From the NCBI GenBank assembly GCA_947173495.1, contig CAMWFQ010000007.1, forward strand, positions 124,001-188,000: 64,000 bases of DNA, written 5' to 3'. The position numbers and the translations under genes were made by a program. Shown here piece by piece: positions 1 through 64,000 of this stretch. Source of the stretch: an uncultured Lachnospiraceae bacterium. Lineage in GTDB: Bacteria; Bacillota; Clostridia; Lachnospirales; Lachnospiraceae. Every line of letters begins with the position of its first letter. Within the stretch, counting starts at the first letter, position 1. The notes under the pieces are model-generated. The model made no database searches. It was given only the letters and a program-made list of their open reading frames with translations, and was not told the origin of the DNA.

Positions 1-33
1 AAATCTGCCGATAAAAAGATTAGCAAACTGTAA
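1..33 (+). CDS. 3' end of an upstream gene (partial)
   Basis: The first 33 bases read in frame 1 as ten codons (KSADKKISKL) ending in TAA, 30 bp before the next gene's start on the same strand. The tail is lysine- and serine-rich, like the beginning of the next gene. Too little is present to name it. It may be an operon partner of the 206-residue protein that follows. The call rests only on an open frame touching the window edge and its tight spacing. Confidence 0.4.
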   Translation, partial: KSADKKISKL

Positions 34-63
34 ATGAACAAGCTAACCAAGGAGGGTAAAATC

Positions 64-684
64 ATGAGTGTAAATGGAGTTACAGGTGCTGGCAGTACTT
101 ACAGCACATATGCTGCAAATGCTAAAAGCGCCGAGACCAATACCGAAGCAAAATCATCCGAGAAAAAGACCGGTGCTTCCACAGGATCTGCCGGCGCAGT
201 ATACGAACCTTCAGAGGAAGCCAAGGCAGCCGCTGCAAAGAAGTATACCCCCAATGCGAAAGTCGTTGCCCAGATGAAAGCTGACGCTGATGCCAGAACC
301 GCACAGATGAAGAGCCTGGTAGAGAAGATGCTGACCAAACAGGGCGAAACCTACGGAAAGGCCAACGATATCTGGAGTCTTTTGTCCAGCGGCAAATTCA
401 CCGTGGATCCTGCCACCAAGCTGCAGGCACAGGCTGACATTGCAGAGGATGGCTACTGGGGCGTTTCTCAGACCTCCCAGCGTATTCTGGATTTTGCTAC
501 CGCTTTGACCGGCGGTGACCCTGATAAGATCGAAGAGATGCGTTCCGCTTTCCAGAAGGGCTTTAAAATGGCTGAAAAGAAATGGGGCGGCAGTCTTCCT
601 GATATTTCCCAGCAGACCTATGATGCTGTCATGAAGGGTTTTGATCAGATGGCTGAGGATGCCGGTATTAAAATCGAAAACTAA
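64..684 (+). CDS. Small hypothetical protein, 206 aa
   Basis: I do not recognise this protein. The start at 64 is chosen because a strong AGGAGG-type site lies at about 49-54; an in-frame ATG at 34 has no such site. The product has no signal peptide or membrane segment. Residues 1-60 are low complexity (Ala, Ser, Thr, Lys, Glu) and look disordered. From about residue 65 the protein is predicted-helical, and its C-terminal half (motifs YWGVSQTSQRILDFA and SLPDISQQTYDAVMKGFDQ) looks like a folded helical domain. The start resembles helical secreted or flagellum-associated small proteins, but nothing here proves that role. It follows a partial gene by 30 bp and ends at a strong hairpin shared with the convergent SPOCS/LysM gene. 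Confidence 0.75.
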   Translation: MSVNGVTGAGSTYSTYAANAKSAETNTEAKSSEKKTGASTGSAGAVYEPSEEAKAAAAKKYTPNAKVVAQMKADADARTAQMKSLVEKMLTKQGETYGKANDIWSLLSSGKFTVDPATKLQAQADIAEDGYWGVSQTSQRILDFATALTGGDPDKIEEMRSAFQKGFKMAEKKWGGSLPDISQQTYDAVMKGFDQMAEDAGIKIEN

Positions 685-691
685 ATTTAAG

Positions 692-718
692 CGGGCAGAG
701 GATCCAATCCTCTGCCCG
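692..718. terminator. Bidirectional terminator between convergent genes
   Basis: A perfect 11-bp inverted repeat (692-702 with 708-718) encloses a 5-nt loop. It is followed by GTTTGTT on the plus strand and by a T-rich run (TTAAATTT) on the minus strand. It lies 8 bp after the stop of the plus-strand gene and 6 bp after the stop of the convergent minus-strand gene, so it can serve both. Confidence 0.8.
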
Positions 719-723
719 TTTGT

Positions 724-2289
724 TCATACATTTTTCACGATCAATATCCTGTCTCCTGCCTTCACTTCATCTGAAGTAAGTTCATTGGTCTGTTTGATCA
801 CGGATACCGGCACATAATAGCGCTTTCCGATATCCCACAGGCTGTCGCCTTCTTTCACCATATATACGGCAATTCCCGGCAGAGCCTCCATCTTCTCCAT
901 ATCCGGCTCTGTCACAACGATCTGCTCCACGATCTTTTCCTGCCATTTCTGGTAAACATTTGCTCTGAAATAGAGCATACATTTAATGTCCACCTCTCCG
1001 TTATCAATAATGGCCACGCTTGCCTGCTCTACAAAAGCCTGCACAGGATAAATACAGTTTTCATTAATCCCTTCCGCCTCCAGGACATATTGGAACGGCA
1101 GGCTTCCTTTGATCACACCATACTTGTTCTCTTCATCACTGCACTCGTAAAAAATCTGCAGATTTACCACCCCTGTGAGCTCAATTCCGCCGTCCGACAC
1201 ATTCTGTCCGGCAATCTGAAGATTGCTCATTGTATGCAGAATCTTATGAAGGATCACTTTCTCGTCCTCGCACTTAAAGTGGCCGGACAGCTTGGTTTTT
1301 CCGCTGCTTCTGGAAAGAAGTCTCCTGAATTCCGCGTTCTTCTCCAGAACCGACACTTCCTTCACCACTCCGTAAACATCGGAAAGCAGGTCAATGTTTT
1401 CCTCCTCATAAATACAGATATCCAGATCCAGACACTGTTCAAAAGTAATGACTCTGTCTTCTCCGTCAAAATCCGGTCTTACCTCTACTTCCCGTTCCTC
1501 AGCGCTGAAGCGGATCTCCGGTATCATTCCCTCCCGAGCGCCGGGACAGTCCAGACTTCCGGCAAAAGGAAGCGTGGTTTCATAATGGCAGATCTCCTCC
1601 TCTTCTCCCTCACCTCTGTAAAGGAAAAAAGCTCTCAGTTCTCCCTGAACCCCGATCTTATCCTCCAGCACTTTAAATTCCAGAGCCTCCGGCGTCACCT
1701 CCGACCAGATCATTGCCACAATATTAGGAAAGCTTCCCGGAATCTCCACTTCCTCTTTTACCCTGAAGAGATCCTTTTTCTTGATGGCCATGGCTGCAAT
1801 ATTCAGCGTTTTTTTCCGGAATTCCACCGGTTCATCGCTGTAAAGGTCAACGGCTGTTTCCTCGTCATTGATCTCTTCGCAGGTGAGAAAAAGAGTGAGC
1901 ACAGACTGTACACTGAGTTTTCTGGAATTGATCAGTCCGATACTCAGATCCTCCAGTTCCCAGTTTATATTTACACTGTCTCCTCCTCTGATCCCTTCCA
2001 TAAAAACCATCTCATCAAAGGGAACAGCTCCTTCCATAAAAGCCACATCGCTCTTTGCCGCTCCTCCCTTATCCGTGAGATAAAGCACGTGAAAGGTAAG
2101 CTTTCCCTTTACCCCCACATGGTCATCCGTCACCTTTACCTCCTCGATCACCACGCTTCCTCTATCCATGATCAGTTTTACGGCATCAGGCCTGGAATCC
2201 GATATAATCACATCATCCTCAAGTGTCATCTGCATCTGAGCCTTACACTTGATACAATCCATATGTATGTTTCGTTTCATCAGCTCCAC
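724..2289 (-). CDS. SPOCS (DUF3794) and LysM domain protein, spore-coat type
   Basis: This 521-residue protein has repeated beta-rich SPOCS/DUF3794 modules through about residue 460. A C-terminal LysM domain occupies about residues 474-519 (motifs YMVKEGDSLWDIGKRY and VKAGDRILIV). LysM binds peptidoglycan or chitin-like glycans. SPOCS-LysM proteins of this length are typical of spore-forming Clostridia and are generally regarded as spore coat or cortex-associated. No signal peptide is visible, which fits a coat protein assembled from the mother cell. The start is a GTG with GGGAGG 8 nt upstream; the ATG three codons later is too far from that site. It is probably a single-gene unit ending at the shared hairpin. 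The family call is firm; the exact role is inferred. Confidence 0.88.
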   Translation of the reverse strand: MELMKRNIHMDCIKCKAQMQMTLEDDVIISDSRPDAVKLIMDRGSVVIEEVKVTDDHVGVKGKLTFHVLYLTDKGGAAKSDVAFMEGAVPFDEMVFMEGIRGGDSVNINWELEDLSIGLINSRKLSVQSVLTLFLTCEEINDEETAVDLYSDEPVEFRKKTLNIAAMAIKKKDLFRVKEEVEIPGSFPNIVAMIWSEVTPEALEFKVLEDKIGVQGELRAFFLYRGEGEEEEICHYETTLPFAGSLDCPGAREGMIPEIRFSAEEREVEVRPDFDGEDRVITFEQCLDLDICIYEEENIDLLSDVYGVVKEVSVLEKNAEFRRLLSRSSGKTKLSGHFKCEDEKVILHKILHTMSNLQIAGQNVSDGGIELTGVVNLQIFYECSDEENKYGVIKGSLPFQYVLEAEGINENCIYPVQAFVEQASVAIIDNGEVDIKCMLYFRANVYQKWQEKIVEQIVVTEPDMEKMEALPGIAVYMVKEGDSLWDIGKRYYVPVSVIKQTNELTSDEVKAGDRILIVKNV

Positions 2290-2351
2290 AAAAAGTACCT
2301 CCCTGAAATCTACTTACTGTAAATGTATGTAGCTTCCGGGAAAAGTATGAC

Positions 2352-3257
2352 TTACTCCTTAAGGCCTCCGATCAGTTCGTTAATGTCCTCAATTCCGTAC
2401 TGTTTCATGTAGGATTCAATCCCCTCGATCACTTCCACAGTGGCATAAGGATTGACGAAGTTCATAGCGCCTATGGATACGGCAGCGGCCCCGGCCAGAA
2501 GAAATTCTATCGCATCCTCCGCCGTAGCGATCCCGCCCATTCCTATTACAGGAATGTTTACTGCATGACTGGCCTGATAGACCATGCGTACCGCTACCGG
2601 TTTAATGGCCGGCCCGGAAAGGCCGCCTGTCTTGTTGGCCAGTACAAAAGTTCTCTTATAAATATCAATTTTCATACCGGTAAGCGTGTTGATCAATGAA
2701 ATGGCATCCGCTCCTGCCGCTTCCGCCGCCTTTGCCATCTCCGTAATGTCCGTTACATTGGGGCTGAGTTTCATAATCACCGGCTGTTTCGCCTTTGCCT
2801 TGATCTGGGAAGTAATGTCATAGAGACAGTCTGCCTTCTGTCCAAAGGCTATCGCTCCTTCCTTCACATTAGGACAGGACACATTGATCTCCAGAAGATC
2901 TGCATCCGTATCTCCAAGCTTTTCCACCACCTCCAGATAATCCTCCACAGTTTTACCGCAGACATTTACAATCATCCTGGTATCAAACTGTTTTAAAAAA
3001 GGAATATCTCTTTCTATGAGCACATCGATGCCGGGATTCTGCAATCCGATGGCATTGAGCATTCCTCCATATACCTCCGCCACACGGGGCGTGGGATTTC
3101 CCGGCCATGGCACATTGGCCACTCCCTTGGTCACCACGGCTCCCAGCCTGTTTAAATCCACAAATTCGCTGTATTCCATGCCGGATCCAAAGGTTCCCGA
3201 CGCGGTCATAACCGGATTTTTAAGTTCCACTCCTGCAATTACCACTTTTGTATTCAT
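2352..3257 (-). CDS. pyrD: Dihydroorotate dehydrogenase B, catalytic subunit
   Basis: This 301-residue FMN enzyme oxidises dihydroorotate to orotate in de novo pyrimidine synthesis. It belongs to class 1B, which passes electrons through PyrK to NAD. Motifs seen are MTASGTFG near the N-terminus, NPGID, the active-site loop NVSCPN with Cys128 as the expected catalytic base, and the FMN phosphate-binding GMGGI and SIGAM. Its ATG overlaps the pyrK stop as ATGA, so the two are translationally coupled. The gene order pyrC, pyrK, pyrD follows transcription. The length is normal for the family. Confidence 0.97.
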   Translation of the reverse strand: MNTKVVIAGVELKNPVMTASGTFGSGMEYSEFVDLNRLGAVVTKGVANVPWPGNPTPRVAEVYGGMLNAIGLQNPGIDVLIERDIPFLKQFDTRMIVNVCGKTVEDYLEVVEKLGDTDADLLEINVSCPNVKEGAIAFGQKADCLYDITSQIKAKAKQPVIMKLSPNVTDITEMAKAAEAAGADAISLINTLTGMKIDIYKRTFVLANKTGGLSGPAIKPVAVRMVYQASHAVNIPVIGMGGIATAEDAIEFLLAGAAAVSIGAMNFVNPYATVEVIEGIESYMKQYGIEDINELIGGLKE

Positions 3258-4060
3258 CAGATGTCCACCTCCCCGGCCTCGAAAACCGGCCCGTCCGTAC
3301 AGATTCTTGCATTATTTACATGAGAATGCGGATCCTTATGTGTGGTTTTGCACACACAGCCCAGACATGCCCCTACTCCGCAGGCCATTCTCTCTTCCAG
3401 TGATAGATAAGCCGGAATCTTCTTCTCCTGCGCGTATCTTTTGATCGCCCGCAGCATGGGCATAGGGCCGCATGCCATGATCACATCCGCCTCCAGCTGC
3501 CGCTGCTCCATGACGGTGAGAACATTTCCCTGCGTTCCGGCACTTCCATCCTCCGTGGCTGCAAATACCGTCCCATATTTTTCCAGGTCCTCCTTCAGAA
3601 AAAGCTGTCCATCCCGGTATCCTGCAATGATATCAGCTCTGTTTCCTTCTGATATGATCTCCCTAGCCAGCTGCAGCATGGGCGGAATACCGATCCCGCC
3701 TCCCATAAGTACTACTTTCTTCTTTTCCCGGTCCGATTCCCATATATCATGCAGGGCAGGAAAGCCGTTTCCCAGCAGGCCCAATATGCTGATTTGCTCT
3801 CCTTCCTTCCAGCCGGCAAACTCCTCTGTTCCTTTCCCGGCGATCCGGTACACCAGACGGAGCGCACCCTTTTCCTTATCAGCCTCGCAGATACTGACAG
3901 GGCGGGGCAGAAGACGGGATGCATCCTTTGGGTATATTCCGATAAACTGTCCTGCCTTTGCTTTCTCCGCCATATCGCTGGCAATCCACAGATCATAAAT
4001 ATTCTCTGCAATCATTTGCTGAGACAGGATCCTGGCTTCCGTTTTTTTCTTTCCATTCAT
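3257..4060 (-). CDS. pyrK: Dihydroorotate dehydrogenase B, electron transfer subunit
   Basis: This 267-residue iron-sulfur flavoprotein relays electrons from PyrD to NAD+. The FAD-binding motif RPVS is at 53-56 and a nucleotide-binding GGGIGIPP lies mid-protein. The [2Fe-2S] cluster ligands Cys227, Cys232, Cys235 and Cys254 sit in the CGVGACLGC context typical of PyrK. An AAGGAG site precedes the ATG by 9 nt. The stop overlaps the pyrD start. The 137 bp between this gene and pyrC hold a 7-bp hairpin (4086-4092 with 4103-4109) but no gene. Confidence 0.97.
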   Translation of the reverse strand: MNGKKKTEARILSQQMIAENIYDLWIASDMAEKAKAGQFIGIYPKDASRLLPRPVSICEADKEKGALRLVYRIAGKGTEEFAGWKEGEQISILGLLGNGFPALHDIWESDREKKKVVLMGGGIGIPPMLQLAREIISEGNRADIIAGYRDGQLFLKEDLEKYGTVFAATEDGSAGTQGNVLTVMEQRQLEADVIMACGPMPMLRAIKRYAQEKKIPAYLSLEERMACGVGACLGCVCKTTHKDPHSHVNNARICTDGPVFEAGEVDI

Positions 4061-4197
4061 CTTGTTTTTCTCCTTTTACTTTCAAAGTTCAGCGCTCCGG
4101 CTCTGAACTGCGCGAAAATGGGGTCCTGCGCATCCGCCGGAGACCCAAAATAAACCTCTTTCATTCATGGTGGTATCTGCAATGCTGATATGGGGGG

Positions 4198-5478
4198 TTA
4201 CTTACGGTACACAATATTTCCATCACAGATTGTATAATATACAACTCCCGGAAGCTGCTCCCCGATAAAGGGCGAATTGGCAGACTTGGATGCAAACTCC
4301 CTTACCGTCCATGTTTCCGTCGGATGAAACAGCACCAGATCAGCCGCTTCTCCTTCCTTTATCTGTCCTCCCGGAATTCTGTAAAGCGCACAGGGCGCCG
4401 TGCTCATCCGGTGCATCAGCTCCGGCCATGTAAGAATTCCTTTCTCTACAAGCTCCCTTATTCCCAGCGACAGAGCCGTCTCCAGCCCTATAATACCGCT
4501 GGGAGCCTCTGTAATGGGCCTGTCCTTTTCCTCCCGGCTGTGAGGCGCATGGTCGGTAGCAATCATGTCGATGGTGCCATCCTTTATTCCTTCCAGGATC
4601 GCCAGCCGGTCTCTTTCCGTCCGAAGAGGCGGGTTCATTTTAGCCAGCGTCCCCTTTTCAATTACGGCCTCCTCCGTCAGGGTAAAATGATGGGGCGTGG
4701 CTTCCCCATGGACACGCGCCCCTTCCTTTTTGGCCTGACGCAAAAGCGCTACCGTTTCTTCGGTGCTGATATGCTGTATCACCACCTCCGCTCCTGTCTG
4801 CAGCGCCAGTTCAAGGTCTCTTTTGACCAGCTTGATCTCCGCTTCCTTGGGCGAACCCCCAATTTGATAAAATTCAGAGGCTTTTCCCTGATTGACACCA
4901 TTGTTCACAATCACGCCCGGGTCTTCCTCATGAAAACTTATGGGCTTCTGCAGCCCTTTCGCCTGCTCCATTGCCCTGCGTACCAGCTTTTCGTCCAGAA
5001 GCGGAATCCCATCGTCTGTAAATCCCGCTGCTCCGCACGCCGCCAGATGGACCATGTCGGTCAATACTTTCCCTGCCATGCCCTCCGTCACATTTGCGCA
5101 GCTGGCGATATGAATGCCTGTCCTTTTTCCCTTTTCCAGCACATAGGAGAGAACCTCCGGATTGTCTACACAGGGCCTGGTATTCGCCATCAGCACAATC
5201 TCTGTAAAACCGCCTCTTGCCGCTGCTGCCGCCCCGGTCTCCATGTCCTCTTTATACAGGAATCCCGGATCCCTGAAATGGACATGGGTATCGGCCAGTC
5301 CCGGGGCAATCATCAGCCGCTCTGCATCGATCACATCTGTTTCCTTAACGTTTTCTTCCGCATGATCTTCCTTTTCGCTGATTATACGGAAAATTTTTCC
5401 ATTCTCAATCTGCAGGTCCGCCCTGTAAGTTCTGTTTTCTACAGGATCAATCACTGTTCCGTTTTTAATATAGAGCAT
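4198..5478 (-). CDS. pyrC: Dihydroorotase
   Basis: This 426-residue zinc amidohydrolase cyclises carbamoyl aspartate to dihydroorotate, the pyrimidine step before PyrD/PyrK. Seen in the sequence are the metal-binding HVHFRDPG (His65, His67), substrate-binding ANTRP, Asp157 in the DDG loop, His183, His236 and the ATDHAPH motif with catalytic Asp309. This is the pattern of class I bacterial dihydroorotases. GGAGG lies just before the ATG. It is the first gene of the pyr unit. pyrB, pyrE and pyrF are not in the window. Confidence 0.97.
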   Translation of the reverse strand: MLYIKNGTVIDPVENRTYRADLQIENGKIFRIISEKEDHAEENVKETDVIDAERLMIAPGLADTHVHFRDPGFLYKEDMETGAAAAARGGFTEIVLMANTRPCVDNPEVLSYVLEKGKRTGIHIASCANVTEGMAGKVLTDMVHLAACGAAGFTDDGIPLLDEKLVRRAMEQAKGLQKPISFHEEDPGVIVNNGVNQGKASEFYQIGGSPKEAEIKLVKRDLELALQTGAEVVIQHISTEETVALLRQAKKEGARVHGEATPHHFTLTEEAVIEKGTLAKMNPPLRTERDRLAILEGIKDGTIDMIATDHAPHSREEKDRPITEAPSGIIGLETALSLGIRELVEKGILTWPELMHRMSTAPCALYRIPGGQIKEGEAADLVLFHPTETWTVREFASKSANSPFIGEQLPGVVYYTICDGNIVYRK

Positions 5479-5525
5479 ATATCCTCCGTCTTTTGCCTTC
5501 GTTCCTTTCCATTCCTTACAGTATC

Positions 5526-5554
5526 AGTATATCTGTCCTTTCCCCTCCCCACAA
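5526..5554 (-). promoter_or_regulatory. Candidate promoter of the pyr unit
   Basis: On the minus strand TTGTGG and TATACT are separated by exactly 17 nt. The -10 matches the sigma-A consensus at 5 of 6 positions, the -35 only at 3 of 6. It lies about 50 nt upstream of the pyrC start in an otherwise empty 94-bp gap. Confidence 0.45.
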
Positions 5555-5572
5555 GAGAATTTACAGGATTTT

Positions 5573-6025
5573 TTACTTAAACACAACCGGTTTATCCATA
5601 AACTCCGTCTTAAGTACAATATAAGGATAGGAGGGTGTATTCTTTTTCACCGCCGGATCTGAAGGGTCCGGTCCTAGCAGCGTGGTATCCGCATAAATAG
5701 CGTTTTCTGTAAGATACAGATCATTTACAGTAATACTGTACCCGCCGCTCACCTGCTCTCCGTATCCAATGCAGATATATAAAAAGCCATTGTCCTGATA
5801 GGTCACTTTAAAGGCATTCTCCTTCTTCTCCTCGATCACATTTTTCAGTTCCTGGGGAATATTATCCTCGGCCAGAACCGTAAATTCCAGATCCTTTACT
5901 TTTTCCATCAGATCCTTTTCCTTTGCACATCCCGCAAGCAGACCCACTGTAACAGCCAGCAATGTTACTGTCGACGCCAATATCCGTATTCCGTGTTTTA
6001 CTCTCCACGCACAGGCAATTTTCAT
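5573..6025 (-). CDS. PrcB-like lipoprotein
   Basis: This 150-residue protein has an N-terminal hydrophobic signal (about residues 12-32) ending in a lipobox LLAGC, so it should be lipidated and held on the outer face of the membrane. The mature part carries the motif GGYSITVNDL followed by a short beta-rich tail. That matches the PrcB C-terminal domain found in a spirochaete protease complex and in many clostridial lipoproteins. The neighbour transcribed ahead of it is the HtrA protease, which makes a surface protease or quality-control partnership plausible but unproven. An AGGAAG site precedes the ATG. Confidence 0.75.
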   Translation of the reverse strand: MKIACAWRVKHGIRILASTVTLLAVTVGLLAGCAKEKDLMEKVKDLEFTVLAEDNIPQELKNVIEEKKENAFKVTYQDNGFLYICIGYGEQVSGGYSITVNDLYLTENAIYADTTLLGPDPSDPAVKKNTPSYPYIVLKTEFMDKPVVFK

Positions 6026-6116
6026 TCTTCCTCATTTCCGCGCATTTGATGCATACAAGCATTTTTAACCGCAATTTTACTTTTTACAATTTATGAGCTG
6101 AAAACATAAATCATGC

Positions 6117-6152
6117 AAAAGAGCAATGCTCTTTTACGAACATTGCTCTTTT
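6117..6152. terminator. Hairpin terminator after htrA
   Basis: A perfect 12-bp inverted repeat (6117-6128 with 6141-6152) encloses a 12-nt loop. The outer stem is A/T-rich, giving a U-run within the stem in either direction. It lies 53 bp after the htrA stop and just upstream of the PrcB-like gene. Confidence 0.65.
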
Positions 6153-6204
6153 TATGCGCAGGCCCACATAAGGAAATCTGCTACTTCTTCTGTTTCATCA
6201 AAGA

Positions 6205-7710
6205 TTACTGCGTACTTTTTCCCAGCGTCAGCTCCACTGTTTTGGCCTGATAGCCTGTAGGCGAGCCCTGCATAATGGTCAGCTCCACCGTGGTTCCTGC
6301 CGCATAGTAGGCAAGCTCTTCCTTCAGCTCCGCCATAGAGGTTACCTCCTCGCCGTTGAGCGCTGTAATAATATCTCCTCTGATCAGTCCCGCCGCAGCT
6401 GCTCCCGTTCCTTCCATTACGTTGGACACATATACACCTTTGGGAAGCCCGTACATCTGTACAGAATCCGTCGTCACATCCACTCCTGTAATCCCCAGAT
6501 AACCTCTTTCCGCCTCATTCACCTTCATCCGTGTCTGTTTGGTCATTAAATCCTCAATGATCGGCTTTGCATCTGAAATCGGAATTGCATAGCCCATACC
6601 TTCTACTGCAGAACCGCCGATCTTGTTGGAGTTAATCCCCACAACCTCTCCCTTGCTGTTGATCAGGGCTCCGCCTGAGTTGCCGGGGTTAATGGCGGCG
6701 TCTGTCTGAATAAACGTATTGATCTCCGTATCTTCATATTGAGCGCTTGTCTGAATCGTGTCCGCCGCAATCGCACGGTCAAGGGCGCTTACCACTCCGG
6801 TGGTAACAGACTGTCCGTATCCCAGAGAGTTTCCGATGGCGATCACCGGCTCTCCCACAGTAAGCTGTTCAGAATCTCCCAGCTTTGCAATTGCAATCTG
6901 GCTCATAGTATCGCCGCTGATATCGGCAAGCTGCACTGCAATCACTGCCAGGTCCTTATCAGCATCTGTTCCTTTAATCTGCGCCTGAACCTGACTGGCA
7001 TCTACAAACTGGACTGTCAGCTCTTCCGCAGATTCTACCACATGGTAATTCGTCACCAGCAGAAGCTCCGTATCATTTTTTCCGACAATAATACCGGATC
7101 CGCCGGCCTCCTGGCTGTACTCCTGTCCAAAGAACGTCATTCTCTCAACATATCTGTTGTTTACCGAAACCACAGCCGGCATCACTTCCTTGACTACCTG
7201 AGTCACATCCGTCACGGTAGTCTGGGCCATCTCCTTTTTAACTGCTTCTTCTATTCTGCTGATCTCGTCTTCGCTCAATCCATCAATTTCCAGGGAAATC
7301 CCCTGCTCATCGCTGCCGGATCCGATATTCACCTGCGGAATCTCCTGATCTTCCGCCGCAGCCTTTGTTCCGTCCTTCGTCTTCAGAAAATCCATTGCAG
7401 AATCCACTGCCTGGAAACCCAAACCGGCAAAGATTCCAAAAAACAGTCCGCAGCTGACAGCGATCGCCAGCTTTCCGGCGGTTCCTTTTTTCTGTTTCTT
7501 ATTGGAACTGCCATATATACCGGATGTATTCATCCCAGTGAAGTTCCCCTGGGCTGCTCCTTTATAGCCTCCGTTTCCAAAGCTCTGGTTGGTGAAGCTG
7601 CCGCCTGTTTCATAGTGACTTCTGCTGCTGTCCTGGCTGTAAGTATTGTTCACCGTATTCGTAGTGTCTGTATCATTGTGATAACTGTTCGGATAATTAT
7701 TTTCATACAT
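6205..7710 (-). CDS. HtrA/DegP-type membrane-anchored serine protease
   Basis: This 501-residue protein is an extracytoplasmic quality-control protease. Residues 1-80 are an Asn/Ser/Gly/Tyr-rich cytoplasmic tail, residues 81-101 form one transmembrane helix, and a trypsin-like domain follows. The catalytic triad is visible as His223 (TNYHVV), Asp253 (DKDLAV) and Ser345 (NPGNSGGAL). A single PDZ domain spans about residues 400-490 (GYLGITGV, GLIRGDIITALNGEEV). This matches the YycK/HtrA group of Firmicutes. GGAGGAATT precedes the ATG. It stands alone between a GT gene and a terminator hairpin. The upstream gap contains a TATACT that may be a -10 element, without a good -35. Confidence 0.95.
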   Translation of the reverse strand: MYENNYPNSYHNDTDTTNTVNNTYSQDSSRSHYETGGSFTNQSFGNGGYKGAAQGNFTGMNTSGIYGSSNKKQKKGTAGKLAIAVSCGLFFGIFAGLGFQAVDSAMDFLKTKDGTKAAAEDQEIPQVNIGSGSDEQGISLEIDGLSEDEISRIEEAVKKEMAQTTVTDVTQVVKEVMPAVVSVNNRYVERMTFFGQEYSQEAGGSGIIVGKNDTELLLVTNYHVVESAEELTVQFVDASQVQAQIKGTDADKDLAVIAVQLADISGDTMSQIAIAKLGDSEQLTVGEPVIAIGNSLGYGQSVTTGVVSALDRAIAADTIQTSAQYEDTEINTFIQTDAAINPGNSGGALINSKGEVVGINSNKIGGSAVEGMGYAIPISDAKPIIEDLMTKQTRMKVNEAERGYLGITGVDVTTDSVQMYGLPKGVYVSNVMEGTGAAAAGLIRGDIITALNGEEVTSMAELKEELAYYAAGTTVELTIMQGSPTGYQAKTVELTLGKSTQ

Positions 7711-7848
7711 AACAAATTCCTCCTTCTTATCATCCGAAGCGTCTGCTCCTGCCGTCTCTGTTTTTTGTTCTTATGTTTATGAATACAGTATATCCGGCAT
7801 TTGTGTTTAAATTGTGACAAAAATTTGATGTTTTTGTTATCAGTTTTT

Positions 7849-8787
7849 TCACATTGGCTTCTTCCAGTACTCTTTATTCATGGAAAATGCCCTCACAAGG
7901 CTTTCGGGCAGATGCCTGTATCGTTTCCCCCAAAAAAATCCCAGATACTTGCAGCCGCTCTGCCAGATCAACTGCAGGATCAGCCATGGCTTTTTCTCAG
8001 TCAAAAGATACCGGCAGGTCTTTTTCACCAGGCGGATTCCTTCCGACTCCGCAGGCAGTCCGTCAAATACCTCCGGATGCAGCGCATGGGAAACACCCAG
8101 ATCAAAATTTCTCCTGAACTGCCGGATTCCGCTGTAATTATGGGAATGAATCACCCGGGCTCCCGGCGTATAAGCAATCATGTATCCGGCGTCTAACAGA
8201 CCCCTGGCATAGATCATATCCTCATTAAATATGGTATGGTCAGTAAATCCTTTCAATTCCTCAAAAATCTCTCTCTTATATGCAGCGCATACATCAGAGG
8301 CAAAAAAGGCCTTAATCCCCATCTTTTTCAAATCAGCCGCCGATTTGCAGCAGGGCTGATCAGGGTAATTAAAGGAACGGGTATATTGTTCTATGATTCT
8401 GCACTTTTCGTTCGGGAGCTGTCTGGCATAGCTCATCCCCACCTTCGGATCCTCAAAAGGCGCAAGAAGCTCCTTTAGCAAATGACGGTCGGCCGGATAA
8501 GCATCATCCGTCATCATAACAAAGTAGGGGCTCTCTGACAGCGACACTCCATAATTTCTGGTTCTGCCATGATCAAATTCCGCCTTTGTCACATGCTTTA
8601 CCAGTACATTTTCATATTTTTCCCAAAAACCTGTTTCCGCTGCAAATTGATCAAAATAGCTCTTTTCCGTATTAATCAGTATGATCCTGTTGGCCGGAAG
8701 CGTCTGTTCCTTAAGCCGATCCAGCAGGACAAGAAATTTCGGGGACGGTTTATAAACCGGTATGATTACATCTACTTTTTTCATCAT
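7849..8787 (-). CDS. GT2 family glycosyltransferase, rhamnosyltransferase-like
   Basis: This 312-residue cytosolic or membrane-peripheral GT-A enzyme opens with VIIPVYKPSP and carries a modified DxD region in MMTDDAYPADR, then FNEDMIYARGL and a basic C-terminal helix. It resembles bacterial rhamnosyltransferases that extend surface polysaccharides from dTDP-rhamnose. The donor is not proven, although rfbBAC is in the same window. The ATG follows AGGAAATGA, and its leader GCGCAGGAAATGA resembles that of several other glycan genes here. A strong terminator ends only 14 nt before this start. Confidence 0.88.
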   Translation of the reverse strand: MMKKVDVIIPVYKPSPKFLVLLDRLKEQTLPANRIILINTEKSYFDQFAAETGFWEKYENVLVKHVTKAEFDHGRTRNYGVSLSESPYFVMMTDDAYPADRHLLKELLAPFEDPKVGMSYARQLPNEKCRIIEQYTRSFNYPDQPCCKSAADLKKMGIKAFFASDVCAAYKREIFEELKGFTDHTIFNEDMIYARGLLDAGYMIAYTPGARVIHSHNYSGIRQFRRNFDLGVSHALHPEVFDGLPAESEGIRLVKKTCRYLLTEKKPWLILQLIWQSGCKYLGFFWGKRYRHLPESLVRAFSMNKEYWKKPM

Positions 8788-8800
8788 TCATTTCCTGCGC

Positions 8801-8826
8801 AAAAAGGCCGGCATGTCTGCCGGCCT
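8801..8826 (-). terminator. Intrinsic terminator after the LCP gene
   Basis: A perfect 9-bp GC-rich stem (8805-8813 with 8818-8826) with a 4-nt loop is followed on the minus strand by five T residues. It is placed between the LCP stop and the ribosome binding site of the next GT gene, so GT expression would depend on readthrough or on a promoter inside the LCP gene. Confidence 0.85.
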
Positions 8827-8835
8827 CTTTTCTTC

Positions 8836-10026
8836 TTATTTAATATAGCCGCTGGTATCAGCCTTTACTTTATCGCTGTACTCCAGTACTGCATCGGAAG
8901 GAGAATATTCTTCATCCTCAAAAAGGAATTCATGGAGCCACTGCACATTATCTGCAAGAGAAAGCGGTACCACGCAGCTTCCCTTCTCTCCAATGGTTCC
9001 TGTTGTACGCATGCTTTCCTCCGGGAATCCGCCCTGACCAACCACTTCATACTGGGTGATCTCTCCAACAAGCTCAAGGATTTCCGAGATATCCAGGGAT
9101 GTGTAAATTTTATTTTCATCGAAAATTGCATTTACAGCAGCATTCAGCGTAGAAGGGGATGCGCTCTTGGCTTTCTCAAAGATTGCCAGAAGCACTTCTC
9201 TCTGACGCTCCGCACGTTTAAAGTCGTCGCCTGCGGTGTAACGGATCCGGCAATAAGCAGTCGCCTGAAGTCCATCCAGAAGCTGATAACCGGTACTGGT
9301 AACAGGAGTATAATCCCTCTTCAATTCCTTGGCCATGGTCTTCTGATAGTTATCCAGATGCTGGAGCTCCGCACTGTCCACATCAATCATGACGCCGCCC
9401 AGTGCGTCAATGGTATCTGCCAGTCCTGCAAATCCTACCGTCACAAAATCGGTAATATTCATATCCATATTCATATTCAGCATGTTGATTGCCTGCATGG
9501 GACCACCTTTTGCATAGGCTGCATTACATTTGTTGTAGGAATCATTGCTGAGATTCAGGTAAGTATCACGATAAACGCTGACCAGCTTACACTCTCCCGT
9601 ATCCAGATTAACGGAAGCAATCATAATCGTATCGCTTCGGGTATTCTTGGTCAGTGCACCTGTTGTGGAGTCCACACCGAACAATGCGATGTTCCGATAT
9701 CCCTTCATCGTGGTCTCTACCTTTTCTTCTACCTCCGGATTGATCACAATATCCTCTTTCGGAAGATTTACTTTACCCACTTTTTCAAACTTAAGGACAC
9801 CGTACAGCACCACCATCATAATCAGCAGAATAAAAATTTCCAGAATAAACAGAAGAATCTTACCGCGCTTTTTCTTGGATTTATGTTTTGCGGAAGCAGG
9901 GGCTTTCTTCTTTTTTCTCACAGGTACATCATCCTCATGATGAACAGGTTTTTTCCTTACAGGTACATCATCCTGACGATGAACAGGTTTTTTCTTTACT
10001 GGTTTTTTGGACGACGTCGTTGCCAT
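8836..10026 (-). CDS. LytR-CpsA-Psr (LCP) family glycan ligase
   Basis: LCP proteins transfer undecaprenyl-linked polymers onto peptidoglycan at the outer face of the membrane. This one, 396 residues, starts at 10026 because GGGAGAG precedes that ATG; an earlier in-frame ATG (10083) has no site. Residues 1-65 are very basic and contain a tandem repeat (KKPVHRQDDVPVR, then KKPVHHEDDVPVR). One membrane helix follows (about 69-90), then the LCP domain with SDTIMIASVNL, VSVYRDTYL and the conserved RYTAGDDFKRAERQREVL. It is the likely step that anchors the glycan made by this locus. The gene ends at a strong terminator. Confidence 0.93.
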   Translation of the reverse strand: MATTSSKKPVKKKPVHRQDDVPVRKKPVHHEDDVPVRKKKKAPASAKHKSKKKRGKILLFILEIFILLIMMVVLYGVLKFEKVGKVNLPKEDIVINPEVEEKVETTMKGYRNIALFGVDSTTGALTKNTRSDTIMIASVNLDTGECKLVSVYRDTYLNLSNDSYNKCNAAYAKGGPMQAINMLNMNMDMNITDFVTVGFAGLADTIDALGGVMIDVDSAELQHLDNYQKTMAKELKRDYTPVTSTGYQLLDGLQATAYCRIRYTAGDDFKRAERQREVLLAIFEKAKSASPSTLNAAVNAIFDENKIYTSLDISEILELVGEITQYEVVGQGGFPEESMRTTGTIGEKGSCVVPLSLADNVQWLHEFLFEDEEYSPSDAVLEYSDKVKADTSGYIK

Positions 10027-10219
10027 ATATTCTTCTCTCCCTTTTTCATTTTTGTTTCTTCGGGCTTTATCCTTCATTCTCACAACGTATTATTTTCGCA
10101 CAAAATGGCTGTTTAGACAAGCCCCTGGGAACGATTTTTATTTATCCTTAAGATTTGTAAATTTTCTTCGTTATATACACATAACTTCACAATTTCTGGT
10201 CAGCGCTTTTCTGCGCGCA

Positions 10220-11629
10220 TTAATATGCATTCCGGTTGACAAAACCTTTAAACAACGTCAGAAACATGATCTTGATATCCATTGACATTGTCCAGTTTTC
10301 AATATAAAAAAGATCGTATTCCACTCTCTTGCGAATGGAAGTGTCCCCCCGGTATCCATTGATCTGCGCCCACCCGGTAAGGCCCGGGCGCACCTGATGC
10401 TTAATCATATAACGCGGAATTTCCTCTTTAAATTTCTCAACAAATTGCGGACGCTCCGGACGCGGCCCCACCAGCGACATCTCTCCCACCAGGATATTGA
10501 ACAGCTGCGGCAGTTCATCCAGGCTGGTACGCCGGAGAATCTTTCCCACCTTTGTCACTCTCGGATCATCTTTCACTGTCCATGCTTTCTGTTCCGCCGA
10601 TGGCTTCTGCATTTCCATGGTCCTGAACTTGTACATCTTAAATGTCTTATTATGGAGCCCCACTCTCTCCTGTTTGAAAATAACGGGGCCACGGCTTGTA
10701 AGTCCCACTGCAAGCGCTGCAAGCAGCATCAGAGGCGAGGAAACAATAATCCCTGTAAGCGAGCCTGCAATATCCACCGCACGCTTGGCGATCCAGTTCA
10801 GGGTATTGGTAAGCGGCACATAGCGGATATTAATCACAGGGAGTCCCATCAGATCCTCTGTATAAGGATGGCTTGGTACCAGAGAATTATAATCCGGAAT
10901 AAATTTCGTATGAACTCCCGATTTTTCACACAGATCCACAATATTCTCCAGGCGGTCATAATCTTTAAGCGCCAGTGTGATTGCAATCTCATCCAGATTA
11001 TTTTCCGGAAGAATATATCTGATATTATCGATCCTGCCTACCACTTTCACTCCTTTATATACGGTACCGCTGGGAACCCTGTCATCCAGAATCCCTCTCA
11101 CTACATATCCCCATTGAGGATTGGCATTGATTCTGGTCACATATTCCTGAGCTGAACGAGAATAACCGATCAGCAGAATATATTTCAGATTATATCCTTT
11201 CTTTCTGAAATAAAGAAGCATATTCCGTATCATTGTACGGCAGACAGCTGCGGCACAGATATTGATCACATAAAACGCTCCCATCATAAAACGGGAAAAG
11301 TCCGGCTGTTTTATCACATAAAGGAACACAATAAAAATAACGATTCCAATGGTATTGGCCTTAATGATCCCTTCCAGCTCGTACTTACGCCTTGTGGCGC
11401 GCTTGGGAGCATACAAATTAAAAAAGTAATACAGAATAATATATTCAGGCACAACAAAATAGAGGAAGCTGAAATAGGTCCTCATATCCAATGCGCCTGC
11501 ACCGGGCTCAGTATCAGCAAATACAGTGCAGAACTTTATATACCATGCAAACAGGTAGGAGACTGCCACCACAGCGGCATCCACCAACAAGTGCAATCGA
11601 TTAAAATACTTCTGATTGTCCTTAATCAT
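10220..11629 (-). CDS. Polyprenyl-phosphate sugar-1-phosphate transferase (WbaP/EpsE/WcaJ type)
   Basis: This 469-residue membrane enzyme starts glycan assembly by moving a hexose-1-phosphate from a UDP-sugar to undecaprenyl phosphate. Four to five N-terminal membrane helices are followed by a Rossmann-like region (YILLIGYSRSAQEYV) and, from about residue 270, the catalytic bacterial sugar-transferase domain. Key motifs are KMYKFRTM, TSLDELPQLFNIL, MSLVGPRPERP, VRPGLTGWAQINGYRG and YDLFYIENW. The length fits the two-part family. A good promoter lies 37-65 nt upstream. The 193-bp gap before the LCP gene holds no gene that I can see. Confidence 0.96.
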   Translation of the reverse strand: MIKDNQKYFNRLHLLVDAAVVAVSYLFAWYIKFCTVFADTEPGAGALDMRTYFSFLYFVVPEYIILYYFFNLYAPKRATRRKYELEGIIKANTIGIVIFIVFLYVIKQPDFSRFMMGAFYVINICAAAVCRTMIRNMLLYFRKKGYNLKYILLIGYSRSAQEYVTRINANPQWGYVVRGILDDRVPSGTVYKGVKVVGRIDNIRYILPENNLDEIAITLALKDYDRLENIVDLCEKSGVHTKFIPDYNSLVPSHPYTEDLMGLPVINIRYVPLTNTLNWIAKRAVDIAGSLTGIIVSSPLMLLAALAVGLTSRGPVIFKQERVGLHNKTFKMYKFRTMEMQKPSAEQKAWTVKDDPRVTKVGKILRRTSLDELPQLFNILVGEMSLVGPRPERPQFVEKFKEEIPRYMIKHQVRPGLTGWAQINGYRGDTSIRKRVEYDLFYIENWTMSMDIKIMFLTLFKGFVNRNAY

Positions 11630-11665
11630 ATCCTGCTACCCTTTGGTGCCCAAATATTTACAGAT

Positions 11666-11694
11666 ATTTTACAATATTATTACAGAAAGTACAA
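11666..11694 (-). promoter_or_regulatory. Promoter of the initiating sugar transferase
   Basis: On the minus strand TTGTAC (11689-11694) and TAAAAT (11666-11671) are separated by exactly 17 nt; they match sigma-A at 4 and 5 of 6 positions. The start codon is 37 nt downstream of the -10, with room for a leader and an AGG-type site. Confidence 0.7.
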
Positions 11695-11724
11695 CTTGAA
11701 ATTCTCGTCCGATGTTACAGCGTC

Positions 11725-11738
11725 GTAACTATAGTTAC
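11725..11738. promoter_or_regulatory. 14-bp palindrome, possible operator
   Basis: The sequence GTAACTATAGTTAC is a perfect palindrome, and a third half-site (GTTAC at 11714-11718) repeats the same core 6 nt away. It sits 30 bp upstream of the -35 of the sugar-transferase promoter, the usual place for an activator or repressor site. No cognate regulator is encoded in the window. Confidence 0.4.
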
Positions 11739-11751
11739 TTTTCACGGCTCA

Positions 11752-11776
11752 GGAATGCGCACAGGCTGCGCATTCC
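11752..11776 (-). terminator. Hairpin after GT2 gene
   Basis: A perfect 9-bp stem (11752-11760 with 11768-11776) with a 7-nt loop lies 13 bp after the stop of the upstream GT gene. There is no clear T-run, so it may be a weak terminator or an RNA 3'-end stabiliser. Confidence 0.45.
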
Positions 11777-11789
11777 GTGAGAATGATCT

Positions 11790-12752
11790 TTAAAACAGCC
11801 GTCTCACCATATTAACCCATAACTGTCCCTGGATCCAGATATAATTTTTCAGATTTCTGAGGGAAAATCTGACCTTATGCCTGTGTCCCTCTCCGGAACA
11901 GGAAAGCTTTATCCCTTCGGCCAGCCCCGAAAGGTAAACGCCTCCCAATCCTTTGACCGCAAAAAAGAATAATTTGATCAGACAACCGGCCAGTAAAAAC
12001 GGAAGATTGATCAGGATCTGCAAAAACGGCATATTTTTGTAAATCAGATAAATATTGTTTCTGGCGGAAAGCTTTACTTTAAATGTATTGTGCCGGGAAC
12101 CGCTGACGGCGCTTCCCGCATGATAAACAATGGCGGACGGCACATATTTATTAGCATATCCATAAATATTGGCACGATACCCCATATCTGTGTCTTCCAG
12201 ATAAGCAAAATGATTTTCATCAAAAAACCCAACTTTTTCAAACAGGCTCCGCCTGTAAATTCCGGCGCCGGCGCATGTCGAAAAAATCCGGCAGGGCTTA
12301 TTGTATCTGTCGGTTCTCTTATCTTTCCCCCTGGCAAAAGCCCAGCCCAGGGCACTGTAAAAGTCTCCTGCGCCATCCAGCTGATCCGGACAGTACATAC
12401 TGATCATCTTCGCTGCGGCAGAAAAAATTTCCGGATCCTGTTCCATAGCTTTTTCCAGATTTTCAACCATATCAGGACCGACTGTCGTATCATTGTTCAG
12501 CAAAAGCACATAAGGAGCAGAGGATTCTTTGATCCCCTCGTTCACCGCGCCGCTGAACCCTCTGTTCTCACTCAGCTCCCGAATCTTCACCTGAGGATAT
12601 TTTTCCTTTATCAAAGGAAGGCTTCCGTCATTGGAGGCATTATCCACCACAAGAATTTCAGGAACCACCGTCCCTGAAAAAAGGGAATCAAGGCAATTCT
12701 CAATATAATCCCGTCCCTTATAGTTGGGAATCACTACCGTCGTTTTATTCAT
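11790..12752 (-). CDS. GT2 family glycosyltransferase (WbbL/RfbF rhamnosyltransferase-like)
   Basis: This 320-residue enzyme has the inverting GT2 fold: TVVIPNYKGRDYIENCLDS, VVDNASNDGS, ELSENRGFSGAVNEG, the LLNNDT metal-binding motif, and YLEDTDMGYRA as the catalytic-base region. Two weak hydrophobic segments follow near residues 235-262, consistent with membrane association. The pattern matches rhamnosyltransferases of surface polysaccharide loci. The gene starts 4 nt after the stop of the upstream GT, so the two are coupled. Its leader includes GCGCAGAAATGGTGA, a motif shared with other genes of this window. Confidence 0.9.
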   Translation of the reverse strand: MNKTTVVIPNYKGRDYIENCLDSLFSGTVVPEILVVDNASNDGSLPLIKEKYPQVKIRELSENRGFSGAVNEGIKESSAPYVLLLNNDTTVGPDMVENLEKAMEQDPEIFSAAAKMISMYCPDQLDGAGDFYSALGWAFARGKDKRTDRYNKPCRIFSTCAGAGIYRRSLFEKVGFFDENHFAYLEDTDMGYRANIYGYANKYVPSAIVYHAGSAVSGSRHNTFKVKLSARNNIYLIYKNMPFLQILINLPFLLAGCLIKLFFFAVKGLGGVYLSGLAEGIKLSCSGEGHRHKVRFSLRNLKNYIWIQGQLWVNMVRRLF

Positions 12753-12756
12753 TTTT

Positions 12757-14178
12757 TCACCATTTCTGCGCTGCTCTCCGAAGCTTTTCTGTCATATAAG
12801 GATCCCACACAATCCCATATCCTGCTTCCCGGACCTTCCGGCAAAATCTGCAGCTTAACTCCCTGAAGTCCACCCCCGCGCCGGTCTGTTCTTTCCTCCG
12901 TCTTACATATTCCTGCCAGTCAAATCTGCCTGTGGCGGGCTGCAGGAGAAACGGACCGCCAATGATCTCTTCCAATAAATATTCTGCCTCATGGGACACC
13001 TTCATGCACCGGATATCCACCGCCGCTGCCGCCTGCTGCAAAGCCGCACGGTGCATATAACCGCTGTATTCCTTATGAAGCCCCTGATAAAGAGTCTTTC
13101 CTTCAGAAGTATAAATTCCACCTATTATTTTATTCTTTCTGTCAAGAATCTTCCCCCCCACTACCGCCACTTCTCTTCTGTTAGAAAGCAGATCCGGCTG
13201 ATAATCAGTCCGGTAAAAGCCCAGGTGTCTTAAATGAGATACCTCTCCTTTCCAGCCTCTTGTCCGCAGGAAATCCTCCACCGCTCTTTTTCCGGCATCA
13301 TAAGCATACTGCTTGCTGGCCGGATTCTCCGCCGTGGAGAGCTCGTGGCATCTCCAATGATAAAGTACTCTGGGAATGTGGAAAACCGGAAGATCGGCCC
13401 TCTTTCCGGACTGTTTTTCATTTCCCAGCATAAAACCTACCGCACGGAGAAAAATATCATAATCCTGAGCGCCATTGCAGACACTGCGAAATCCCAGTTC
13501 CTGCATCAGCTGACGCTTCATTACCATAAAATGACATACGTAATTATTTGACAGCGCCAGATCCAGATTAAAGTCCGGCTTCCTGTTTACCTCGTAATAA
13601 TGCTCCTGACCGCTGTCACATTTGTCTTCATCAGAATATAAGATCTGCAATTGGATTCCCTTTTTCTCATATTCTTCAATTTTGACCGCCATCTCATACA
13701 GCGCATCCGGAGTAAGCACATCATCATGGTCCAGCAGTCCCGCATAATCGCCTGTTGCGTACATCAGCGCATGATTTGTGTTTGCCGGAATCCCTGCATT
13801 CTGTCCCAGCCGCCTGTATAAGATTCGTCCGTCCTCATATTCTCTTACAACTTTCTCCACTCTGTCGCTTTCACTGGCATCTGCCAGGATCAGCTCAAAC
13901 CTTCCGTAGGTCTGAGTCAGTACAGAGTCGATCATTGCCCTTAAATAGCATTCCTTTGTCTCATAAGCAGGCACAAGAATACTGAACTTCACATGAAGGT
14001 TCTCCGCCTTCCGAATCTGTTCACGGAGCACTGTCTCCGCCACCGGCTCATAAGTATAATTCTCATGCTGCTCAGTCCAGATTCTTTCCTTCATGGCATA
14101 GTAAGCCGGCCTTATTCCGTTTTTCTTCAAATAACGTATGGTCTTTTTTAAGTTGCTTACCTTTAACAGTTTTTTCAT
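12757..14178 (-). CDS. GT2 family glycosyltransferase, 473 aa
   Basis: A GT2 domain spans about residues 65-310 (KFSILVPAYETKECYLRAM, GIPANTNHALMYATGDYAG, LLDHDDVLTPD, YHWRCHELSTA), followed by a second, divergent region (VAVVGGKILDRKNKIIGG) of unclear role. The front end (LKKTIRYLKKNGIRPAYYA) matches the N-terminus of many clostridial polysaccharide GTs. I chose the ATG at 14178 because AGGCGGA lies just ahead. The open frame extends to 14268, but that stretch reads as low-complexity intergenic sequence with hairpins. The stop lies 4 nt before the next GT gene. Confidence 0.85.
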   Translation of the reverse strand: MKKLLKVSNLKKTIRYLKKNGIRPAYYAMKERIWTEQHENYTYEPVAETVLREQIRKAENLHVKFSILVPAYETKECYLRAMIDSVLTQTYGRFELILADASESDRVEKVVREYEDGRILYRRLGQNAGIPANTNHALMYATGDYAGLLDHDDVLTPDALYEMAVKIEEYEKKGIQLQILYSDEDKCDSGQEHYYEVNRKPDFNLDLALSNNYVCHFMVMKRQLMQELGFRSVCNGAQDYDIFLRAVGFMLGNEKQSGKRADLPVFHIPRVLYHWRCHELSTAENPASKQYAYDAGKRAVEDFLRTRGWKGEVSHLRHLGFYRTDYQPDLLSNRREVAVVGGKILDRKNKIIGGIYTSEGKTLYQGLHKEYSGYMHRAALQQAAAAVDIRCMKVSHEAEYLLEEIIGGPFLLQPATGRFDWQEYVRRRKEQTGAGVDFRELSCRFCRKVREAGYGIVWDPYMTEKLRRAAQKW

Positions 14179-14320
14179 TTTTTCCGCCTGATTATCAAAC
14201 GCTGTCTCTTTGCCGGACAGCTTATTAGAATCGAGCAGGGCGGATCCCCCTGCCCCATGGGCCCACATGCTGCTTCAGCTTCAGCAGACACCCTCCACGT
14301 GCGGGCCTGTGCATTGAAAC

Positions 14321-14355
14321 CTAAGAATCGTCCTGTATCACAGGACGATTCTTAG
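14321..14355 (-). terminator. Terminator after the phosphoglucomutase gene
   Basis: A perfect 15-bp inverted repeat (14321-14335 with 14341-14355) encloses a 5-nt loop and starts 14 nt after the phosphomutase stop on the minus strand. The downstream T-run is short (GTTTC). The rest of the 191-bp gap has two smaller hairpins and no gene. Confidence 0.75.
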
Positions 14356-14369
14356 TACGGCTTTCATTT

Positions 14370-16091
14370 TTAGAGATAAGATTTTAATGCTTCCGTGAGC
14401 TTCTCCACCTTCTCCTGGGCATCCTCGATACTGCTTCCTTTTACTCCCATGTAGAATTTTATTTTGGGTTCTGTTCCTGAAGGGCGCGCACAGCACCAGG
14501 AATCATTGGTGAGGTCAAAATAAAGTACGTTGGACCTGGGAAGTCCGGTAGGCTTTTCTTCTCCGGAAGCAAGATCCCTGGTCACATTTCTGTCATAATC
14601 CCGGAATTCTTTTACTTCCAGATCCCCGAACTTTTTGGGCGGATTGTTTCTCAATTTATCCATCATCTCTGCAATTTGTCTCGAACCGTCAATTCCCTTT
14701 AAGGTGATGGCATACTGCGTCTCTTTGTAATAACCATATTTTTCATACAGCCTGATCATCTGATCCCACACGGTGATTCCATTCTTCTTGCACCATGCCG
14801 CCATCTCGCACAGGCACATCACAGCTACTACCGCATCCTTATCTCTTGCATGTGTTCCTGCCAGACAGCCGTAGCTTTCTTCCAGCCCAAACACATAATT
14901 GTTGGAACCGGTCTGCTCAAAGAGCTTAATCTGCTCTCCTATGTATTTGAAACCGGTAAGCACTTCAATAAATTTGACCTTATAATCATTCGCAATGGCT
15001 CTTGCCATATTCGTGGTAACAATGGTTGTCACCAGTGCGGGATTCTCCGGCATCGTCTTCGTTGCAGTTCTTTCTCTTAAGATATATTCTGCGATCAGCA
15101 TCCCTGACATATTTCCGGTAAAGGGAACATATTCCCCTGTCCTGGTATCCAGTGCATAAATCCCCAGACGGTCTGCATCCGGGTCGGTAGCAAGAACAAT
15201 GTCCGCATTCTTTTCTTTCGCAAGCTTAAGGGCAAGAGTAAATGCTTTGGGATCCTCCGGGTTCGGATATTCAAGCGTTGTAAAATCAGGATCAGGAAGC
15301 TCCTGTTCCGGTACTACATATACATGCTTAAAGCCCAGTTCAGAGAGAATTCTTCTCACCGGCACATTTCCTGTTCCATGGAAAGGTGAATAAACAATCT
15401 TGATATCATCCGCCACTTCCGCAATGATCTCAGGATGAATGATCTGCTTTTTCAGCTCTTCCATATAGGCGTCATCGATTTCTTTTCCAATCACCTGATA
15501 AAGCCCTGCCGCAACAGCAGCGTCCTTGTCCATGGTCTTCACCTGATTATAGTCCGTTACCTTCTTTACTTCGTCAATGATCTCTTTATCCCTGGGAGCG
15601 GTAACCTGTGCGCCATCTTCCCAGTATGCCTTATATCCGTTATATTCCGGCGGATTATGGCTCGCGGTGATCACAATACCGGAAATACAGTGCAGTGTGC
15701 GGAGCGCAAAAGAAAGCTCCGGCGTAGGGCGCAGAGATTCAAACACATACGCCTTGATCCCATTGGCAGCAAGGCACAGCGCCGCTACATCTGCAAATTC
15801 CGGGGACATTCTGCGGGAATCATACGCGATGGCAACCCCCTTTTCCTTTCCGCCCTGGCTGATGATATAATTGGCAAGTCCCTGAGTAGCTTTTCTCACC
15901 GTATAAATATTCATACGGTTGGTACCCGCTCCAATCACCCCGCGCAGACCACCGGTACCGAATTCCAGCTCCTTATAAAAACGTTCCTCGATTTCCTTCT
16001 CGTTTCCGGCAATACCCCTGAGTTCCTCCTTTGTCTTCTCATCAAAGTAGGCGTCCTGTAACCAGAAATCATATTGTTCCCTGTAACTCAT
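14370..16091 (-). CDS. Phosphoglucomutase / phosphomannomutase (alpha-D-phosphohexomutase)
   Basis: This 573-residue cytosolic enzyme interconverts hexose-6-phosphate and hexose-1-phosphate, supplying glucose-1-phosphate for dTDP- and UDP-sugars. All four family motifs are present: the phosphoserine loop TASHNPPEYNG (Ser144), the Mg-binding DPDADRLG, the sugar-binding GLEESYG, and the phosphate-binding RPSGTEPK. The length matches the PgcA group of Firmicutes rather than the shorter GlmM. AGGAGGG lies 7 nt before the ATG. It stands at the end of a glycan gene run, 53 bp after the last GT, and ends at a strong hairpin. Confidence 0.96.
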   Translation of the reverse strand: MSYREQYDFWLQDAYFDEKTKEELRGIAGNEKEIEERFYKELEFGTGGLRGVIGAGTNRMNIYTVRKATQGLANYIISQGGKEKGVAIAYDSRRMSPEFADVAALCLAANGIKAYVFESLRPTPELSFALRTLHCISGIVITASHNPPEYNGYKAYWEDGAQVTAPRDKEIIDEVKKVTDYNQVKTMDKDAAVAAGLYQVIGKEIDDAYMEELKKQIIHPEIIAEVADDIKIVYSPFHGTGNVPVRRILSELGFKHVYVVPEQELPDPDFTTLEYPNPEDPKAFTLALKLAKEKNADIVLATDPDADRLGIYALDTRTGEYVPFTGNMSGMLIAEYILRERTATKTMPENPALVTTIVTTNMARAIANDYKVKFIEVLTGFKYIGEQIKLFEQTGSNNYVFGLEESYGCLAGTHARDKDAVVAVMCLCEMAAWCKKNGITVWDQMIRLYEKYGYYKETQYAITLKGIDGSRQIAEMMDKLRNNPPKKFGDLEVKEFRDYDRNVTRDLASGEEKPTGLPRSNVLYFDLTNDSWCCARPSGTEPKIKFYMGVKGSSIEDAQEKVEKLTEALKSYL

Positions 16092-16144
16092 GCTTAACCC
16101 TCCTGAATTCTTATTTTTACCATTAGATATATCTTATCACAACC

Positions 16145-18184
16145 TTACTCCGTTTTCAAAGCAAAGTCGCTTCTGTCAAGAGAAAAATTGGGATTATAGT
16201 AAGGATCTCCCTTTTCCAGCACATTTTTCCACTTCTGCCGGAAGATTTCCGATTCGTGTTCATAGCGCCGTGCATTCTCCCCGCTCCCATCGGATCCCCT
16301 GGATGCCGACTCAAAATGATACAGCTCTGCAAAAGGAGTAAACACATTCAGATATCCCTTTTCTCGAAGCTTCAGACAAAGATCCACATCCCCCAGAGAG
16401 ACCGCAAACGCTTCGTCCAGCCCCCGTACCTCTTCATAGAGCGCTTTTTTTATCATGAGACAGGCGCCGGTTACTGCAGACACATTCTGAGCATAACACA
16501 GTCTCCCCATATAGCCCAGATTTTCCCGGTGCTGTCCGTAATGACTGTGTCCGGCCGTCCTGTGCGCTCCCAGCTGCAGTACCACTCCCGCATGCTGAAT
16601 CGTCTTATCCTCATAATACAGCTTGGCTCCCACTGCTCCCACATCCTGTCTCTGGGCATACATCAGAAGCTCCTCCATCCAGTTCACTGTGATCACCTGT
16701 GTATCATTATTGAGAAGAAGCAGATACTCTCCTCTGGCATAAGATGCGCCCAAATTGTTCACCCGGGAATAATGAAATTCTCCCGCATAAGTAACGATAG
16801 TTATTTTATCATCTTCCTTCAGCTCCTCATAGTAATCAAAGGTCGATTTTTCCTCACTGTTGTTTTCTACCACGATAATCTCGTAATTCTCATAAGTAGA
16901 CTTTTCTTTGATAGATGTAATACATCGCTTCAGATCCGACACATGATCCTTATTCGCAATAACGATGGATATCATGGGATCCCCAAGAATCTGATACCGG
17001 ATTTTGAAAATCGTCTCAAACGCTCTGGTGGACGTGATCTGAAAATGCTCAAAGCCATGACGTTTTAAGTGATCCGCTACCGCTCCTCTGGCTGCTTCAA
17101 TGGCATACGGCTTGGCTTCTATTCCGGAAGCCGTGCTGCCCGGATGACTTCTCCAGTAGTAAAACAACCTGGGAATATGAACTACCTTCCCGGCTCTGTC
17201 CGTCAGGCGCAAAATCATGTCATGATCCTGGCTGCCGTCAAATCTGGTCCGGAACAGCTCTGTCCCATCCAGCAGCTTCCTTGCGAACACACTGAAATGA
17301 CAGATGTAATTATTTGCTCTCAGATTATCAATGGCATAATCAGGTTTAAAATGCATTGTCAGCATTTTATTGATGTCCCCGCTCTTAAATGTGGTTTCGT
17401 CACAGTACAGATAATCTGCCCCCTCTTCATTAATCGCCTTCACATATTCGTACAGAACACAGGGATGGAGGATATCGTCATTGTCAAGCAGTCCGATATA
17501 GTCCCCGCCGGACATGGCAAGACATCGATTCGTGTTACCGGAGATTCCCTCATTTTTCACAAGCTTTTGATACAGGATCACAGGCCCCCTGCTTTTATCA
17601 GCAGCGCTGCCAGCATCTGTTCTGAATTGTTCCGCCTTTATCTGGTACTCCTTTACGATGCCCTCCACATAGCCGTGAGCCTCATCCGACCCGTCCGCCA
17701 GACACAGTTCCCAGTTCGTGTAGGTCTGATTCATAACGGAATCCAGCATTTCTCTTAAAAAAGTCTCCGGCGTATTATAAAGGGGCGTCAGAATACTGAT
17801 CTTTACCATTCGGGGAAATACTTCCTCTCTCTGCCTTTTGACCTGTTCCGGATCCGGAAAGCTTTTTGTCCCGTAGTTCTCCATGGCCTGGCGCTGAATC
17901 TGCCTGACTTTCAGCTTTCTAAGAACTCCCCTCAGATTTCCGCAGTTCTTCAGCCTGCTTCTCTGGCGGATCACAAAATGCATGCACCGGCGCAGAGGCG
18001 CGGAGGCCTTCCAAAGCGGATTTTTCTTTATTCTGTTCAGCTTATAGGTAAGCTCATCGCATTTTGCTTCCAGATCAGCCACCCGGCCCGCCAGATCTGC
18101 ATTTCGTAAATGCTCCTTCTCATAAGCTTCCCTGTAATCAACCTCTTTGTCCGTTTTCATTTCCATATTCTTTGCTTCTTCCAT
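16145..18184 (-). CDS. Two-domain GT2 glycosyltransferase, 679 aa
   Basis: Residues 1-60 are a charged coiled-coil leader. A first GT2 domain covers about 120-390 (KISILTPLYNTPETFLREML, LLDNDDILHP, YYWRSHPGSTA). A second covers about 400-650 (ISIVIANKDHVSDLKRC, VVENNSEE, LLLNNDTQV, VGAKLYYEDKTIQHAG, DVDLCLKLREKGY). Tandem GT2 enzymes of this kind often build repeating units with two linkages. Both domains keep their DxD-like motifs, so both may be active. The start lies 4 nt after the preceding GT stop, where no good ribosome binding site is visible, which suggests translational coupling. Confidence 0.9.
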   Translation of the reverse strand: MEEAKNMEMKTDKEVDYREAYEKEHLRNADLAGRVADLEAKCDELTYKLNRIKKNPLWKASAPLRRCMHFVIRQRSRLKNCGNLRGVLRKLKVRQIQRQAMENYGTKSFPDPEQVKRQREEVFPRMVKISILTPLYNTPETFLREMLDSVMNQTYTNWELCLADGSDEAHGYVEGIVKEYQIKAEQFRTDAGSAADKSRGPVILYQKLVKNEGISGNTNRCLAMSGGDYIGLLDNDDILHPCVLYEYVKAINEEGADYLYCDETTFKSGDINKMLTMHFKPDYAIDNLRANNYICHFSVFARKLLDGTELFRTRFDGSQDHDMILRLTDRAGKVVHIPRLFYYWRSHPGSTASGIEAKPYAIEAARGAVADHLKRHGFEHFQITSTRAFETIFKIRYQILGDPMISIVIANKDHVSDLKRCITSIKEKSTYENYEIIVVENNSEEKSTFDYYEELKEDDKITIVTYAGEFHYSRVNNLGASYARGEYLLLLNNDTQVITVNWMEELLMYAQRQDVGAVGAKLYYEDKTIQHAGVVLQLGAHRTAGHSHYGQHRENLGYMGRLCYAQNVSAVTGACLMIKKALYEEVRGLDEAFAVSLGDVDLCLKLREKGYLNVFTPFAELYHFESASRGSDGSGENARRYEHESEIFRQKWKNVLEKGDPYYNPNFSLDRSDFALKTE

Positions 18185-18188
18185 AAGT

Positions 18189-20456
18189 TTACGCTATCTC
18201 CAGCACCCAGTTACTCCAGTTTACCAGCTTCTGTCTGGAACAGAGATCCTCTGCCAGCATTCCAAACTGATACACTCCTCCGGGAATCTCTTCTTTTCGC
18301 ATTTTTGCAGCAAATCCGGTCATCTCCACATTCCGCTGATCTGCCAGATTGTCTCTGATATCCGGCCGGTATCTGCTGTCCACAGGAACCTTCCAGATAT
18401 CTCCACTGTTCTTATTCTTCAATAACAAGTGCTTTTTATAGCACGCATTATCCCCTCCTATTACAAAGCAATACCCCTGAAAGTAATATCCCATTTCCTT
18501 TGGATCCGCCTTCACCTTTCCTTTTTCCGGCGATACCCCATACTTCCATTTATACAGATCCATGGCGCTCTCCATTCCCACCACAAGGCACCGGTCCTCC
18601 CTTGCGCTCCGAACCTTTTTCCGGCAGGAAAACGCGCCGGACCAGGGCATATCAAGGGTTACCTGGTAGCGGCAGGCAGGCGAATATTCGGATTCCAGCA
18701 TATCAGTGGTTAAAAAAGGATGATAAAAAGGATCCTTTCCATATATCTCCTGATGCCGCTCATACAGTCGGTCTTTTTCTCTGAGAAGCCGGAGCTGCTT
18801 TTCCTCTGATTCCCCGTCCTTTCCTCTGCTTAAGGATTCGTGATGATAAAACACCACGTCATTTCTCACAATATTGTAACAGCCGTTTTCATAAATTTTA
18901 TAGCACAGATCCACATCATTAAAAGCAACCGCCAATTCCTCGCAGAAGCCCCCTGCCTGGAAAAACACCTCCCTGCGCAGCATCAGACAGGCGCCTGTCA
19001 CCGCCAGCATATTATGAACTCCTCTGTTCATACCGAAATACTGCAGCTTACTGTCACTTAAAAACTGCAGCTTATGAGCAGGTCCTACCCGCAGGTTGGT
19101 GATTCCTGCATGCTGAATGATATCTGAATCCGGATAAAGAAGCTTTGCCCCCACAGCTCCTGCATAAGGGAGCACCGCCTTTCGTGCCAGCAGATCCAGC
19201 CAGTCCGGCTGCAAAATCTCGATATCATCATTCAAAAACAAAAAAAGCGTCCCTTTCGCATTTTCTGCACCCAGGTTACACATTTTTGAAAAATTAAAAG
19301 GCATAGGCTCATACAAATACCGGCACCCTCTGAAATCATTTCCCTTACAGACACCTTCTGCGTTCAATTCCTGAACCTTCCGTGAAATAATCTCCCAGTT
19401 TTCTTCCGTACTTCCATTATCCACCAGAAGAATCTCAAAGGGCAGGCGGCTGCGGGTTTTCTCAAGCAGAGAATCCAGACATCTGAACAGTACATACGGA
19501 TGATCCCTGGAAGGTATTATAATAGATAACATATGATTTTTTTCTATTTTTTCTGCCGTGTATTCTGTTACAGTCTCTCCCGTTCCCTCCACAGCTTCTT
19601 CTTCCGGAAGACAAAGCTCCCTGATCTGCTCATAGCCGCTTTCCCTGCTGTGATAGAGCACCTGCCGTATATGGCATATGGGAAGTTCTACTCCCGTCTC
19701 CTCCCTTTTTGCAAAGCAGTTCTGCTCCTGCAGCAACTCCCGCAGCAGAAGATATAACTCCTCTCCCGCCGTTTTCTCAGGCAAAATCTTCTGCTTCTCC
19801 TGCTGACCGACAGAGAACTTTGTGCGGCTGTCGGCTTTGTGCCTTTCATAAACCTTCTTCAGAGTGCTTCTTCTGACTGCTATCAATCCGCCGAAATACA
19901 GACCGGATAAAAAACGATCCGGAGACCAGTCAGGCTTAAACCACGGATTCTCTCTCTCTGAATCCCTGCTCTTTTTCACATCCTCGTCGCCATATACCAG
20001 GATCGTATTTGCCTTTTGGAACTTCTCCCATAATAGCGGAATCGTAATCTTATTTAAGAGACCCTCATACAGCGTGAAAATAATAACATCTGCTTGGCAG
20101 GTATGGAGAACAAATTCAGGGTTTTCAGTAAACATGTTGATTGAAATCTGTAAAAAATACTTTTTTTCGTTTAATCGACCATTCCAGTCATTGGCGCTGA
20201 AAATCTGACAAATTTTGGCAGATTTTGAAGTATATCCTTCATTTCTATTTTTTTCAATGCCAAAATCCTCCGTTATCAAATCAATTGTCAGTTTATTTTC
20301 TTCAATAACCTTAACCCTCCGAACAATATCCAGTTGTTTCTCCTGGTCTGTAATCCATTTATCATAGGTCATCTTCTTTGAAAACAGCTCGTTTTCGTAT
20401 CGTTTATGCTGTTTTTTGATAAGTGCTTCTTTTATCATTCCCTTCAAAAAATTCAT
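18189..20456 (-). CDS. Large GT2 glycosyltransferase with a degenerate first domain, 755 aa
   Basis: The C-terminal GT2 domain (about 310-580) is intact: MLSIIIPSRDHPYVLFRCL, LLVDNGSTEENW, FLFLNDDIEIL, VGAKLLYPDSDIIQHAG and AFNDVDLCYKIYENG. The N-terminal 300 residues resemble a second GT2 domain (VYGDEDVKKS, WFKPDWSPDRFLSG, LYHSRESG) but lack the opening nucleotide-binding signature, so this part may only bind acceptor. A tail of about 150 residues after the GT domain is of unknown fold. The ATG at 20456 is preferred because GAGGAA sits 6 nt ahead; an ATG at 20474 directly abuts the previous stop but has no site. Confidence 0.86.
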   Translation of the reverse strand: MNFLKGMIKEALIKKQHKRYENELFSKKMTYDKWITDQEKQLDIVRRVKVIEENKLTIDLITEDFGIEKNRNEGYTSKSAKICQIFSANDWNGRLNEKKYFLQISINMFTENPEFVLHTCQADVIIFTLYEGLLNKITIPLLWEKFQKANTILVYGDEDVKKSRDSERENPWFKPDWSPDRFLSGLYFGGLIAVRRSTLKKVYERHKADSRTKFSVGQQEKQKILPEKTAGEELYLLLRELLQEQNCFAKREETGVELPICHIRQVLYHSRESGYEQIRELCLPEEEAVEGTGETVTEYTAEKIEKNHMLSIIIPSRDHPYVLFRCLDSLLEKTRSRLPFEILLVDNGSTEENWEIISRKVQELNAEGVCKGNDFRGCRYLYEPMPFNFSKMCNLGAENAKGTLFLFLNDDIEILQPDWLDLLARKAVLPYAGAVGAKLLYPDSDIIQHAGITNLRVGPAHKLQFLSDSKLQYFGMNRGVHNMLAVTGACLMLRREVFFQAGGFCEELAVAFNDVDLCYKIYENGCYNIVRNDVVFYHHESLSRGKDGESEEKQLRLLREKDRLYERHQEIYGKDPFYHPFLTTDMLESEYSPACRYQVTLDMPWSGAFSCRKKVRSAREDRCLVVGMESAMDLYKWKYGVSPEKGKVKADPKEMGYYFQGYCFVIGGDNACYKKHLLLKNKNSGDIWKVPVDSRYRPDIRDNLADQRNVEMTGFAAKMRKEEIPGGVYQFGMLAEDLCSRQKLVNWSNWVLEIA

Positions 20457-20474
20457 AGATTTCCTCGATTTCAT

Positions 20475-22583
20475 TTAAAACAGCTTTTTAACAGCCCCCA
20501 TCATATCTCTCGCCATTTCTTCGCTTACCGGTGTAAGTTCCATCCTGACAGACAGCGTATTTTCACCGTTCATGGGGAGTTCTGACACTTTGATCAGAAT
20601 ATTCGGATCCTGTGTATCAAATACATAACAGCCGGATTTTATGGTTTTTCCATTCGTTTCAATATATTTTTTCTGAAAAGGCACCGGATTGTTATTCAGA
20701 TAAATCTCCGAGAGTCTTACCATACAGGAACGGTCCGCCGGATCGATCCGAACTGCTTTTACGTTCCCATTCAGCTGGATCTCCGCTTCTATTTTACTTT
20801 CCTCCACATAAACATCCGGCAGATAACAGGAATCATCCTCCCTGAATCCATTACCCCTGTCATAATAAACCTGAATTCGCCGCTCCAGTATCTTCTCCAG
20901 ATATTGATCCAACAGCCCTTTCATATCTACGCAACAGGTTCCCATGCCCGCTCTGATCTCACCCATGGATTTATGCTTTCCCGTCACCTGTTTCTGAAAT
21001 TTTCCTTCTCTTTCCCTGTATTCCTCAGCAGTCTGCTGGCTGATCCCAAGCCTTGCCAGAATCCGGTCCAGATCCAGTTTATTCCGCTTTTCCTCCTCCA
21101 GCACATAACAGTAAACTGCCCGGAAAGCAATTTCAGCAGGTGATATTACTCTCTCTGCCGTCCACTCATAGTCAATCACTGTCCACCTGTCTCCATCTAC
21201 CAGAATATTGGCAAAGATCAAATCCTGATCCACTACAGGATATTCCGCATTCCAGGAGATCAGTTCATAATAACGGTCAAAAAGGCGATAAAAGCCTTCC
21301 ATGTCGTCCACTGCCAGGCATTGATCCAGAAGCTCCTCTAAAGTAACACCTGTTTCATATGGAAATTCCGCATAGCCCTTCTCCTCATCAAGCGTGCATT
21401 CATTGATGAAAAGCCCGCTTCCTCTGTAACGTTCTTTCAGAAGTTCACAGGAACGTTTCATCTTGTAAACATGAGCCTTTGCTTCTTCTGTCAGCGGAAT
21501 TTTGCGCACAATACGTTTTCCGCTCTCCGGTACATCCAGAATTTCCGTCCTGAGAGCATAATCAGACGACCTGTCATTGGAATATTTTACATAACAGGTA
21601 TCTGTTTCTTTTCCAATCACTGCCAGATAAGAGTTGGAAAATATATCAAACATCCCATCCCTGATCACACTGTCGTATACATATTTTTCATTAAAAAGCA
21701 GCATACGGTGATGATCAAAATTACGGATGTTATCTGTTAATTCACCAGGCTTCGGCAGTCGCCTGTCAGAATAAACCGCTGTGGAAAACTTGTAGTCGGG
21801 ATAGGGATAATAGAAAGCGTATTCTTTCACTCCGCAATTTTTAAAAATTTTTTCCAGACCGGCACGGGTAAACGTGCGCGCACTGCCCCCCTCCGGATAT
21901 CCCTCAAGCGAGCTGAAGTAGGATTCAATATGATCCTCCATACATCCCGCCCAATATTTCAGTCCAAATTGATTCTCTATGGCAATTACAATACGGCCGC
22001 CCTCTTTTAAATGCTTCATCATAATCTTCAGAAAATCTTCATATGGCGTCCGCGTATGGATATAAGACTGTCCATACTCAAACACGCCGATCATACAGAT
22101 CATATCGTAATCGGCGGAAAGAGACGGCTCAATATCGCTGAAATTCCCTACATGAATTTCGATATTGTCCCTGTCATGATTTCTGTAAGCATTGATATAG
22201 CTTCGCCTGGCCGAGAGCTCCACACAGGTGACACTCTTCGCCTTACGGGCCAGCTGCTGGGTAATCGCGCCGCATCCTGCTCCCACTTCCAGAACCCGGT
22301 CCTGTTTTCCTATGGGGAGCCAGTCCACAATATTCCCCCTCAGCGCAGAAAGATGATACAGAATGGGCCAGCTGTTTTTTTCTTCTATGATTGCCGGATA
22401 TTCTACCCGGGAAGCATTCTTTACGATGGAAAGAAGCTCCTCCTCAATATCCCCATCGCTGTAAAGATCTGCTCCGGAATAACACTTATAATTTAATGTT
22501 ACATTTCCAATTTTTTCCGGCAGCCTGCGAAGCTCCTCTTCTTTCAGGTGAATCGGCTCATGCCGTTTTCTCTCTGTGTTCAT
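20475..22583 (-). CDS. WbdD-like methyltransferase-kinase fusion
   Basis: This 702-residue protein begins with a SAM-dependent methyltransferase domain (about 60-270; motif I VLEVGAGCGA at 97-106, then VELSARR). A kinase-like domain of aminoglycoside phosphotransferase type follows (about 320-545). Its catalytic loop DQDLIFANIL retains Asp454 and Asn459, and VIDYEW retains Asp471. A beta-rich tail of about 150 residues ends the protein. The same domain order occurs in E. coli WbdD, which caps O9 polymannan with methyl phosphate and so sets its length. The gene overlaps the end of a Wzt-type ATPase gene by 4 bp (ATGA). I infer chain capping before export; the substrate is unknown. Confidence 0.82.
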   Translation of the reverse strand: MNTERKRHEPIHLKEEELRRLPEKIGNVTLNYKCYSGADLYSDGDIEEELLSIVKNASRVEYPAIIEEKNSWPILYHLSALRGNIVDWLPIGKQDRVLEVGAGCGAITQQLARKAKSVTCVELSARRSYINAYRNHDRDNIEIHVGNFSDIEPSLSADYDMICMIGVFEYGQSYIHTRTPYEDFLKIMMKHLKEGGRIVIAIENQFGLKYWAGCMEDHIESYFSSLEGYPEGGSARTFTRAGLEKIFKNCGVKEYAFYYPYPDYKFSTAVYSDRRLPKPGELTDNIRNFDHHRMLLFNEKYVYDSVIRDGMFDIFSNSYLAVIGKETDTCYVKYSNDRSSDYALRTEILDVPESGKRIVRKIPLTEEAKAHVYKMKRSCELLKERYRGSGLFINECTLDEEKGYAEFPYETGVTLEELLDQCLAVDDMEGFYRLFDRYYELISWNAEYPVVDQDLIFANILVDGDRWTVIDYEWTAERVISPAEIAFRAVYCYVLEEEKRNKLDLDRILARLGISQQTAEEYREREGKFQKQVTGKHKSMGEIRAGMGTCCVDMKGLLDQYLEKILERRIQVYYDRGNGFREDDSCYLPDVYVEESKIEAEIQLNGNVKAVRIDPADRSCMVRLSEIYLNNNPVPFQKKYIETNGKTIKSGCYVFDTQDPNILIKVSELPMNGENTLSVRMELTPVSEEMARDMMGAVKKLF

Positions 22584-23962
22584 GATACCCCCGCCTTCTC
22601 TTCTTCATCCGTCACCGTGATCCTGGAATTTGTATCATAGTAGCCTACCGTATCCTTATCTGATATGACAGTAAGCTCCAATACATCATAAAGTCTGTGA
22701 TACACCTGGAAGTCTTCATTTTCATACCCGGTAACTCCCAGGGAAAGCAGATATTCCCCTCCCTGCAGGTCAATCTTCTGTGTAAAGGTGATATGCTTGC
22801 ATCTCCCCTTCTCCACAGGCTCCAGAAACGCCTTTTCTACCATTGTATTGGTTCCGGTTATCTCCACACCTTTGATATTCTTAATCGTAAATGCAAAAAT
22901 AGGTTCCTGGATATCCTCTTCAAAACGTACCACCATATGCACGCTGCATCTCTGCCCTTTAAGGATCGCGCTGCTGCTCCTTCCCTCTTCGTCTGTCACA
23001 TAGTAATCCTCTATCACTGCCGCTCTGGTTCCATACTCCAAAAGTTCCGGATTCTTAACTGTCGCATTCCCGGCCGCCGGTTTTTTTTCTTCTGAATTTT
23101 TATCCGACACTTTCGTCCCCGTATTTTTACCTCTGCCTCTTCCTGCAGCAGCCTCTCTGATCTCCCGGTCGTTCAGAAGATCCGCATCCTTCTCTCCTGA
23201 AGCGGGATACTGTCCTACCAATACCTGTTTATAAGCGTCTATCATCTCTTTTGGGGAACCTTCCCCCAGCTTGATTCCCTGATTTAAAAGAATGACCCTG
23301 TCGCAGTACTTGCTGATACTGCTCAGGTCATGACTTACGAAAACGATGGTTTTACCCATTTTTTTAAACTCTTCAAATTTATGATAACACTTTGCCTGAA
23401 AAAACACATCTCCCACAGACAATGCCTCATCCACAATCAAAATCTCCGGGTCAATATTGATGGCCACTGCAAATGCAAGGCGGACAAACATTCCGCTGGA
23501 ATAAGTCTTCACCGGCTGATAGACGTAATCCCCAATATCAGCGAAATCCAGAATATCATCCAATCTCTCATCAATTTCTTTCTCTGAAAAACCAATCATT
23601 GTCCCGTTGAGATATACATTTTCAATCCCATTATACTCCATATTAAAACCGGCTCCCAGTTCCAGCAGCGCCGAAATACGCCCCGCTACCTCAACCGATC
23701 CTCTGCTGGGATTCAATACACCCGTTATTATTTTCAGAATAGTTGATTTGCCTGATCCGTTGGTTCCGATAATCCCCACCGTCTCACCCTGATAAATAGT
23801 TGCGTTTACCCCCTTTAAAGCATAATGTTCCTTATAACGCTTCTGTCTGCTCAGCCCCAAAGCCTCCTTCATCCTGTCGGAAGGCTTATTATACAGTTTA
23901 TATGCTTTTTCCAGTTCCTTCACCTGTATGGCAATTTTCTTTTCCATCTCTCTCCCAAACAT
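22580..23962 (-). CDS. Glycan-export ABC transporter ATPase with carbohydrate-binding tail (Wzt type)
   Basis: Residues 1-250 form the nucleotide-binding domain: Walker A GTNGSGKST (66-74), signature YSSGMFVRLAFA, Walker B ILIVDEALSVGD and the switch VFVSHD. A linker of about 50 residues rich in Lys, Glu and Ala leads to a C-terminal beta-sandwich (about 305-450; GTRAAVIEDYYV, IKNIKGVEITGTNT) matching the Wzt C-terminal domain that recognises the capped end of the polymer. It partners the permease just upstream. The ATG at 23962 is taken; an in-frame ATG at 23947, closer to GGGAG, is an alternative. Confidence 0.94.
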   Translation of the reverse strand: MFGREMEKKIAIQVKELEKAYKLYNKPSDRMKEALGLSRQKRYKEHYALKGVNATIYQGETVGIIGTNGSGKSTILKIITGVLNPSRGSVEVAGRISALLELGAGFNMEYNGIENVYLNGTMIGFSEKEIDERLDDILDFADIGDYVYQPVKTYSSGMFVRLAFAVAINIDPEILIVDEALSVGDVFFQAKCYHKFEEFKKMGKTIVFVSHDLSSISKYCDRVILLNQGIKLGEGSPKEMIDAYKQVLVGQYPASGEKDADLLNDREIREAAAGRGRGKNTGTKVSDKNSEEKKPAAGNATVKNPELLEYGTRAAVIEDYYVTDEEGRSSSAILKGQRCSVHMVVRFEEDIQEPIFAFTIKNIKGVEITGTNTMVEKAFLEPVEKGRCKHITFTQKIDLQGGEYLLSLGVTGYENEDFQVYHRLYDVLELTVISDKDTVGYYDTNSRITVTDEEEKAGVS

Positions 23963-23976
23963 TACAAAAAGATTCC

Positions 23977-25002
23977 TTATAAAACATCTGCGAAATGCAC
24001 CTTCAACCTCTTAAAGATCAGAGAACCGATGCAGAACAGCGTAACTGTAAAAATCCAGAAATAGGTAGAAGAATAAAAATGCTCAAAAAACCACTCATCT
24101 CCATAAATCGCATTTCGGTATCCGTTTACAATATACACCAATGGATTCAGCTTGAAAAGGGTAATAAGATTGTCGTTGTTAAGCATTGTGATATTCCATA
24201 GAACAGGTGTCGCCCACATCCCCACCTGAAGTCCGATATTGATAATCTGTGCAAGATCCCTGAAAAATACAACAATCGCACAGGAACAATAGCTCATGGC
24301 AAGCACCAGTACAAAAAGACAGAAGCTATAATATAACACCTGCAATGTATACACTGTCGGAAAATAGCCATAGCATATGGCAACCACCAACAGTACCACA
24401 ACAAAAAAAGCATGGATAAAGGTTGCCGCCACCAGTTTGATAATCGGAAGAATACTGATGTTGAAAACCACCTTTTTTACAAGATAACTGTATTCAAGCA
24501 ATGCATTGGTACCATTTGTAATCGCCTCCGAAAAAAAGAACCATGGCACCAGACCCGATGTCAGAAAAAGTACATAAGGTACTTCCACACCGCTTGCCAC
24601 CATCTGCGCCTTTGTGTCAAATACCTGATCAAATACAATCCAGTACATGAGAACCGTCACCACCGGCTGAACCAGCGCCCACAAAAATCCCAGATAAGAA
24701 CCGGCATAACGCTTTTTGAAATCATTCTTTGCCAGCTTCCAGATCAGCCTCCTGCTCTGGAACAGTTCTCTTGGGATAATAAACATTCTGTCATAATACA
24801 GTCCGAAAATAACACATGCCAGCAAAAGCAACGCACAGGCACAGAACTTTTTCAGCTTCTCGGTATAAGGATCCGCCAGAGGATTATTATGGCCAAGCAC
24901 CACAAACGCGACCAGAATACAGATCGCGTAGAAACAGCCAATACCCACAGGTTTAGGCAGCTTATTCAGTTCCAGGCGCTTTTTCTCTTTTCCTCTTCCC
25001 AT
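23977..25002 (-). CDS. Glycan-export ABC transporter permease (Wzm/TagG type)
   Basis: This 341-residue membrane protein has two N-terminal helices, an amphipathic segment (LIWKLAKNDFKKRYAGSYLG) that is the hallmark of the polysaccharide ABC-2 permease family, and six further helices. With the Wzt-type ATPase it would move a lipid-linked glycan across the membrane. The two extra N-terminal helices lengthen it beyond the usual 260-residue Wzm. I use the ATG at 25002, 6 nt after the rfbC stop; an upstream ATG would overlap rfbC. The stop is 14 nt before the ATPase start. Confidence 0.93.
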   Translation of the reverse strand: MGRGKEKKRLELNKLPKPVGIGCFYAICILVAFVVLGHNNPLADPYTEKLKKFCACALLLLACVIFGLYYDRMFIIPRELFQSRRLIWKLAKNDFKKRYAGSYLGFLWALVQPVVTVLMYWIVFDQVFDTKAQMVASGVEVPYVLFLTSGLVPWFFFSEAITNGTNALLEYSYLVKKVVFNISILPIIKLVAATFIHAFFVVVLLVVAICYGYFPTVYTLQVLYYSFCLFVLVLAMSYCSCAIVVFFRDLAQIINIGLQVGMWATPVLWNITMLNNDNLITLFKLNPLVYIVNGYRNAIYGDEWFFEHFYSSTYFWIFTVTLFCIGSLIFKRLKVHFADVL

Positions 25003-25007
25003 AGCCT

Positions 25008-25574
25008 TTATCCGTTCTTCCTGCTTTCTGTGTATTCTTTCAGGCCGCCCCACATTTTATCCCGTTCAGCCATAATAAGCTCTGTTCCCGGTGCAACGGG
25101 CCATTGAACGCCAATCTCCGGATCATCAAATCTGATACCGCCCTCGTCTCCCGGATGATAAAAATCTGTACATTTATAGGCAAATTCTGCATAATCCGAC
25201 AATACCAGAAACCCATGGGCAAAATTCTTAGGAACAAAAAACTGCTTTTTATTTTCAGCCGAAAGCAGCACTCCATACCATTTTCCGTAAGTGGAAGAGC
25301 CTTCTCTCAAATCCACAACCACATCATACACTTCCCCGGAAAGCACCCTCACCAGCTTATCCTGAGGATGCTGAATCTGAAAATGTAATCCTCTCAGTAC
25401 ATTTTTCACTGAGGAAGACTGATTGTCCTGTACAAATACCTGATCAATGCCTGCTTCCTTAAAGTCATTATAATTATAGGTTTCCATGAAGTAGCCTCTC
25501 TCATCGCCGAAAACTCTGGGCGTAATAATCTTCAGCCCTTCGATCTCACATGTTTCCACCGTTATCTTTCCCAT
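25008..25574 (-). CDS. rfbC: dTDP-4-dehydrorhamnose 3,5-epimerase
   Basis: This 188-residue cupin-fold enzyme makes dTDP-4-dehydro-L-rhamnose from the RfbB product. Recognisable are FGDERGYFMETYN, VQDNQSSS, LRGLHFQ (catalytic His), KLVRVLSGEVYDVVVDLR and FAHGFLVLSD. The start at 25574 follows AGGCGGATC; the longer frame to 25622 lacks a site. It belongs to the cluster rfbB, rfbA, rfbC; the final reductase gene rfbD is absent from the window. Confidence 0.96.
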   Translation of the reverse strand: MGKITVETCEIEGLKIITPRVFGDERGYFMETYNYNDFKEAGIDQVFVQDNQSSSVKNVLRGLHFQIQHPQDKLVRVLSGEVYDVVVDLREGSSTYGKWYGVLLSAENKKQFFVPKNFAHGFLVLSDYAEFAYKCTDFYHPGDEGGIRFDDPEIGVQWPVAPGTELIMAERDKMWGGLKEYTESRKNG

Positions 25575-25629
25575 GATCCGCCTCTCCTTCTCTATCCCTT
25601 CTGATTTGATACCGCACTGCACTCTTCTT

Positions 25630-26499
25630 TTACAGCCCGTCCGCCACTTCCTTCATATATTTTCCATAATCGGTTTTCATCAGAGGCTCCGCCAGTTTCA
25701 GGAGCTGATCTCTTTTTATAAATCCTCTCTTATAGGCAATCTCCTCTATGCAGGATATATAGAGTCCCTGACGCTTTTGAAAGGCAGATACAAAATCAGC
25801 GGCATCCAAAAGAGAGTCGTGATTTCCCGTATCCAGCCATGCAAATCCCCTTCCCATGATTTCAACCTGAAGAGTACCTCTCTTTAAATATTCATTGTTG
25901 ACACTGGTGATCTCGATTTCTCCTCTTGCGGAAGGCCGGACATTTTCTGCAATTTCTACCACATCGTTGTCATAAAAATACAGCCCCGGAACCGCATAAT
26001 TACTTTTGGGATTCTCCGGCTTTTCCTCTATGGAAAGCGCCTTTCCTGTTTCGTCAAACTCTACCACCCCGTATTCCTTGGGGTCACGCACATAATATCC
26101 AAAAATCGTAGCTCCCTTTTCCTTTGACGCAACTTCTCTCAAAAGCCTTGAAAAGCTCTGTCCGTAAAAAATATTGTCGCCCAGCACCAGCGCTACATGG
26201 TCCTTCCCGATAAAATTTTTCCCTATGATGAACGCATCTGCAAGTCCCCTGGGCTGCTCCTGAACCGCATAAGAAAACTGCATTCCCAGCTGGCTGCCAT
26301 CTCCCAGAAGCTCCTCAAAAACAGGCAGATCCCTGGGGGTGGAAATGATGAGTACTTCTCTGATCCCTGCCAGCATCAGAGTTGACAGGGGATAATAAAT
26401 CATGGGCTTATCATACACCGGCATGATCTGTTTGCTAATGGCTTTTGTCAGGGGATACAGTCTTGTCCCCGCGCCTCCCGCCAGAATAATTCCTTTCAT
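25630..26499 (-). CDS. rfbA: Glucose-1-phosphate thymidylyltransferase
   Basis: This 289-residue nucleotidyltransferase makes dTDP-glucose from glucose-1-phosphate and dTTP. The signature [11 protein letters not shown] lies at the N-terminus, followed by [28 protein letters not shown] and [14 protein letters not shown]. The start at 26499 has GGAGGAATT 7 nt ahead; the open frame upstream overlaps rfbB and is not used. Glucose-1-phosphate may come from the phosphoglucomutase at 14370-16091. Confidence 0.97.
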
Positions 26500-26531
26500 T
26501 CCAATTCCTCCAAATATATACTCCCGCGCCT

Positions 26532-27614
26532 TCAGCTCTCCTGATACATTTCCCTGTAATACTTCTGGTAATCGCCGCTGGTCACATTCTTCATCCACTC
26601 TTCGTTCTCAAAAAACCATGCAATGGTCTTGCGGATTCCTTCCTTAAACATGGTTTCAGGTTCCCATCCGATTTCTGTCCTGATCTTGTCCGGCGCAATC
26701 GCATATCTCCTGTCATGTCCTTTGCGATCCTCTACATAAGTGATCAGATCATCGCTCACCAGAGCCTTACGCGGATCATCGTCAGAAAGCATTTCCCTGA
26801 GCGTATCCAGGATGATATGAATGATCTCAATATTCTGTTTTTCATTGTGGCCCCCTACATTGTAGGTCTCAAACAGTCTTCCCTTCTCCTGCACCATATC
26901 AATGGCTTTGGCATGATCCTCCACATACAGCCAGTCGCGGACATTCTTCCCATCCCCGTAAACGGGAAGCTTTTTACCGGTAAGAGCATTATTAATAATC
27001 AGGGGGATCAGCTTTTCCGGGAACTGATAAGGTCCATAGTTGTTGGAGCAGTTGGTAATATTGGCCGGGAATCCGTAAGTATCCATATAGGATCTGACCA
27101 GCATATCCGATCCTGCTTTACTGGCGGAATAAGGACTGTGAGGCGCATAAGGCGTGGTCTCATAAAAATACCCTTCCCCCTCTTCCAGAGATCCGTACAC
27201 TTCATCCGTTGATACATGAAGGAATTTTTTATCCGGCTTATAAGTGCCATCTGGATTCTCCCATGCCGCTCTCGCACAATTCAGCATTACGGCCGTCCCA
27301 AGAACATTGGTTTGCACGAACACCTCCGGCGTTCTAATACTTCTGTCCACATGCGATTCCGCTGCAAAATGCACCACCCTGTCAATTTCATTTTCTGCAA
27401 AAATCCGGGCAATCGCTTCCTTATCACAGATATCTGCTTTGACAAAAGTGTAATTTCCCCTGTTCTCCACATCTTTCAGATTTTCCGGATTCCCCGCATA
27501 AGTAAGCGCATCCACATTGATAATCCGGATCTCATTGTCATACTTCCTAAACATATAATGGATATAATTGGAACCGATAAATCCGGCTCCTCCCGTAACC
27601 AGGTAAGTTCTCAT
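26532..27614 (-). CDS. rfbB: dTDP-glucose 4,6-dehydratase
   Basis: This 360-residue short-chain dehydrogenase superfamily enzyme turns dTDP-glucose into the 4-keto-6-deoxy intermediate. Seen are the NAD loop [11 protein letters not shown], the active-site STDEVYGSL (Thr, Asp, Glu), YSASKAGSD with the Tyr/Lys pair, and [26 protein letters not shown] precedes the ATG. It is 65 bp downstream of the GH25 gene with no visible terminator between, so both probably share the promoter at 30375-30403. Confidence 0.97.
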
Positions 27615-27679
27615 TCTTCTTCTTCCTTTTCTTTTTATTCAGTAAACCGTTCCGACAGACGCAGCCGTATTTGCTTTCA

Positions 27680-30247
27680 TCAGTATCCCATATAACTGAT
27701 ATTCATGTCAACATCGCCGCTCAGTCCGGAAACTCTTCCTTTGGAGGAATACTGCCACATATCATATTTGGTTCTGGTATAACTGGGTGCTGCCGCATAC
27801 TGAGCCAGCCAGATCTTATAGCCGGTCAGGCCTGGAGCATCTATGTAGCTGTTAAGCCAGGTTTTATTGGCATAAATTCCCGCCTTGTAACCGGAATTCT
27901 GTATGGTCTGGCAAAATGCCTTGCACACTGCCGTCCGGGTAGCGGTATTGATGCTATCTCCCCGGCCGCCGTTGGAGGATTCCACATCCAGAAATACCGG
28001 ATAGGAAATATTATATCCCTTTATCAGGCCCAGCACCATAGAAGCTTCCTCCACAGCCTCCACCTCGTTAACCGCCTGGGTAAAGAAATAGATTCCAACC
28101 TTCAGTCCTGCGTTCAATGCTCCCTGAATATTGCTCCGGTACATGGGATCTTCGATCAGAGCACCTGTGGAGGAGCCACGGTAACCGCACCGGATGATCA
28201 CAAAGGACACGCCGCTGTTTTTCACCGCACTCCAGTTGATGCTCCCGTTGTGCTTGGATACATCTATTCCCAGATGCCCTGAGCCGGTATTAAGAGAACC
28301 ATCACTGTTAAAGCTGTATTTTGCGCCCTGTATGATCTGGTCTCCGGTAACAGCGTTTCCGTTCTTATCAAAGAAATACGTCCTGCCGTCAATTTCCTGC
28401 CATCCGGTATACCGATACTTCCCTGTCGTCTGAACCTCCTTACGGTAAAACTCCTTAATGCTGCTGTTATAATAATCCGCATATTTGGCTTCTCTGAAAT
28501 TGCCATCTTTATCCTTCACATAAAGCGTCTCGCCGCTGGTACTTTTTAACGTACTCTTGGTATCTGTCTTAGCACTGTTGGGCGTCGCAGTAGGGGAGGG
28601 CGATGCCGTCGCTTTGGGGGTCGGACTTACCGACGGAGAGGCCGTCGCTTTGGGCGTGGCTGAGGCCGACGGCAATGCCGTTGCCCTGGGGGTCGGACTG
28701 GCCACAGGTGCTGCTGTGGGCGTCGGCTGAGCTGTTGGAACTGCGGTCGGTTCCGCGGTAGGTACTGCGGTCGGCTCCGGTGTCGGTTTCTCTTCCGGTT
28801 TGGGTTCCTCTGTAGGATCCGGTTCCGGCTCTTTTGTGGGTTCCGGCTCTTCTGTGGGTTCCGGTTCCTTTGTAGGATCCGGTTCCGGAGTTGTGGTCAC
28901 TTCCCCTTCTGTTCCGTCCGTTCCTGCCAGCAGCCGGAATCCTGCCGCCGCCTTCTGAGAAGGATCTGCAATCTTATTTCTGTCTATCTTCTCGTAGCTT
29001 TCCTTCTTTTCCTCCGTACCCTCAATCAATGTCTTCGTGGATTCCACCCACTCCACCGTATCCTTATTGGTGGACTCCACCTCCGTCTGGTTCACCTTGG
29101 TATCTTCCGCCGCCACATTTACCTGGGATTCTGTCTTCACCTCGTCTGAGACATCAACTTTTTTGTATTCAATGGTATCACGTACGGTAATCGCCACCGC
29201 CTCAGATGAAAACCGGTACTCCTCACTGGACGTAGGCGCCGTAATCTTCACCTTATACTTTCCGGACTCTATCCCTGTCTGATAAATAATACCATCTTTA
29301 TCTTCATCCTTCATGGTATAGACCGAGCCCGATGGTTTTTCGATCTCAACCTCAAATGCAACACTGGGAACCAGCTTTCCCGTTCCTTTGTTAATAAATT
29401 TAATTTTCAGATCTTTCTGTATGGATGTCAGATTCAGGACGACTTCCTTTTTGCCAGAGCTGCTCTCTCCCTCATGCTCTTCTTCCTGCTGCTCTTCCTG
29501 ATCCTCTCCCATAGTAGCGGCCATAAGCCTTGCAGCCTGGGCATCCGCAATTGCCACCAGTCCTTCCTCTCCAATCATGCTGATGCTCTCAAGCCCCACT
29601 CCGATCTCTGCAAAAGTCTCGATCTGCGCCTGATTGTTTTTGGCATTTAAATACATCGTTCCCGTAAAGGCTGCCAACGCAAGCACAATAACACCGGTCA
29701 GAGAAATAATATAGTCCGTCGCTGAAAGATTTTTCAGCTTATAGATGATCTTCTGAAATCCTCCTTCAGGAATCTCATCATCATCGTCATCTTCGCCTTC
29801 ATACCCGTACTCTTCTTCATCCTCATATCCGGCATCTTCATCTTCGTACTCGTATTCTTCTTCGTCCTCATATCCGGCATCTTCATCTTCGTACTCGTAC
29901 TCTTCTTCATCCTCATATCCGGCATCTTCATCTTCGTACTCGTACTCTTCTTCGTCCTCATATCCGGCATCTTCATCTTCGTACTCGTACCCGGCATCCT
30001 CGTCTTCGTACTCGTACTCTTCTTCGTCCTCATATCCGGCATCTTCGTCTTCGTACTCGTACTCTTCTTCATCCTCATATCCGGCATCTTCATCTTCGTA
30101 CTCGTACTCTTCTTCGTCCTCATACCCGGCATCTTCGTCTTCGTACTCGTATTCTTCTTCGTCAAAATCCATCCACTCCAGCTCTTTCCGGGCAGTCTTA
30201 TTCCGTCCCTTCTTACCGCCTTTAAGCTTTTGCAGCAATTTACTCAT
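27680..30247 (-). CDS. Membrane-anchored GH25 lysozyme-like hydrolase with acidic repeat tail
   Basis: This 855-residue protein has a basic start (1-25), a highly acidic Tyr/Glu/Asp repeat region (about 28-157), one membrane helix (about 179-200), a beta-rich domain (about 270-365), a Pro/Thr/Glu/Ala linker (about 450-565), cell-wall-binding-like repeats (GWQEIDGRTYFFDKNGNAV, KYSFNSDGSLNTG) and a C-terminal GH25 domain (about 660-855; GIDVSKHNGSINW, FLDVESS, DMWQYSS). GH25 enzymes cut the glycan strand of peptidoglycan. The membrane helix places the repeats inside the cell. AGGAGG lies 6 nt before the ATG. It is the first gene of a long glycan operon and may open the wall for polymer insertion. 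Confidence 0.93.
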   Translation of the reverse strand: MSKLLQKLKGGKKGRNKTARKELEWMDFDEEEYEYEDEDAGYEDEEEYEYEDEDAGYEDEEEYEYEDEDAGYEDEEEYEYEDEDAGYEYEDEDAGYEDEEEYEYEDEDAGYEDEEEYEYEDEDAGYEDEEEYEYEDEDAGYEDEEEYGYEGEDDDDDEIPEGGFQKIIYKLKNLSATDYIISLTGVIVLALAAFTGTMYLNAKNNQAQIETFAEIGVGLESISMIGEEGLVAIADAQAARLMAATMGEDQEEQQEEEHEGESSSGKKEVVLNLTSIQKDLKIKFINKGTGKLVPSVAFEVEIEKPSGSVYTMKDEDKDGIIYQTGIESGKYKVKITAPTSSEEYRFSSEAVAITVRDTIEYKKVDVSDEVKTESQVNVAAEDTKVNQTEVESTNKDTVEWVESTKTLIEGTEEKKESYEKIDRNKIADPSQKAAAGFRLLAGTDGTEGEVTTTPEPDPTKEPEPTEEPEPTKEPEPDPTEEPKPEEKPTPEPTAVPTAEPTAVPTAQPTPTAAPVASPTPRATALPSASATPKATASPSVSPTPKATASPSPTATPNSAKTDTKSTLKSTSGETLYVKDKDGNFREAKYADYYNSSIKEFYRKEVQTTGKYRYTGWQEIDGRTYFFDKNGNAVTGDQIIQGAKYSFNSDGSLNTGSGHLGIDVSKHNGSINWSAVKNSGVSFVIIRCGYRGSSTGALIEDPMYRSNIQGALNAGLKVGIYFFTQAVNEVEAVEEASMVLGLIKGYNISYPVFLDVESSNGGRGDSINTATRTAVCKAFCQTIQNSGYKAGIYANKTWLNSYIDAPGLTGYKIWLAQYAAAPSYTRTKYDMWQYSSKGRVSGLSGDVDMNISYMGY
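29797..30160 (-). repeat. 45-bp tandem repeats coding for an acidic tail
   Basis: Inside the GH25 gene, eight copies of a unit encoding YEYEDEDAG are seen. Most are joined by YEDEEE to give a 15-residue (45-bp) period; one joint lacks the six-residue spacer and is 27 bp. The copies differ at scattered third positions (for example TCATCC versus TCGTCC), so they are not all recent. Such arrays readily change copy number by slippage or recombination, and the frame is kept by any whole-unit change. Confidence 0.9.
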
Positions 30248-30635
30248 TTATAACCTCCTGCCATTACACTTATTTTCTGTCAGCGTTCTATTCACACAGA
30301 TAAACCTCTGCTTCCTGATGGGCGCCGTTCAGCGCCTGCCGGATATGCAAAAGATGCTCTACCCGCTATCGCTCATTATATCATCTCTCCCTTATCCACA
30401 CAATTCTTTTAGCGATCAATCCAAAATAAATTCGTAACGAGACCTCCATTTCAAATCACCTTGTGTGTTTTTTTGTTACCTGCCGCAAAATTATGACGCA
30501 TTCTACGTAATCCTGCCATTACATGTCGCTATAGTACGGCAACTATCACCTATAAGTTATTGACTTTTTTCGCAAAAAATGTAAACATATAAACAGATTT
30601 GTAACTGTTATGGTTTCAAGAAAAGGGGAATTTTT
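30248..30635. other. 388-bp divergent intergenic region
   Basis: The region separates the minus-strand GH25 gene from the plus-strand Zn-ribbon gene. It holds the GH25 promoter (30375-30403). On the plus side, TTGACT at 30560-30565 with AT-rich CATATAAA about 20 nt on could be the promoter of the small gene, though the spacing is poor. The remaining sequence, rich in short A/T tracts, shows no open frame with a ribosome binding site and no strong hairpin. Confidence 0.5.
30375..30403 (-). promoter_or_regulatory. Promoter of the GH25-rfb-export unit
   Basis: On the minus strand TTGTGT and a perfect TATAAT are separated by 17 nt, with TGA directly before the -10 giving an extended-type element. 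It lies 128 nt upstream of the GH25 start. No terminator is visible between here and the phosphoglucomutase gene, so it may drive some 16 kb of glycan genes. Confidence 0.7.
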
Positions 30636-30971
30636 ATGATGTACATGCATTACTGCAAACGCTGCCACCGCATTTTTATGCTGAACGGACATAAAATGAT
30701 ATGTCCGAAGTGTGCCGATCCGCTGACAGAACTTCACATTTCCTATATGGATTATGTGGAAATGGATATGGCGCAGAGAGATGCATTTAAAAATGCCTGT
30801 GCAGACGAATCACAACTGGACAGACTAAAGACTACATATCGAATGTACAAGTACAGCAAGTGGTACAAAGAGCTTCAGGCGCAGAATAAAAGTAATCTGC
30901 CCATCACCACACTGCTCGCTGCCATGACCCGCCAAAGTACGGAAGAACGGGATCTGCAACATATACATTGA
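30636..30971 (+). CDS. Small zinc-ribbon protein, 111 aa
   Basis: The N-terminus has two CxxC pairs (YCKRCHRIF and MICPKCADP), a classic zinc-ribbon of rubredoxin-knuckle type, followed by a charged helical region with many Tyr, Lys and Asp. There is no membrane segment. AAAAGGGGAA lies about 8 nt before a pair of ATG codons (30636, 30639). I do not recognise a family beyond the zinc-ribbon, and such proteins often bind nucleic acid or other proteins. It stands alone, divergent from the glycan operon and convergent with the SMR pair. A role as local regulator is possible but not shown. Confidence 0.72.
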   Translation: MMYMHYCKRCHRIFMLNGHKMICPKCADPLTELHISYMDYVEMDMAQRDAFKNACADESQLDRLKTTYRMYKYSKWYKELQAQNKSNLPITTLLAAMTRQSTEERDLQHIH

Positions 30972-30989
30972 AATTCTTTACATGTTCAC

Positions 30990-31010
30990 AGGGCCGGATT
31001 CTCCGGCCCT
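30990..31010. terminator. Short GC-rich hairpin between convergent genes
   Basis: A perfect 9-bp stem (30990-30998 with 31002-31010) with a 3-nt loop lies 18 nt after the Zn-ribbon stop and 16 nt after the convergent SMR-like stop. There is no T-run on either strand, so it may act as an RNA 3' end rather than a strict intrinsic terminator. Confidence 0.5.
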
Positions 31011-31026
31011 GATCCATTCCAGCCGT

Positions 31027-31362
31027 TTATCTGTAATATACAAAAATTCCAAGCAGGATCACTGCCATTCCCAGAAGTTTTCTTTTTGTGATCTTTTCTT
31101 TAAAAAAGAAATAGCTCAGCAGCATAACCACCACATACCCCAGAGACTCTATTACCGGCACATTGGAAAAATCAAGTCCCCTGTAAGCATAAACCGTAAT
31201 AAACATAGAGAGAAACATCATCCCGTAGCCGCAGATCACATATATATTCAAATACTCCCGCAAAGGGGAGGCATATGTTTTTGCAGCGCTCTTTTTTAGG
31301 AGAATCTGCGCAAAGGACGCTATGACTACTGACAGAAGCAAAATCAGCAAATATACGTTCAT
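31027..31362 (-). CDS. SMR/EamA-type small membrane protein, ArnE/ArnF-like
   Basis: The 111-residue protein has four membrane helices and no soluble domain. The third helix is preceded by VPVIESLGYV and the fourth by KEKITKRKLLGM, the arrangement of the small multidrug resistance superfamily. It overlaps the gene ahead by 4 bp and is its obvious partner. Size and pairing (111 and 119 residues) resemble ArnE and ArnF, which together flip undecaprenyl-phosphate aminoarabinose. Inside a glycan locus rich in GT-C enzymes, flipping of a polyprenyl-phosphate sugar is more likely than drug efflux, but the substrate is unknown. Confidence 0.82.
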   Translation of the reverse strand: MNVYLLILLLSVVIASFAQILLKKSAAKTYASPLREYLNIYVICGYGMMFLSMFITVYAYRGLDFSNVPVIESLGYVVVMLLSYFFFKEKITKRKLLGMAVILLGIFVYYR

Positions 31363-31718
31363 TCCCCTTCCTCCTGACTGTTTAAAATAAAGATTCCCGC
31401 CATAACGATCAGGATCCCTGCTCCTTTCCAGAATGTAATCTTTTCATGAAAAAGAAAAATTCCCCACACAAGAGCCCACAGCAGCGTAACCGCCTTGTTG
31501 GCATAAGCCACCGAAAGCTCAAACTTTTTAATCACCTGCTGCCACAGCAATGCATAAACTCCCAACACCAGAACATCCAGCCCGTAAAGAAGAATAAATT
31601 CAATGCTGAACAATTCCTCCGCGGATGCAAGCTTTGAAACAATACTGGATACGCTATACACGAGAAACACTGCCTGCAGCATAAGCATGTCTCTCCATTT
31701 GATCTTTTTCTTCACCAT
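31359..31718 (-). CDS. SMR/EamA-type small membrane protein, partner subunit
   Basis: The 119-residue, four-helix protein starts at 31718, where GGGAG lies 7 nt upstream; a longer frame to 31742 has no site. It shows LMLQAVFLVYSVSSIVSKL, YANKAVTLLWALVWGIFLFHEKITF and a final GILIVMAGIFIL, a typical SMR half with the conserved E-K-I loop before helix four. It is translated just ahead of, and overlaps, a second SMR-like gene, suggesting a heterodimer. By family and setting, a lipid-linked sugar flippase of ArnE/F type is the best guess. Confidence 0.82.
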   Translation of the reverse strand: MVKKKIKWRDMLMLQAVFLVYSVSSIVSKLASAEELFSIEFILLYGLDVLVLGVYALLWQQVIKKFELSVAYANKAVTLLWALVWGIFLFHEKITFWKGAGILIVMAGIFILNSQEEGE

Positions 31719-31906
31719 GCCGGTTCTCCCGCTTTTCTTCATTCAATTTTGGAGTTATTTTACCACAGAAATCCTTCAGGATATATTAAATTTTTATGAA
31801 TAAGTGGATTTTTTATCCAAATAATAGTAGAATAACAAAGAATTATTGTGAAAGTGAAAGTAAAAATAAAAATTACTGAAGAATCAGATAAAAGGAGAAT
31901 CAGATT

Positions 31907-32935
31907 ATGGATGAAAAACCTGTCACTTCCGAAACAGAGTCTGACCCACAGACCTCCCGGCCGCAGAAACCCGGATTTCATGTAAACCTGCATATCATCC
32001 TGATTGCCGTTATTGTACTGATTGCAGCCATATCAGTATATCGGCTGAATAAATGGAACAAGGGAACTACCATAGACACAGATGATGTGGATCCTTCCGC
32101 CTTTGACATTGAGACTCTGGATATGATTATTCCCATGGATGCTTCTCTTCTGGAAGGGCGGGCAGATGACGGTGTCACCACGATCCTCTGTCTGGGAAAC
32201 AATCCTTTTACAGATGAGAGAGGCGAAAAGGGACTTGCAGAGCAGATTGCCGCAAAAACAGACTCCGTGGTCTATGACTGTGCCTTTCCGGACTCTTCCG
32301 CCGCCTGCAGATATCCAACCTACAATCCGGAGTACACCAGAGATCATTTTAACCTCTACTATGTGACCGAATGCTTTCGTAATAATGAGTTTACAGCCAT
32401 TTCTTCTATCGCCGGCGATGAACCGGATCCCCGGTACATGGAAACAGTGGAGACCATGAAAACCGTGGATATGAATAACGTGGACATTATCCTCATTATG
32501 TATGACAGCACCGATTACAACAATGGCACTCCCTCCGACAATCCGGACAATCCTTATGATGTCACAGCCTTTACCGGCGGACTGCGGACTTCTATTAACA
32601 ATATCAAAAATACCTGGCCATATATCCGTATTGTTGTGATGTCTCCCACCTATGCGCAGCATGAGGATGACGATGGAACCCTTCATAACGGTACCATCAC
32701 GGATCTGGGGAACGGCACTTTAAACCACTATCTGGTAAAGGAGTCGGAAGCGGTTCTGGACTGCGGCGTCTCTTTTGTGGACAACTACTATGGGACTATC
32801 AACGAAGCCAATTATAAGGAATATATGACCGACCACATGCGTTATAACGATGCCGGCCGGGAAAAAATAGCCGAGCGGATTGCCGACGTCATCAACAATC
32901 AGTTAGAGACTGTCAGCTCCACCACGGCTTCATAG
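31907..32935 (+). CDS. Membrane-anchored SGNH-hydrolase-like protein
   Basis: This 342-residue protein has a polar N-terminal tail, one membrane helix (about 29-46) and a large extracellular domain. The domain shows an SGNH-like order: TILCLGNNPF in the place of block I, IILIMYDSTDYNN in the place of block III, and a C-terminal TDHMRYNDAGREKIAERI that fits the Asp-x-x-His block V. The usual GDS nucleophile is replaced by GNN, so the protein may be a non-catalytic or altered relative. AAAGGAG lies 10 nt ahead of the ATG. It is a single gene divergent from the SMR pair. Acyl transfer or esterase action on the glycan is possible, not shown. Confidence 0.7.
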   Translation: MDEKPVTSETESDPQTSRPQKPGFHVNLHIILIAVIVLIAAISVYRLNKWNKGTTIDTDDVDPSAFDIETLDMIIPMDASLLEGRADDGVTTILCLGNNPFTDERGEKGLAEQIAAKTDSVVYDCAFPDSSAACRYPTYNPEYTRDHFNLYYVTECFRNNEFTAISSIAGDEPDPRYMETVETMKTVDMNNVDIILIMYDSTDYNNGTPSDNPDNPYDVTAFTGGLRTSINNIKNTWPYIRIVVMSPTYAQHEDDDGTLHNGTITDLGNGTLNHYLVKESEAVLDCGVSFVDNYYGTINEANYKEYMTDHMRYNDAGREKIAERIADVINNQLETVSSTTAS

Positions 32936-32989
32936 TAAACCCTCATCATGCTCAGCCTGCCGCTTTAGCGGGCCGCATGGCCATCCATG

Positions 32990-33014
32990 CTATGAAAGTT
33001 TTTGACTTTCATAG
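32990..33014 (+). terminator. Terminator after the SGNH-like gene
   Basis: A perfect 10-bp stem (32990-32999 with 33005-33014) with loop TTTTG is followed by TAATTCTT. It lies in a 233-bp gap that also contains smaller hairpins (CCGC-TTTA-GCGG, TGCGCCA...TGGCGCA, CCCCGCT-CAGCGGGG) and no gene. Confidence 0.65.
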
Positions 33015-33168
33015 TAATTCTTCATGCGCCAAATAGCAAAGTCTTCTGGCGCAGCATACCCCCGCTCAGCGGGGCAGACATCTTCCCCGCTTACCTGCAC
33101 AGGCCCAGGCATATGGCAATTTACCGGCGCATGCGGGGGATGTTTGATTCATAATCCCATCTGTCTGC

Positions 33169-34260
33169 TTACCTCCGGGAAAGGAGCTCTTCATAGTCAA
33201 ATTCTTCCACGATTTCTTTCATATGGTCCAGGTACTCGTCAATGGTTTTTCCCTGCTCTCCTTTTTTGGCCACTATGCAGCTGCCCCGGGCAAAGCACTC
33301 CGCCATATAACGGTTATAACGGGGATGATAATGGCTGTAATCTGCATAATTGTTCAAATTACAGATAATCTCCTCCCTGTCCGGAAAGAAATAGACCTTT
33401 ACATTATCATAGGCATTGAGCCGCTCGGAAATATAACGGTATTCTTCTATCGTGGCTTCAAAATGATTTTCTTTTCGCACATCATTCCAGAACAGGATAC
33501 TGTAGGGCGGAAAAAAGATCTCAAACTCTGTCTCCGGATTTGCTTCTATGTAAGGACAGATGTTCGCTGCCAGGTTTTTTTCCACCGCATCCAGATAAGC
33601 CTCTGCCGGCGTTCTCTCTTCTACCTGCACCGGAGAAGTATAATTGTGCAGAACCCACTCTTCACTATAATATTCCTCTGTCCACCAGCTTGCATATACA
33701 TTAGACAGATCGGTAGGATCCGGATCCGCCATGGGCCGCAGAATATAGTTCAGTATCACATCTTTATTCCACACATAATAAATGTCGTTTAAAACCTCAT
33801 TATCATACAAATATTCCGGTATAGGATACTTGGTCTCCTCCACATTTCCGGTATAGGTGATCACATCCACTCCCAGAAATACCTTTTTGATCTTTTTATC
33901 CCCCTGATGATTCCGGCCGGAAAAAATAATCTCCATAATATTGGACTGATCTTTGGGAAAAGCTGCGCTGTAGCTGAGCTTAATGGTGTTAAGTCCCATC
34001 AACTCTTCAAACCAGCGAGTCTGAAAATTCACCGTCATGGACGACCCCAGGATCACGCTGTCATATTCCATATGAGCCGCCATTCCGGGGTTCTGGGAAA
34101 GCTGATTGTCCACCAGATAAGGGAACCCTTTCAGAGGGCTGTGATAATGAAAAAAAGGATCTACATACACCACAAGCACTGCTGACAGAAAAAGCACTGC
34201 TGCCGCAGAGATAATAAAACTCAACACTGCCCGCTTAAAGGAATTTTTTACCTTTTTCAA
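33169..34260 (-). CDS. SGNH-like membrane-anchored partner of an MBOAT acyltransferase
   Basis: This 363-residue protein has a single N-terminal membrane helix and an outer domain beginning with DPFFHYHSPL. SVILGSSMTVNF supplies a GSSM nucleophile motif, FLGVDVITY a middle strand, and DYSHYHPRYNRYM the C-terminal Asp/His pair expected of AlgJ/AlgX/PatB-type SGNH acyltransferases. The next upstream gene but a 223-bp gap is an MBOAT, its usual partner. I favour a TTG start at 34260, which has GGGGAG 4 nt ahead and lines up with the shared leader GCAGAAATGG seen before other genes; the ATG at 34272 has no site. Confidence 0.8.
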   Translation of the reverse strand: MKKVKNSFKRAVLSFIISAAAVLFLSAVLVVYVDPFFHYHSPLKGFPYLVDNQLSQNPGMAAHMEYDSVILGSSMTVNFQTRWFEELMGLNTIKLSYSAAFPKDQSNIMEIIFSGRNHQGDKKIKKVFLGVDVITYTGNVEETKYPIPEYLYDNEVLNDIYYVWNKDVILNYILRPMADPDPTDLSNVYASWWTEEYYSEEWVLHNYTSPVQVEERTPAEAYLDAVEKNLAANICPYIEANPETEFEIFFPPYSILFWNDVRKENHFEATIEEYRYISERLNAYDNVKVYFFPDREEIICNLNNYADYSHYHPRYNRYMAECFARGSCIVAKKGEQGKTIDEYLDHMKEIVEEFDYEELLSRR

Positions 34261-34275
34261 ACTTCTCCCCATTTC

Positions 34276-34309
34276 TGCGCTGCTTTGCTGTGCAAATCCA
34301 TAAAATGGA
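34276..34309 (-). repeat. Leader repeat copy 1 with hairpin
   Basis: These 34 bp match 56043-56076 at about 28 positions. Both copies lie just before a gene start on the minus strand and both contain a 7-bp inverted repeat around AAA/AAC. Here the stem reads AATCCAT-ATGGATT; in the other copy a T has become G and its partner A has become C, so pairing is kept. Confidence 0.6.
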
Positions 34310-34351
34310 TTAACGAGTTTGTGGCAAGCAACGCGCAGACACAAATCTCGC

Positions 34352-34375
34352 GATTGAAAATTTTAATTTTCAATC
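34352..34375 (-). terminator. AT-rich hairpin downstream of MBOAT gene
   Basis: An 11-bp perfect inverted repeat (34352-34362 with 34365-34375) with a 2-nt centre lies in the 223-bp gap between the MBOAT stop and the SGNH-like start. It could be a terminator or a processing site. GC-rich imperfect hairpins lie at about 34400-34470. Confidence 0.4.
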
Positions 34376-34483
34376 TTATATCTCCGATCTCCATACCAGT
34401 CAGGCACTTCCGCTTCTCGCGGGCCGGCGGCTGATTCCCGTGAGGGCCGCATACCCTGTTTTACCTGCAGCGGGATTGTTAAC

Positions 34484-35944
34484 TTAAAAGTTCACATACA
34501 GAAAGGAACTGACTCCTGAAAAGGAAAGGACACTCCACACAAACAGTGCCATCATGAAAAATGCTCCGGCAATCCCCGGCTTTATCTTCTTTGCATGCTC
34601 CGCCGCACTCTGTCCGAAAAGCACCAGCAGAAGCAGTGCTGACAGAATCAGCACCAGCAGAAGATAATGTGCATTCTGCCAGCGGTCCAGTCTGAGAATT
34701 TTAATGACATACCAGAATTCGTCCAGGTTAAAGCATGCCGCCAGCTCACGGTTAATCCGGCCAAAGGAAAGGCTGCCGATTCTTTTCAGAAATGTCCACG
34801 CCTCGGACACGGAAGCGGCCCGGAAAAAAATCCAGGCAATATTTACATAGAGAAAGGTCAGAAGCACCTTTCCCATATGAGATACTTTTTCCAGCACCCT
34901 TTTCATCCCTCCGGGCTCTGCATCGTCTTCCGTCCTCTCATTTTCCGCCTTTCCACGTTCCCTGTTCCAGTCTTTCCAGGCCCTGGTAACCACAAAGAGC
35001 ACGCCATGCATCATTCCCCACACCAGAAACTGCAGGCCGCTCCCGTGCCAGAGGCCGCTTACGAAAAATACAAGCAGACAATTTCCATAGGTACGCAGAC
35101 GCCCCTTTCGGTTCCCCCCGAGAGGTATATACAGATACCTGGTAAAAAAACGCGTCAATGTCATATGCCATCTTTTCCAGAATTCCAGAATATCGGCCGC
35201 TTGATAGGGACTGTCAAAGTTAAGCGGAAGCTCTATTCCCAGCATCCCCGCAATTCCCATTGCCATATCGCAATAGCCGCTGAAATCAAAATAGAGCTGC
35301 AGCGTATAAGAGAGCATCACGATCAAAGCGTCCCCTGAATTCAGAGCGGCAAGATTGGTATATCCAAAATCCACTGCCCCTCCCAGCGTGTCCGCAATCA
35401 AAACTTTCTTAGACAATCCGGCCACAAACAAAAACAGACTTCTGTATATCCGTTCCCAGTCCCATCCGTTCCTCTTTTCCAGCTGTGGCAGGAATTCATC
35501 CGGCAGCATGATAGGCCCCTGCATGATCTTCGGGAAAAAGCTCACATACAATCCGTAGGAAAGAGCCTTCCCTTCTTTCAGATTGCCACGATAACACTCC
35601 ACCAGGAAGGCAATCTGGGTAAATGTAAAAAAGCTGATCCCAAGAGGGACAAAACCCTTTGTGTCCATATACTTAAAACAGGCCAGCATTCCAAGATTAA
35701 AAAGTACCCCAATGAACAGTACGCCTCTTTTTCTTTTTTCAATTTCCCGGGAAATAAGATAATTTACCGCCATACTTCCCAGGAGGACCAGGAGATATTC
35801 CGGATGAATCCATCCATAAAAGAGAAGGGACATGACAAATAAAAAAAGATTTCCGGCCCTCTTTTCTATTCTCTGACAAATATAAAATCCCGCCAGTGTC
35901 AACGGAAAAAATACAAAAACAAAACTGTAAGAATTAAACAGCAT
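34484..35944 (-). CDS. MBOAT family O-acyltransferase (AlgI/PatA-like)
   Basis: This 486-residue polytopic membrane protein (about 10-11 helices) passes acyl groups through the membrane for O-acylation of a surface glycan. Family landmarks are FNSYSFVFVFFPL, PLGISFFTFTQIAF, FFPKIMQGPIMLPDEF, DFSGYCDMAMGIAGMLGI, FWKRWHMTLTRFF, YIPLGGNRKG, and VSGLWHGSGLQF with the invariant catalytic histidine. Its start overlaps the previous stop as TAATG, so it is coupled to the membrane gene before it. An SGNH-like protein follows. The acyl group is probably acetyl but cannot be read from sequence. Confidence 0.95.
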   Translation of the reverse strand: MLFNSYSFVFVFFPLTLAGFYICQRIEKRAGNLFLFVMSLLFYGWIHPEYLLVLLGSMAVNYLISREIEKRKRGVLFIGVLFNLGMLACFKYMDTKGFVPLGISFFTFTQIAFLVECYRGNLKEGKALSYGLYVSFFPKIMQGPIMLPDEFLPQLEKRNGWDWERIYRSLFLFVAGLSKKVLIADTLGGAVDFGYTNLAALNSGDALIVMLSYTLQLYFDFSGYCDMAMGIAGMLGIELPLNFDSPYQAADILEFWKRWHMTLTRFFTRYLYIPLGGNRKGRLRTYGNCLLVFFVSGLWHGSGLQFLVWGMMHGVLFVVTRAWKDWNRERGKAENERTEDDAEPGGMKRVLEKVSHMGKVLLTFLYVNIAWIFFRAASVSEAWTFLKRIGSLSFGRINRELAACFNLDEFWYVIKILRLDRWQNAHYLLLVLILSALLLLVLFGQSAAEHAKKIKPGIAGAFFMMALFVWSVLSFSGVSSFLYVNF

Positions 35945-36747
35945 TACTCCTCTTCCTCATAATATTTCTGCCACCCTTTAACAGTCTCTGCCGTGACAGG
36001 ATCCTCATAGATCCGGTAACCGTCAATCTCCGCTGTCAATACCAGCCCGCATTCCTCCGGATCGCGGTCAGTGGCTTTCTCCTTTGTCATAACAATATAC
36101 CGGCAGTATTCCTGCCTCGTAGCCGCAAGGAGTTCCTCCATATTCACCACCTCCGGCTTTTCCATTGCCTCATAAACAGCATTATAATAGCCCCATCGAT
36201 CCACCAGCATTTCTCTTCCATAAGGCATGTGGATTGAAGCGTCATACTGCCTGACAAAGTGAATCAGCTCCGGAGGCATTACTGCCGAGACCTGTTCCTG
36301 CGGGTTTTCCGGTCTGATCCTGTCGCAAATTCTGATTACCGTATCCGGTATATGATAAAGATTCTCCGCCTTCGTAATATAACTGCTCTGATAGACCAGG
36401 CTTCCGCACAGAATGATCAGTGCGGATGTAATCACAAGTCCGGTCTTTCTACGACTTTCAAACAGACGGCAGGCTCCGTAGCAACAGATCACTCCCATTG
36501 GAATCGTCCAGAGAACCCGGTAATAGGTTTCTCCATCCAGCCCGGCCGCCACAAAAACCTTCCGGCTCACCGGAAACAAAAACAGTGCAATTATGATCAC
36601 CGGCGCCCAGACCAGCAGGATGCGTACATTTCTCCTCCTCTCCGTAATCAACAGAACAATCCATGCCAATAGGGCCAGACCGAGAAGAAGCTTTAATCCT
36701 GTATATAATTTCAAGATCACAAAACTTTCCATGAAAATTCCGTACAT
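35944..36747 (-). CDS. Membrane protein, possible C-terminal part of a GT-C-like enzyme
   Basis: This 267-residue protein has three to four N-terminal membrane helices, then a soluble outer domain (about 120-267) with TKAENLYHIPDTVIRICDRI, YDASIHMPYGRE and a C-terminal YRIYEDP. Outer domains of this kind usually form the C-terminal half of polytopic GT-C proteins. The preceding gene, which encodes a DUF6077-like polytopic protein without such a domain, ends 30 bp upstream, so the two may together make one functional enzyme. AGGAG sits 8 nt before the ATG. I do not know a specific function. Confidence 0.7.
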   Translation of the reverse strand: MYGIFMESFVILKLYTGLKLLLGLALLAWIVLLITERRRNVRILLVWAPVIIIALFLFPVSRKVFVAAGLDGETYYRVLWTIPMGVICCYGACRLFESRRKTGLVITSALIILCGSLVYQSSYITKAENLYHIPDTVIRICDRIRPENPQEQVSAVMPPELIHFVRQYDASIHMPYGREMLVDRWGYYNAVYEAMEKPEVVNMEELLAATRQEYCRYIVMTKEKATDRDPEECGLVLTAEIDGYRIYEDPVTAETVKGWQKYYEEEE

Positions 36748-36777
36748 AATAAATGCTCCTGATTTTATTCTTTTTTC

Positions 36778-37950
36778 TTAAAATACCAGTATTCCGTGGG
36801 TAAGCAGCAGATAGAGCAGCACATAGGCAGCACCGGGTACGCAGCACAGACCGGTTTTGATCAAAATACTGATCTTTCTCTCATACAGAGCAAATAAAAA
36901 GCCAAATCCCATGCTCATAAGGCAGCTTAACAGGATCGCCAGTGAGCTGCTGGCGCCTCCGGCCAGATTCACACAGGAGAGCACCAGCCAGAGACCGGCC
37001 TGTCCGTTTCCCTCTTCCTGCCTGTGCCGGACAATTCCCTTTCCGCTCTCTCTGACCTTCCATCCTTCCTTCAGATTCAGGCTCCATTGTTGTTCTCCGT
37101 CCTGCTCAAACAGACACAGGAACAGCCACAATACTGCCGGTATTACAAAATTGCCTGCAAATGATTTTCCCTGCCAGGTCCGGGTAAGAAAAAAGGTCTC
37201 CGCCGTATAGATGGACACAGCGCCAAACATCTGCCACAGGGCAATCAGGATCATAAACATGGGCAGCTGCCGGGGATTTTTCTTTAAGAGAATCCGTCCT
37301 GTCTGATAATAGAGCACATAAGTGAGAACAATCAGCGCAAGGGGAATGATACTGTGACACAAAATTGTTACATGTACGCCGCTCATACTCCCAATATAAG
37401 CCTCCCAGAGAGGAAACAATGCCAGCACGTGGCGCACGTCAAGAGGGGAACTTCTGCCCGTATAGGGATTGACTCTGTACAGCGTGTCCATCTGCTGGGC
37501 AATCAGCGCCTGCGCGCCGTAGTAAGCGTCGTCGCCGTCAAAAGATGCCCTGGTAAAAGCCATGTACAGCTGAAATCCCACCAGCAGAAGAAACAGAACC
37601 AGCAGGATCTTTTCCTCCGGCATCGTTTTCTGCCATCGGGCAGCTCCCTGGAAATTCAGCTCATATCCCTTTTTTACTCTCAGAATACTGACAAGAACTC
37701 CCCCGAAAGCGCAAATAAGGATCACCGGGGTAAACCACTTGATAAAAATAGTAAAGCCGTGATACACATTGAAAAGCACCACCGGTATCCCGACCAGTTC
37801 CAGAATCGTAAACAACAGAATATATCCCAGAACCAGCGCCACTCCCGGTGTCCTCAGACGTCTCTTTAACAACGGCAGAGGAAGCAGCCCCACACAGAAT
37901 GGCACTGCCAAAAGCCACCATATTAGTCCGAATACATTTGATAGATTCAT
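36778..37950 (-). CDS. DUF6077-like polytopic membrane protein
   Basis: The 390-residue protein has about 10-11 membrane helices and little soluble sequence. The first loop and the segment SFDGDDAYYGAQALIAQQMDTLYRVNPYTG (given here only as the DGDDAYYG core) carry acidic residues where GT-C enzymes hold their catalytic carboxylates. It fits the DUF6077 group seen in clostridial surface-glycan loci. The ATG at 37950 is used because AGAGGATCTG precedes it; the frame to 38049 overlaps the previous gene. The following gene appears to supply an outer domain. The donor would be a polyprenyl-phosphate sugar if the GT-C idea is right. Confidence 0.75.
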   Translation of the reverse strand: MNLSNVFGLIWWLLAVPFCVGLLPLPLLKRRLRTPGVALVLGYILLFTILELVGIPVVLFNVYHGFTIFIKWFTPVILICAFGGVLVSILRVKKGYELNFQGAARWQKTMPEEKILLVLFLLLVGFQLYMAFTRASFDGDDAYYGAQALIAQQMDTLYRVNPYTGRSSPLDVRHVLALFPLWEAYIGSMSGVHVTILCHSIIPLALIVLTYVLYYQTGRILLKKNPRQLPMFMILIALWQMFGAVSIYTAETFFLTRTWQGKSFAGNFVIPAVLWLFLCLFEQDGEQQWSLNLKEGWKVRESGKGIVRHRQEEGNGQAGLWLVLSCVNLAGGASSSLAILLSCLMSMGFGFLFALYERKISILIKTGLCCVPGAAYVLLYLLLTHGILVF

Positions 37951-37972
37951 CAGATCCTCTTCCTTTGCTGTT

Positions 37973-39550
37973 TTATATTTTTTTTCTGAAAAGATAGTAG
38001 TTAAATTCCAGTTCTCCCTGTTTCCAGGGTGCCTGGGCCGCCAGATCATACTGATCCCATATTACCTCCGGATAATAATCTCTGGCTATCACATAATCTG
38101 TCCGGCCTTCTCTGATATATCGCTCCTGCTCTTCCACCACATCGTCGATCAGAAGCGTCTGGGTCTGAAACCATCGGCAGTTGGGAACGATATCGCATAC
38201 CGTATACAGCCCTGCGTCCAGACAATTAATGTTGAGCAGTGTGGGATCCGGAGTCTGCTCCACGATTTCCCTGAACTGAAACAAAAAAATATCTTCTTTT
38301 TTTTCCTTCATATGAGGAATATTCACAGAAAAAGCCAGAACAATACCGCCTCCCAGCATCAGCACGCCAAGAGCTGGTATCATATACCGGAGACAGACGC
38401 CGCGCTTTTCCTGGTTCTGCCCCGTGATTTTCATCAGATATCCGGTATCTGCAAAGATTCTTCCGCACGCCCTCTCCAGAATCCGCCCCAGAAGCGCAAA
38501 CCCCAGAACCGTAAATACTGCCAGCGGCAGCGCATAATAGGGAAGCTCTGATCCTCCCACATAAATTCCCAGAAAAAGAAAGAAGCACAAAGCCGGCAGA
38601 TGAAAACGCGCCAGCCACTTTTTCTTTTTGCCCAGCATTGCCCAGAATACTCCCGGTATCAGAAATGAAAAATAAATTGCATTGGTCCTGATCAGCCAGT
38701 ATAAAAGCTTTGCCAGCGTATAGAGCCTCTCAGCCAGACCCGGCCCCTCCCCGTTTAAGTCACTGTAAACAAACACATTGATATAAACATACCCCCAGTA
38801 CCATTCATAAAGTCCATGATTCAGGGCAAAATAAAGGAACCAGGGTACAAAAGGAAGCGCCATTCCGGCCAGAAAGATCAGACATCCCTTCACTGCCCCT
38901 GCAAGATCTTTCTTTGCCAGAAAAGAAAATGCCGCGCACATCATCCAGGCAAAGAAAAATCCCAGTACGGTAAATTTAATGTTCGCTACCACTCCTGCCA
39001 GTATTCCCACTCCAAAGACCACCTTATAACTCATGGCCTCATCCGGATATCTGTTTTTAAAATAATCCAGAGAAAAATACAGCCCCCAGATCAGAAACGG
39101 GAAACAGATTTCTTCCGCACTGCCTCCCCAGTAAAAGCTGTAGGACGCCACGGTCACTGCCAGTACCAGCGGAGACATCAGCAACGCCGTACTCTTTTTT
39201 ACATAAAGAGAAAGAATCCGGCAGATCCCGGCCAGGTCAAAAAATGCCAGAATCACTTCCAGAATAAACACGCCGGCAAAGGTGGTATGAGATATGAGAT
39301 AGGCCAGTCCATACAGAAAATACAGATACATGCCCTTCTGGTCAAACACATCCCGGTAAGGCATCTTCCCGTTAAACAGCGCCTTTCCCACGGAAAAATA
39401 GCTGTTGGCATCATTCCAGTCATTGCAGGGGTACAGAAAGGAAGAGCGGCTGGCAAACAAAAGCAGTACAAATCCGGCCAGCGCCAGATAACCACCGGCC
39501 AGTATCTTTTTCTTTCCCGCTAAAACATCAGCTTCCCGATCACTGCTCAT
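37973..39550 (-). CDS. GT-C fold membrane glycosyltransferase (ArnT/GT39-like)
   Basis: This 525-residue protein has about 11-12 membrane helices and a short C-terminal outer domain. The first outer loop has NDWNDANSYFSVGKALFNG and YRDVFDQKGMYLYFLYG, the acidic and Asp-Gln-Lys pattern of ArnT/PMT-type glycosyltransferases, which use polyprenyl-phosphate sugars outside the membrane. The tail (LLIDDVVEEQERYI, DYVIARDYYPEV) is typical of bacterial members. GGAGAAATAAGCT precedes the ATG. It leads a minus-strand run of DUF6077-like, outer-domain, MBOAT and SGNH genes. Confidence 0.85.
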   Translation of the reverse strand: MSSDREADVLAGKKKILAGGYLALAGFVLLLFASRSSFLYPCNDWNDANSYFSVGKALFNGKMPYRDVFDQKGMYLYFLYGLAYLISHTTFAGVFILEVILAFFDLAGICRILSLYVKKSTALLMSPLVLAVTVASYSFYWGGSAEEICFPFLIWGLYFSLDYFKNRYPDEAMSYKVVFGVGILAGVVANIKFTVLGFFFAWMMCAAFSFLAKKDLAGAVKGCLIFLAGMALPFVPWFLYFALNHGLYEWYWGYVYINVFVYSDLNGEGPGLAERLYTLAKLLYWLIRTNAIYFSFLIPGVFWAMLGKKKKWLARFHLPALCFFLFLGIYVGGSELPYYALPLAVFTVLGFALLGRILERACGRIFADTGYLMKITGQNQEKRGVCLRYMIPALGVLMLGGGIVLAFSVNIPHMKEKKEDIFLFQFREIVEQTPDPTLLNINCLDAGLYTVCDIVPNCRWFQTQTLLIDDVVEEQERYIREGRTDYVIARDYYPEVIWDQYDLAAQAPWKQGELEFNYYLFRKKI

Positions 39551-39655
39551 AGCTTATTTCTCCATCTTGTCCATTATTTTAATATTCTACACTAATTTTT
39601 CCGGAAGCACTAGTATTACTTCTATATAATTAGCATTAATTATTTCCTTATCTAT

Positions 39656-39684
39656 TTGACATAATTCCCGGAACATGGCATACT
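39656..39684 (+). promoter_or_regulatory. Promoter of the plus-strand flavoprotein gene
   Basis: A perfect TTGACA (39656-39661) is followed after exactly 17 nt by CATACT (39679-39684), which matches 4 of 6 consensus positions. The start codon is 38 nt downstream of the -10, with AGGAAGGA in between. Confidence 0.72.
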
Positions 39685-39722
39685 AGTAACAGGCGTTTTT
39701 GTACAGGAAGGACGAATATCGT

Positions 39723-41297
39723 ATGAAAAAAGCACTTGTAATCGGCGCTGGTCCTGCGGGGCTTACTGCGGCCTATGAACTTCTGACCAGCTCAAAAGAC
39801 ATTGAAGTTACTGTATTTGAGGAGAGTGACTGCTTCGGCGGAATCTCCAAAACCGTAAATTATAAAGGGAACCGTATGGATATGGGCGGCCACCGGTTTT
39901 TCTCCAAAATACCGGAGGTCAATGAGTGGTGGGACAAGATGCTTCCCATGCAGGGCGCTCCTACCTATGACGATATTATTTTAAACCGTCCCATGCCTCT
40001 TACCAAAGGCGGTCCGGATCCCGAAAAAGAAGATCGGGTAATGCTCACCAGGCACCGGGTATCCCGTATTTATTTTGATTCCAAATTTTATGATTACCCG
40101 ATTTCCCTGAAACTGGAAACGCTCAAAAATTTCGGTTTTCTTACCACCATGAAGGTAGGCTTCAGTTATCTGGCCTCTCTGATCCATAAACAGCCTGAGG
40201 ACAGTCTGGAAAATTTTTATATCAATCGCTTTGGCCGTAAGCTCTACTCCATGTTTTTTGAGTATTATACTGAAAATCTCTGGGGGCGCCATCCCAGTGA
40301 AATTGATCCATCATGGGGTGCGCAGCGCACGAAAGGGATGTCTATCATGGCTATCCTGAAAGACATCATCGAAAAAAAACTGAAAAAGAAAAACCGGAAG
40401 GTTGAGACCTCCCTCATTGAAGAATTTAAATATCCCAAATTAGGTCCCGGTCAGCTCTGGGATGTCACTGCCGCAGAAGTCGAAAAGCTGGGCGGCACAA
40501 TTCTCAGGAATGCCAGAGTAACTAAGATTCACAAAAACCCGGATAACATGATCACCTCCCTTACCTATGAAAAAGATGGGCAGGAATTCACTGTAGAAGG
40601 AGATTACTTCATCTCTTCCATGCCTATAAAGGATCTGGTCGCCGGTATGAATGACGTGCCTGCAGATCCTGCCAGGATTGCGGCCGGACTGCCTTATCGC
40701 GATTATATGACACTGGGGGTTCTGGTTCCCAGGATCAACTTAAAGAACAAGACCGACATGAAAACTGTGGGAAACATTGTCCCCGACTGCTGGGTATATG
40801 TCCAGGACAGAAATGTGAAGCTGGGCCGTTTCCAGATCTACAACAACTGGTCGCCCTACATGATCAGAGATCTGGAGCATACCATATGGATCGGTCTGGA
40901 ATATTTTGTGAATGAAGGCGATGAATTCTGGAATATGACGGAAGAGGAATTTTCCAAAGTGGGCGTGGAGGAAATGATCCGTCTGGGACTGATCGACAGC
41001 CCTGACAGCGTCATCGACACCCATATGGAAAAAGTCAAAAAAGCCTATCCCGCTTACTTTGACACCTACGATGAGATCGAGACCCTGACAGCCTACTTAA
41101 GCACCATAGATAATCTCTATTGTGTGGGCCGCAACGGTCAGCACCGCTACAACAACATTGATCACTCCATGGTCACCTCCTTTGAGGCCGTCACCAATAT
41201 TATCACCGGCCGAAAGGATAAATCCCCTATCTGGAACGTCAACACTGAAAAGGAGTACCACGAAGAAGCTTCCAAAAACGAGGCGGAGATCGATTAA
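39723..41297 (+). CDS. FAD-dependent oxidoreductase, UDP-galactopyranose mutase / protoporphyrinogen oxidase-like fold
   Basis: This 524-residue flavoprotein opens with the dinucleotide-binding motif [16 protein letters not shown], then [22 protein letters not shown], typical of a large group of surface-glycan flavoproteins related to UDP-galactopyranose mutase and amine oxidases. The C-terminal FAD contact [20 protein letters not shown] is clear. It is soluble. The ATG at 39723 is preferred over 39699. It is a single-gene unit with its own promoter and a 21-bp terminator. A second, shorter relative is encoded at 58339-59592. The substrate is unknown: sugar-nucleotide or lipid-linked sugar isomerisation are possible. 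Confidence 0.85.
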
Positions 41298-41344
41298 CCT
41301 AAGCAATCGAGCAGGGGAAAGCCTCCCCTGCTCGATTGCTTAGG
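41298..41344. terminator. Strong bidirectional terminator
   Basis: A perfect 21-bp inverted repeat (41298-41318 with 41324-41344) encloses a 5-nt loop. It starts directly after the plus-strand flavoprotein stop and ends 3 bp before the stop of the convergent radical SAM gene, so it closes both transcription units. Confidence 0.88.
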
Positions 41345-41347
41345 CCG

Positions 41348-42328
41348 TTATTTTCGGAACAGAGACTGCCTTGCTCCGTGGTTGGCCGCTCTGTGTCTGA
41401 GCGTATCGTCTACCACGTCCATCCGAAGCCCGGCGTCAATGAAATCACAGTATTTGCAGAAGTCATAATCTCCCCTGCTCTTTCTGATAGCCTGTCGGAG
41501 ATTCCTGTAGGCCTGACTGTTCCACGCCTCCCTAAGAGGCGTCACTTTCAGATCCGCCAGAGTTGAGGTCTCAAAATTATCGCAGCAGCAGATCCCCATT
41601 CTGCCGTCGGGAAAGATAAACATATCCGTATATGGCATCAGACAGGTTTCCTTAATAATTTTCTGCGTATTCTGCTTATTGGGCGCGCTGCCCGCCCGGT
41701 TGGTCAGAACGGCATCCATATAACGCATCTGGAACAGGAGTTCCACATTCTGAAACTCTTCCTGATGCGCCATGGCATACTCATAAATTTCTTTTACATT
41801 ATCGTGAAGCTTCATATCCCTGCAATAATTATTGATAATCAGCTGATCCACATAAGGAATAATTTCCTTCACCTTATCAACTGTGAGCAGAAGTCCGTTT
41901 GTAGAAAGAAAGATAAAACTGTCTGGCAGCTGTTTTCTGCAGTAGCGGTGAAACTCCACGATTCTTGTATCCAGAAACGGTTCATTATTTCCGTATAAAG
42001 TCAGATGTCCCTTATATTCCCAGTCGTGAAGCTGGTCGATAATGCTGTAAAACAGCTCCTCCTCCATACGCTTATAGGGGCGCTTTTCTGCATTTTTGTT
42101 GGCAGTACAGAAGGAACAGGTACTGTTACAGCGGTTGATGGTTTCCAGATTCACCACCAATGGCTGGGGAGGCTCCTCATCTTTCAGAAAATACTCAATA
42201 TACCTTTCCTGCAGCTTGTTTCTGGTCAGAAACTGAAGCTTCAGATAACTCTCAGAAGAAAGCCTGGGAAATCTCTTCTGAAGATTCCATCCCAAAGTTC
42301 CTCCGAAATTATGAAATTTAACTGACAT
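41348..42328 (-). CDS. Radical SAM / SPASM-like protein
   Basis: The 326-residue enzyme has the radical SAM cluster motif CNSTCSFC (Cys67, Cys71, Cys74), then LTLYGNNEPFLD, FIFLSTNGLLL, and a C-terminal Cys-rich region (KETCLMPYTDMF, GICCCDN, DFCKYCDF) that fits a SPASM-type auxiliary cluster. The N-terminal 55 residues are basic and may meet membrane or substrate. Members of this fold modify peptides, sugars or cofactors, and the target here is unknown. It is the last gene of the CotH/VTC operon, 44 bp after DUF4956. GGAGAAAG precedes the ATG. It could modify a glycan component handled by the same operon. Confidence 0.88.
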   Translation of the reverse strand: MSVKFHNFGGTLGWNLQKRFPRLSSESYLKLQFLTRNKLQERYIEYFLKDEEPPQPLVVNLETINRCNSTCSFCTANKNAEKRPYKRMEEELFYSIIDQLHDWEYKGHLTLYGNNEPFLDTRIVEFHRYCRKQLPDSFIFLSTNGLLLTVDKVKEIIPYVDQLIINNYCRDMKLHDNVKEIYEYAMAHQEEFQNVELLFQMRYMDAVLTNRAGSAPNKQNTQKIIKETCLMPYTDMFIFPDGRMGICCCDNFETSTLADLKVTPLREAWNSQAYRNLRQAIRKSRGDYDFCKYCDFIDAGLRMDVVDDTLRHRAANHGARQSLFRK

Positions 42329-42372
42329 TTCTTTCTCCTTCTCTTTATTTAAATAAATTTATCTGACAACAC

Positions 42373-43047
42373 TTAAAATGTAACCTCTCCATCATGGGAT
42401 ACCAGAGAAACATTCACAACCCCGTCCATCCCTGAAAGCTTTTCCACAAGCTCATACTCCTGCTTTACCCGCACCTCAATTACCAGATTGCAGTTTTCAG
42501 CCGTGATATTCCTGGACTTCACTTTATAGTGTCTGCAGTGTTTCTCTACAGTCCGGACAAAATCCGGTTCCATCTTTATATTGCGCAGATTGGCTATCAG
42601 AATCATGGAGGCCTTTCCCACAGGAAGCCGGTCCAGAACTATGACCAGAATCGTTAATATGGCAGACAGAATGCAGGCCACCTCTGTCATTCTTGCCCCG
42701 CAGCAGATTCCCGCCGCTATGGACCAGAACAGAAAGCACAGATCCATGGGTTCCTTTACCGCTGTCCTGAAACGAACAATGGAAAGGGCTCCCACCATCC
42801 CCAGTGAAATCACGATGCTGGACTGGACTGCAATAATAATGGCGGCTGTGATCACCGCTGTTACTGCTATGGAAATATTGAAATTCTTGGAATAGAACGT
42901 TTTGGGGGTAACCATCCGGTATACTGCAAAGATATAGCAGGCAATTCCACAGGTAATTGTCAGTATAGCGGCCACATAGGTCACCGAAACGTCTCCGCTG
43001 GTATAGTTGGAAATCAAATTATTCATAAAAAGATCCACCGCGTTCAT
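42373..43047 (-). CDS. DUF4956 membrane protein, copy 1
   Basis: This 224-residue protein has about four to five membrane helices in its first 140 residues and a small cytosolic alpha/beta tail. The core motif SIVISLGMVGALSIVRFRTAVKEP (core GMVGALSIVRFRTA) defines the DUF4956 family. The tail (LRNIKMEPDFVRTVEKHC, NLVIEVRVKQEYELVEKL) looks like an ACT-like domain. Members are commonly encoded beside VTC-domain proteins, as here (VTC stop 91 bp upstream). It is nearly the same length as a second copy at 45737-46411. GGAGGATTAAA precedes the ATG. It may be a channel or membrane anchor for the VTC enzyme; the function is unestablished. Confidence 0.92.
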   Translation of the reverse strand: MNAVDLFMNNLISNYTSGDVSVTYVAAILTITCGIACYIFAVYRMVTPKTFYSKNFNISIAVTAVITAAIIIAVQSSIVISLGMVGALSIVRFRTAVKEPMDLCFLFWSIAAGICCGARMTEVACILSAILTILVIVLDRLPVGKASMILIANLRNIKMEPDFVRTVEKHCRHYKVKSRNITAENCNLVIEVRVKQEYELVEKLSGMDGVVNVSLVSHDGEVTF

Positions 43048-43097
43048 TTTAATCCTCCATGCTAATCTCCGTGCCAGAGCCTCAGATTGCCGGTTGA

Positions 43098-43122
43098 AAA
43101 ATAAGGTCGTCAGACTTATTTT
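43098..43122 (-). terminator. Hairpin between VTC and DUF4956 (copy 1)
   Basis: An 8-bp stem (43098-43105 with 43115-43122) with a 9-nt loop lies in the 91-bp gap; with a one-base bulge it extends by three pairs. There is no T-run in the minus direction, so it may be a processing or attenuation signal rather than a terminator. Confidence 0.35.
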
Positions 43123-43138
43123 CAGCCTGAAATCCTTC

Positions 43139-43837
43139 TCACCGCACCATGAACTTCCTGCAAAGATAATACTTGGAAAAGGTACTCGCCCGCAGTCCGC
43201 TTAACTGCAGTACACTGTATATTTCATCCGGCAGAAAGCTGTCATATTTGACCTCCATCAGAGCCTGTCCCGTCGGCATGACGCCTCTTCCTGTCGCTTC
43301 TTTCTCAAAAAACTTTTCCGGCTCACTGATAGAAATGAGATTGCTGTCAAAGGTCACTCTCACATTGGCATCCCCCTGCCTGTACACATAGGGAATCCTG
43401 TCGTAATCCACAATCACAGCCGGTCTCATCAGCTTTACGGCCATAAGATATGCCAGCCTGCGCAGGAGCGCCTGCTTCTCACCTATCTCTCCGGGGATCT
43501 CACCCTTCATCAAAGAAACGCACTGTTCCAGAGTAATTGTGCAGATCTCCTTCCGGGTCTTTCCCCGCTTTTTCTGCTTCATCTCCAGGCTGATCCGGCT
43601 CTGACTGTGATTATAAATCCGGATCCGGTATTTTTCCCGATCGTCTACACCGTTCTCATTATCATAATAGCAGCTGTTATCATAATCATCAAAATACAGA
43701 CTCCTGATATGATAGCTCCCGCCTTGCCCGACATGGATATCCTTTGCGGCGACCATACCTATTTTAGCATCTTCTATCATAACCTGTCCATAAGTTAATG
43801 GATATTTATATTCATGCCTGTACTGTACTTCTTCCAC
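43139..43837 (-). CDS. VTC-domain polyphosphate polymerase-like protein, copy 1
   Basis: This 232-residue soluble protein has the tunnel-fold triphosphate-binding VTC domain: HEYKYPL, HIRSLYFDDYDN, EKYRIRIYNHS, LEMKQKKRGKTRKE, VIVDYDRIPYV, RVTFDSNL and MEVKYDSFLP. The charged residues expected to line the polyphosphate tunnel (Lys, Arg, Glu) are kept. In yeast the Vtc4 VTC domain makes polyphosphate; bacterial members are little studied. A GTG start has AGGAGG 8 nt ahead. It lies between CotH and DUF4956 and has a second copy at 46451-47122. Confidence 0.93.
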   Translation of the reverse strand: MEEVQYRHEYKYPLTYGQVMIEDAKIGMVAAKDIHVGQGGSYHIRSLYFDDYDNSCYYDNENGVDDREKYRIRIYNHSQSRISLEMKQKKRGKTRKEICTITLEQCVSLMKGEIPGEIGEKQALLRRLAYLMAVKLMRPAVIVDYDRIPYVYRQGDANVRVTFDSNLISISEPEKFFEKEATGRGVMPTGQALMEVKYDSFLPDEIYSVLQLSGLRASTFSKYYLCRKFMVR

Positions 43838-43863
43838 GCCCTGAGCCTCCTGATATACGTATC

Positions 43864-45750
43864 CTACTCTGCCGTCCAGATCCCTTCAATCACCCGGTTC
43901 CTGTCTATTAGTGTACCGTCTGCAACCAATTCCCCTGTATCCACATCAAAGTATCCCTCGAACCGGTAGCCTTCTTTTTCATAAGAAGGGAGATTCTGTA
44001 ATTCTTCTCCCTCTTCCACCCAGTAAAACAGCGTCTGATTGTATCCCTGATCCAAAAACTCGGCAGGGTTACGCACTTCCACAATACAGAATTCTCTTTC
44101 CTCCAGCCAAAGCTTATCCAGAAAGGCAATTTTTCTGCTCATAAAATCCCGGATCACATCAATGTGGCTCTTTAATGTGTCAAATCTGCGATAATCTTCT
44201 GCATCCGGATATTCCAGATCAGATGGCACTGTAAACCACCAGTCCTTCCTCTTGCTGTGCCAGCGGAAGGCATCCAGGGACGCGGAGCGCCCGATCTGAT
44301 CTACGTGTTCCCCTATTTCTTCTTTCAGTATTTCCAGATATTTCCCGCGAAAAACGGTTTTATAGAGTTCCTTTACTTTTTCCTGAAATTCAGGATGGTT
44401 CCACATGGCCGACATCCAGCGATTCTGATTGTTATTATCCTCCGGCCTTGACATGGCAACCACTCCGGTAAGCGCCTCGGGCACGCCGTACATCGGCGTA
44501 TTCACATTGGTCATGATCCCATCGAAGTCCCAGGCGGGTCCCGAATACCACAGAGAATCTTCATCCTTTAAGGCATAGGCAAACTGGCTTGTAATTCCAA
44601 TGTCGTGATCTCCCGACAGCTCCTCCACCAGCCAGGCCTCCGCAAAGGACTGAAGGTCTATCAACTCCCCCAGGGACTTTCCGCTTACAGAGCTGATCCC
44701 ATCCTCCGCATAAAGCGCACTCTCCACGTCATTCAGTCTCGCTTCCACCTGCGCTCTGTCTCTTTCGGAAATGCCCTCTCCATGCATGATAAAGACCTGT
44801 CCCCGCTCGGTAACAATCTGCGTGGGATCCTCTCTTGCTCTGAAATCCAGTTCCATTTCAATATACCAGTGATCCTTCAGTGAAATCTCAATCCTGTTCT
44901 CTCCCACTTCAACTGCCTCGGTAAGAAGATACAGTCCCTGATACTCTCCGTTTAAATACACTTCCACAAATTCGCCCTGAGGCTCATAGGCATCAATACA
45001 CTCATAAGCCAGATCCCGGATAATCTTATTCCTGATATAAGCGCCATCTGTCGCATTGGCAAGCAGATTCCACTTCACCGCAGGCTCCATTCCAAACAGC
45101 TCTTCCGGCCGTACCAGTGAAAAGGTAAACGGCTTTTTGGCGAGCTCTGCTGTGAGATTTCCCCTCACCTTAAATACATCCAGGTCGCTTTTACAAATAC
45201 TGTTCCCCGCCGCGTCAAAAATTTTAATTTCTCCGATCTCAAGATATTGTCTGTTTTTAAACTCTTCTATACTCAGCAGATCGTCCTTTGCCTCCACTGT
45301 CACAAAAGCCGCGGGAAGATTTTCGGATGCCAGCACCTGCATCTCCCTCTCGATCAGAGAATGTCCATATCTGCCTTTCACCTTCAGACTGTGAAATTCC
45401 TCTCTGCCCGCATCCCTCCATATGTCTTTATCTCTGTACAGAACCCCGTCTATCTCCAGTTCTCCATAATACTCCGGGTAATGAATCACAAATTCATTTT
45501 CCTTCCCCGAAAAACAGGAAGGAACAAAAAGATACCAACAGGTATCCGTCTTATCCTCCCAGGGTACCAGTTTGACGCCGGAAGATGCCAGGCTTCCTTC
45601 CAGATAAAAGCCTTCCACGATACGTTCTGCATAATCCGTATTCTGAATGGATGTTTTTATAGAAATCAAAAGCACCAGGCAGGCGCCTGCCACCAATACC
45701 GCACGTATTCTGTTCACTCTCTGCCACCTTATTTTTCTATGAACGCACAT
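43864..45750 (-). CDS. Membrane-anchored CotH-family kinase with surface repeat
   Basis: This 628-residue protein has one N-terminal membrane helix (about 16-33), a beta-rich region to about 150, and a CotH kinase-like domain (about 170-540). Signature features are FKVRGN, AKKPFTFSL, DGAYIRNKI, YLNGEYQGLYLLTEAVEVG, ELSGDHDIG and GPAWDFDG, which include the metal-binding Asp residues. The last 55 residues (EKEGYRFEGYFDVDTGEL, then VIEGIW) resemble an internalin B-type repeat. CotH of Bacillus phosphorylates coat proteins with ATP, whereas this form faces outside, so its phosphate donor is puzzling. The start (ATG at 45750) overlaps the DUF4956 gene by 14 bp. Confidence 0.92.
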   Translation of the reverse strand: MCVHRKIRWQRVNRIRAVLVAGACLVLLISIKTSIQNTDYAERIVEGFYLEGSLASSGVKLVPWEDKTDTCWYLFVPSCFSGKENEFVIHYPEYYGELEIDGVLYRDKDIWRDAGREEFHSLKVKGRYGHSLIEREMQVLASENLPAAFVTVEAKDDLLSIEEFKNRQYLEIGEIKIFDAAGNSICKSDLDVFKVRGNLTAELAKKPFTFSLVRPEELFGMEPAVKWNLLANATDGAYIRNKIIRDLAYECIDAYEPQGEFVEVYLNGEYQGLYLLTEAVEVGENRIEISLKDHWYIEMELDFRAREDPTQIVTERGQVFIMHGEGISERDRAQVEARLNDVESALYAEDGISSVSGKSLGELIDLQSFAEAWLVEELSGDHDIGITSQFAYALKDEDSLWYSGPAWDFDGIMTNVNTPMYGVPEALTGVVAMSRPEDNNNQNRWMSAMWNHPEFQEKVKELYKTVFRGKYLEILKEEIGEHVDQIGRSASLDAFRWHSKRKDWWFTVPSDLEYPDAEDYRRFDTLKSHIDVIRDFMSRKIAFLDKLWLEEREFCIVEVRNPAEFLDQGYNQTLFYWVEEGEELQNLPSYEKEGYRFEGYFDVDTGELVADGTLIDRNRVIEGIWTAE

Positions 45751-46411
45751 CGCTTTCCTGCGCTAATATGGAAACCGCTGTAATACCGTCAAGCTCTGAA
45801 ATCCTGTTTACCAACTCTTTTTCCTGCCGGGTCCTTATCTCTATGATCAGATCCATCCCGCCTCCGGTGAGATTTTTGGATTTCGTCTTATATCCTTTTG
45901 TGTATTCCTTCACACAGTTCATGATCTCATCCTCCGCTTCTTTAGCGGAGGTGTTGACGATCAGCAGATACGGACTTTTTCGCGCCGGGAGCATATCCAG
46001 CAGACAGATTCCGACGGTTACCAGCACTGCCAGAAAAATGGCTACCTTATAAAGTCCCGCTCCGCATATAATTCCTGTTCCAATGGACCAGAATAAAAAC
46101 AAAAGATCCATGGGATCCTTGATCGCTGTGCGAAACCGGACGATAGACAGCGCCCCAACCATACCCAGAGAGATCACAATACTGGACTGCATCGCCAGAA
46201 TAATGCCTGCTGTAATCACCGAGATAATCGACATGGATACATGGAAGCTCTTACAATAAAATGTACTCTGACAGGAAAGCCTGTACACCAGATAAATATA
46301 CACCGCCAGGGCAAGCGTCATGCCCAGCGTCACCAGAATTCTGGTACTGGACATATCCGAATAGGAAAATCCCTCCAGCACCGACTTTTTTATCACATCA
46401 CCATAGTTCAT
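45737..46411 (-). CDS. DUF4956 membrane protein, copy 2
   Basis: The 224-residue protein has the same build as copy 1: membrane helices, the family core GMVGALSIVRFRTA, then an ACT-like tail (DEIMNCVKEYTKGYKTKS, GGGMDLIIEIRTRQEKELV). The start at 46411 has GGGGATTA 5 nt ahead; the frame to 46432 lacks one. It follows a VTC gene by 39 bp and overlaps the CotH start by 14 bp, so CotH translation is probably coupled to it. Copies 1 and 2 are clearly homologous but diverged outside the core, so the duplication is not recent. Confidence 0.92.
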   Translation of the reverse strand: MNYGDVIKKSVLEGFSYSDMSSTRILVTLGMTLALAVYIYLVYRLSCQSTFYCKSFHVSMSIISVITAGIILAMQSSIVISLGMVGALSIVRFRTAIKDPMDLLFLFWSIGTGIICGAGLYKVAIFLAVLVTVGICLLDMLPARKSPYLLIVNTSAKEAEDEIMNCVKEYTKGYKTKSKNLTGGGMDLIIEIRTRQEKELVNRISELDGITAVSILAQESDVRS

Positions 46412-46450
46412 CTTAATCCCCATTTCTATCAATCTGACGCCGGAATGATC

Positions 46451-47122
46451 TTATATCATCCTGGAATAGCTGTATTTGGAAAAGGATGTTCTCCGCAGCG
46501 TCCCCACCTGCATCGTCCGCAAAAGATAGCCCGGCAGAAATTCATCATATTTTACCTCCAGCACATGCATCCCCGAAGGCAATAATGGTATTCTCGCTAT
46601 TTTTTCCTCCAGGAACTCACCTGGCAGAACGCTTCCTCTGATGTTTCTGTCAAAGGTAATCCTCACATTTCCCCTGGGTTCCACGAAAGCCGTTCTGTCA
46701 TACTCCACGATGGTTTTGGGAAACATACCATGCATTTTCATTTCACAGTAAAACTCTTTTTCAAGGTCAGAGGCGCTCTCACTGAATGCAGGCGTCTTTC
46801 CTTCCATATACAGGCGGCATGCCTCTTCTGTAATCTTACAGCCTTCCTTCCGCGTCATTCCCCGAAGCTTGCTCTTTTTCTCCAGCCGGATCCGGTCTGT
46901 CTGTGCATTATAGATACGAATCCGGTATTTATGTCTGTTGTCCGCCCCATCCTGATTTTCCTTCAGGCAGGTATCCTGCAGATCGTCGAAATACAGGCTC
47001 CTGATGGTGTAAGCATCTCCCACCTGATTTTGATCCATTTTCATAAGCGGAAGCAGACGGCCGCGAAGAATTTCCAGTTCTGCGTCTGAAACTTCAAATT
47101 TTAATTCCTGTCTATACTTCAT
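46451..47122 (-). CDS. VTC-domain polyphosphate polymerase-like protein, copy 2
   Basis: This 223-residue protein has the VTC-fold motifs YRQELKFEV, TIRSLYFDDLQDTC, KYRIRIYNAQTD, LEKKSKLRGMTRKEG, IVEYDRTAFV, RITFDRNI and LEVKYDEFLP. It is homologous to copy 1 (43139-43837) and also lies directly ahead of a DUF4956 gene. The ATG at 47122 has AGGAAAAATA ahead and overlaps the end of the preceding gene by 11 bp, so it is coupled to that membrane protein. No membrane helix is present; DUF4956 may provide the anchor. Confidence 0.92.
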   Translation of the reverse strand: MKYRQELKFEVSDAELEILRGRLLPLMKMDQNQVGDAYTIRSLYFDDLQDTCLKENQDGADNRHKYRIRIYNAQTDRIRLEKKSKLRGMTRKEGCKITEEACRLYMEGKTPAFSESASDLEKEFYCEMKMHGMFPKTIVEYDRTAFVEPRGNVRITFDRNIRGSVLPGEFLEEKIARIPLLPSGMHVLEVKYDEFLPGYLLRTMQVGTLRRTSFSKYSYSRMI

Positions 47123-49055
47123 TATTTTTCCTGAAAAATCCAAACTGTATCCCGTTATACTGAAACTCCTCATGTAAATAGAAATGGTCGGTCACATCCG
47201 GATAATAGTTCTGCATATACCACAGGGAAGAGAGAGAACAGAAAAACCATTCCTGATCCTCCAGCAGATTCCGGACCTTTTCCATAGTATCCAGCGGCAT
47301 GTTCAGATACGACCACTCTGTCGTATGCAGATGGGTATCCCGGTCTATCAGCGACAAAAGCTCCGGCACACCCTGCCCAAAAGCAACGGCATCAGGAGGG
47401 ACCTGGACATATACATACTGTGCAAATTCCTCCAGGTCATCCATCTTCCAGATCGTTTCCGCCGAAGTTTTCCATGCCTTTGGCATGGAATATACACAGT
47501 CAAATGCCATAATGAATAAAATAGCAGTTGTTATAATCCTGAGTGAAAGAAGCAGAAAACGATTGTCTTTCTGAAACACAGGCTCTTTTTTTTCTTTCCA
47601 TTCCAGATAACTGTCCTGGCACTTTTGCAGAAGCGCCGCCTGAAGGGTCAGCATCAGAAACAGCGTGATAAACATGCAGCCTTCCGCCGGCCGGTTGATA
47701 TAATAGAGCATCAGCCCCAGACTCATAACTCCCAGAAGAAAAAAGAAGGGTTTCTTTCCTTTTTCCTCCTCCTTCGGGAAAATCACCTGCAGCAATGCCG
47801 GACTGACCGCCCCCAAAAGCAGCACCGCCGTTCCCGCCCATGCATGGGACGCATCCGGAAGGGGAAGTTCGATATTCTCAATATAGTCTCTGTCGGAAAT
47901 AAGCGGAAACAAAAACTCCCTCATATTCAGGACCGGTCCTTTCGCCAGGAGATTATATCCGTTGATCACGATATAGGCCAGCACCCCAGGCACGATGGCA
48001 TAGAGGGCCAGCATGCGGAAAAGCAGTAAAATTTTCCGGACGGAAAGTCCTTTCCCATCCATGATTTGCTGCACCCACCGGTAAAGTCCAAAGGAAAGCA
48101 TGGTAACAATTCCGACTTCTGTAGACCAGATAAAGGAAAGCGTAATAAGAATAACAGCTGCAATGTTATAGTTTTTCCCTTTTTTATATTCCTGCAGCGC
48201 CAGAGCTGCCAGAATTACCGGAAAAATCATGCGATGCGGATGCACCTGCAGATAAACCCCGCCCTGCATCAGCATAAAATACTGTTCCCCAATGGCAAAC
48301 ATACCGAGATAAAAGATCAGATCACTTTTGGCAAAATAGTTCAGGAGATACAGATATACCAGAATAGAAATTCCTGCAAGAACAGCTGTTACGATAGAAA
48401 TTCCCGTCAGATAATTGATATGAAAGCATCTGTGCAGGAACTTAAGCAGCGGCATATAGAGGATCCCATAATGTCCGTACAGAGACTGCATATCCTTACT
48501 GTACGGAATCAGCCAGCAGGCATTGATGATGCTGTTGGTATAGGCATGACTGTGATAAAGGCCGCCCTGTACTTCACGGAAAACGTTGGGCGCATAAAAC
48601 TGGACAGAGGTTCCTGCAGTAAACAGCAGGGCTGCCAGAACCCGGATCCTTTTTCCGGCTCTCATAAACCTCCCGCCATAGTTCTTTCTCAGGATAAAAA
48701 GACAGAGCAAAACGCCGGCGGTCATCAGTGTAATCCACACAGGAAACGGAAAATATCTGCGGATCAGCTCCGTCTCCTCCAAAGGATCCACTGCATCCGT
48801 CTCATTCACATAAAATGCCGCCATCCATCCTGCCAGACAGACAATGGCCAGAATACTCCCCGCCTTTTCCCATCTCCGGTTCAGGCCTTTTTCATATCTT
48901 CCGGTCAGAAAATATGCAGCCAGTGTTACCAGTGCAAAAACCACACATGCACTAACAAAAAACTCCATATTGTGAAGCGGAATCATATTGCGCATCATTG
49001 CAAACAAAAAGAATGCGGCGCTTCCCGCCATAAAACTTTTTACTTCTCTGGTCAT
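47112..49055 (-). CDS. Large GT-C-like polytopic membrane protein, 647 aa
   Basis: About 13 membrane helices occupy most of the protein. An outer tail of about 120 residues (VYSMPKAWKTSAETIWKM, SLIDRDTHLHTTEWSYLNM) ends it. Between them is YSKDMQSLYGHYGILYMPLL with charged and aromatic residues in the kind of loop that forms the GT-C active site. I do not recognise a named family with certainty; a membrane glycosyltransferase of the dolichyl-phosphate-sugar-using class is the best match. Its start overlaps the DUF6020-like stop by 4 bp (ATGA), and its own end overlaps the VTC start, so the three are translationally coupled. Confidence 0.78.
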   Translation of the reverse strand: MTREVKSFMAGSAAFFLFAMMRNMIPLHNMEFFVSACVVFALVTLAAYFLTGRYEKGLNRRWEKAGSILAIVCLAGWMAAFYVNETDAVDPLEETELIRRYFPFPVWITLMTAGVLLCLFILRKNYGGRFMRAGKRIRVLAALLFTAGTSVQFYAPNVFREVQGGLYHSHAYTNSIINACWLIPYSKDMQSLYGHYGILYMPLLKFLHRCFHINYLTGISIVTAVLAGISILVYLYLLNYFAKSDLIFYLGMFAIGEQYFMLMQGGVYLQVHPHRMIFPVILAALALQEYKKGKNYNIAAVILITLSFIWSTEVGIVTMLSFGLYRWVQQIMDGKGLSVRKILLLFRMLALYAIVPGVLAYIVINGYNLLAKGPVLNMREFLFPLISDRDYIENIELPLPDASHAWAGTAVLLLGAVSPALLQVIFPKEEEKGKKPFFFLLGVMSLGLMLYYINRPAEGCMFITLFLMLTLQAALLQKCQDSYLEWKEKKEPVFQKDNRFLLLSLRIITTAILFIMAFDCVYSMPKAWKTSAETIWKMDDLEEFAQYVYVQVPPDAVAFGQGVPELLSLIDRDTHLHTTEWSYLNMPLDTMEKVRNLLEDQEWFFCSLSSLWYMQNYYPDVTDHFYLHEEFQYNGIQFGFFRKNNEV

Positions 49056-50821
49056 TCAGACATCTCCTTACGCTCGTCTCCGTTATCGCTATTCCCGCTG
49101 CTGTCCCGTCCTTCCCCGTTTTCCTCTCCACTGCTGCCATCCTCTGTTTCTGATACGGCACTTTGTCCCGGAAAAGATTTTCCGCATATCAGCAGGTACA
49201 AAGGGGTACACAGAAACAGCGCATACACATATCGGAAAGAAAATGCCACCGGTGTTGCAATCATAATGGACAGCCATACTCCCAGAGTGGGCATCACACC
49301 GGCCAGTCCTCTGTAATTGTGTCTGGCCAGACATATAAAGATGGTTCCTATCATGATCCATACAAAGACAGCCGCACTGATGTAGTGCTTCGGTTCTGCA
49401 AAATCTTTAAAGGATATATCCAGATAGTAGTCAAAATAGTCACTCATAAAATATTCCACATTGCCAAAATGAAAATTACAGATATAGGCAGTGGAAGAGC
49501 TCTCAAAAATATCCCAGAATCCCATAGTGCTGAGCAGATAAGCCTTGATTGCCTTTACAGGATTTTTCACCGCCAGATGCAGATACGTTTTTATAAATGC
49601 TCTGGCATTTTCCTCCAGACCGGACCGGTCAAATTCAGGGGAAAATTTAATCGTATCGGCAACAATCGGATTATACAGTTCCTTCCAACGCTCAAGCGGC
49701 AGCATCTGCTCCAGGACTTCTCTGTCCTCCTCCTCCACTATCCCATCTGTGGATACGATATAAGCAGCCTGCTGAAGGGGGATCCCCAGACTTTCCGTGG
49801 ACCTGTTCACATTATACCCGCATCGGTCATAAACCGGCCCCTGGATCATCCCGCACACAAGCAAGACAAGAAAGGACGCAGCTCCTATTTTAACCGCCGC
49901 CTTTCTGTTTTTCAGGCAGATCACCGTGATTGCTGCAGAATAAAAAGCCGCCACATAAATTCCGTTGTTTCTGAGAAATATAATCAAAATACTGAGCACA
50001 CAATACTGCGTCAGCTCTCTGGGAGAAATATCCCAGGAAACCTCCCCGGCCATCGTTTCCCCGGAAGTTCTGCCTGCAGCGCCTTTTTCAGAAAAAATAT
50101 GGTACAGGAAAATGGAAAAGTCAAATACCGCCAGGGAAAACAACGTATCCTTCCACATGGATACCCCGTAAAACGGATACAGCGGAAAGAGAGCAAATAC
50201 CAGCAGACATAATATGACAAACCCTTTATGAATTCCCCATCTGTAACAGCGGTAAACAAACCATGACAGGGCCGCCGCCATCAAAAGAGTCTGCACCACC
50301 GTAAACAGCTTCAGTCCGCCGTACTCTCCCGCTCCTGAGAAGGCGCCGGTAACCCAAAACATCAGTCTCCAGATCAGCGTATAAAGAATCGGATTATGAT
50401 TATCCAGCGTATCCTTATATAATGCCATGGTAATAGAATCCACTGTATCCGAATAAATTCCTCCCGGCCAGTAAGAAGGAAGGTAGGGAAACCACATCAG
50501 CATAATCAGCGCAAATGAACCTGCCAACACCCAGATCCCTTGTCTGAAGCTTCTTTTTTCCTGAAAAAGTACCGGCCCTGCCGCTGAAAAAACAAACGCC
50601 GCCGCTTTCATCAGAATATAGATAACCGGCACTGTTCCCAGCCATGCAATTCCATCCACAAAATGAAAATCCGTGACATATACATTTTCAATGGTAGACA
50701 GATCCGTCTGTCTGTTAAAAATATGCCGGCTGATAATCACCATTGCCGAAAACAACATTGCAAAAACAGCATACCAGATATTGATTTTCTTCAGATACTT
50801 TTTATAGATACCTTGAACCAC
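49052..50821 (-). CDS. DUF6020-like polytopic membrane protein
   Basis: This 589-residue protein has about 12 membrane helices. The outer loop MWFPYLPSYWPGGIYSDTVDSI has the acidic Ser-Asp-Thr motif, and HNPILYTLIWRL follows, as in DUF6020 members of Clostridia, which look like GT-C enzymes. The C-terminal tail is acidic and Ser/Asn-rich. I take the GTG at 50821 as start because GAGGAG lies 6 nt upstream and a promoter -10 ends only 9 bp above the alternative TTG at 50863, leaving that codon no leader. It is the first gene of the CotH/VTC operon. Confidence 0.8.
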   Translation of the reverse strand: MVQGIYKKYLKKINIWYAVFAMLFSAMVIISRHIFNRQTDLSTIENVYVTDFHFVDGIAWLGTVPVIYILMKAAAFVFSAAGPVLFQEKRSFRQGIWVLAGSFALIMLMWFPYLPSYWPGGIYSDTVDSITMALYKDTLDNHNPILYTLIWRLMFWVTGAFSGAGEYGGLKLFTVVQTLLMAAALSWFVYRCYRWGIHKGFVILCLLVFALFPLYPFYGVSMWKDTLFSLAVFDFSIFLYHIFSEKGAAGRTSGETMAGEVSWDISPRELTQYCVLSILIIFLRNNGIYVAAFYSAAITVICLKNRKAAVKIGAASFLVLLVCGMIQGPVYDRCGYNVNRSTESLGIPLQQAAYIVSTDGIVEEEDREVLEQMLPLERWKELYNPIVADTIKFSPEFDRSGLEENARAFIKTYLHLAVKNPVKAIKAYLLSTMGFWDIFESSSTAYICNFHFGNVEYFMSDYFDYYLDISFKDFAEPKHYISAAVFVWIMIGTIFICLARHNYRGLAGVMPTLGVWLSIMIATPVAFSFRYVYALFLCTPLYLLICGKSFPGQSAVSETEDGSSGEENGEGRDSSGNSDNGDERKEMSE

Positions 50822-50871
50822 TGTCCGCTCCTCATCTTGTGTTCTCTGCAGAATCTCTGTCAATCTTATCT

Positions 50872-50900
50872 ATTATACACCATTTTTCTGCATTTGTAAG
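50872..50900 (-). promoter_or_regulatory. Promoter of the DUF6020-CotH-VTC operon
   Basis: On the minus strand a perfect TATAAT (50872-50877) is preceded after exactly 17 nt by CTTACA (50895-50900), which matches 4 of 6 positions. It gives a leader of about 45 nt to the GTG start at 50821. No competing promoter is evident within the operon. Confidence 0.7.
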
Positions 50901-50954
50901 CAGATTTTCCTAAAACTCGCAAAAACTTGCAAAATTGACTTTGAAGCAAATCCC

Positions 50955-52010
50955 TTATTCTGCCTCTTCCAGTTTCTCATAAATGATCCTCACATTGTCA
51001 TCCCAGGATTCATATCCCTCCTGCCCTCTTCTGTCAGGGATATTCCCCGAAAAAGACAGAAATTGTCCTAATGCGTCTGTAAATTTACATCCTCCCCAGT
51101 AATTTAAATGAGACTCGTCGTTAAAATCAAGTTCAAAGTCAAGACCCAGTTCTTCATAGGCTTCATTATAATTGACAAAAGGAACTCCTTCCTCCTCTGC
51201 AATCTGTTCGATTCTGTTGTAAGTCCTCATATCCTCTCCGGTTATCACATAGGGAGCGGCAATCAGAATCAGCTCTGTATCCTTTTTCCGGGTCAGCGCT
51301 ATGATCTTTTTTAAATACTTTTCGGATTTTGGCGTCAGGCCATCCGCGCGCTGCTCCGTAATCTCCGGTATCTGCTGCGGAATCCTGTTCCAGTAGGGAT
51401 TATATCCCTTAAAAGCCTCTTTGATCTCACTGTCCCAGAAAAAGTTCTGGAAATCCTCCGCCTCCAGATCATCATATCGGCTATGGTAAACCGCAAAAGA
51501 TGGAAAATATTCATGAAGCTTGGCCGGTTCAACGCTTGCTGATAACATCTGCAGTTTATTGATTGAAAATCTCATTCCATAAATATTCTCCGCCATCCAG
51601 TGGTACTGATAATCCTCCTTAAACCTGGCCGGCGCATACACATCCAATACCACCGCCCTGGGCGTCTGATACTTGTACAGTTCCTTCAGGTAATAATAGG
51701 TCATCCACAACGGCTGCTCTGCGCCGCTGTAATCGTAAGCGGCAATTCCATATTTTTCCCACAAAAGAGCCGTGTTCACATTACAGTGAATGTGACTTGT
51801 TCCCATCATCACCACATCTATGGCGTTTTCAGGCTGCCAGTACAGACCGGCCAGCTGATTGATCCCGTGGTCTGATTTAATGCTCAGAACACAGGCTGCC
51901 AGATAGACCGTTATCAGCAGTAACAGGATAAATCCGGCCTTTGTCAGCCCTCTTCCGATTCGTCTTCTTCCTGAATTTTTTTCTTCTGAAGATTCCTTTT
52001 TCCTTTCCAT
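50955..52010 (-). CDS. SGNH-like membrane-anchored protein (DltD/AlgX-like), second pair
   Basis: The 351-residue protein has a basic N-terminus, one membrane helix (about 24-43) and an outer SGNH-type domain: DVVMMGTSHIHCNV holds the nucleophile-position Ser, VVLDVYAPARF and LILIAAPYVI are middle strands, and FNDESHLNYWGG gives the Asp-x-x-His catalytic pair. It follows an MBOAT gene by 63 bp, the normal arrangement for O-acyl transfer outside the cell. The ATG at 52010 is used because GGAGA lies 6 nt before it. It is not closely related in sequence to the first SGNH-like protein at 33169. Confidence 0.83.
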   Translation of the reverse strand: MERKKESSEEKNSGRRRIGRGLTKAGFILLLLITVYLAACVLSIKSDHGINQLAGLYWQPENAIDVVMMGTSHIHCNVNTALLWEKYGIAAYDYSGAEQPLWMTYYYLKELYKYQTPRAVVLDVYAPARFKEDYQYHWMAENIYGMRFSINKLQMLSASVEPAKLHEYFPSFAVYHSRYDDLEAEDFQNFFWDSEIKEAFKGYNPYWNRIPQQIPEITEQRADGLTPKSEKYLKKIIALTRKKDTELILIAAPYVITGEDMRTYNRIEQIAEEEGVPFVNYNEAYEELGLDFELDFNDESHLNYWGGCKFTDALGQFLSFSGNIPDRRGQEGYESWDDNVRIIYEKLEEAE

Positions 52011-52073
52011 ATCCATTCTCCATGCAAATGCATTCCGTTCCCTATACCGGTCTGCACACATCGCAGTCCACTC

Positions 52074-53552
52074 TTAAAACTGCATATAAATAAACTGCTC
52101 TGTATGATAGCCCGGTCCATATATTCCGAAAATGAGAATTGTCATAATCAACAGATAAAAAGCAAAATATCTGCCTGCATTTTTCTTCTGCTGAATAGCA
52201 GCAGGAAGATGAATCCTTTTCCTGCTGCAAAACTCATCCACCGCCCACACCACTAAAATTCCGATCAAAATCAAGCTGATTTCCGCAATTCCAAGCTGAA
52301 GCGATAATGCCGTTTCCTTCCAGTCTGCCGGCCTGATCCCTGTGGTAAACATCCGGGTCACGTAATCCACAGCAGCATCCAGCGAATCCGCCCTGAAAAA
52401 GATCCAGGCAAACGCCACCTCCGCAAAAGTGAGCAGCCGGCCGCCTTTTATATGCCATCCGGCCTTCCGCATAAGCTCCTCCAGAACAGAATAGATTCCG
52501 TGAAGCAGCCCCCACACCACAAAATTCAGTCCGGCTCCATGCCACATTCCGCATACCAGAAAAACGATCATTGTATTTCTACATTTGATAAGAGTTCCCC
52601 GACGATTGCCGCCAAGGGGAATATAGAGATAGTCTCTCAGCCAGCTGCTCAGGGAAACATGCCACCTGCGCCAGAACTCCCCGATTCCGGATGCACAGTA
52701 AGGCGCCCTGAAATTCTGAGTAAGCTTTATACCGAACAGCTCCCCGCATCCCACTGCAATATACGAGTAACCTGCAAAATCACAGTAGATCTGTATCGTA
52801 TAGAAAAAGGCCCCCGCCGCAAGCCAGGCACTGTCAAACCGTGCCGGATCTCCAAAAATCTGGTTTACTGTCACCGCCAGCCGGTCGGCCACCACCATTT
52901 TCATAAAATAGCCCCATAGTATATAGGTAAAAGCCAGCGACAGTCTTCCTCTGTGAAAAGGCTTCACTTCCTCCAGCCTCCTTAACTGGGGAAGAAATTC
53001 CTGTTCTCTCTCAATAGGCCCGCTCACCAGCTTCGGGAAAAAGGCAAGATAACAGCTTAAATACCAGAAGTTCTTTTCCGCAGGAGTCTTTTGCCTGTAC
53101 ACATCTGCCAGATATCCGATTGCCTGAAATAAGTAAAAGGATATCCCCACCGGCATTACCATACGCTCCAGAGCACTCCAGATTCCCGGACTTTCCGTGC
53201 CGGATGCACCCGCCTCCCCTGATGCGCTGCCTGCTGCCTGACAGACAAAAGAAGCAAAAGCCGGGACATATTTATAAATGCACAGAAGGATTATATAACT
53301 GCAGATCCAAAATGCCAGCCAGCCTTTTGCAGATCTCTCACGCCCCCTTTTCCACAATCCCTCTATCTGCATTCCGCCCGCCCAGGTACAGACTGAAATG
53401 AGAAGAAGTACCGCCAGCGCGCGCAGATCGATCCTTGCGCAGAAGCAGAGACTTGCCCCCAGTAGCAAAAAGGGCCGGCATTTCGCAGGCAGCAAAAAAA
53501 ACAATACAAAAACAAGTCCCAGAAAAACAGGGAAAAATACTGACACAAACAA
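52074..53552 (-). CDS. MBOAT family O-acyltransferase, second pair
   Basis: The 492-residue polytopic protein has the MBOAT landmarks MPVGISFYLFQAIGYLADVY, FFPKLVSGPIEREQEF, YCDFAGYSYIAVGCGELFGI, FWRRWHVSLSSWLRDYLYIP, LGGNRRG and the invariant His in VCGMWHGAGLNF. It is the AlgI/DltB-like group that works with an SGNH protein, here the next gene. A TTG at 53552 is used, with GGTGGTGA about 8 nt ahead; a GTG two codons later is an alternative. It lies in a separate unit from the first MBOAT and shares limited sequence with it, so the two probably act on different sites. Confidence 0.93.
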   Translation of the reverse strand: MFVSVFFPVFLGLVFVLFFLLPAKCRPFLLLGASLCFCARIDLRALAVLLLISVCTWAGGMQIEGLWKRGRERSAKGWLAFWICSYIILLCIYKYVPAFASFVCQAAGSASGEAGASGTESPGIWSALERMVMPVGISFYLFQAIGYLADVYRQKTPAEKNFWYLSCYLAFFPKLVSGPIEREQEFLPQLRRLEEVKPFHRGRLSLAFTYILWGYFMKMVVADRLAVTVNQIFGDPARFDSAWLAAGAFFYTIQIYCDFAGYSYIAVGCGELFGIKLTQNFRAPYCASGIGEFWRRWHVSLSSWLRDYLYIPLGGNRRGTLIKCRNTMIVFLVCGMWHGAGLNFVVWGLLHGIYSVLEELMRKAGWHIKGGRLLTFAEVAFAWIFFRADSLDAAVDYVTRMFTTGIRPADWKETALSLQLGIAEISLILIGILVVWAVDEFCSRKRIHLPAAIQQKKNAGRYFAFYLLIMTILIFGIYGPGYHTEQFIYMQF

Positions 53553-53915
53553 AACTGTTCACCACCATCATTCATGATTAAATTTTCACGAACTCTTATT
53601 TGCTGCCTGTCTTTTCACTGAAACAGAATTTCTATGAAAATATATTTTCTATGGAAATATCATTTTCACGCCTGTCCGGCGCCGGATCCCATACAAAAGC
53701 TGTCTCATTAAAAGCTTGGCTTTAACACAAACTGATTTCTTCAAAATCAGCGATCGTATCAACTGATAATTAGTATAAACAAAAAAGCAGCCTTTTAACA
53801 GACTGCTCTTCCAAAATTAAGAAATATTTAAAAGTTCCTTCATGATTTCTTGCGAATTAATCGAACGGGGACATTTTCGCACACCTGCGCCTCAAGACCC
53901 TTGCGCCAGCTGCGC
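53553..53915. other. 363-bp intergenic region
   Basis: The gap between the GH35 gene and the second MBOAT gene contains the terminator at 53781-53807, a 19-bp inverted repeat (53732-53750), a perfect 12-bp palindrome TCCGGCGCCGGA (53675-53686), and two direct near-copies of TTTCATAGAAA at about 53630-53665. I see no gene and no convincing promoter. Confidence 0.5.
53781..53807 (-). terminator. Intrinsic terminator after GH35 gene
   Basis: On the minus strand a 7-bp stem (one G-U pair; 53786-53792 with 53801-53807), with an 8-nt loop, is followed by six T residues. It lies about 110 nt after the GH35 stop and would close the right-hand glycan unit. Confidence 0.7.
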
Positions 53916-56030
53916 TCAGCGGTACTCTTCCCGCACCCTTATCTCACCCAGACTGCAGGCGCTCCCGTCCTCCATGGACGGCCATTTTTCTATGAAAATC
54001 GGATCCGTTTCATAGAGCCTTCGCACCACAATCTTCAGCTTTTCCGGGAAAGCAAAGTATCCAAGGCTCAGCAGAGCCTCCTGTCCGGTATAGAAATAAT
54101 CATTGATTTTATGCCCATCCTCAAAAACCTCCATACGCTCCCCTGCAAAGGTCATCTGCAAAATGGTATCCCGACCCTTCAGCCTGCTCTTTCTCCTCTC
54201 CTGAAGTGCTTCCTGCAAAAGCTCTCTCCTGACGAATCTCGTTCCGTAAGAAATTGTCAGTTCATACTCTGCCCTGTCAGCATCCTCAGCGGTCTTTTGC
54301 ACGCTTACCTGCGCCTTCTCCTCCTCGATCTTTCTCTCATAAACAAAAAAACGTCCCTCCTGTCCGCATTCCTCAAACCCACAGATTCCCTCCGGGGGCT
54401 TCGGGAAGCATCTGATCACCGTATGACTTGTTCCTGTCACACAGATCTTCCCGTCTTCCTCCCAGACCGGGTTTTCTGACAGGATCAGATACTCCTGATC
54501 CGTCTTCACCCGGAAGGCCAAAAGCGCATCTCTGCGGGAAAGATGCAGGATATCCTCCCGTCCCTCCCCTTCCCAGGTAAAGGCCGGATCCCTGTCTCCA
54601 TAAAACACATACGTATCCCCCGCTGCGGTGCGGAGACGGCACAAAGGCGTTGCCAGAGCATATGCCAGCACTGCATTTCCCAGTCTCATTCTGTAGGGAA
54701 AAAAGCCATATTCCCCATCCTTTATCTCCACAGGAGGAAAAGTCACGCTTCTTTCTCCCCTTCCCGCTGTAAAAATCACGTTTCTATGGGTCTCCATCCT
54801 CTGCCTTCTCTGATAATTATTGAAAAAAACATAGCCGTGATCTTCATCACATCTGACGGCCGTCCGCAGGGTATGCCGATCCCCGGGATATATTCTTTCT
54901 TCCGGAATCTCCGCCTCCAGCGCCGCCATATCTTCTCCAAAATCCTGCAGAAAACAGGCCAGCAGTCTGATCTCTCCGTAATGATCTGAAATTTCTCCAT
55001 ACTGCCTGATAGGCGCGTTAAAATCATAATTGATCTCCGGAAGATCATTTATATCCCCTGCCTGTCTGCTCTCCTGAAGGGTTGACCGCTTTCCCTGCGG
55101 ATTGCTTCCTCCATGATACATATAATAACCCAGCAGCGCCGCGCCGCTTCCCAGCTTCACCAGAGACATGGCGCCGATATCCTTTCCCCATGCCACCGGT
55201 CTCCGGTGTGCGGTTACCTGAAGCCCGCCGCCTAATTCCGCTGTCAGAAACGGAAAACGCGACTCGTCAAAGGTCACGCTCTCCTCCACATGGTGGTCGC
55301 AGGCGATCAGAGCATCATTCCTGATATGGCTGAATACATAATTGGCGTTGGGTTCTATCTCTGTTGTGCGGGGGTCCCAAGGGGCCTCGCAGTAGCCTCC
55401 CATCACCGGAAGCAAATCGCCAATGCTGGCTCCGCCCCATCCGGTGGCCGTATAAAAGGGAACCTGAAAACCGATCTCTCTGGCAAGTGCCGTAAGGGTG
55501 CGCATATGGCCATCCCCTGCATTTTTTCCATGAAGTGCTCCCACATGGCCATATTCGTTTTCAATCTGTATTCCAATTACAGGCCCGCCATCCTCATACA
55601 AAAGTCCCTCTGCCTGCTCATAAACCTTCTCCCAGTAGCGCTTTACAAATTTCAGATACCCTTCGTCATCACACCTCAGCGTGATGCCTTCCTTCTCTTT
55701 CAGCCAGTCCGGAAATCCTCCGTTTCGGACCTCCCCATGAGCCCATGGGCCAAGACGCAGAAACGCATAGAATCCCACCTTTTTACAGAGCAGTAAAAAC
55801 TGCCTTATGTTTCTGCAGTCCTCAAAATCAAAGACCCCTTCCTCCTCTTCATGGTGGATCCAGATTACATAACTGGAGACAATGATGATTCCCCCTGCTT
55901 TTATCTTCCGCAGAGATTCCTCCCACAAATCCGGCTTATATCTGCTGTAGTGCATTTCCCCCATGACCGGAAACCATGGCTTTCCTTCTCTTATGAGGTA
56001 ATGACTGTTGTAGTCAAAATCCTTTTTCAT
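53916..56030 (-). CDS. GH35 family beta-galactosidase
   Basis: The 704-residue enzyme has an N-terminal TIM barrel with PWFPVMGEMHYSR, the substrate-binding LRLGPWAHGEVRNGG and the proton donor in GPVIGIQIENEYG (Glu159). The nucleophile is FLTAELGGG (Glu265), and MYHGGSNPQG follows. Jelly-roll domains make up the C-terminal 300 residues. Family members hydrolyse beta-galactosides. There is no signal peptide, so it should be cytosolic. It is the last gene of a glycan synthesis unit, 81 bp after a GT-C protein. GAGGTGAATT precedes the ATG. Its place among synthesis genes, not a sugar-uptake locus, is unusual. Confidence 0.94.
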   Translation of the reverse strand: MKKDFDYNSHYLIREGKPWFPVMGEMHYSRYKPDLWEESLRKIKAGGIIIVSSYVIWIHHEEEEGVFDFEDCRNIRQFLLLCKKVGFYAFLRLGPWAHGEVRNGGFPDWLKEKEGITLRCDDEGYLKFVKRYWEKVYEQAEGLLYEDGGPVIGIQIENEYGHVGALHGKNAGDGHMRTLTALAREIGFQVPFYTATGWGGASIGDLLPVMGGYCEAPWDPRTTEIEPNANYVFSHIRNDALIACDHHVEESVTFDESRFPFLTAELGGGLQVTAHRRPVAWGKDIGAMSLVKLGSGAALLGYYMYHGGSNPQGKRSTLQESRQAGDINDLPEINYDFNAPIRQYGEISDHYGEIRLLACFLQDFGEDMAALEAEIPEERIYPGDRHTLRTAVRCDEDHGYVFFNNYQRRQRMETHRNVIFTAGRGERSVTFPPVEIKDGEYGFFPYRMRLGNAVLAYALATPLCRLRTAAGDTYVFYGDRDPAFTWEGEGREDILHLSRRDALLAFRVKTDQEYLILSENPVWEEDGKICVTGTSHTVIRCFPKPPEGICGFEECGQEGRFFVYERKIEEEKAQVSVQKTAEDADRAEYELTISYGTRFVRRELLQEALQERRKSRLKGRDTILQMTFAGERMEVFEDGHKINDYFYTGQEALLSLGYFAFPEKLKIVVRRLYETDPIFIEKWPSMEDGSACSLGEIRVREEYR

Positions 56031-56042
56031 AATTCACCTCAT

Positions 56043-56076
56043 TGCGCTGCATTGTTGCGCAAAGCCATAACATGGC
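56043..56076 (-). repeat. Leader repeat copy 2 with hairpin
   Basis: This is the second copy of the 34-bp element at 34276-34309. Its stem AAGCCAT-ATGGCTT keeps pairing through a paired base change. It lies 13 bp upstream of the GH35 start codon and covers part of its leader. Confidence 0.6.
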
Positions 56077-56111
56077 TTTTCTTCTCCTCTGCACTCCTCT
56101 GTCAGTGAGAT

Positions 56112-58292
56112 TTAAAACGCAATCACCAGAAACTCCCCTTCCGTCTTCTCTTTCATTCCCTCCGCAAGCCGCCTGGCCACACTTTCATCATATTCCCCTG
56201 ACTCCAGCATGACCTGTACAAACTCCCGGCGAATGCACAGGTAGTCTGATCCATAATAGGTTTCCTTCAGACTCTCGAAGGTATCTGCAGGGCTGATGGT
56301 ACCCTCCACCACATCCGGCCGGTAATAGGATGCGCGAAAATCAATATCATTAAAGATCACCACCGACTTTTCAGGGATCTCTCTGTAGGCCTCATCCCAC
56401 TGTCCGGTAATCCGGGCATAATATCCATCTGAAAGCTCCATACCGTCATTTTCGAAAACCGCAAGCACCGCCAGGATCACCAGAGACGCCGCTGCTCCTG
56501 CCAGAAAATGAAGTCCCTTTTTCCCCCTGATTCCCGGAAGCAGGAGCCCGATCAGTCCGATGCACAGCAAAAAGCTGGCAGGCTCAAAAAACCGGAAGTA
56601 AAAACTGTCCATGGAGGAAAAATACCGTATCACAATAAAAACCAGGTAATAGATCACAGACATGGCGATCATCACCGACTCCCTGGTAAAGGGTCTGTAC
56701 CGCTTTATCACAAACAGAGTAAGCCCCACCAGAACGATCACCACCACAAACACCTTCAGATTATAAGGAAAGCCCTCAATCAGCTCCGGTATCTGCAGAG
56801 AAAACACATTGCAGACTTCCGTCAGCAGGCTTTCGATCAGGTCGTTGGTGAGCCTCTCATAGTCATCCCACCAGAGAGACCTGCTGACCCCGGAGGCCAT
56901 GCCGTTTTTGATCTTATTCATAAGCAGGTAGGCCATGCTCATGCTTCCCGAGGCAAAGGCCGTTACTGCCAATGCTGCCGCCTTTTTGAAATATCTCTTT
57001 TCCCTGCTCCGGAAGTACTTCCCAAGCAGACACAAAATATAGCACCCTGTCACGATCCATACATATATGCCGAAGTATCTGGTGAGAAAGCAGCACAGAC
57101 CCAGGATCCCCAGCAGAATATACCATTTGCCATGAGGCTCTTCCTCTCCCAGTATTTTCGCCAGCACCAGTGAAAATCCCAGCAGAAACAGCATAAAGGG
57201 GATCTCGCTCCAGGTGTAGTAGGCAAGATTCAGAAAACCGATGTTGGTCAGGCACAGGGCATACACCCAGGCGTCCTTTTTGAAACACAGCCGCATCAGA
57301 AGCAGAATCAGTCCACAGATCACCATAGTCAATAGTTTGGATGCCAGGTAAGCGTCTGTCCCCGTGACTATCATGGTCAATGCAATCAGCGCCGGATATA
57401 CAATGGGCCAGTTGGCAAACCAGTTATGGTATCCCGCCAGTCCATCGTAATGAAAGCCAAATCCTTCCCGCAGATTTACCGCTTCCCTCAAATATCCCGC
57501 CGAATCGGCCGAGATATAAACGCCTTTCAGATAGGCCCTGGAATAAATACTCACACACACTGCCAGAAACACCAGGAGCAAGAACAGATCATTGCCGTAT
57601 TTCCGAAAAAAAGCAGCAAAGGGAATCTTCCTGATCCTGTTCCACATCCTCTCAAATCCAAAGAGAATTCCCAGGATCAAAATCAGCGTTACGGCAACGC
57701 ATACAGGAATGGAATAGTACAGAATCTCTCCATAAGTAACTGAGACTGTTTCCACCCGGCTGATTCCGAGAGAAATGCCACTCTCTGCAGGCTCTCCGTT
57801 TTTCAGGACCGTCTCTTCAAAAGGAAGGACATTCTCTCCTCCTTCCGGTACCTGCATAAAGTAGGGCTCGCTTCCATCCGCCAGAATGGAGATCAGATAT
57901 TCCCGTCCTTTCACAAAGCTCAGATCTGCGGGAACCGAAAACCATTTGCCGGGAACGATGGTCTCCGCCGGTATCACCTGATTGAGCAGAAGCGCTGAGG
58001 AGTCATCACTCACCGCAATGCGCACGGTTCCTCTGCTCTCCTCTGAAAGATTGACCATAAGAAGCAAAAGGCCTCCCGCATTAAAATCCTCCTTTGCCTT
58101 CAGCCTCACTTCAAGGGGCTCTCCCTCCTCACATTCCACATAAACCGGTTCCTCCACGATTTCCGGAAAAATCTCCGTAGTTCTGCGGCCGTTCTGCGCC
58201 GTGTGGGTGAGAACCAGCATGGCAGCTGCAAATCCTGCCAGAACCAGCACAATATATATAATCTTAAAGACTGCTCGTTTTTTTTCCCTCAT
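56112..58292 (-). CDS. GT-C-like membrane glycosyltransferase with outer beta domain, 726 aa
   Basis: After one N-terminal helix (about 8-29) an outer beta-sandwich spans about 40-190 (VYVECEEGEPLEVRLKAKE, VPADLSFVKGREYLISI). A polytopic region of about 12 helices follows, with SADSAGYLREAVNLREGFG as the GT-C acidic loop and NWPIVYPALIALTMI next to it. A final outer tail ends the protein. Beta domains placed before a GT-C core are not usual. No strong ribosome binding site is seen; AGGA lies 11 nt before the ATG. It is flanked by a flavoprotein gene and GH35. Confidence 0.83.
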   Translation of the reverse strand: MREKKRAVFKIIYIVLVLAGFAAAMLVLTHTAQNGRRTTEIFPEIVEEPVYVECEEGEPLEVRLKAKEDFNAGGLLLLMVNLSEESRGTVRIAVSDDSSALLLNQVIPAETIVPGKWFSVPADLSFVKGREYLISILADGSEPYFMQVPEGGENVLPFEETVLKNGEPAESGISLGISRVETVSVTYGEILYYSIPVCVAVTLILILGILFGFERMWNRIRKIPFAAFFRKYGNDLFLLLVFLAVCVSIYSRAYLKGVYISADSAGYLREAVNLREGFGFHYDGLAGYHNWFANWPIVYPALIALTMIVTGTDAYLASKLLTMVICGLILLLMRLCFKKDAWVYALCLTNIGFLNLAYYTWSEIPFMLFLLGFSLVLAKILGEEEPHGKWYILLGILGLCCFLTRYFGIYVWIVTGCYILCLLGKYFRSREKRYFKKAAALAVTAFASGSMSMAYLLMNKIKNGMASGVSRSLWWDDYERLTNDLIESLLTEVCNVFSLQIPELIEGFPYNLKVFVVVIVLVGLTLFVIKRYRPFTRESVMIAMSVIYYLVFIVIRYFSSMDSFYFRFFEPASFLLCIGLIGLLLPGIRGKKGLHFLAGAAASLVILAVLAVFENDGMELSDGYYARITGQWDEAYREIPEKSVVIFNDIDFRASYYRPDVVEGTISPADTFESLKETYYGSDYLCIRREFVQVMLESGEYDESVARRLAEGMKEKTEGEFLVIAF

Positions 58293-58338
58293 GTATTGAA
58301 AATTCCTGTCCCTTTCCTGATCGATCCATGCGTCCGGA

Positions 58339-59592
58339 TCAGCCGCAGAGCTGGTCCGCCAGCTTCATCGCCTTCTCCACCACTACATCGGAATTATGGT
58401 GGGCATGCTCTCCCCACCGTCCCAGACCATAGATTCCCCTTGCGGCACAGTACCCCAGCAGCTTTTCCATAATCTCCGGTTTGCCCACAGTATTCAGAGG
58501 ATACGCATAGTCACTGACATAATAACATGTATTCTCATTGTGTTCCGACTCACATCCGCCGGCACTCTTCGTTTCCGGATACATCGCTGTCCGCTCCTGC
58601 CGCGTCTCCAGCCAATGCCCCCTGCTTCCCGGGCAGAAATTATGCCGCACTAATATTCTGTGCCAGGTCACTTTTAAATCCGGCACATAAATCCACTGTG
58701 CCGGCGTATCCAGGTTCTCACCACAATATCTGGTCTCGATCGCACTATGCTTAAGTTCTTTAATCGCGTTCGTCATTTCTTCAGGCATCCCTGTCAAGCT
58801 CTTAAATTCTCTCCATGGTATCGTAGTGACGATTATATCCGCCTCATATGTATCCCCTGATACGGTTCTCACTCTCCGGACATCACATTCCAGACAGGAC
58901 ACCTCTGCATGATAACGCACACAGGGACTGATCTCCTGTGCCATTCTCCGCCAAATCTCCCCATAGCCATAATGCTTCGGATAATAAAAACTGGCATGCC
59001 CAGGCTGCCTTCCGCAGGGCTTATGGATCAGACAGGACCTGAGTGTATCTTCAAAGCTCACATCCGGCAGCTTCTCCAGCCAATAGGTGCCAAGTGTATC
59101 CAGTTCATCCGCAAACATTTTCTGATTGTAGGGCAGCATATAATCCTCTGCAATCCGCCTCCCCAGTTTCCAGAAAATCCAGTCGGTAAATTTTTCCGGG
59201 CAGGGCAGGCCGCTGTTACATCCGGCCTTTGCTATGGATGCCAGATAAGTCACCTGCCTCTCCAGATCCATCTGCCAGATATTTGCCTCCAGAGGATGGC
59301 TCACCACCATCCCGCCCAAATCGATCCTGCTGTCCCGCCGGAATAAATTCCACTCCTGCTCAGGCAGAAACTGAAACAGGAATTCATTCACCTTCGGCCT
59401 TTTTACATCCAGAAAATGCCCTCCGCCAATGTCAAACGGACTGCCATCCACCACGGCAGAGCGGCACAATCCTCCCGCTTCCTCTTCCTTTTCCAGAACC
59501 AGAAAAGAAGTCTCGCCCTTTCTTTTCAGGCAATTTGCAAATGTAAGCCCCGCAGGACCGCCGCCCAGAATCAGATACTTTACCTTTTCCAT
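58339..59592 (-). CDS. FAD-dependent oxidoreductase, UDP-galactopyranose mutase-like, second copy
   Basis: This 417-residue flavoprotein shows the N-terminal motif LILGGGPAGLTFANCL, then GGLCRSAVVDGSPFDIGGGHF, typical of the UDP-galactopyranose mutase/amine-oxidase-like fold. The C-terminal FAD contact YGLGRWGEHAHHNSDVVVE is present. It lacks a clear ribosome binding site, but its leader has GCAGAAATGGTG close to the ATG, as in other glycan genes here. It is shorter than its relative at 39723-41297 by about 100 residues. It probably changes the ring or oxidation state of a sugar, but the substrate is not readable. Confidence 0.86.
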   Translation of the reverse strand: MEKVKYLILGGGPAGLTFANCLKRKGETSFLVLEKEEEAGGLCRSAVVDGSPFDIGGGHFLDVKRPKVNEFLFQFLPEQEWNLFRRDSRIDLGGMVVSHPLEANIWQMDLERQVTYLASIAKAGCNSGLPCPEKFTDWIFWKLGRRIAEDYMLPYNQKMFADELDTLGTYWLEKLPDVSFEDTLRSCLIHKPCGRQPGHASFYYPKHYGYGEIWRRMAQEISPCVRYHAEVSCLECDVRRVRTVSGDTYEADIIVTTIPWREFKSLTGMPEEMTNAIKELKHSAIETRYCGENLDTPAQWIYVPDLKVTWHRILVRHNFCPGSRGHWLETRQERTAMYPETKSAGGCESEHNENTCYYVSDYAYPLNTVGKPEIMEKLLGYCAARGIYGLGRWGEHAHHNSDVVVEKAMKLADQLCG

Positions 59593-59616
59593 TTTTTACA
59601 CCATTTCTGCTTATTT

Positions 59617-60327
59617 TTATTTATGTACACAAGTCTCATGCTTCTTCAGCATAAAAAGGATCCTGAGCGCTTCTGTAACCGAACTGGCCTTCAGGCTGGA
59701 GGCTGTCCCCACATAATGAATCGGGACCTCTATCGTCCGTAAATTTCTGCAATAATACCTCATTTCTGTCTGGTACATATGCCCCCTGGAAAGAAACTGA
59801 TCCAGCCTTAAATTTTCCAATATCTTTCTCTGAAATCCCTCAAAACCGCTTGTCATATCCTCCAGTCCGGTTCCAAGAACAAAATTCGATAAAAAAGTTC
59901 CTCCCTGGCTCAGCATTCTCCGATATAAAGGCTGTTCTCTCATGGAGCCGCCCTTCATGAATCTGGACCCCCATACGCAGTCATATCCCTCTTCCAGCTT
60001 CTCCAGAAACTGGGGTATTTCAGAAGGAAGGTGGCTTCCCCCTCCATCCATCTCGATGATCTGTTCCGCTCCATCCGCAAGCGCCTGCCGGAATCCTTCC
60101 AGATAACAGGTGATCACTCCTCTGGATTCCGGGTAAAAAATACACTTTACCCTGTCGCTGCTCTTCTCTCTCTCCCGGATAATCTCCTCTGTCCGGTCTC
60201 TGGAATAAGTATCGATCACAGGATATATGTATAAATTATCATAGGGCAGACCCAAAATTTCATCCAGAATCCACCCCATGGTCGCTTCTTCATTTGCCAC
60301 CGGCATCACGATAATTGTTTTTTTCAT
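59617..60327 (-). CDS. GT2 polyprenyl-phosphate sugar synthase-like (DPM1 type)
   Basis: This 236-residue cytosolic GT2 enzyme has TIIVMPVANEEATMGWILDEI, a metal-binding MDGGGSHLP in place of the usual DxD, WGSRF and the hallmark DMTSGFEGF of dolichyl- or polyprenyl-phosphate mannose/glucose synthases. It lacks membrane helices, as in the soluble class. These enzymes supply lipid-linked sugars used by GT-C proteins outside. The ATG at 60327 is preceded by GAGGGTGGAA; the longer frame to 60414 overlaps the DUF6056-like gene. A second GT2 with similar features is at 63062-63889. Confidence 0.86.
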   Translation of the reverse strand: MKKTIIVMPVANEEATMGWILDEILGLPYDNLYIYPVIDTYSRDRTEEIIREREKSSDRVKCIFYPESRGVITCYLEGFRQALADGAEQIIEMDGGGSHLPSEIPQFLEKLEEGYDCVWGSRFMKGGSMREQPLYRRMLSQGGTFLSNFVLGTGLEDMTSGFEGFQRKILENLRLDQFLSRGHMYQTEMRYYCRNLRTIEVPIHYVGTASSLKASSVTEALRILFMLKKHETCVHK

Positions 60328-60385
60328 TTCCACCCTCATTTGTAATGCTGCTTTTGCCGCTCTTTGCTGTTTATGGCAGGCAGTC

Positions 60386-61951
60386 TTAATCCCGCCGCAC
60401 GGCTGCGCCATCAATTCCGTAGAAGCGTGACAATCCCCTGTTTTCCCAGTCTTCGGAATCCTCCTTGATATCCGAAAAATACAAAAGGATCGGCTGTGCC
60501 GGCAAAGGCTCCACCTCTATCACGCCTTCCGCGCCGCTCCTGTAAAGCTCCATGCGGTTTTGCAGCGCTTCTCCGTAAGCCTGCGCACTTCCGTTTGTCA
60601 GATCTTCCAGCGCTGACGAAAAGGTAAAATAATGGGGTTCCGGCACTACCATAAGCGCTGATCCGAATATCAGAAAGAGCAGACACCCCAGAATACACCA
60701 GCTGCTCTCCACAGAAAACGCCTTCTCTTCTCTTTCGGTCTTTCTCCGGCCCTCCGACAGCTTCCTCGCCCATCCTGTTACATAACCCACGCATAAGGCC
60801 AGAATCAGGACATACATCAGATAAATCAGTGCCTGGATTCTGCCGGCTTCCATATTGCCCACCGCAAACAGAGGAGGGGTTGCCATGGCTGACACCAGGC
60901 AGAAGCCGAATCCAACCGCCACAAGAGGATAGGGGAATCGAAAGGTAATCTTCTCTGCCATATGCCAGAACAGCGGAACCAGCAGGACCATAATCAGAAC
61001 CACCGGCCACGTGGTCCACTGGCTCACCGCACGGTCCAGGCACTCATAAAAGGAGACAAGTACTGCTTTAACCGGATTCATACCGCTTGCATCCTCCGCT
61101 CTCACCCAGTTCCCGGGAGCCGCCACATTCAGGAGAAAGCCCAGATAAAAAACGATTATGGGGATCCAGACCGGATTTCTCCTGCTTTCTTTACGGTACA
61201 CCATAACGACCGTTACCGCCAGGAGAACCACCGCCACATTGAGCGCCGTCATCTGGTTGCCGCCGCCTGTGAAAAATCCAAGGACAGAAGCCGCCGTCAG
61301 ATCCCATATCCGCTTTCTGTCCGTATCATAAGCAGAAGAAACTAATAAACCAAAGAAAAACAGCGACATGCTGTGCACAAAAATATAGTTTGCCGCACCG
61401 CTGTACCAGTAAAAAGCCTCCACTCTTCCCACCGGGCACATGCACTGAATGCTGGCAAACAATACCAGCATGGAGATACTGTGGCTTATATATTTATCCG
61501 CGCCAAATGCCTTGACAAAAATTCCGTGAAACAGGTACATTGTGGAAAAGCTCAACATTCCCAGCATAATCCAGGTAGTCAGCACGTACCACCTTTCTCC
61601 GAACGTGCTGGGCGGAACTGCCATCAGGAAATTGGAGGTGAAATACCCCATCCAGTGGAGCCAGTCCTTTGCCGCATTCAAAATGCCCTGCCAGAGCACT
61701 GCAAAGATATTATGAGACGCTGCCCACGTCTGGCGGCAGCTGCTTCCGATCGAATAATCATCCGCACTGGGATAATTATACCAGGCAATCCAGAGCAGCG
61801 GAATCAGACTGAGCACATACAGTATGGTCAGAGCAATGGCAAGTCTCTTCGGCGTTACCGTCCTTTGCAGCCTTTTACCAACCGTTTCTTTTATTCTGTT
61901 CCATTTATTCTGATTTTCATTTTCTTTTTGCTGTTCGGCAGAGAATTTCAT
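60386..61951 (-). CDS. DUF6056-like polytopic membrane protein
   Basis: The 521-residue protein has a charged N-terminal segment (1-35) and about 11 membrane helices. The loop WYNYPSADDYSIGSSC carries two Asp residues where GT-C enzymes place catalytic carboxylates, matching DUF6056 of clostridial surface-polysaccharide loci. A short soluble tail (EPLPAQPILLYFSDIKEDS) ends it. I use the ATG at 61951, 22 nt after the DegT stop; the ATG at 61987 overlaps that gene and has no site. A GT-C transferase role is inferred, not proven. Confidence 0.8.
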   Translation of the reverse strand: MKFSAEQQKENENQNKWNRIKETVGKRLQRTVTPKRLAIALTILYVLSLIPLLWIAWYNYPSADDYSIGSSCRQTWAASHNIFAVLWQGILNAAKDWLHWMGYFTSNFLMAVPPSTFGERWYVLTTWIMLGMLSFSTMYLFHGIFVKAFGADKYISHSISMLVLFASIQCMCPVGRVEAFYWYSGAANYIFVHSMSLFFFGLLVSSAYDTDRKRIWDLTAASVLGFFTGGGNQMTALNVAVVLLAVTVVMVYRKESRRNPVWIPIIVFYLGFLLNVAAPGNWVRAEDASGMNPVKAVLVSFYECLDRAVSQWTTWPVVLIMVLLVPLFWHMAEKITFRFPYPLVAVGFGFCLVSAMATPPLFAVGNMEAGRIQALIYLMYVLILALCVGYVTGWARKLSEGRRKTEREEKAFSVESSWCILGCLLFLIFGSALMVVPEPHYFTFSSALEDLTNGSAQAYGEALQNRMELYRSGAEGVIEVEPLPAQPILLYFSDIKEDSEDWENRGLSRFYGIDGAAVRRD

Positions 61952-61973
61952 GTCTCTGATCCCTTCCTTCACC

Positions 61974-63068
61974 TTATCGGTAGCCATTGCAGGCTTCGAT
62001 CACCATCTCCGCCTCCTCATCCGTCATTTCCGGAAAAAGGGGCAGCGTCACACAGTGAGAAGCCAGATATTCCGCATTCGGGCAGTCCCCTTCCTGATAT
62101 CCTAGATTCTTATAGGCTTTCTGCAAATGGCAGGGTACCGGATAATGCCGGTTGCACTCCATCCCCTTCTCATCCATATACGCAATGAAATCCTTCGGGT
62201 CCTCCACAGTAATCACAAACAAATGGAACACCGGATCCGTATTCTCGGGGTGTGCCTGCATGGTGAGAAGCGGATTGATAATTTCCCTCAGATACCGTCT
62301 GCCGATCTCTCTCCGTCTTGCTGTCCATTCAGGCAGGTATTTCAGGCTGACGCTTAAAACAGCGCCCTGCAGCCCCTCCAGACGGTAATTGTAGCCCACC
62401 ACATCATGATAATAGCGCACCTGACAGCCCTGATTCTTCAGGGTCGTAATAGCGTCATAATATTCCTTTTTAAAACAGGTGACACTTCCCCCTTCTCCGA
62501 AAGCATAAAGATTTTTTCCGGGATAGAAGCTGAAGCACCCCAGCTCGCCCAGACTGCCTGCCAGTTTTCCCTCATACCCCGCTCCATGCGCCTGGGCGCA
62601 GTCCTCCACCACATAGAGCCCGTGGCGGTCTGCAATTTCTTTTACTCTGTTAAATTCAAAAGGCTGGCCGTACAGATGCACGCCCAGAATGGCTTTGGTT
62701 TTCCCTGTTATTTTCTCTTCGATCTTATCCGGATCAATCTCCCAGGTATCCGCCGTACAATCCACAAACACCGGTACCGCTCCTGTGTAAGTTACCCCCC
62801 AGGCCGTCGCTATATAGGTATTGGCAGGAACAATCACCTCATCTCCCTCGCCGATCCCTAATGCAAGCATCGCGCAGTGAAGCGCGGAAGTTCCGTTATT
62901 CACACCCGCTGCGTACGGTACGTTACAAAACTGCGCAAATTCTCTGTCAAACCGGTCTGCAAATTTTCCCCCTGAAAAAGCGGTCTCCTCGCAGACAGCT
63001 TCGATGGCTTCCAGATACTCCTTTTTATGCTTTTGATAATCTCTTGTCAGATCGATTCTCTTTAACAT
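61974..63068 (-). CDS. DegT/DnrJ/EryC1-type sugar aminotransferase
   Basis: This 364-residue PLP enzyme has NNGTSALHCAML, the aromatic VPANTYIATA, VVEDCAQAHGA (Asp156, Gln159 contacting the cofactor) and FSFYPGKNLYAFGEGG with Lys185 as the Schiff-base lysine. Members place an amino group on nucleotide-activated keto-sugars, usually at C-3 or C-4. The RfbB product dTDP-4-keto-6-deoxyglucose in the same window is one candidate precursor. The ATG follows GGAGTGAGAG and overlaps the end of the GT2 gene by 7 bp. An amino-sugar in the glycan, or in its decoration, is suggested. Confidence 0.94.
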   Translation of the reverse strand: MLKRIDLTRDYQKHKKEYLEAIEAVCEETAFSGGKFADRFDREFAQFCNVPYAAGVNNGTSALHCAMLALGIGEGDEVIVPANTYIATAWGVTYTGAVPVFVDCTADTWEIDPDKIEEKITGKTKAILGVHLYGQPFEFNRVKEIADRHGLYVVEDCAQAHGAGYEGKLAGSLGELGCFSFYPGKNLYAFGEGGSVTCFKKEYYDAITTLKNQGCQVRYYHDVVGYNYRLEGLQGAVLSVSLKYLPEWTARRREIGRRYLREIINPLLTMQAHPENTDPVFHLFVITVEDPKDFIAYMDEKGMECNRHYPVPCHLQKAYKNLGYQEGDCPNAEYLASHCVTLPLFPEMTDEEAEMVIEACNGYR

Positions 63069-63889
63069 CTCTCACTCCGTTTCTGCGCTGTATCCTGCGC
63101 ACGCCTTCCCCTGTTTCCGCACTGTCCTGCTGTTGCCGCGGCTCTTTTTGCTGCCCGCTCTTCCGCCCGGAAGGTGCGGTATAACCGGCAGATCCGTACC
63201 AGATAATTTCTGACCGTCTTTCCCACATTGACGGTGGTATTGTAATCTTCCTGCCATCTTACGGGCATATCATAGATCACCACGCCCATACGCTCCGCCC
63301 GCAGAAGAAATTCTATGGTATAAAACCAGCCGTTATCATTGCCGCATACACTGACCAGCCTCTCCGCCGTCTCCTTCCGGAGAAACGTAAAACCACAGAC
63401 TGCGTCGGTTGCCCTCATATGGAAAAACATCTTTAACAGGAACACCAGTCCCATGGATGTGATCTTACGATACCACTTTCTTCCGGTTGTGCGGGACTTT
63501 TTGCTGAAACGGCTTCCGTTTACATACGCCAGCCTGGGATGCTTTTGGAACATTTTAATCGTATGCCCCAGATACCGGATATCCGTAGACAGATCAATAT
63601 CCATATAGCCTACCAGCGCACACTCATTTAATTCAATCCCTTTCCGAAACGCCACCCCCACGCCCCGCTCTCCCACACGGACATAGGTCACTTCCGGATA
63701 CTTCCCGGCCAGCGCCTTTCCGATTTCCGGAGTCTCGTCCTCCGAACCGTTATCCAGGATCGTAAGCTGATAAGGGATGGTTACATTTTCCCTCAGATAT
63801 GCCATGGTCCTGTCGATCCCGCTTTGCAGCCGGAGCCGCTCATTTAAAACCGGGAACAGCAGATTGATCGATAATTCTTCTTCTCTCAT
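63062..63889 (-). CDS. GT2 polyprenyl-phosphate sugar synthase-like
   Basis: This 275-residue GT2 enzyme opens with SINLLFPVLNERLRLQSGI, then LDNGSEDETPEIG, GVGVAFRKGI and the metal-binding YMDIDLSTDI; DAVCGFTFL and GWFYTIEFLLRAERMG complete the dolichyl-phosphate glucosyltransferase-like pattern. The last 40 residues are an Arg/Ala/Gln-rich tail coded over the leader of the next gene. The ATG at 63889 overlaps the stop of the partial gene upstream (TGATG) and has AAGGTGG ahead. It probably charges a polyprenyl phosphate with a sugar for the GT-C enzymes. Confidence 0.87.
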   Translation of the reverse strand: MREEELSINLLFPVLNERLRLQSGIDRTMAYLRENVTIPYQLTILDNGSEDETPEIGKALAGKYPEVTYVRVGERGVGVAFRKGIELNECALVGYMDIDLSTDIRYLGHTIKMFQKHPRLAYVNGSRFSKKSRTTGRKWYRKITSMGLVFLLKMFFHMRATDAVCGFTFLRKETAERLVSVCGNDNGWFYTIEFLLRAERMGVVIYDMPVRWQEDYNTTVNVGKTVRNYLVRICRLYRTFRAEERAAKRAAATAGQCGNRGRRAQDTAQKRSERC

Positions 63890-64000
63890 CACTTTACCAC
63901 CTTTTCTATGTCTGAGACCAGATATCTTTGCTGCTTAAAAATCAGATTCAGCATCACCGATAAATACTTTAATATGATCGTAAGAAGGGCAAACACTCCC
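63889..64000 (-). CDS. 3' end of a small membrane protein gene (partial)
   Basis: Reading the minus strand from the window edge gives 36 complete codons in frame (beginning GVFALLTIILKYLSVML and ending DIEKVVK) and a TGA that overlaps the next start by one base. The first 20 residues look like a membrane helix and the end is a charged cytosolic tail. Small membrane proteins such as DUF2304 or GtrA-like flippases are often coded next to such GT2 genes, but the fragment is too short to decide. Confidence 0.5.
   Translation of the reverse strand, partial: GVFALLTIILKYLSVMLNLIFKQQRYLVSDIEKVVK

Follow-up and report, generated by a model that had tools for sequence, protein, structure and literature searches.

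Described systems and the window locus

Genes for CotH, VTC-domain and DUF4956 proteins have been described together before, in Pel clusters in 2020 and in C. perfringens NELoc-2 in 2010, as the sequence-only reading of the present locus had noted. In Gram-positive pel operons, CotH, poly-phosphate polymerase and DUF4956 genes appear as accessory genes (PLoS Pathog 2020, PMC7112168); the available part of that paper proposes regulation via protein phosphorylation and makes no mention of polyphosphate export. NELoc-2 is listed with a pair of VTC genes, a pair of "tubulin" genes of 222-226 aa and a single CotH (PLoS One 2010, PMC2879425), and this combination of two VTC genes with one CotH, tabulated there, was tabulated again in 2024 (PMC11677781). 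We infer that the "tubulin" genes encode DUF4956 proteins. The yeast VTC complex (Vtc4/Vtc3/Vtc1) has a membrane channel that uses basic residues, and its enzyme is inactivated by R264A/R266A/E426N (PMC9911596), with Arg264/266 elsewhere termed essential (PMC8749416). For B. subtilis CotH the phosphate donor is ATP (PMC7821199), and the literature searched yielded no test of polyphosphate as a CotH donor.

The window, as we call the whole 64,000-nucleotide stretch of DNA analysed, comes from a gut bacterium, and its two VTC-DUF4956 pairs and one CotH gene sit inside a surface-sugar gene cluster. By open reading frames and Pfam, the window has CotH, VTC-domain polymerase and DUF4956 genes contiguous on one strand. 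It is like the published part of the Pel group in having these three gene types adjacent in an exopolysaccharide setting, and differs in its MBOAT-SGNH genes, radical SAM gene and GT-C-like/DUF6020 block; neither pel genes (pelDEADAFG) nor DUF4832 were found in the 17 Pfam-scanned window genes, direct neighbours on both sides included. Clustering assigns four fetched loci to the Pel type, and a Pfam check of this covered three proteins from one locus, L106. Compared by order and size, not sequence, NELoc-2 as tabulated is like the window in that each of its two VTC genes is followed by a 222-226 aa gene and CotH is single, but it has a resolvase between the pairs and other downstream genes. 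By the same measures, its ~685-aa, HEAT and glycosyltransferase genes after CotH match operons of 10-11 fetched loci.

The yeast complex, as far as described in the source cited, shares with the window a homologous polymerase domain, the same tunnel residues and a membrane partner alongside, whereas the window VTC proteins lack an SPX or DUF202-type domain (no Pfam match to either in VTC1 or VTC2) and have a separate MgtC-like membrane partner, and the far side in the window system would be the cell exterior. B. subtilis spore-coat CotH (PMC7821199; 5jd9, "Spore coat protein H") appears to share its fold family and catalytic aspartates with window CotH, which differs in being predicted to be exported and in lying beside VTC-DUF4956. 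Known, then, is the grouping of CotH, VTC and DUF4956; added here are the order-wide pairing of VTC with DUF4956, the exchange of CotH for Cthe_2159 and the kinship with MgtC.

Anatomy of the eight-gene stretch

Eight minus-strand open reading frames run from 50863 down to 41348 with overlaps or gaps of at most 91 bp (Table 1). Their Pfam order is DUF6020, no match, VTC, DUF4956, CotH, VTC, DUF4956 and radical SAM with SPASM; the gene order and tight packing of the sequence-only reading are thus borne out, while the ends it gave the operon are weaker than claimed.

Table 1. Features of the eight-gene stretch and its flanks, in window positions.
Feature	Position	Strand	Remarks
MBOAT O-acyltransferase (DltB/AlgI-like)	52074..53552	-	Pfam MBOAT 1e-25; precedes cassette in sister loci
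SGNH-like partner (DUF1574/GDSL)	50955..52061	-	below Pfam cut-offs; syntenic, 66-71% in sister loci
sigma-70-like putative promoter CTTACA-17-TATAAT	50872..50900	-	10/12 matches
DUF6020 membrane protein	49052..50863	-	PF19484 7.6e-34; start probably GTG 50821
membrane protein, "GT-C-like" in the sequence-only reading	47112..49055	-	no family match
VTC1, cytosolic polyphosphate-polymerase-like domain	46451..47173	-	PF09359 6.1e-38; start probably ATG 47122
DUF4956-1, membrane protein with C-terminal ACT-like part	45737..46432	-	PF16316 4.5e-12; start probably ATG 46411
CotH kinase-fold protein, predicted exported	43864..45750	-	PF08757 7.2e-33; catalytic Asp383 and Asp408
VTC2	43139..43837	-	PF09359 2.2e-37; tunnel residues intact
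DUF4956-2	42373..43047	-	PF16316 6.5e-12
radical SAM/SPASM protein	41348..42328	-	3' of DUF4956-2 in sister loci too; 88% there
20-pair hairpin	41298..41344	+	T tail on + strand, facing convergent FAD gene
FAD/amine-oxidase-like gene	39699..41297	+	convergent boundary, syntenic marker; 85-91% in seven sister loci

The probable start codons in Table 1 come from inspection of the sequence by eye. For DUF6020 we prefer GTG because TTG 50863 would fall at about the transcription start; that of VTC1 gives an 11-bp overlap with the GT-C-like gene. The promoter proposed for the stretch is present as a motif, one of five sites in the region with 10/12 matches, and such sites are mildly enriched (29 found vs 19.3, sd 4.1, in shuffles), which is no proof of function. 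At the other end, the hairpin that had been read as the operon's terminator is strong, but the terminator scan calls it on the + strand only, with the tail CCGTTATTTT, and scan and sequence give no T tract after the stem on the operon's (-) strand. The tail therefore suits the convergent FAD gene, and the hairpin might act in both directions.

That the operon is self-contained, as claimed, is doubtful, since MBOAT and SGNH/DUF1574-like genes lie directly upstream on the same strand. In this putative Dlt/Alg-type acylation pair the Pfam MBOAT match is clear, the DltB equivalog model scores 160.8 of the 375 bits needed, and the SGNH/DUF1574 matches fall below cut-off; in sister loci (L243, L244/L128, L129) the two genes are followed by CotH-VTC-DUF4956-rSAM. 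The "GT-C-like" label found no family support, neither Pfam above cut-off nor any NCBIfam family matching that protein. Its orthologs within the genus (65-68% identity) lie away from VTC in L217, before CotH'-VTC1-DUF4956-1 in L242 and divergent from a VTC pair in L253, with no DUF6020 relative labelled beside them in any of these three; among the neighbourhoods compared, DUF6020 has a single weak match (L164, 22%). An inherited DUF6020-GT-C-VTC1-DUF4956-1 block was rejected, since the GT-C-like neighbours differ in L217 and L253. The idea that the GT-C-like and DUF6020 proteins make the substrate likewise lacks support: in sister genome G399 the GT-C-like gene stands apart from VTC, and no DUF6020 was seen beside it there.

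Conserved residues and genomic partners

Equivalents of Vtc4 K200, R264, R266, K281, R361, R373, E426 and K458 are all kept in 146/147 bacterial VTC proteins, VTC1 and VTC2 of the window among them, and the tunnel residues, mapped on 8i6v/3g3q, are invariant in a 44-sequence alignment. Besides R264, R266 and E426, we take K200, K281, R361, R373 and K458 to have tunnel roles in Vtc4. The tunnel is therefore intact in both window proteins, which would presumably be active polymerases. VTC as the sole polyphosphate maker was rejected, since 76 of the 97 VTC genomes, as well as G000, have PPK1; given the PPK1 of G000, VTC would not be needed there as a general polyphosphate kinase.

The window CotH keeps the catalytic aspartates D383 and D408, conserved in 108/111 and 111/111 proteins, respectively; where VTC-linked and unlinked CotH are aligned, the share of proteins with D383 is lower, at 89% in either group. 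The two align to 5jd9 chain positions 224 and 247, the former presumably B. subtilis D228. By hydropathy alone, all 87 VTC-linked CotH proteins have a hydrophobic stretch in their first 60 aa, so that export is predicted, as earlier supposed. Catalytic motifs are the same in CotH next to VTC (n=87) and away from it (n=19, called in 20 unlinked loci, two of which are near a DUF4956), and a distinct active site in VTC-linked CotH was rejected for want of a clear difference at all but two positions. The last residue of the WDxN motif is N in 55% of the 87 linked proteins and D (WDxD) in 84% of the 19 unlinked ones, the window having WDFD; E278 occurs in 91% of linked vs 58% of unlinked proteins. 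Across genomes, CotH presence is strongly tied to VTC presence (71/75 CotH genomes, Fisher p 9e-15), with 4/75 lacking VTC; among the matches listed, 65/150 CotH have no VTC within 6 kb. Given the pair, CotH shows weak coupling to either member: its rank partials are 0.08 with VTC and 0.21 with DUF4956, and 0.21 and 0.05, respectively, in the gene order of cassette 2, with CotH ahead of VTC. The linear partial correlation between CotH and DUF4956 is 0.46 but drops to 0.21 when ranks are used and, for one gene order, to 0.05; we therefore rejected a specific coupling of these two and do not rely on it.

Profile comparison makes DUF4956 a remote relative of MgtC along its full length: hhalign aligned the two over 207 columns, spanning the membrane and C-terminal ACT-like parts, with a probability of 96.4 and an E-value of 1.1e-9 (a single comparison with 19 MgtC rows, one of which, L269, is probably a wrong open reading frame). 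Unlike MgtC/SapB, DUF4956 stays below the Pfam MgtC cut-off (19.4 bits vs 31.4 needed for DUF4956-1; no MgtC match listed in the Pfam scan for DUF4956-2), carries an RFR motif whose R92 and R94 are invariant in 54 proteins and may face the cytosol, and usually has a VTC neighbour. Sequence searches of the PDB gave no relative for one DUF4956 protein and a best E of 0.34 for the profile. MgtC proteins are not known as established channels, so that a conduit role for DUF4956 is presumed; the two invariant Arg speak for it, given the basic residues of the yeast VTC membrane channel.

Of the order's 147 genomes, the identical 97 were found to have VTC and DUF4956, and the two genes are usually next to each other. 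In this survey, DUF4956 lies within 1.5 kb of 127/135 VTC matches, and the partner is not close for 8/135 VTC and 7/134 DUF4956 matches. The fetched loci contain 145 pairs that are adjacent on the same strand; 60 of these overlap and another 52 are separated by 0-30 bp. VTC and DUF4956 distance matrices from 87 loci correlate at 0.86 (best of 300 shuffles, 0.11), with a rank partial correlation of 0.77. The pairing is not absolute, and exceptions exist outside the order too; six-frame translation revealed no VTC in 5/80 named loci (L141, L147, L162, which is cut by a contig end, L165 and L185), and DUF4956 of a Hymenobacter plasmid is preceded by a protein without any Pfam match.

Beside this pair, CotH often fills the third place but can be replaced. 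Among the CotH matches listed, none lies within 8 kb of 61/127 pairs, many of which have a Cthe_2159 protein instead, and the dedicated link between polyphosphate and CotH that the sequence-only reading had drawn is thus unsupported. Cluster-3 (Cthe_2159-type) proteins occur in 26/40 CotH-less loci examined; those directly 3' of DUF4956 are all Cthe_2159 by Pfam (27/27), 23 of the 27 in CotH-less loci. Cthe_2159 is described as a carbohydrate-binding member of the pectate-lyase superfamily and as distantly related to a cluster of adhesins, for which the closest structure is that of a binder of pectic acids (PMC9210967). CotH is the immediate neighbour in 89/145 pairs of the fetched loci, which is no unbiased rate, as 40 loci were picked with CotH and 40 without. 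Glycan genes accompany 16/40 CotH-type vs 1/23 Cthe_2159-type loci of the order (p 0.0025; 0.005 without the two query loci), a contrast that favours the CotH type because the queries were drawn from CotH-type loci. Two-component-type cluster genes occur somewhere in 39/80 order loci (one pair Pfam-confirmed), and no natural fusions of VTC, DUF4956, CotH or Cthe_2159 were seen among the proteins examined.

Proposed function and origin of the two-pair layout

From anatomy, co-occurrence, residue conservation and synteny, we favor, at a probability of about one half, a reading in which VTC-DUF4956 works for the cell surface as a split polyphosphate synthase-translocase, with a third, secreted protein handling the product. 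The pair would be the core, a bacterial equivalent of the yeast VTC complex divided over two proteins: cytosolic VTC would polymerize ATP gamma-phosphate into polyphosphate, and MgtC-like DUF4956 would take the chain to or, presumably, across the membrane. The surface handler would be CotH in surface-glycan loci like the window, a Cthe_2159-type protein in other loci, and sometimes both. In the window the task would most likely be phosphate decoration of surface glycan or surface proteins, parallel to the neighboring putative MBOAT-SGNH acylation pair, with the substrate and phosphate donor of CotH as presumed below. Of the earlier interpretation, the intact VTC tunnel, the CotH features and the tight packing survive; the double machine, the dedicated CotH link and the substrate makers do not. 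VTC-DUF4956 pairing, the CotH/Cthe_2159 swap and MgtC kinship together provide a concrete working hypothesis in which DUF4956 supplies the membrane part of a bacterial polyphosphate synthase.

How CotH would act is a more tentative matter. It could complete a transmembrane phosphate relay, in which VTC polyphosphate passes through DUF4956 and extracellular CotH uses the chain as phosphoryl donor on surface glycan or protein; this would be the phosphate counterpart of MBOAT-SGNH acylation, with Cthe_2159 as another surface protein that could accept or bind the exported chain. For the phosphate source of kinases outside the bacterial cell, VTC-DUF4956-CotH is a widespread candidate answer, and the relay, if true, would be a general one in many Firmicutes to extracellular kinase action where ATP is absent. 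Just as tentatively, exported polyphosphate could itself be the surface product, retained there as a polyanion by Ca2+ or by Cthe_2159 proteins, with CotH acting separately on surface proteins or glycans with ATP or another nucleotide. The many pairs without a listed CotH nearby, the carbohydrate binding and adhesin kinship reported for Cthe_2159 and the sameness of CotH motifs next to and away from VTC speak for this, but the genome-level tie of CotH to VTC and its adjacency to pairs (a biased rate) speak against a separate CotH. It is unlikely that the pair is instead regulatory and exports nothing, VTC binding or turning over a cytosolic triphosphate signal and MgtC-like DUF4956 acting on another membrane protein: the MgtC kinship over most of the length, ACT-like part included, to which two further searches add weak matches, the two-component-type genes and the existence of DUF4956 without VTC would fit, but a pure sensor would not need the full set of polymerase tunnel residues, the E426-equivalent Glu included.

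Very improbable is the arrangement first proposed, in which two VTC-DUF4956 machines with divided labor share one CotH as a selected unit. Both pairs do keep all tunnel residues despite the missing CotH, and NELoc-2 as tabulated has a similar content; however, among the 127 pairs of the order survey only the window's own two are less than 8 kb apart, 6/7 genus loci with clustered pairs have no fewer CotH genes than pairs, and pair 1 orthologs in sister species carry their own CotH'. A recent tandem duplication was also rejected, as VTC1 and VTC2 are 39% and DUF4956-1 and DUF4956-2 45% identical, each with closer orthologs elsewhere. In sister species, complete CotH-VTC-DUF4956 cassettes stand side by side: cassette 1, beyond the FAD gene, consists of a GT-C-like or other gene, CotH' (a CotH by Pfam), VTC1 and DUF4956-1, and cassette 2 of CotH, VTC2, DUF4956-2 and rSAM. 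The window has cassette 1 upstream of cassette 2 and without CotH'. Because of the synteny in L242-L244, and because CotH' was not found in G000, the evidence points to a merger of two neighboring cassettes with one CotH missing, rather than one double machine. We infer the direction of the rearrangement: cassette 1 would have come upstream of cassette 2, without CotH'. The window shows that pairs can recombine between cassettes.

The VTC-DUF4956 pair and its third partner

Within the order, VTC and DUF4956 were each found in 97 of 147 genomes, and the two sets of 97 were identical. DUF4956 lay within 1.5 kb of 127 of the 135 VTC matches, and VTC within 1.5 kb of 127 of the 134 DUF4956 matches. 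Six of the eight unpaired VTC matches came from genomes that also carried an unpaired DUF4956 (G022, G088, G095, G102, G109 and G121); the remaining two were fragments of a single broken VTC in G127. In G022, G088, G095 and G102, which belong to one genus, VTC and DUF4956 are both retained but on separate contigs, and CotH lies about 5 kb or less from DUF4956 on the opposite strand. DUF4956 and VTC copies with stop codons or in pieces were seen at G001:C25:22017-22301 and G127:C126:6438-7085. The fetched loci contained 145 adjacent same-strand pairs in the order VTC then DUF4956, with 60 overlapping, 52 spaced at 0-30 bp, 25 at 31-100 bp and 8 further apart.

Among 80 named loci retrieved via DUF4956, DUF4956 was present in 80, VTC in 75, CotH in 64 and Cthe_2159 in 11 (gene calls, supplemented in 15 loci by a six-frame check). 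VTC and DUF4956 are therefore closely but not invariably paired; on a Hymenobacter plasmid, too, DUF4956 has no recognisable VTC directly preceding it. Three loci (L141, L165 and L185) contain DUF4956 and CotH, with Cthe_2159 as well in L141, and no VTC was found in six frames; these are possibly VTC-less versions of the system. In the 87 loci with CotH, VTC and DUF4956 protein distances correlated at 0.86, with rank partial correlations of 0.77 for VTC-DUF4956, 0.08 for VTC-CotH and 0.21 for DUF4956-CotH.

CotH lay within 5 kb of at least 66 of the 127 pairs in the order survey, and for 61 of the 127 none of the CotH matches listed fell within 8 kb. Two sets of 40 pairs were fetched, one from these 61 CotH-less pairs and one from the 62 pairs with CotH that do not belong to G000, the window's own genome. 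Of the 40 fetched loci without CotH, 26 encoded a cluster-3 protein, and all 27 cluster-3 or like proteins directly 3' of DUF4956, which formed the Pfam-scanned set (23 from order loci, 4 from named loci), were PF14262, Cthe_2159 (literature on this family includes PMC9210967). CotH and Cthe_2159 may share one cassette, since a second cassette in G000 (L014; G000:C17 1-5000) holds both, in the order CotH (804 aa), Cthe_2159, VTC, DUF4956. Glycan genes were commoner in CotH-type than in Cthe_2159-type loci (16/40 vs 1/23), a contrast to be read with caution since the queries were drawn from CotH-type loci and G000.

The pair occurs in several settings. Four loci were of Pel type by clustering, Pfam having verified PelG, PelF-like and DUF2194 proteins for one of them (L106), and correspond to a published arrangement (PMC7112168, available part). 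Another 10-11 loci, one of them checked by Pfam (L099), have the order VTC-DUF4956-CotH-hypothetical-HEAT-GT2 and match a published arrangement in order and size (PMC2879425, available part). Other settings were also seen. On a Pseudobutyrivibrio xylanivorans plasmid, CotH-VTC-DUF4956 sits in a glycan cluster that also includes genes for radical SAM and pyruvyl transferase proteins; a Planococcus maritimus plasmid carries a VTC-DUF4956-CotH cassette (L224 and L225). A third cassette in G000 (G000:C17 26657-31641; L015:6657-11641) contains VTC, DUF4956 and two consecutive CotH genes, in a cluster that by eye resembles surface-glycan genes. The upstream neighbour of VTC was a two-component-type cluster gene in 22 of 77 order loci (for example L088 and L092), comprising 9 of 37 without CotH and 13 of 40 with it; one pair was Pfam-confirmed (L088). 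The accessible portions of open-licence PubMed Central papers yielded no biochemical test of the CotH/VTC/DUF4956 group, and the other DUF4956 papers, in those portions, name the gene only in tables of expression data or in their text.

The window cluster and the origin of its double layout

The window lies on contig C7 of G000 (4.58 Mb, 52 contigs), and the named records whose DUF4956 most resembles the window's are Lachnospiraceae. ORF calling and Pfam bore out the eight-gene order of the sequence-only reading: DUF6020, a gene without a family above cut-off, VTC, DUF4956, CotH, VTC, DUF4956 and radical SAM/SPASM. The GT-C-like label of the second gene thus found no Pfam backing. The proposed promoter is a plausible site but no more than a consensus match, and the proposed terminator, although a strong hairpin, has its T tract on the strand of the FAD gene, behind which it lies. 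MBOAT and SGNH-like genes stand immediately upstream of the eight ORFs on the same strand.

Features of the window cluster and its 3' boundary (window coordinates)
Feature	Position	Strand	Remarks
Eight ORFs	50863 to 41348	minus	ORF calling
VTC1	46451..47173	minus	
DUF4956-1	45737..46432	minus	
CotH	43864..45750	minus	
VTC2	43139..43837	minus	
DUF4956-2	42373..43047	minus	
Radical SAM/SPASM (rSAM)	41348..42328	minus	
FAD gene	39699-41297	plus	convergent with cluster
Hairpin	41298-41344		strong; T tract on plus strand, 3' of convergent FAD gene

Outside G000, the order survey contained no two pairs within 8 kb. DUF4956 was present in 35 of 37 genomes of the genus, from which we fetched 15 loci, 7 of them chosen for at least two DUF4956 matches within about 11 kb. 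In sister loci L243 and L244, a run of MBOAT, SGNH, CotH, VTC2, DUF4956-2 and rSAM is followed by the convergent FAD gene; beyond it lie a long gene (rhamnosidase in L243), CotH' (the CotH of the VTC1 cassette), VTC1, DUF4956-1 and orthologs of window genes 37973, 36778, 35944 and 34484. The second cassette of L242 reads GT-C-like, CotH', VTC1, DUF4956-1. In the window, the same four genes directly follow the FAD gene, GT-C-like, VTC1 and DUF4956-1 are placed between SGNH and CotH, DUF6020 is added and CotH' is absent; a search of G000 (97.4% complete), run without a positive control, gave no CotH' match. Set against these sister gene orders, the window layout, which had been read as a two-pair double machine around one CotH, appears to have arisen when two cassettes merged; we infer the direction of this change from the sister loci and not from a tree.

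At least one CotH per pair was present in 6 of the 7 genus loci with clustered pairs (L239-L245); L245 has a single CotH for two pairs, which lie apart on opposite strands. L240 and L241 also have a cassette in which CotH separates the pair (order VTC, CotH, DUF4956), adjoining two usual cassettes. Conservation of window genes in the sister loci was 83-91% for the radical SAM and FAD genes and about 48-71% for orthologous VTC, DUF4956 and CotH.

Conserved residues and a proposed surface role

The bacterial VTC domain matched yeast Vtc4 in a profile search (3g3q, 7.5e-22). In the alignment, with positions counted by eye, window VTC2 residues K11, R71, R73, K87 and K96 correspond to Vtc4 K200, R264, R266, K281 and K294, and R147, R160, E195 and K222 to R361, R373, E426 and K458. 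Among 147 bacterial VTC proteins with a length of 215 aa or more, 146 had K200, R264, R266, K281, R361, R373, E426 and K458 all conserved, the single exception (L056) being changed at K458. The yeast R264A/R266A/E426N protein is the inactivated enzyme of the cryo-EM structure (PMC9911596, available part).

No solved relative of DUF4956 was found by sequence search. G86, R92, R94 and G113 were invariant in 54 DUF4956 proteins, and hydropathy suggests that the protein has multiple membrane segments and ends in a soluble part. A sub-threshold Pfam MgtC match in DUF4956-1, the 4 of 23 MgtC-search rows that were DUF4956 genes (under cut-off) and an hhalign probability of 96.4 over 207 columns against 19 MgtC-search proteins indicate that DUF4956 is a distant relative of MgtC.

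Most likely, VTC-DUF4956 would make polyphosphate and bring it as far as the membrane, or through it, for surface use, with CotH acting outside the cell; DUF4956 might serve as the conduit. In Alg and Dlt systems, an MBOAT-SGNH pair passes an acyl group across the membrane to an outside transferase, and the neighbouring MBOAT-SGNH genes, whose products would act in this way, offer an analogy for the proposed phosphate version. G000 also has PPK1, which argues that its VTC serves a special purpose. Polyphosphate is a possible phosphate donor for CotH.

The window CotH aligned with the spore CotH structure 5jd9, and B. subtilis CotH used ATP in vitro (PMC7821199, available part). Among CotH proteins 400 aa or longer, D408 was present in 111/111 and D383 in 108/111; in a second alignment D383 was conserved in 89%. 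No clear difference in the catalytic motif was seen between CotH beside VTC (87) and away from it (19). All 87 VTC-linked CotH proteins have an N-terminal hydrophobic stretch, 26 have a C-terminal one too and 11 have a lipobox-like motif. One CotH in G000 (L016; G000:C6 111658-112773) has no nearby VTC match and lies within several kb of a gene that Pfam assigns to the NeuB family.
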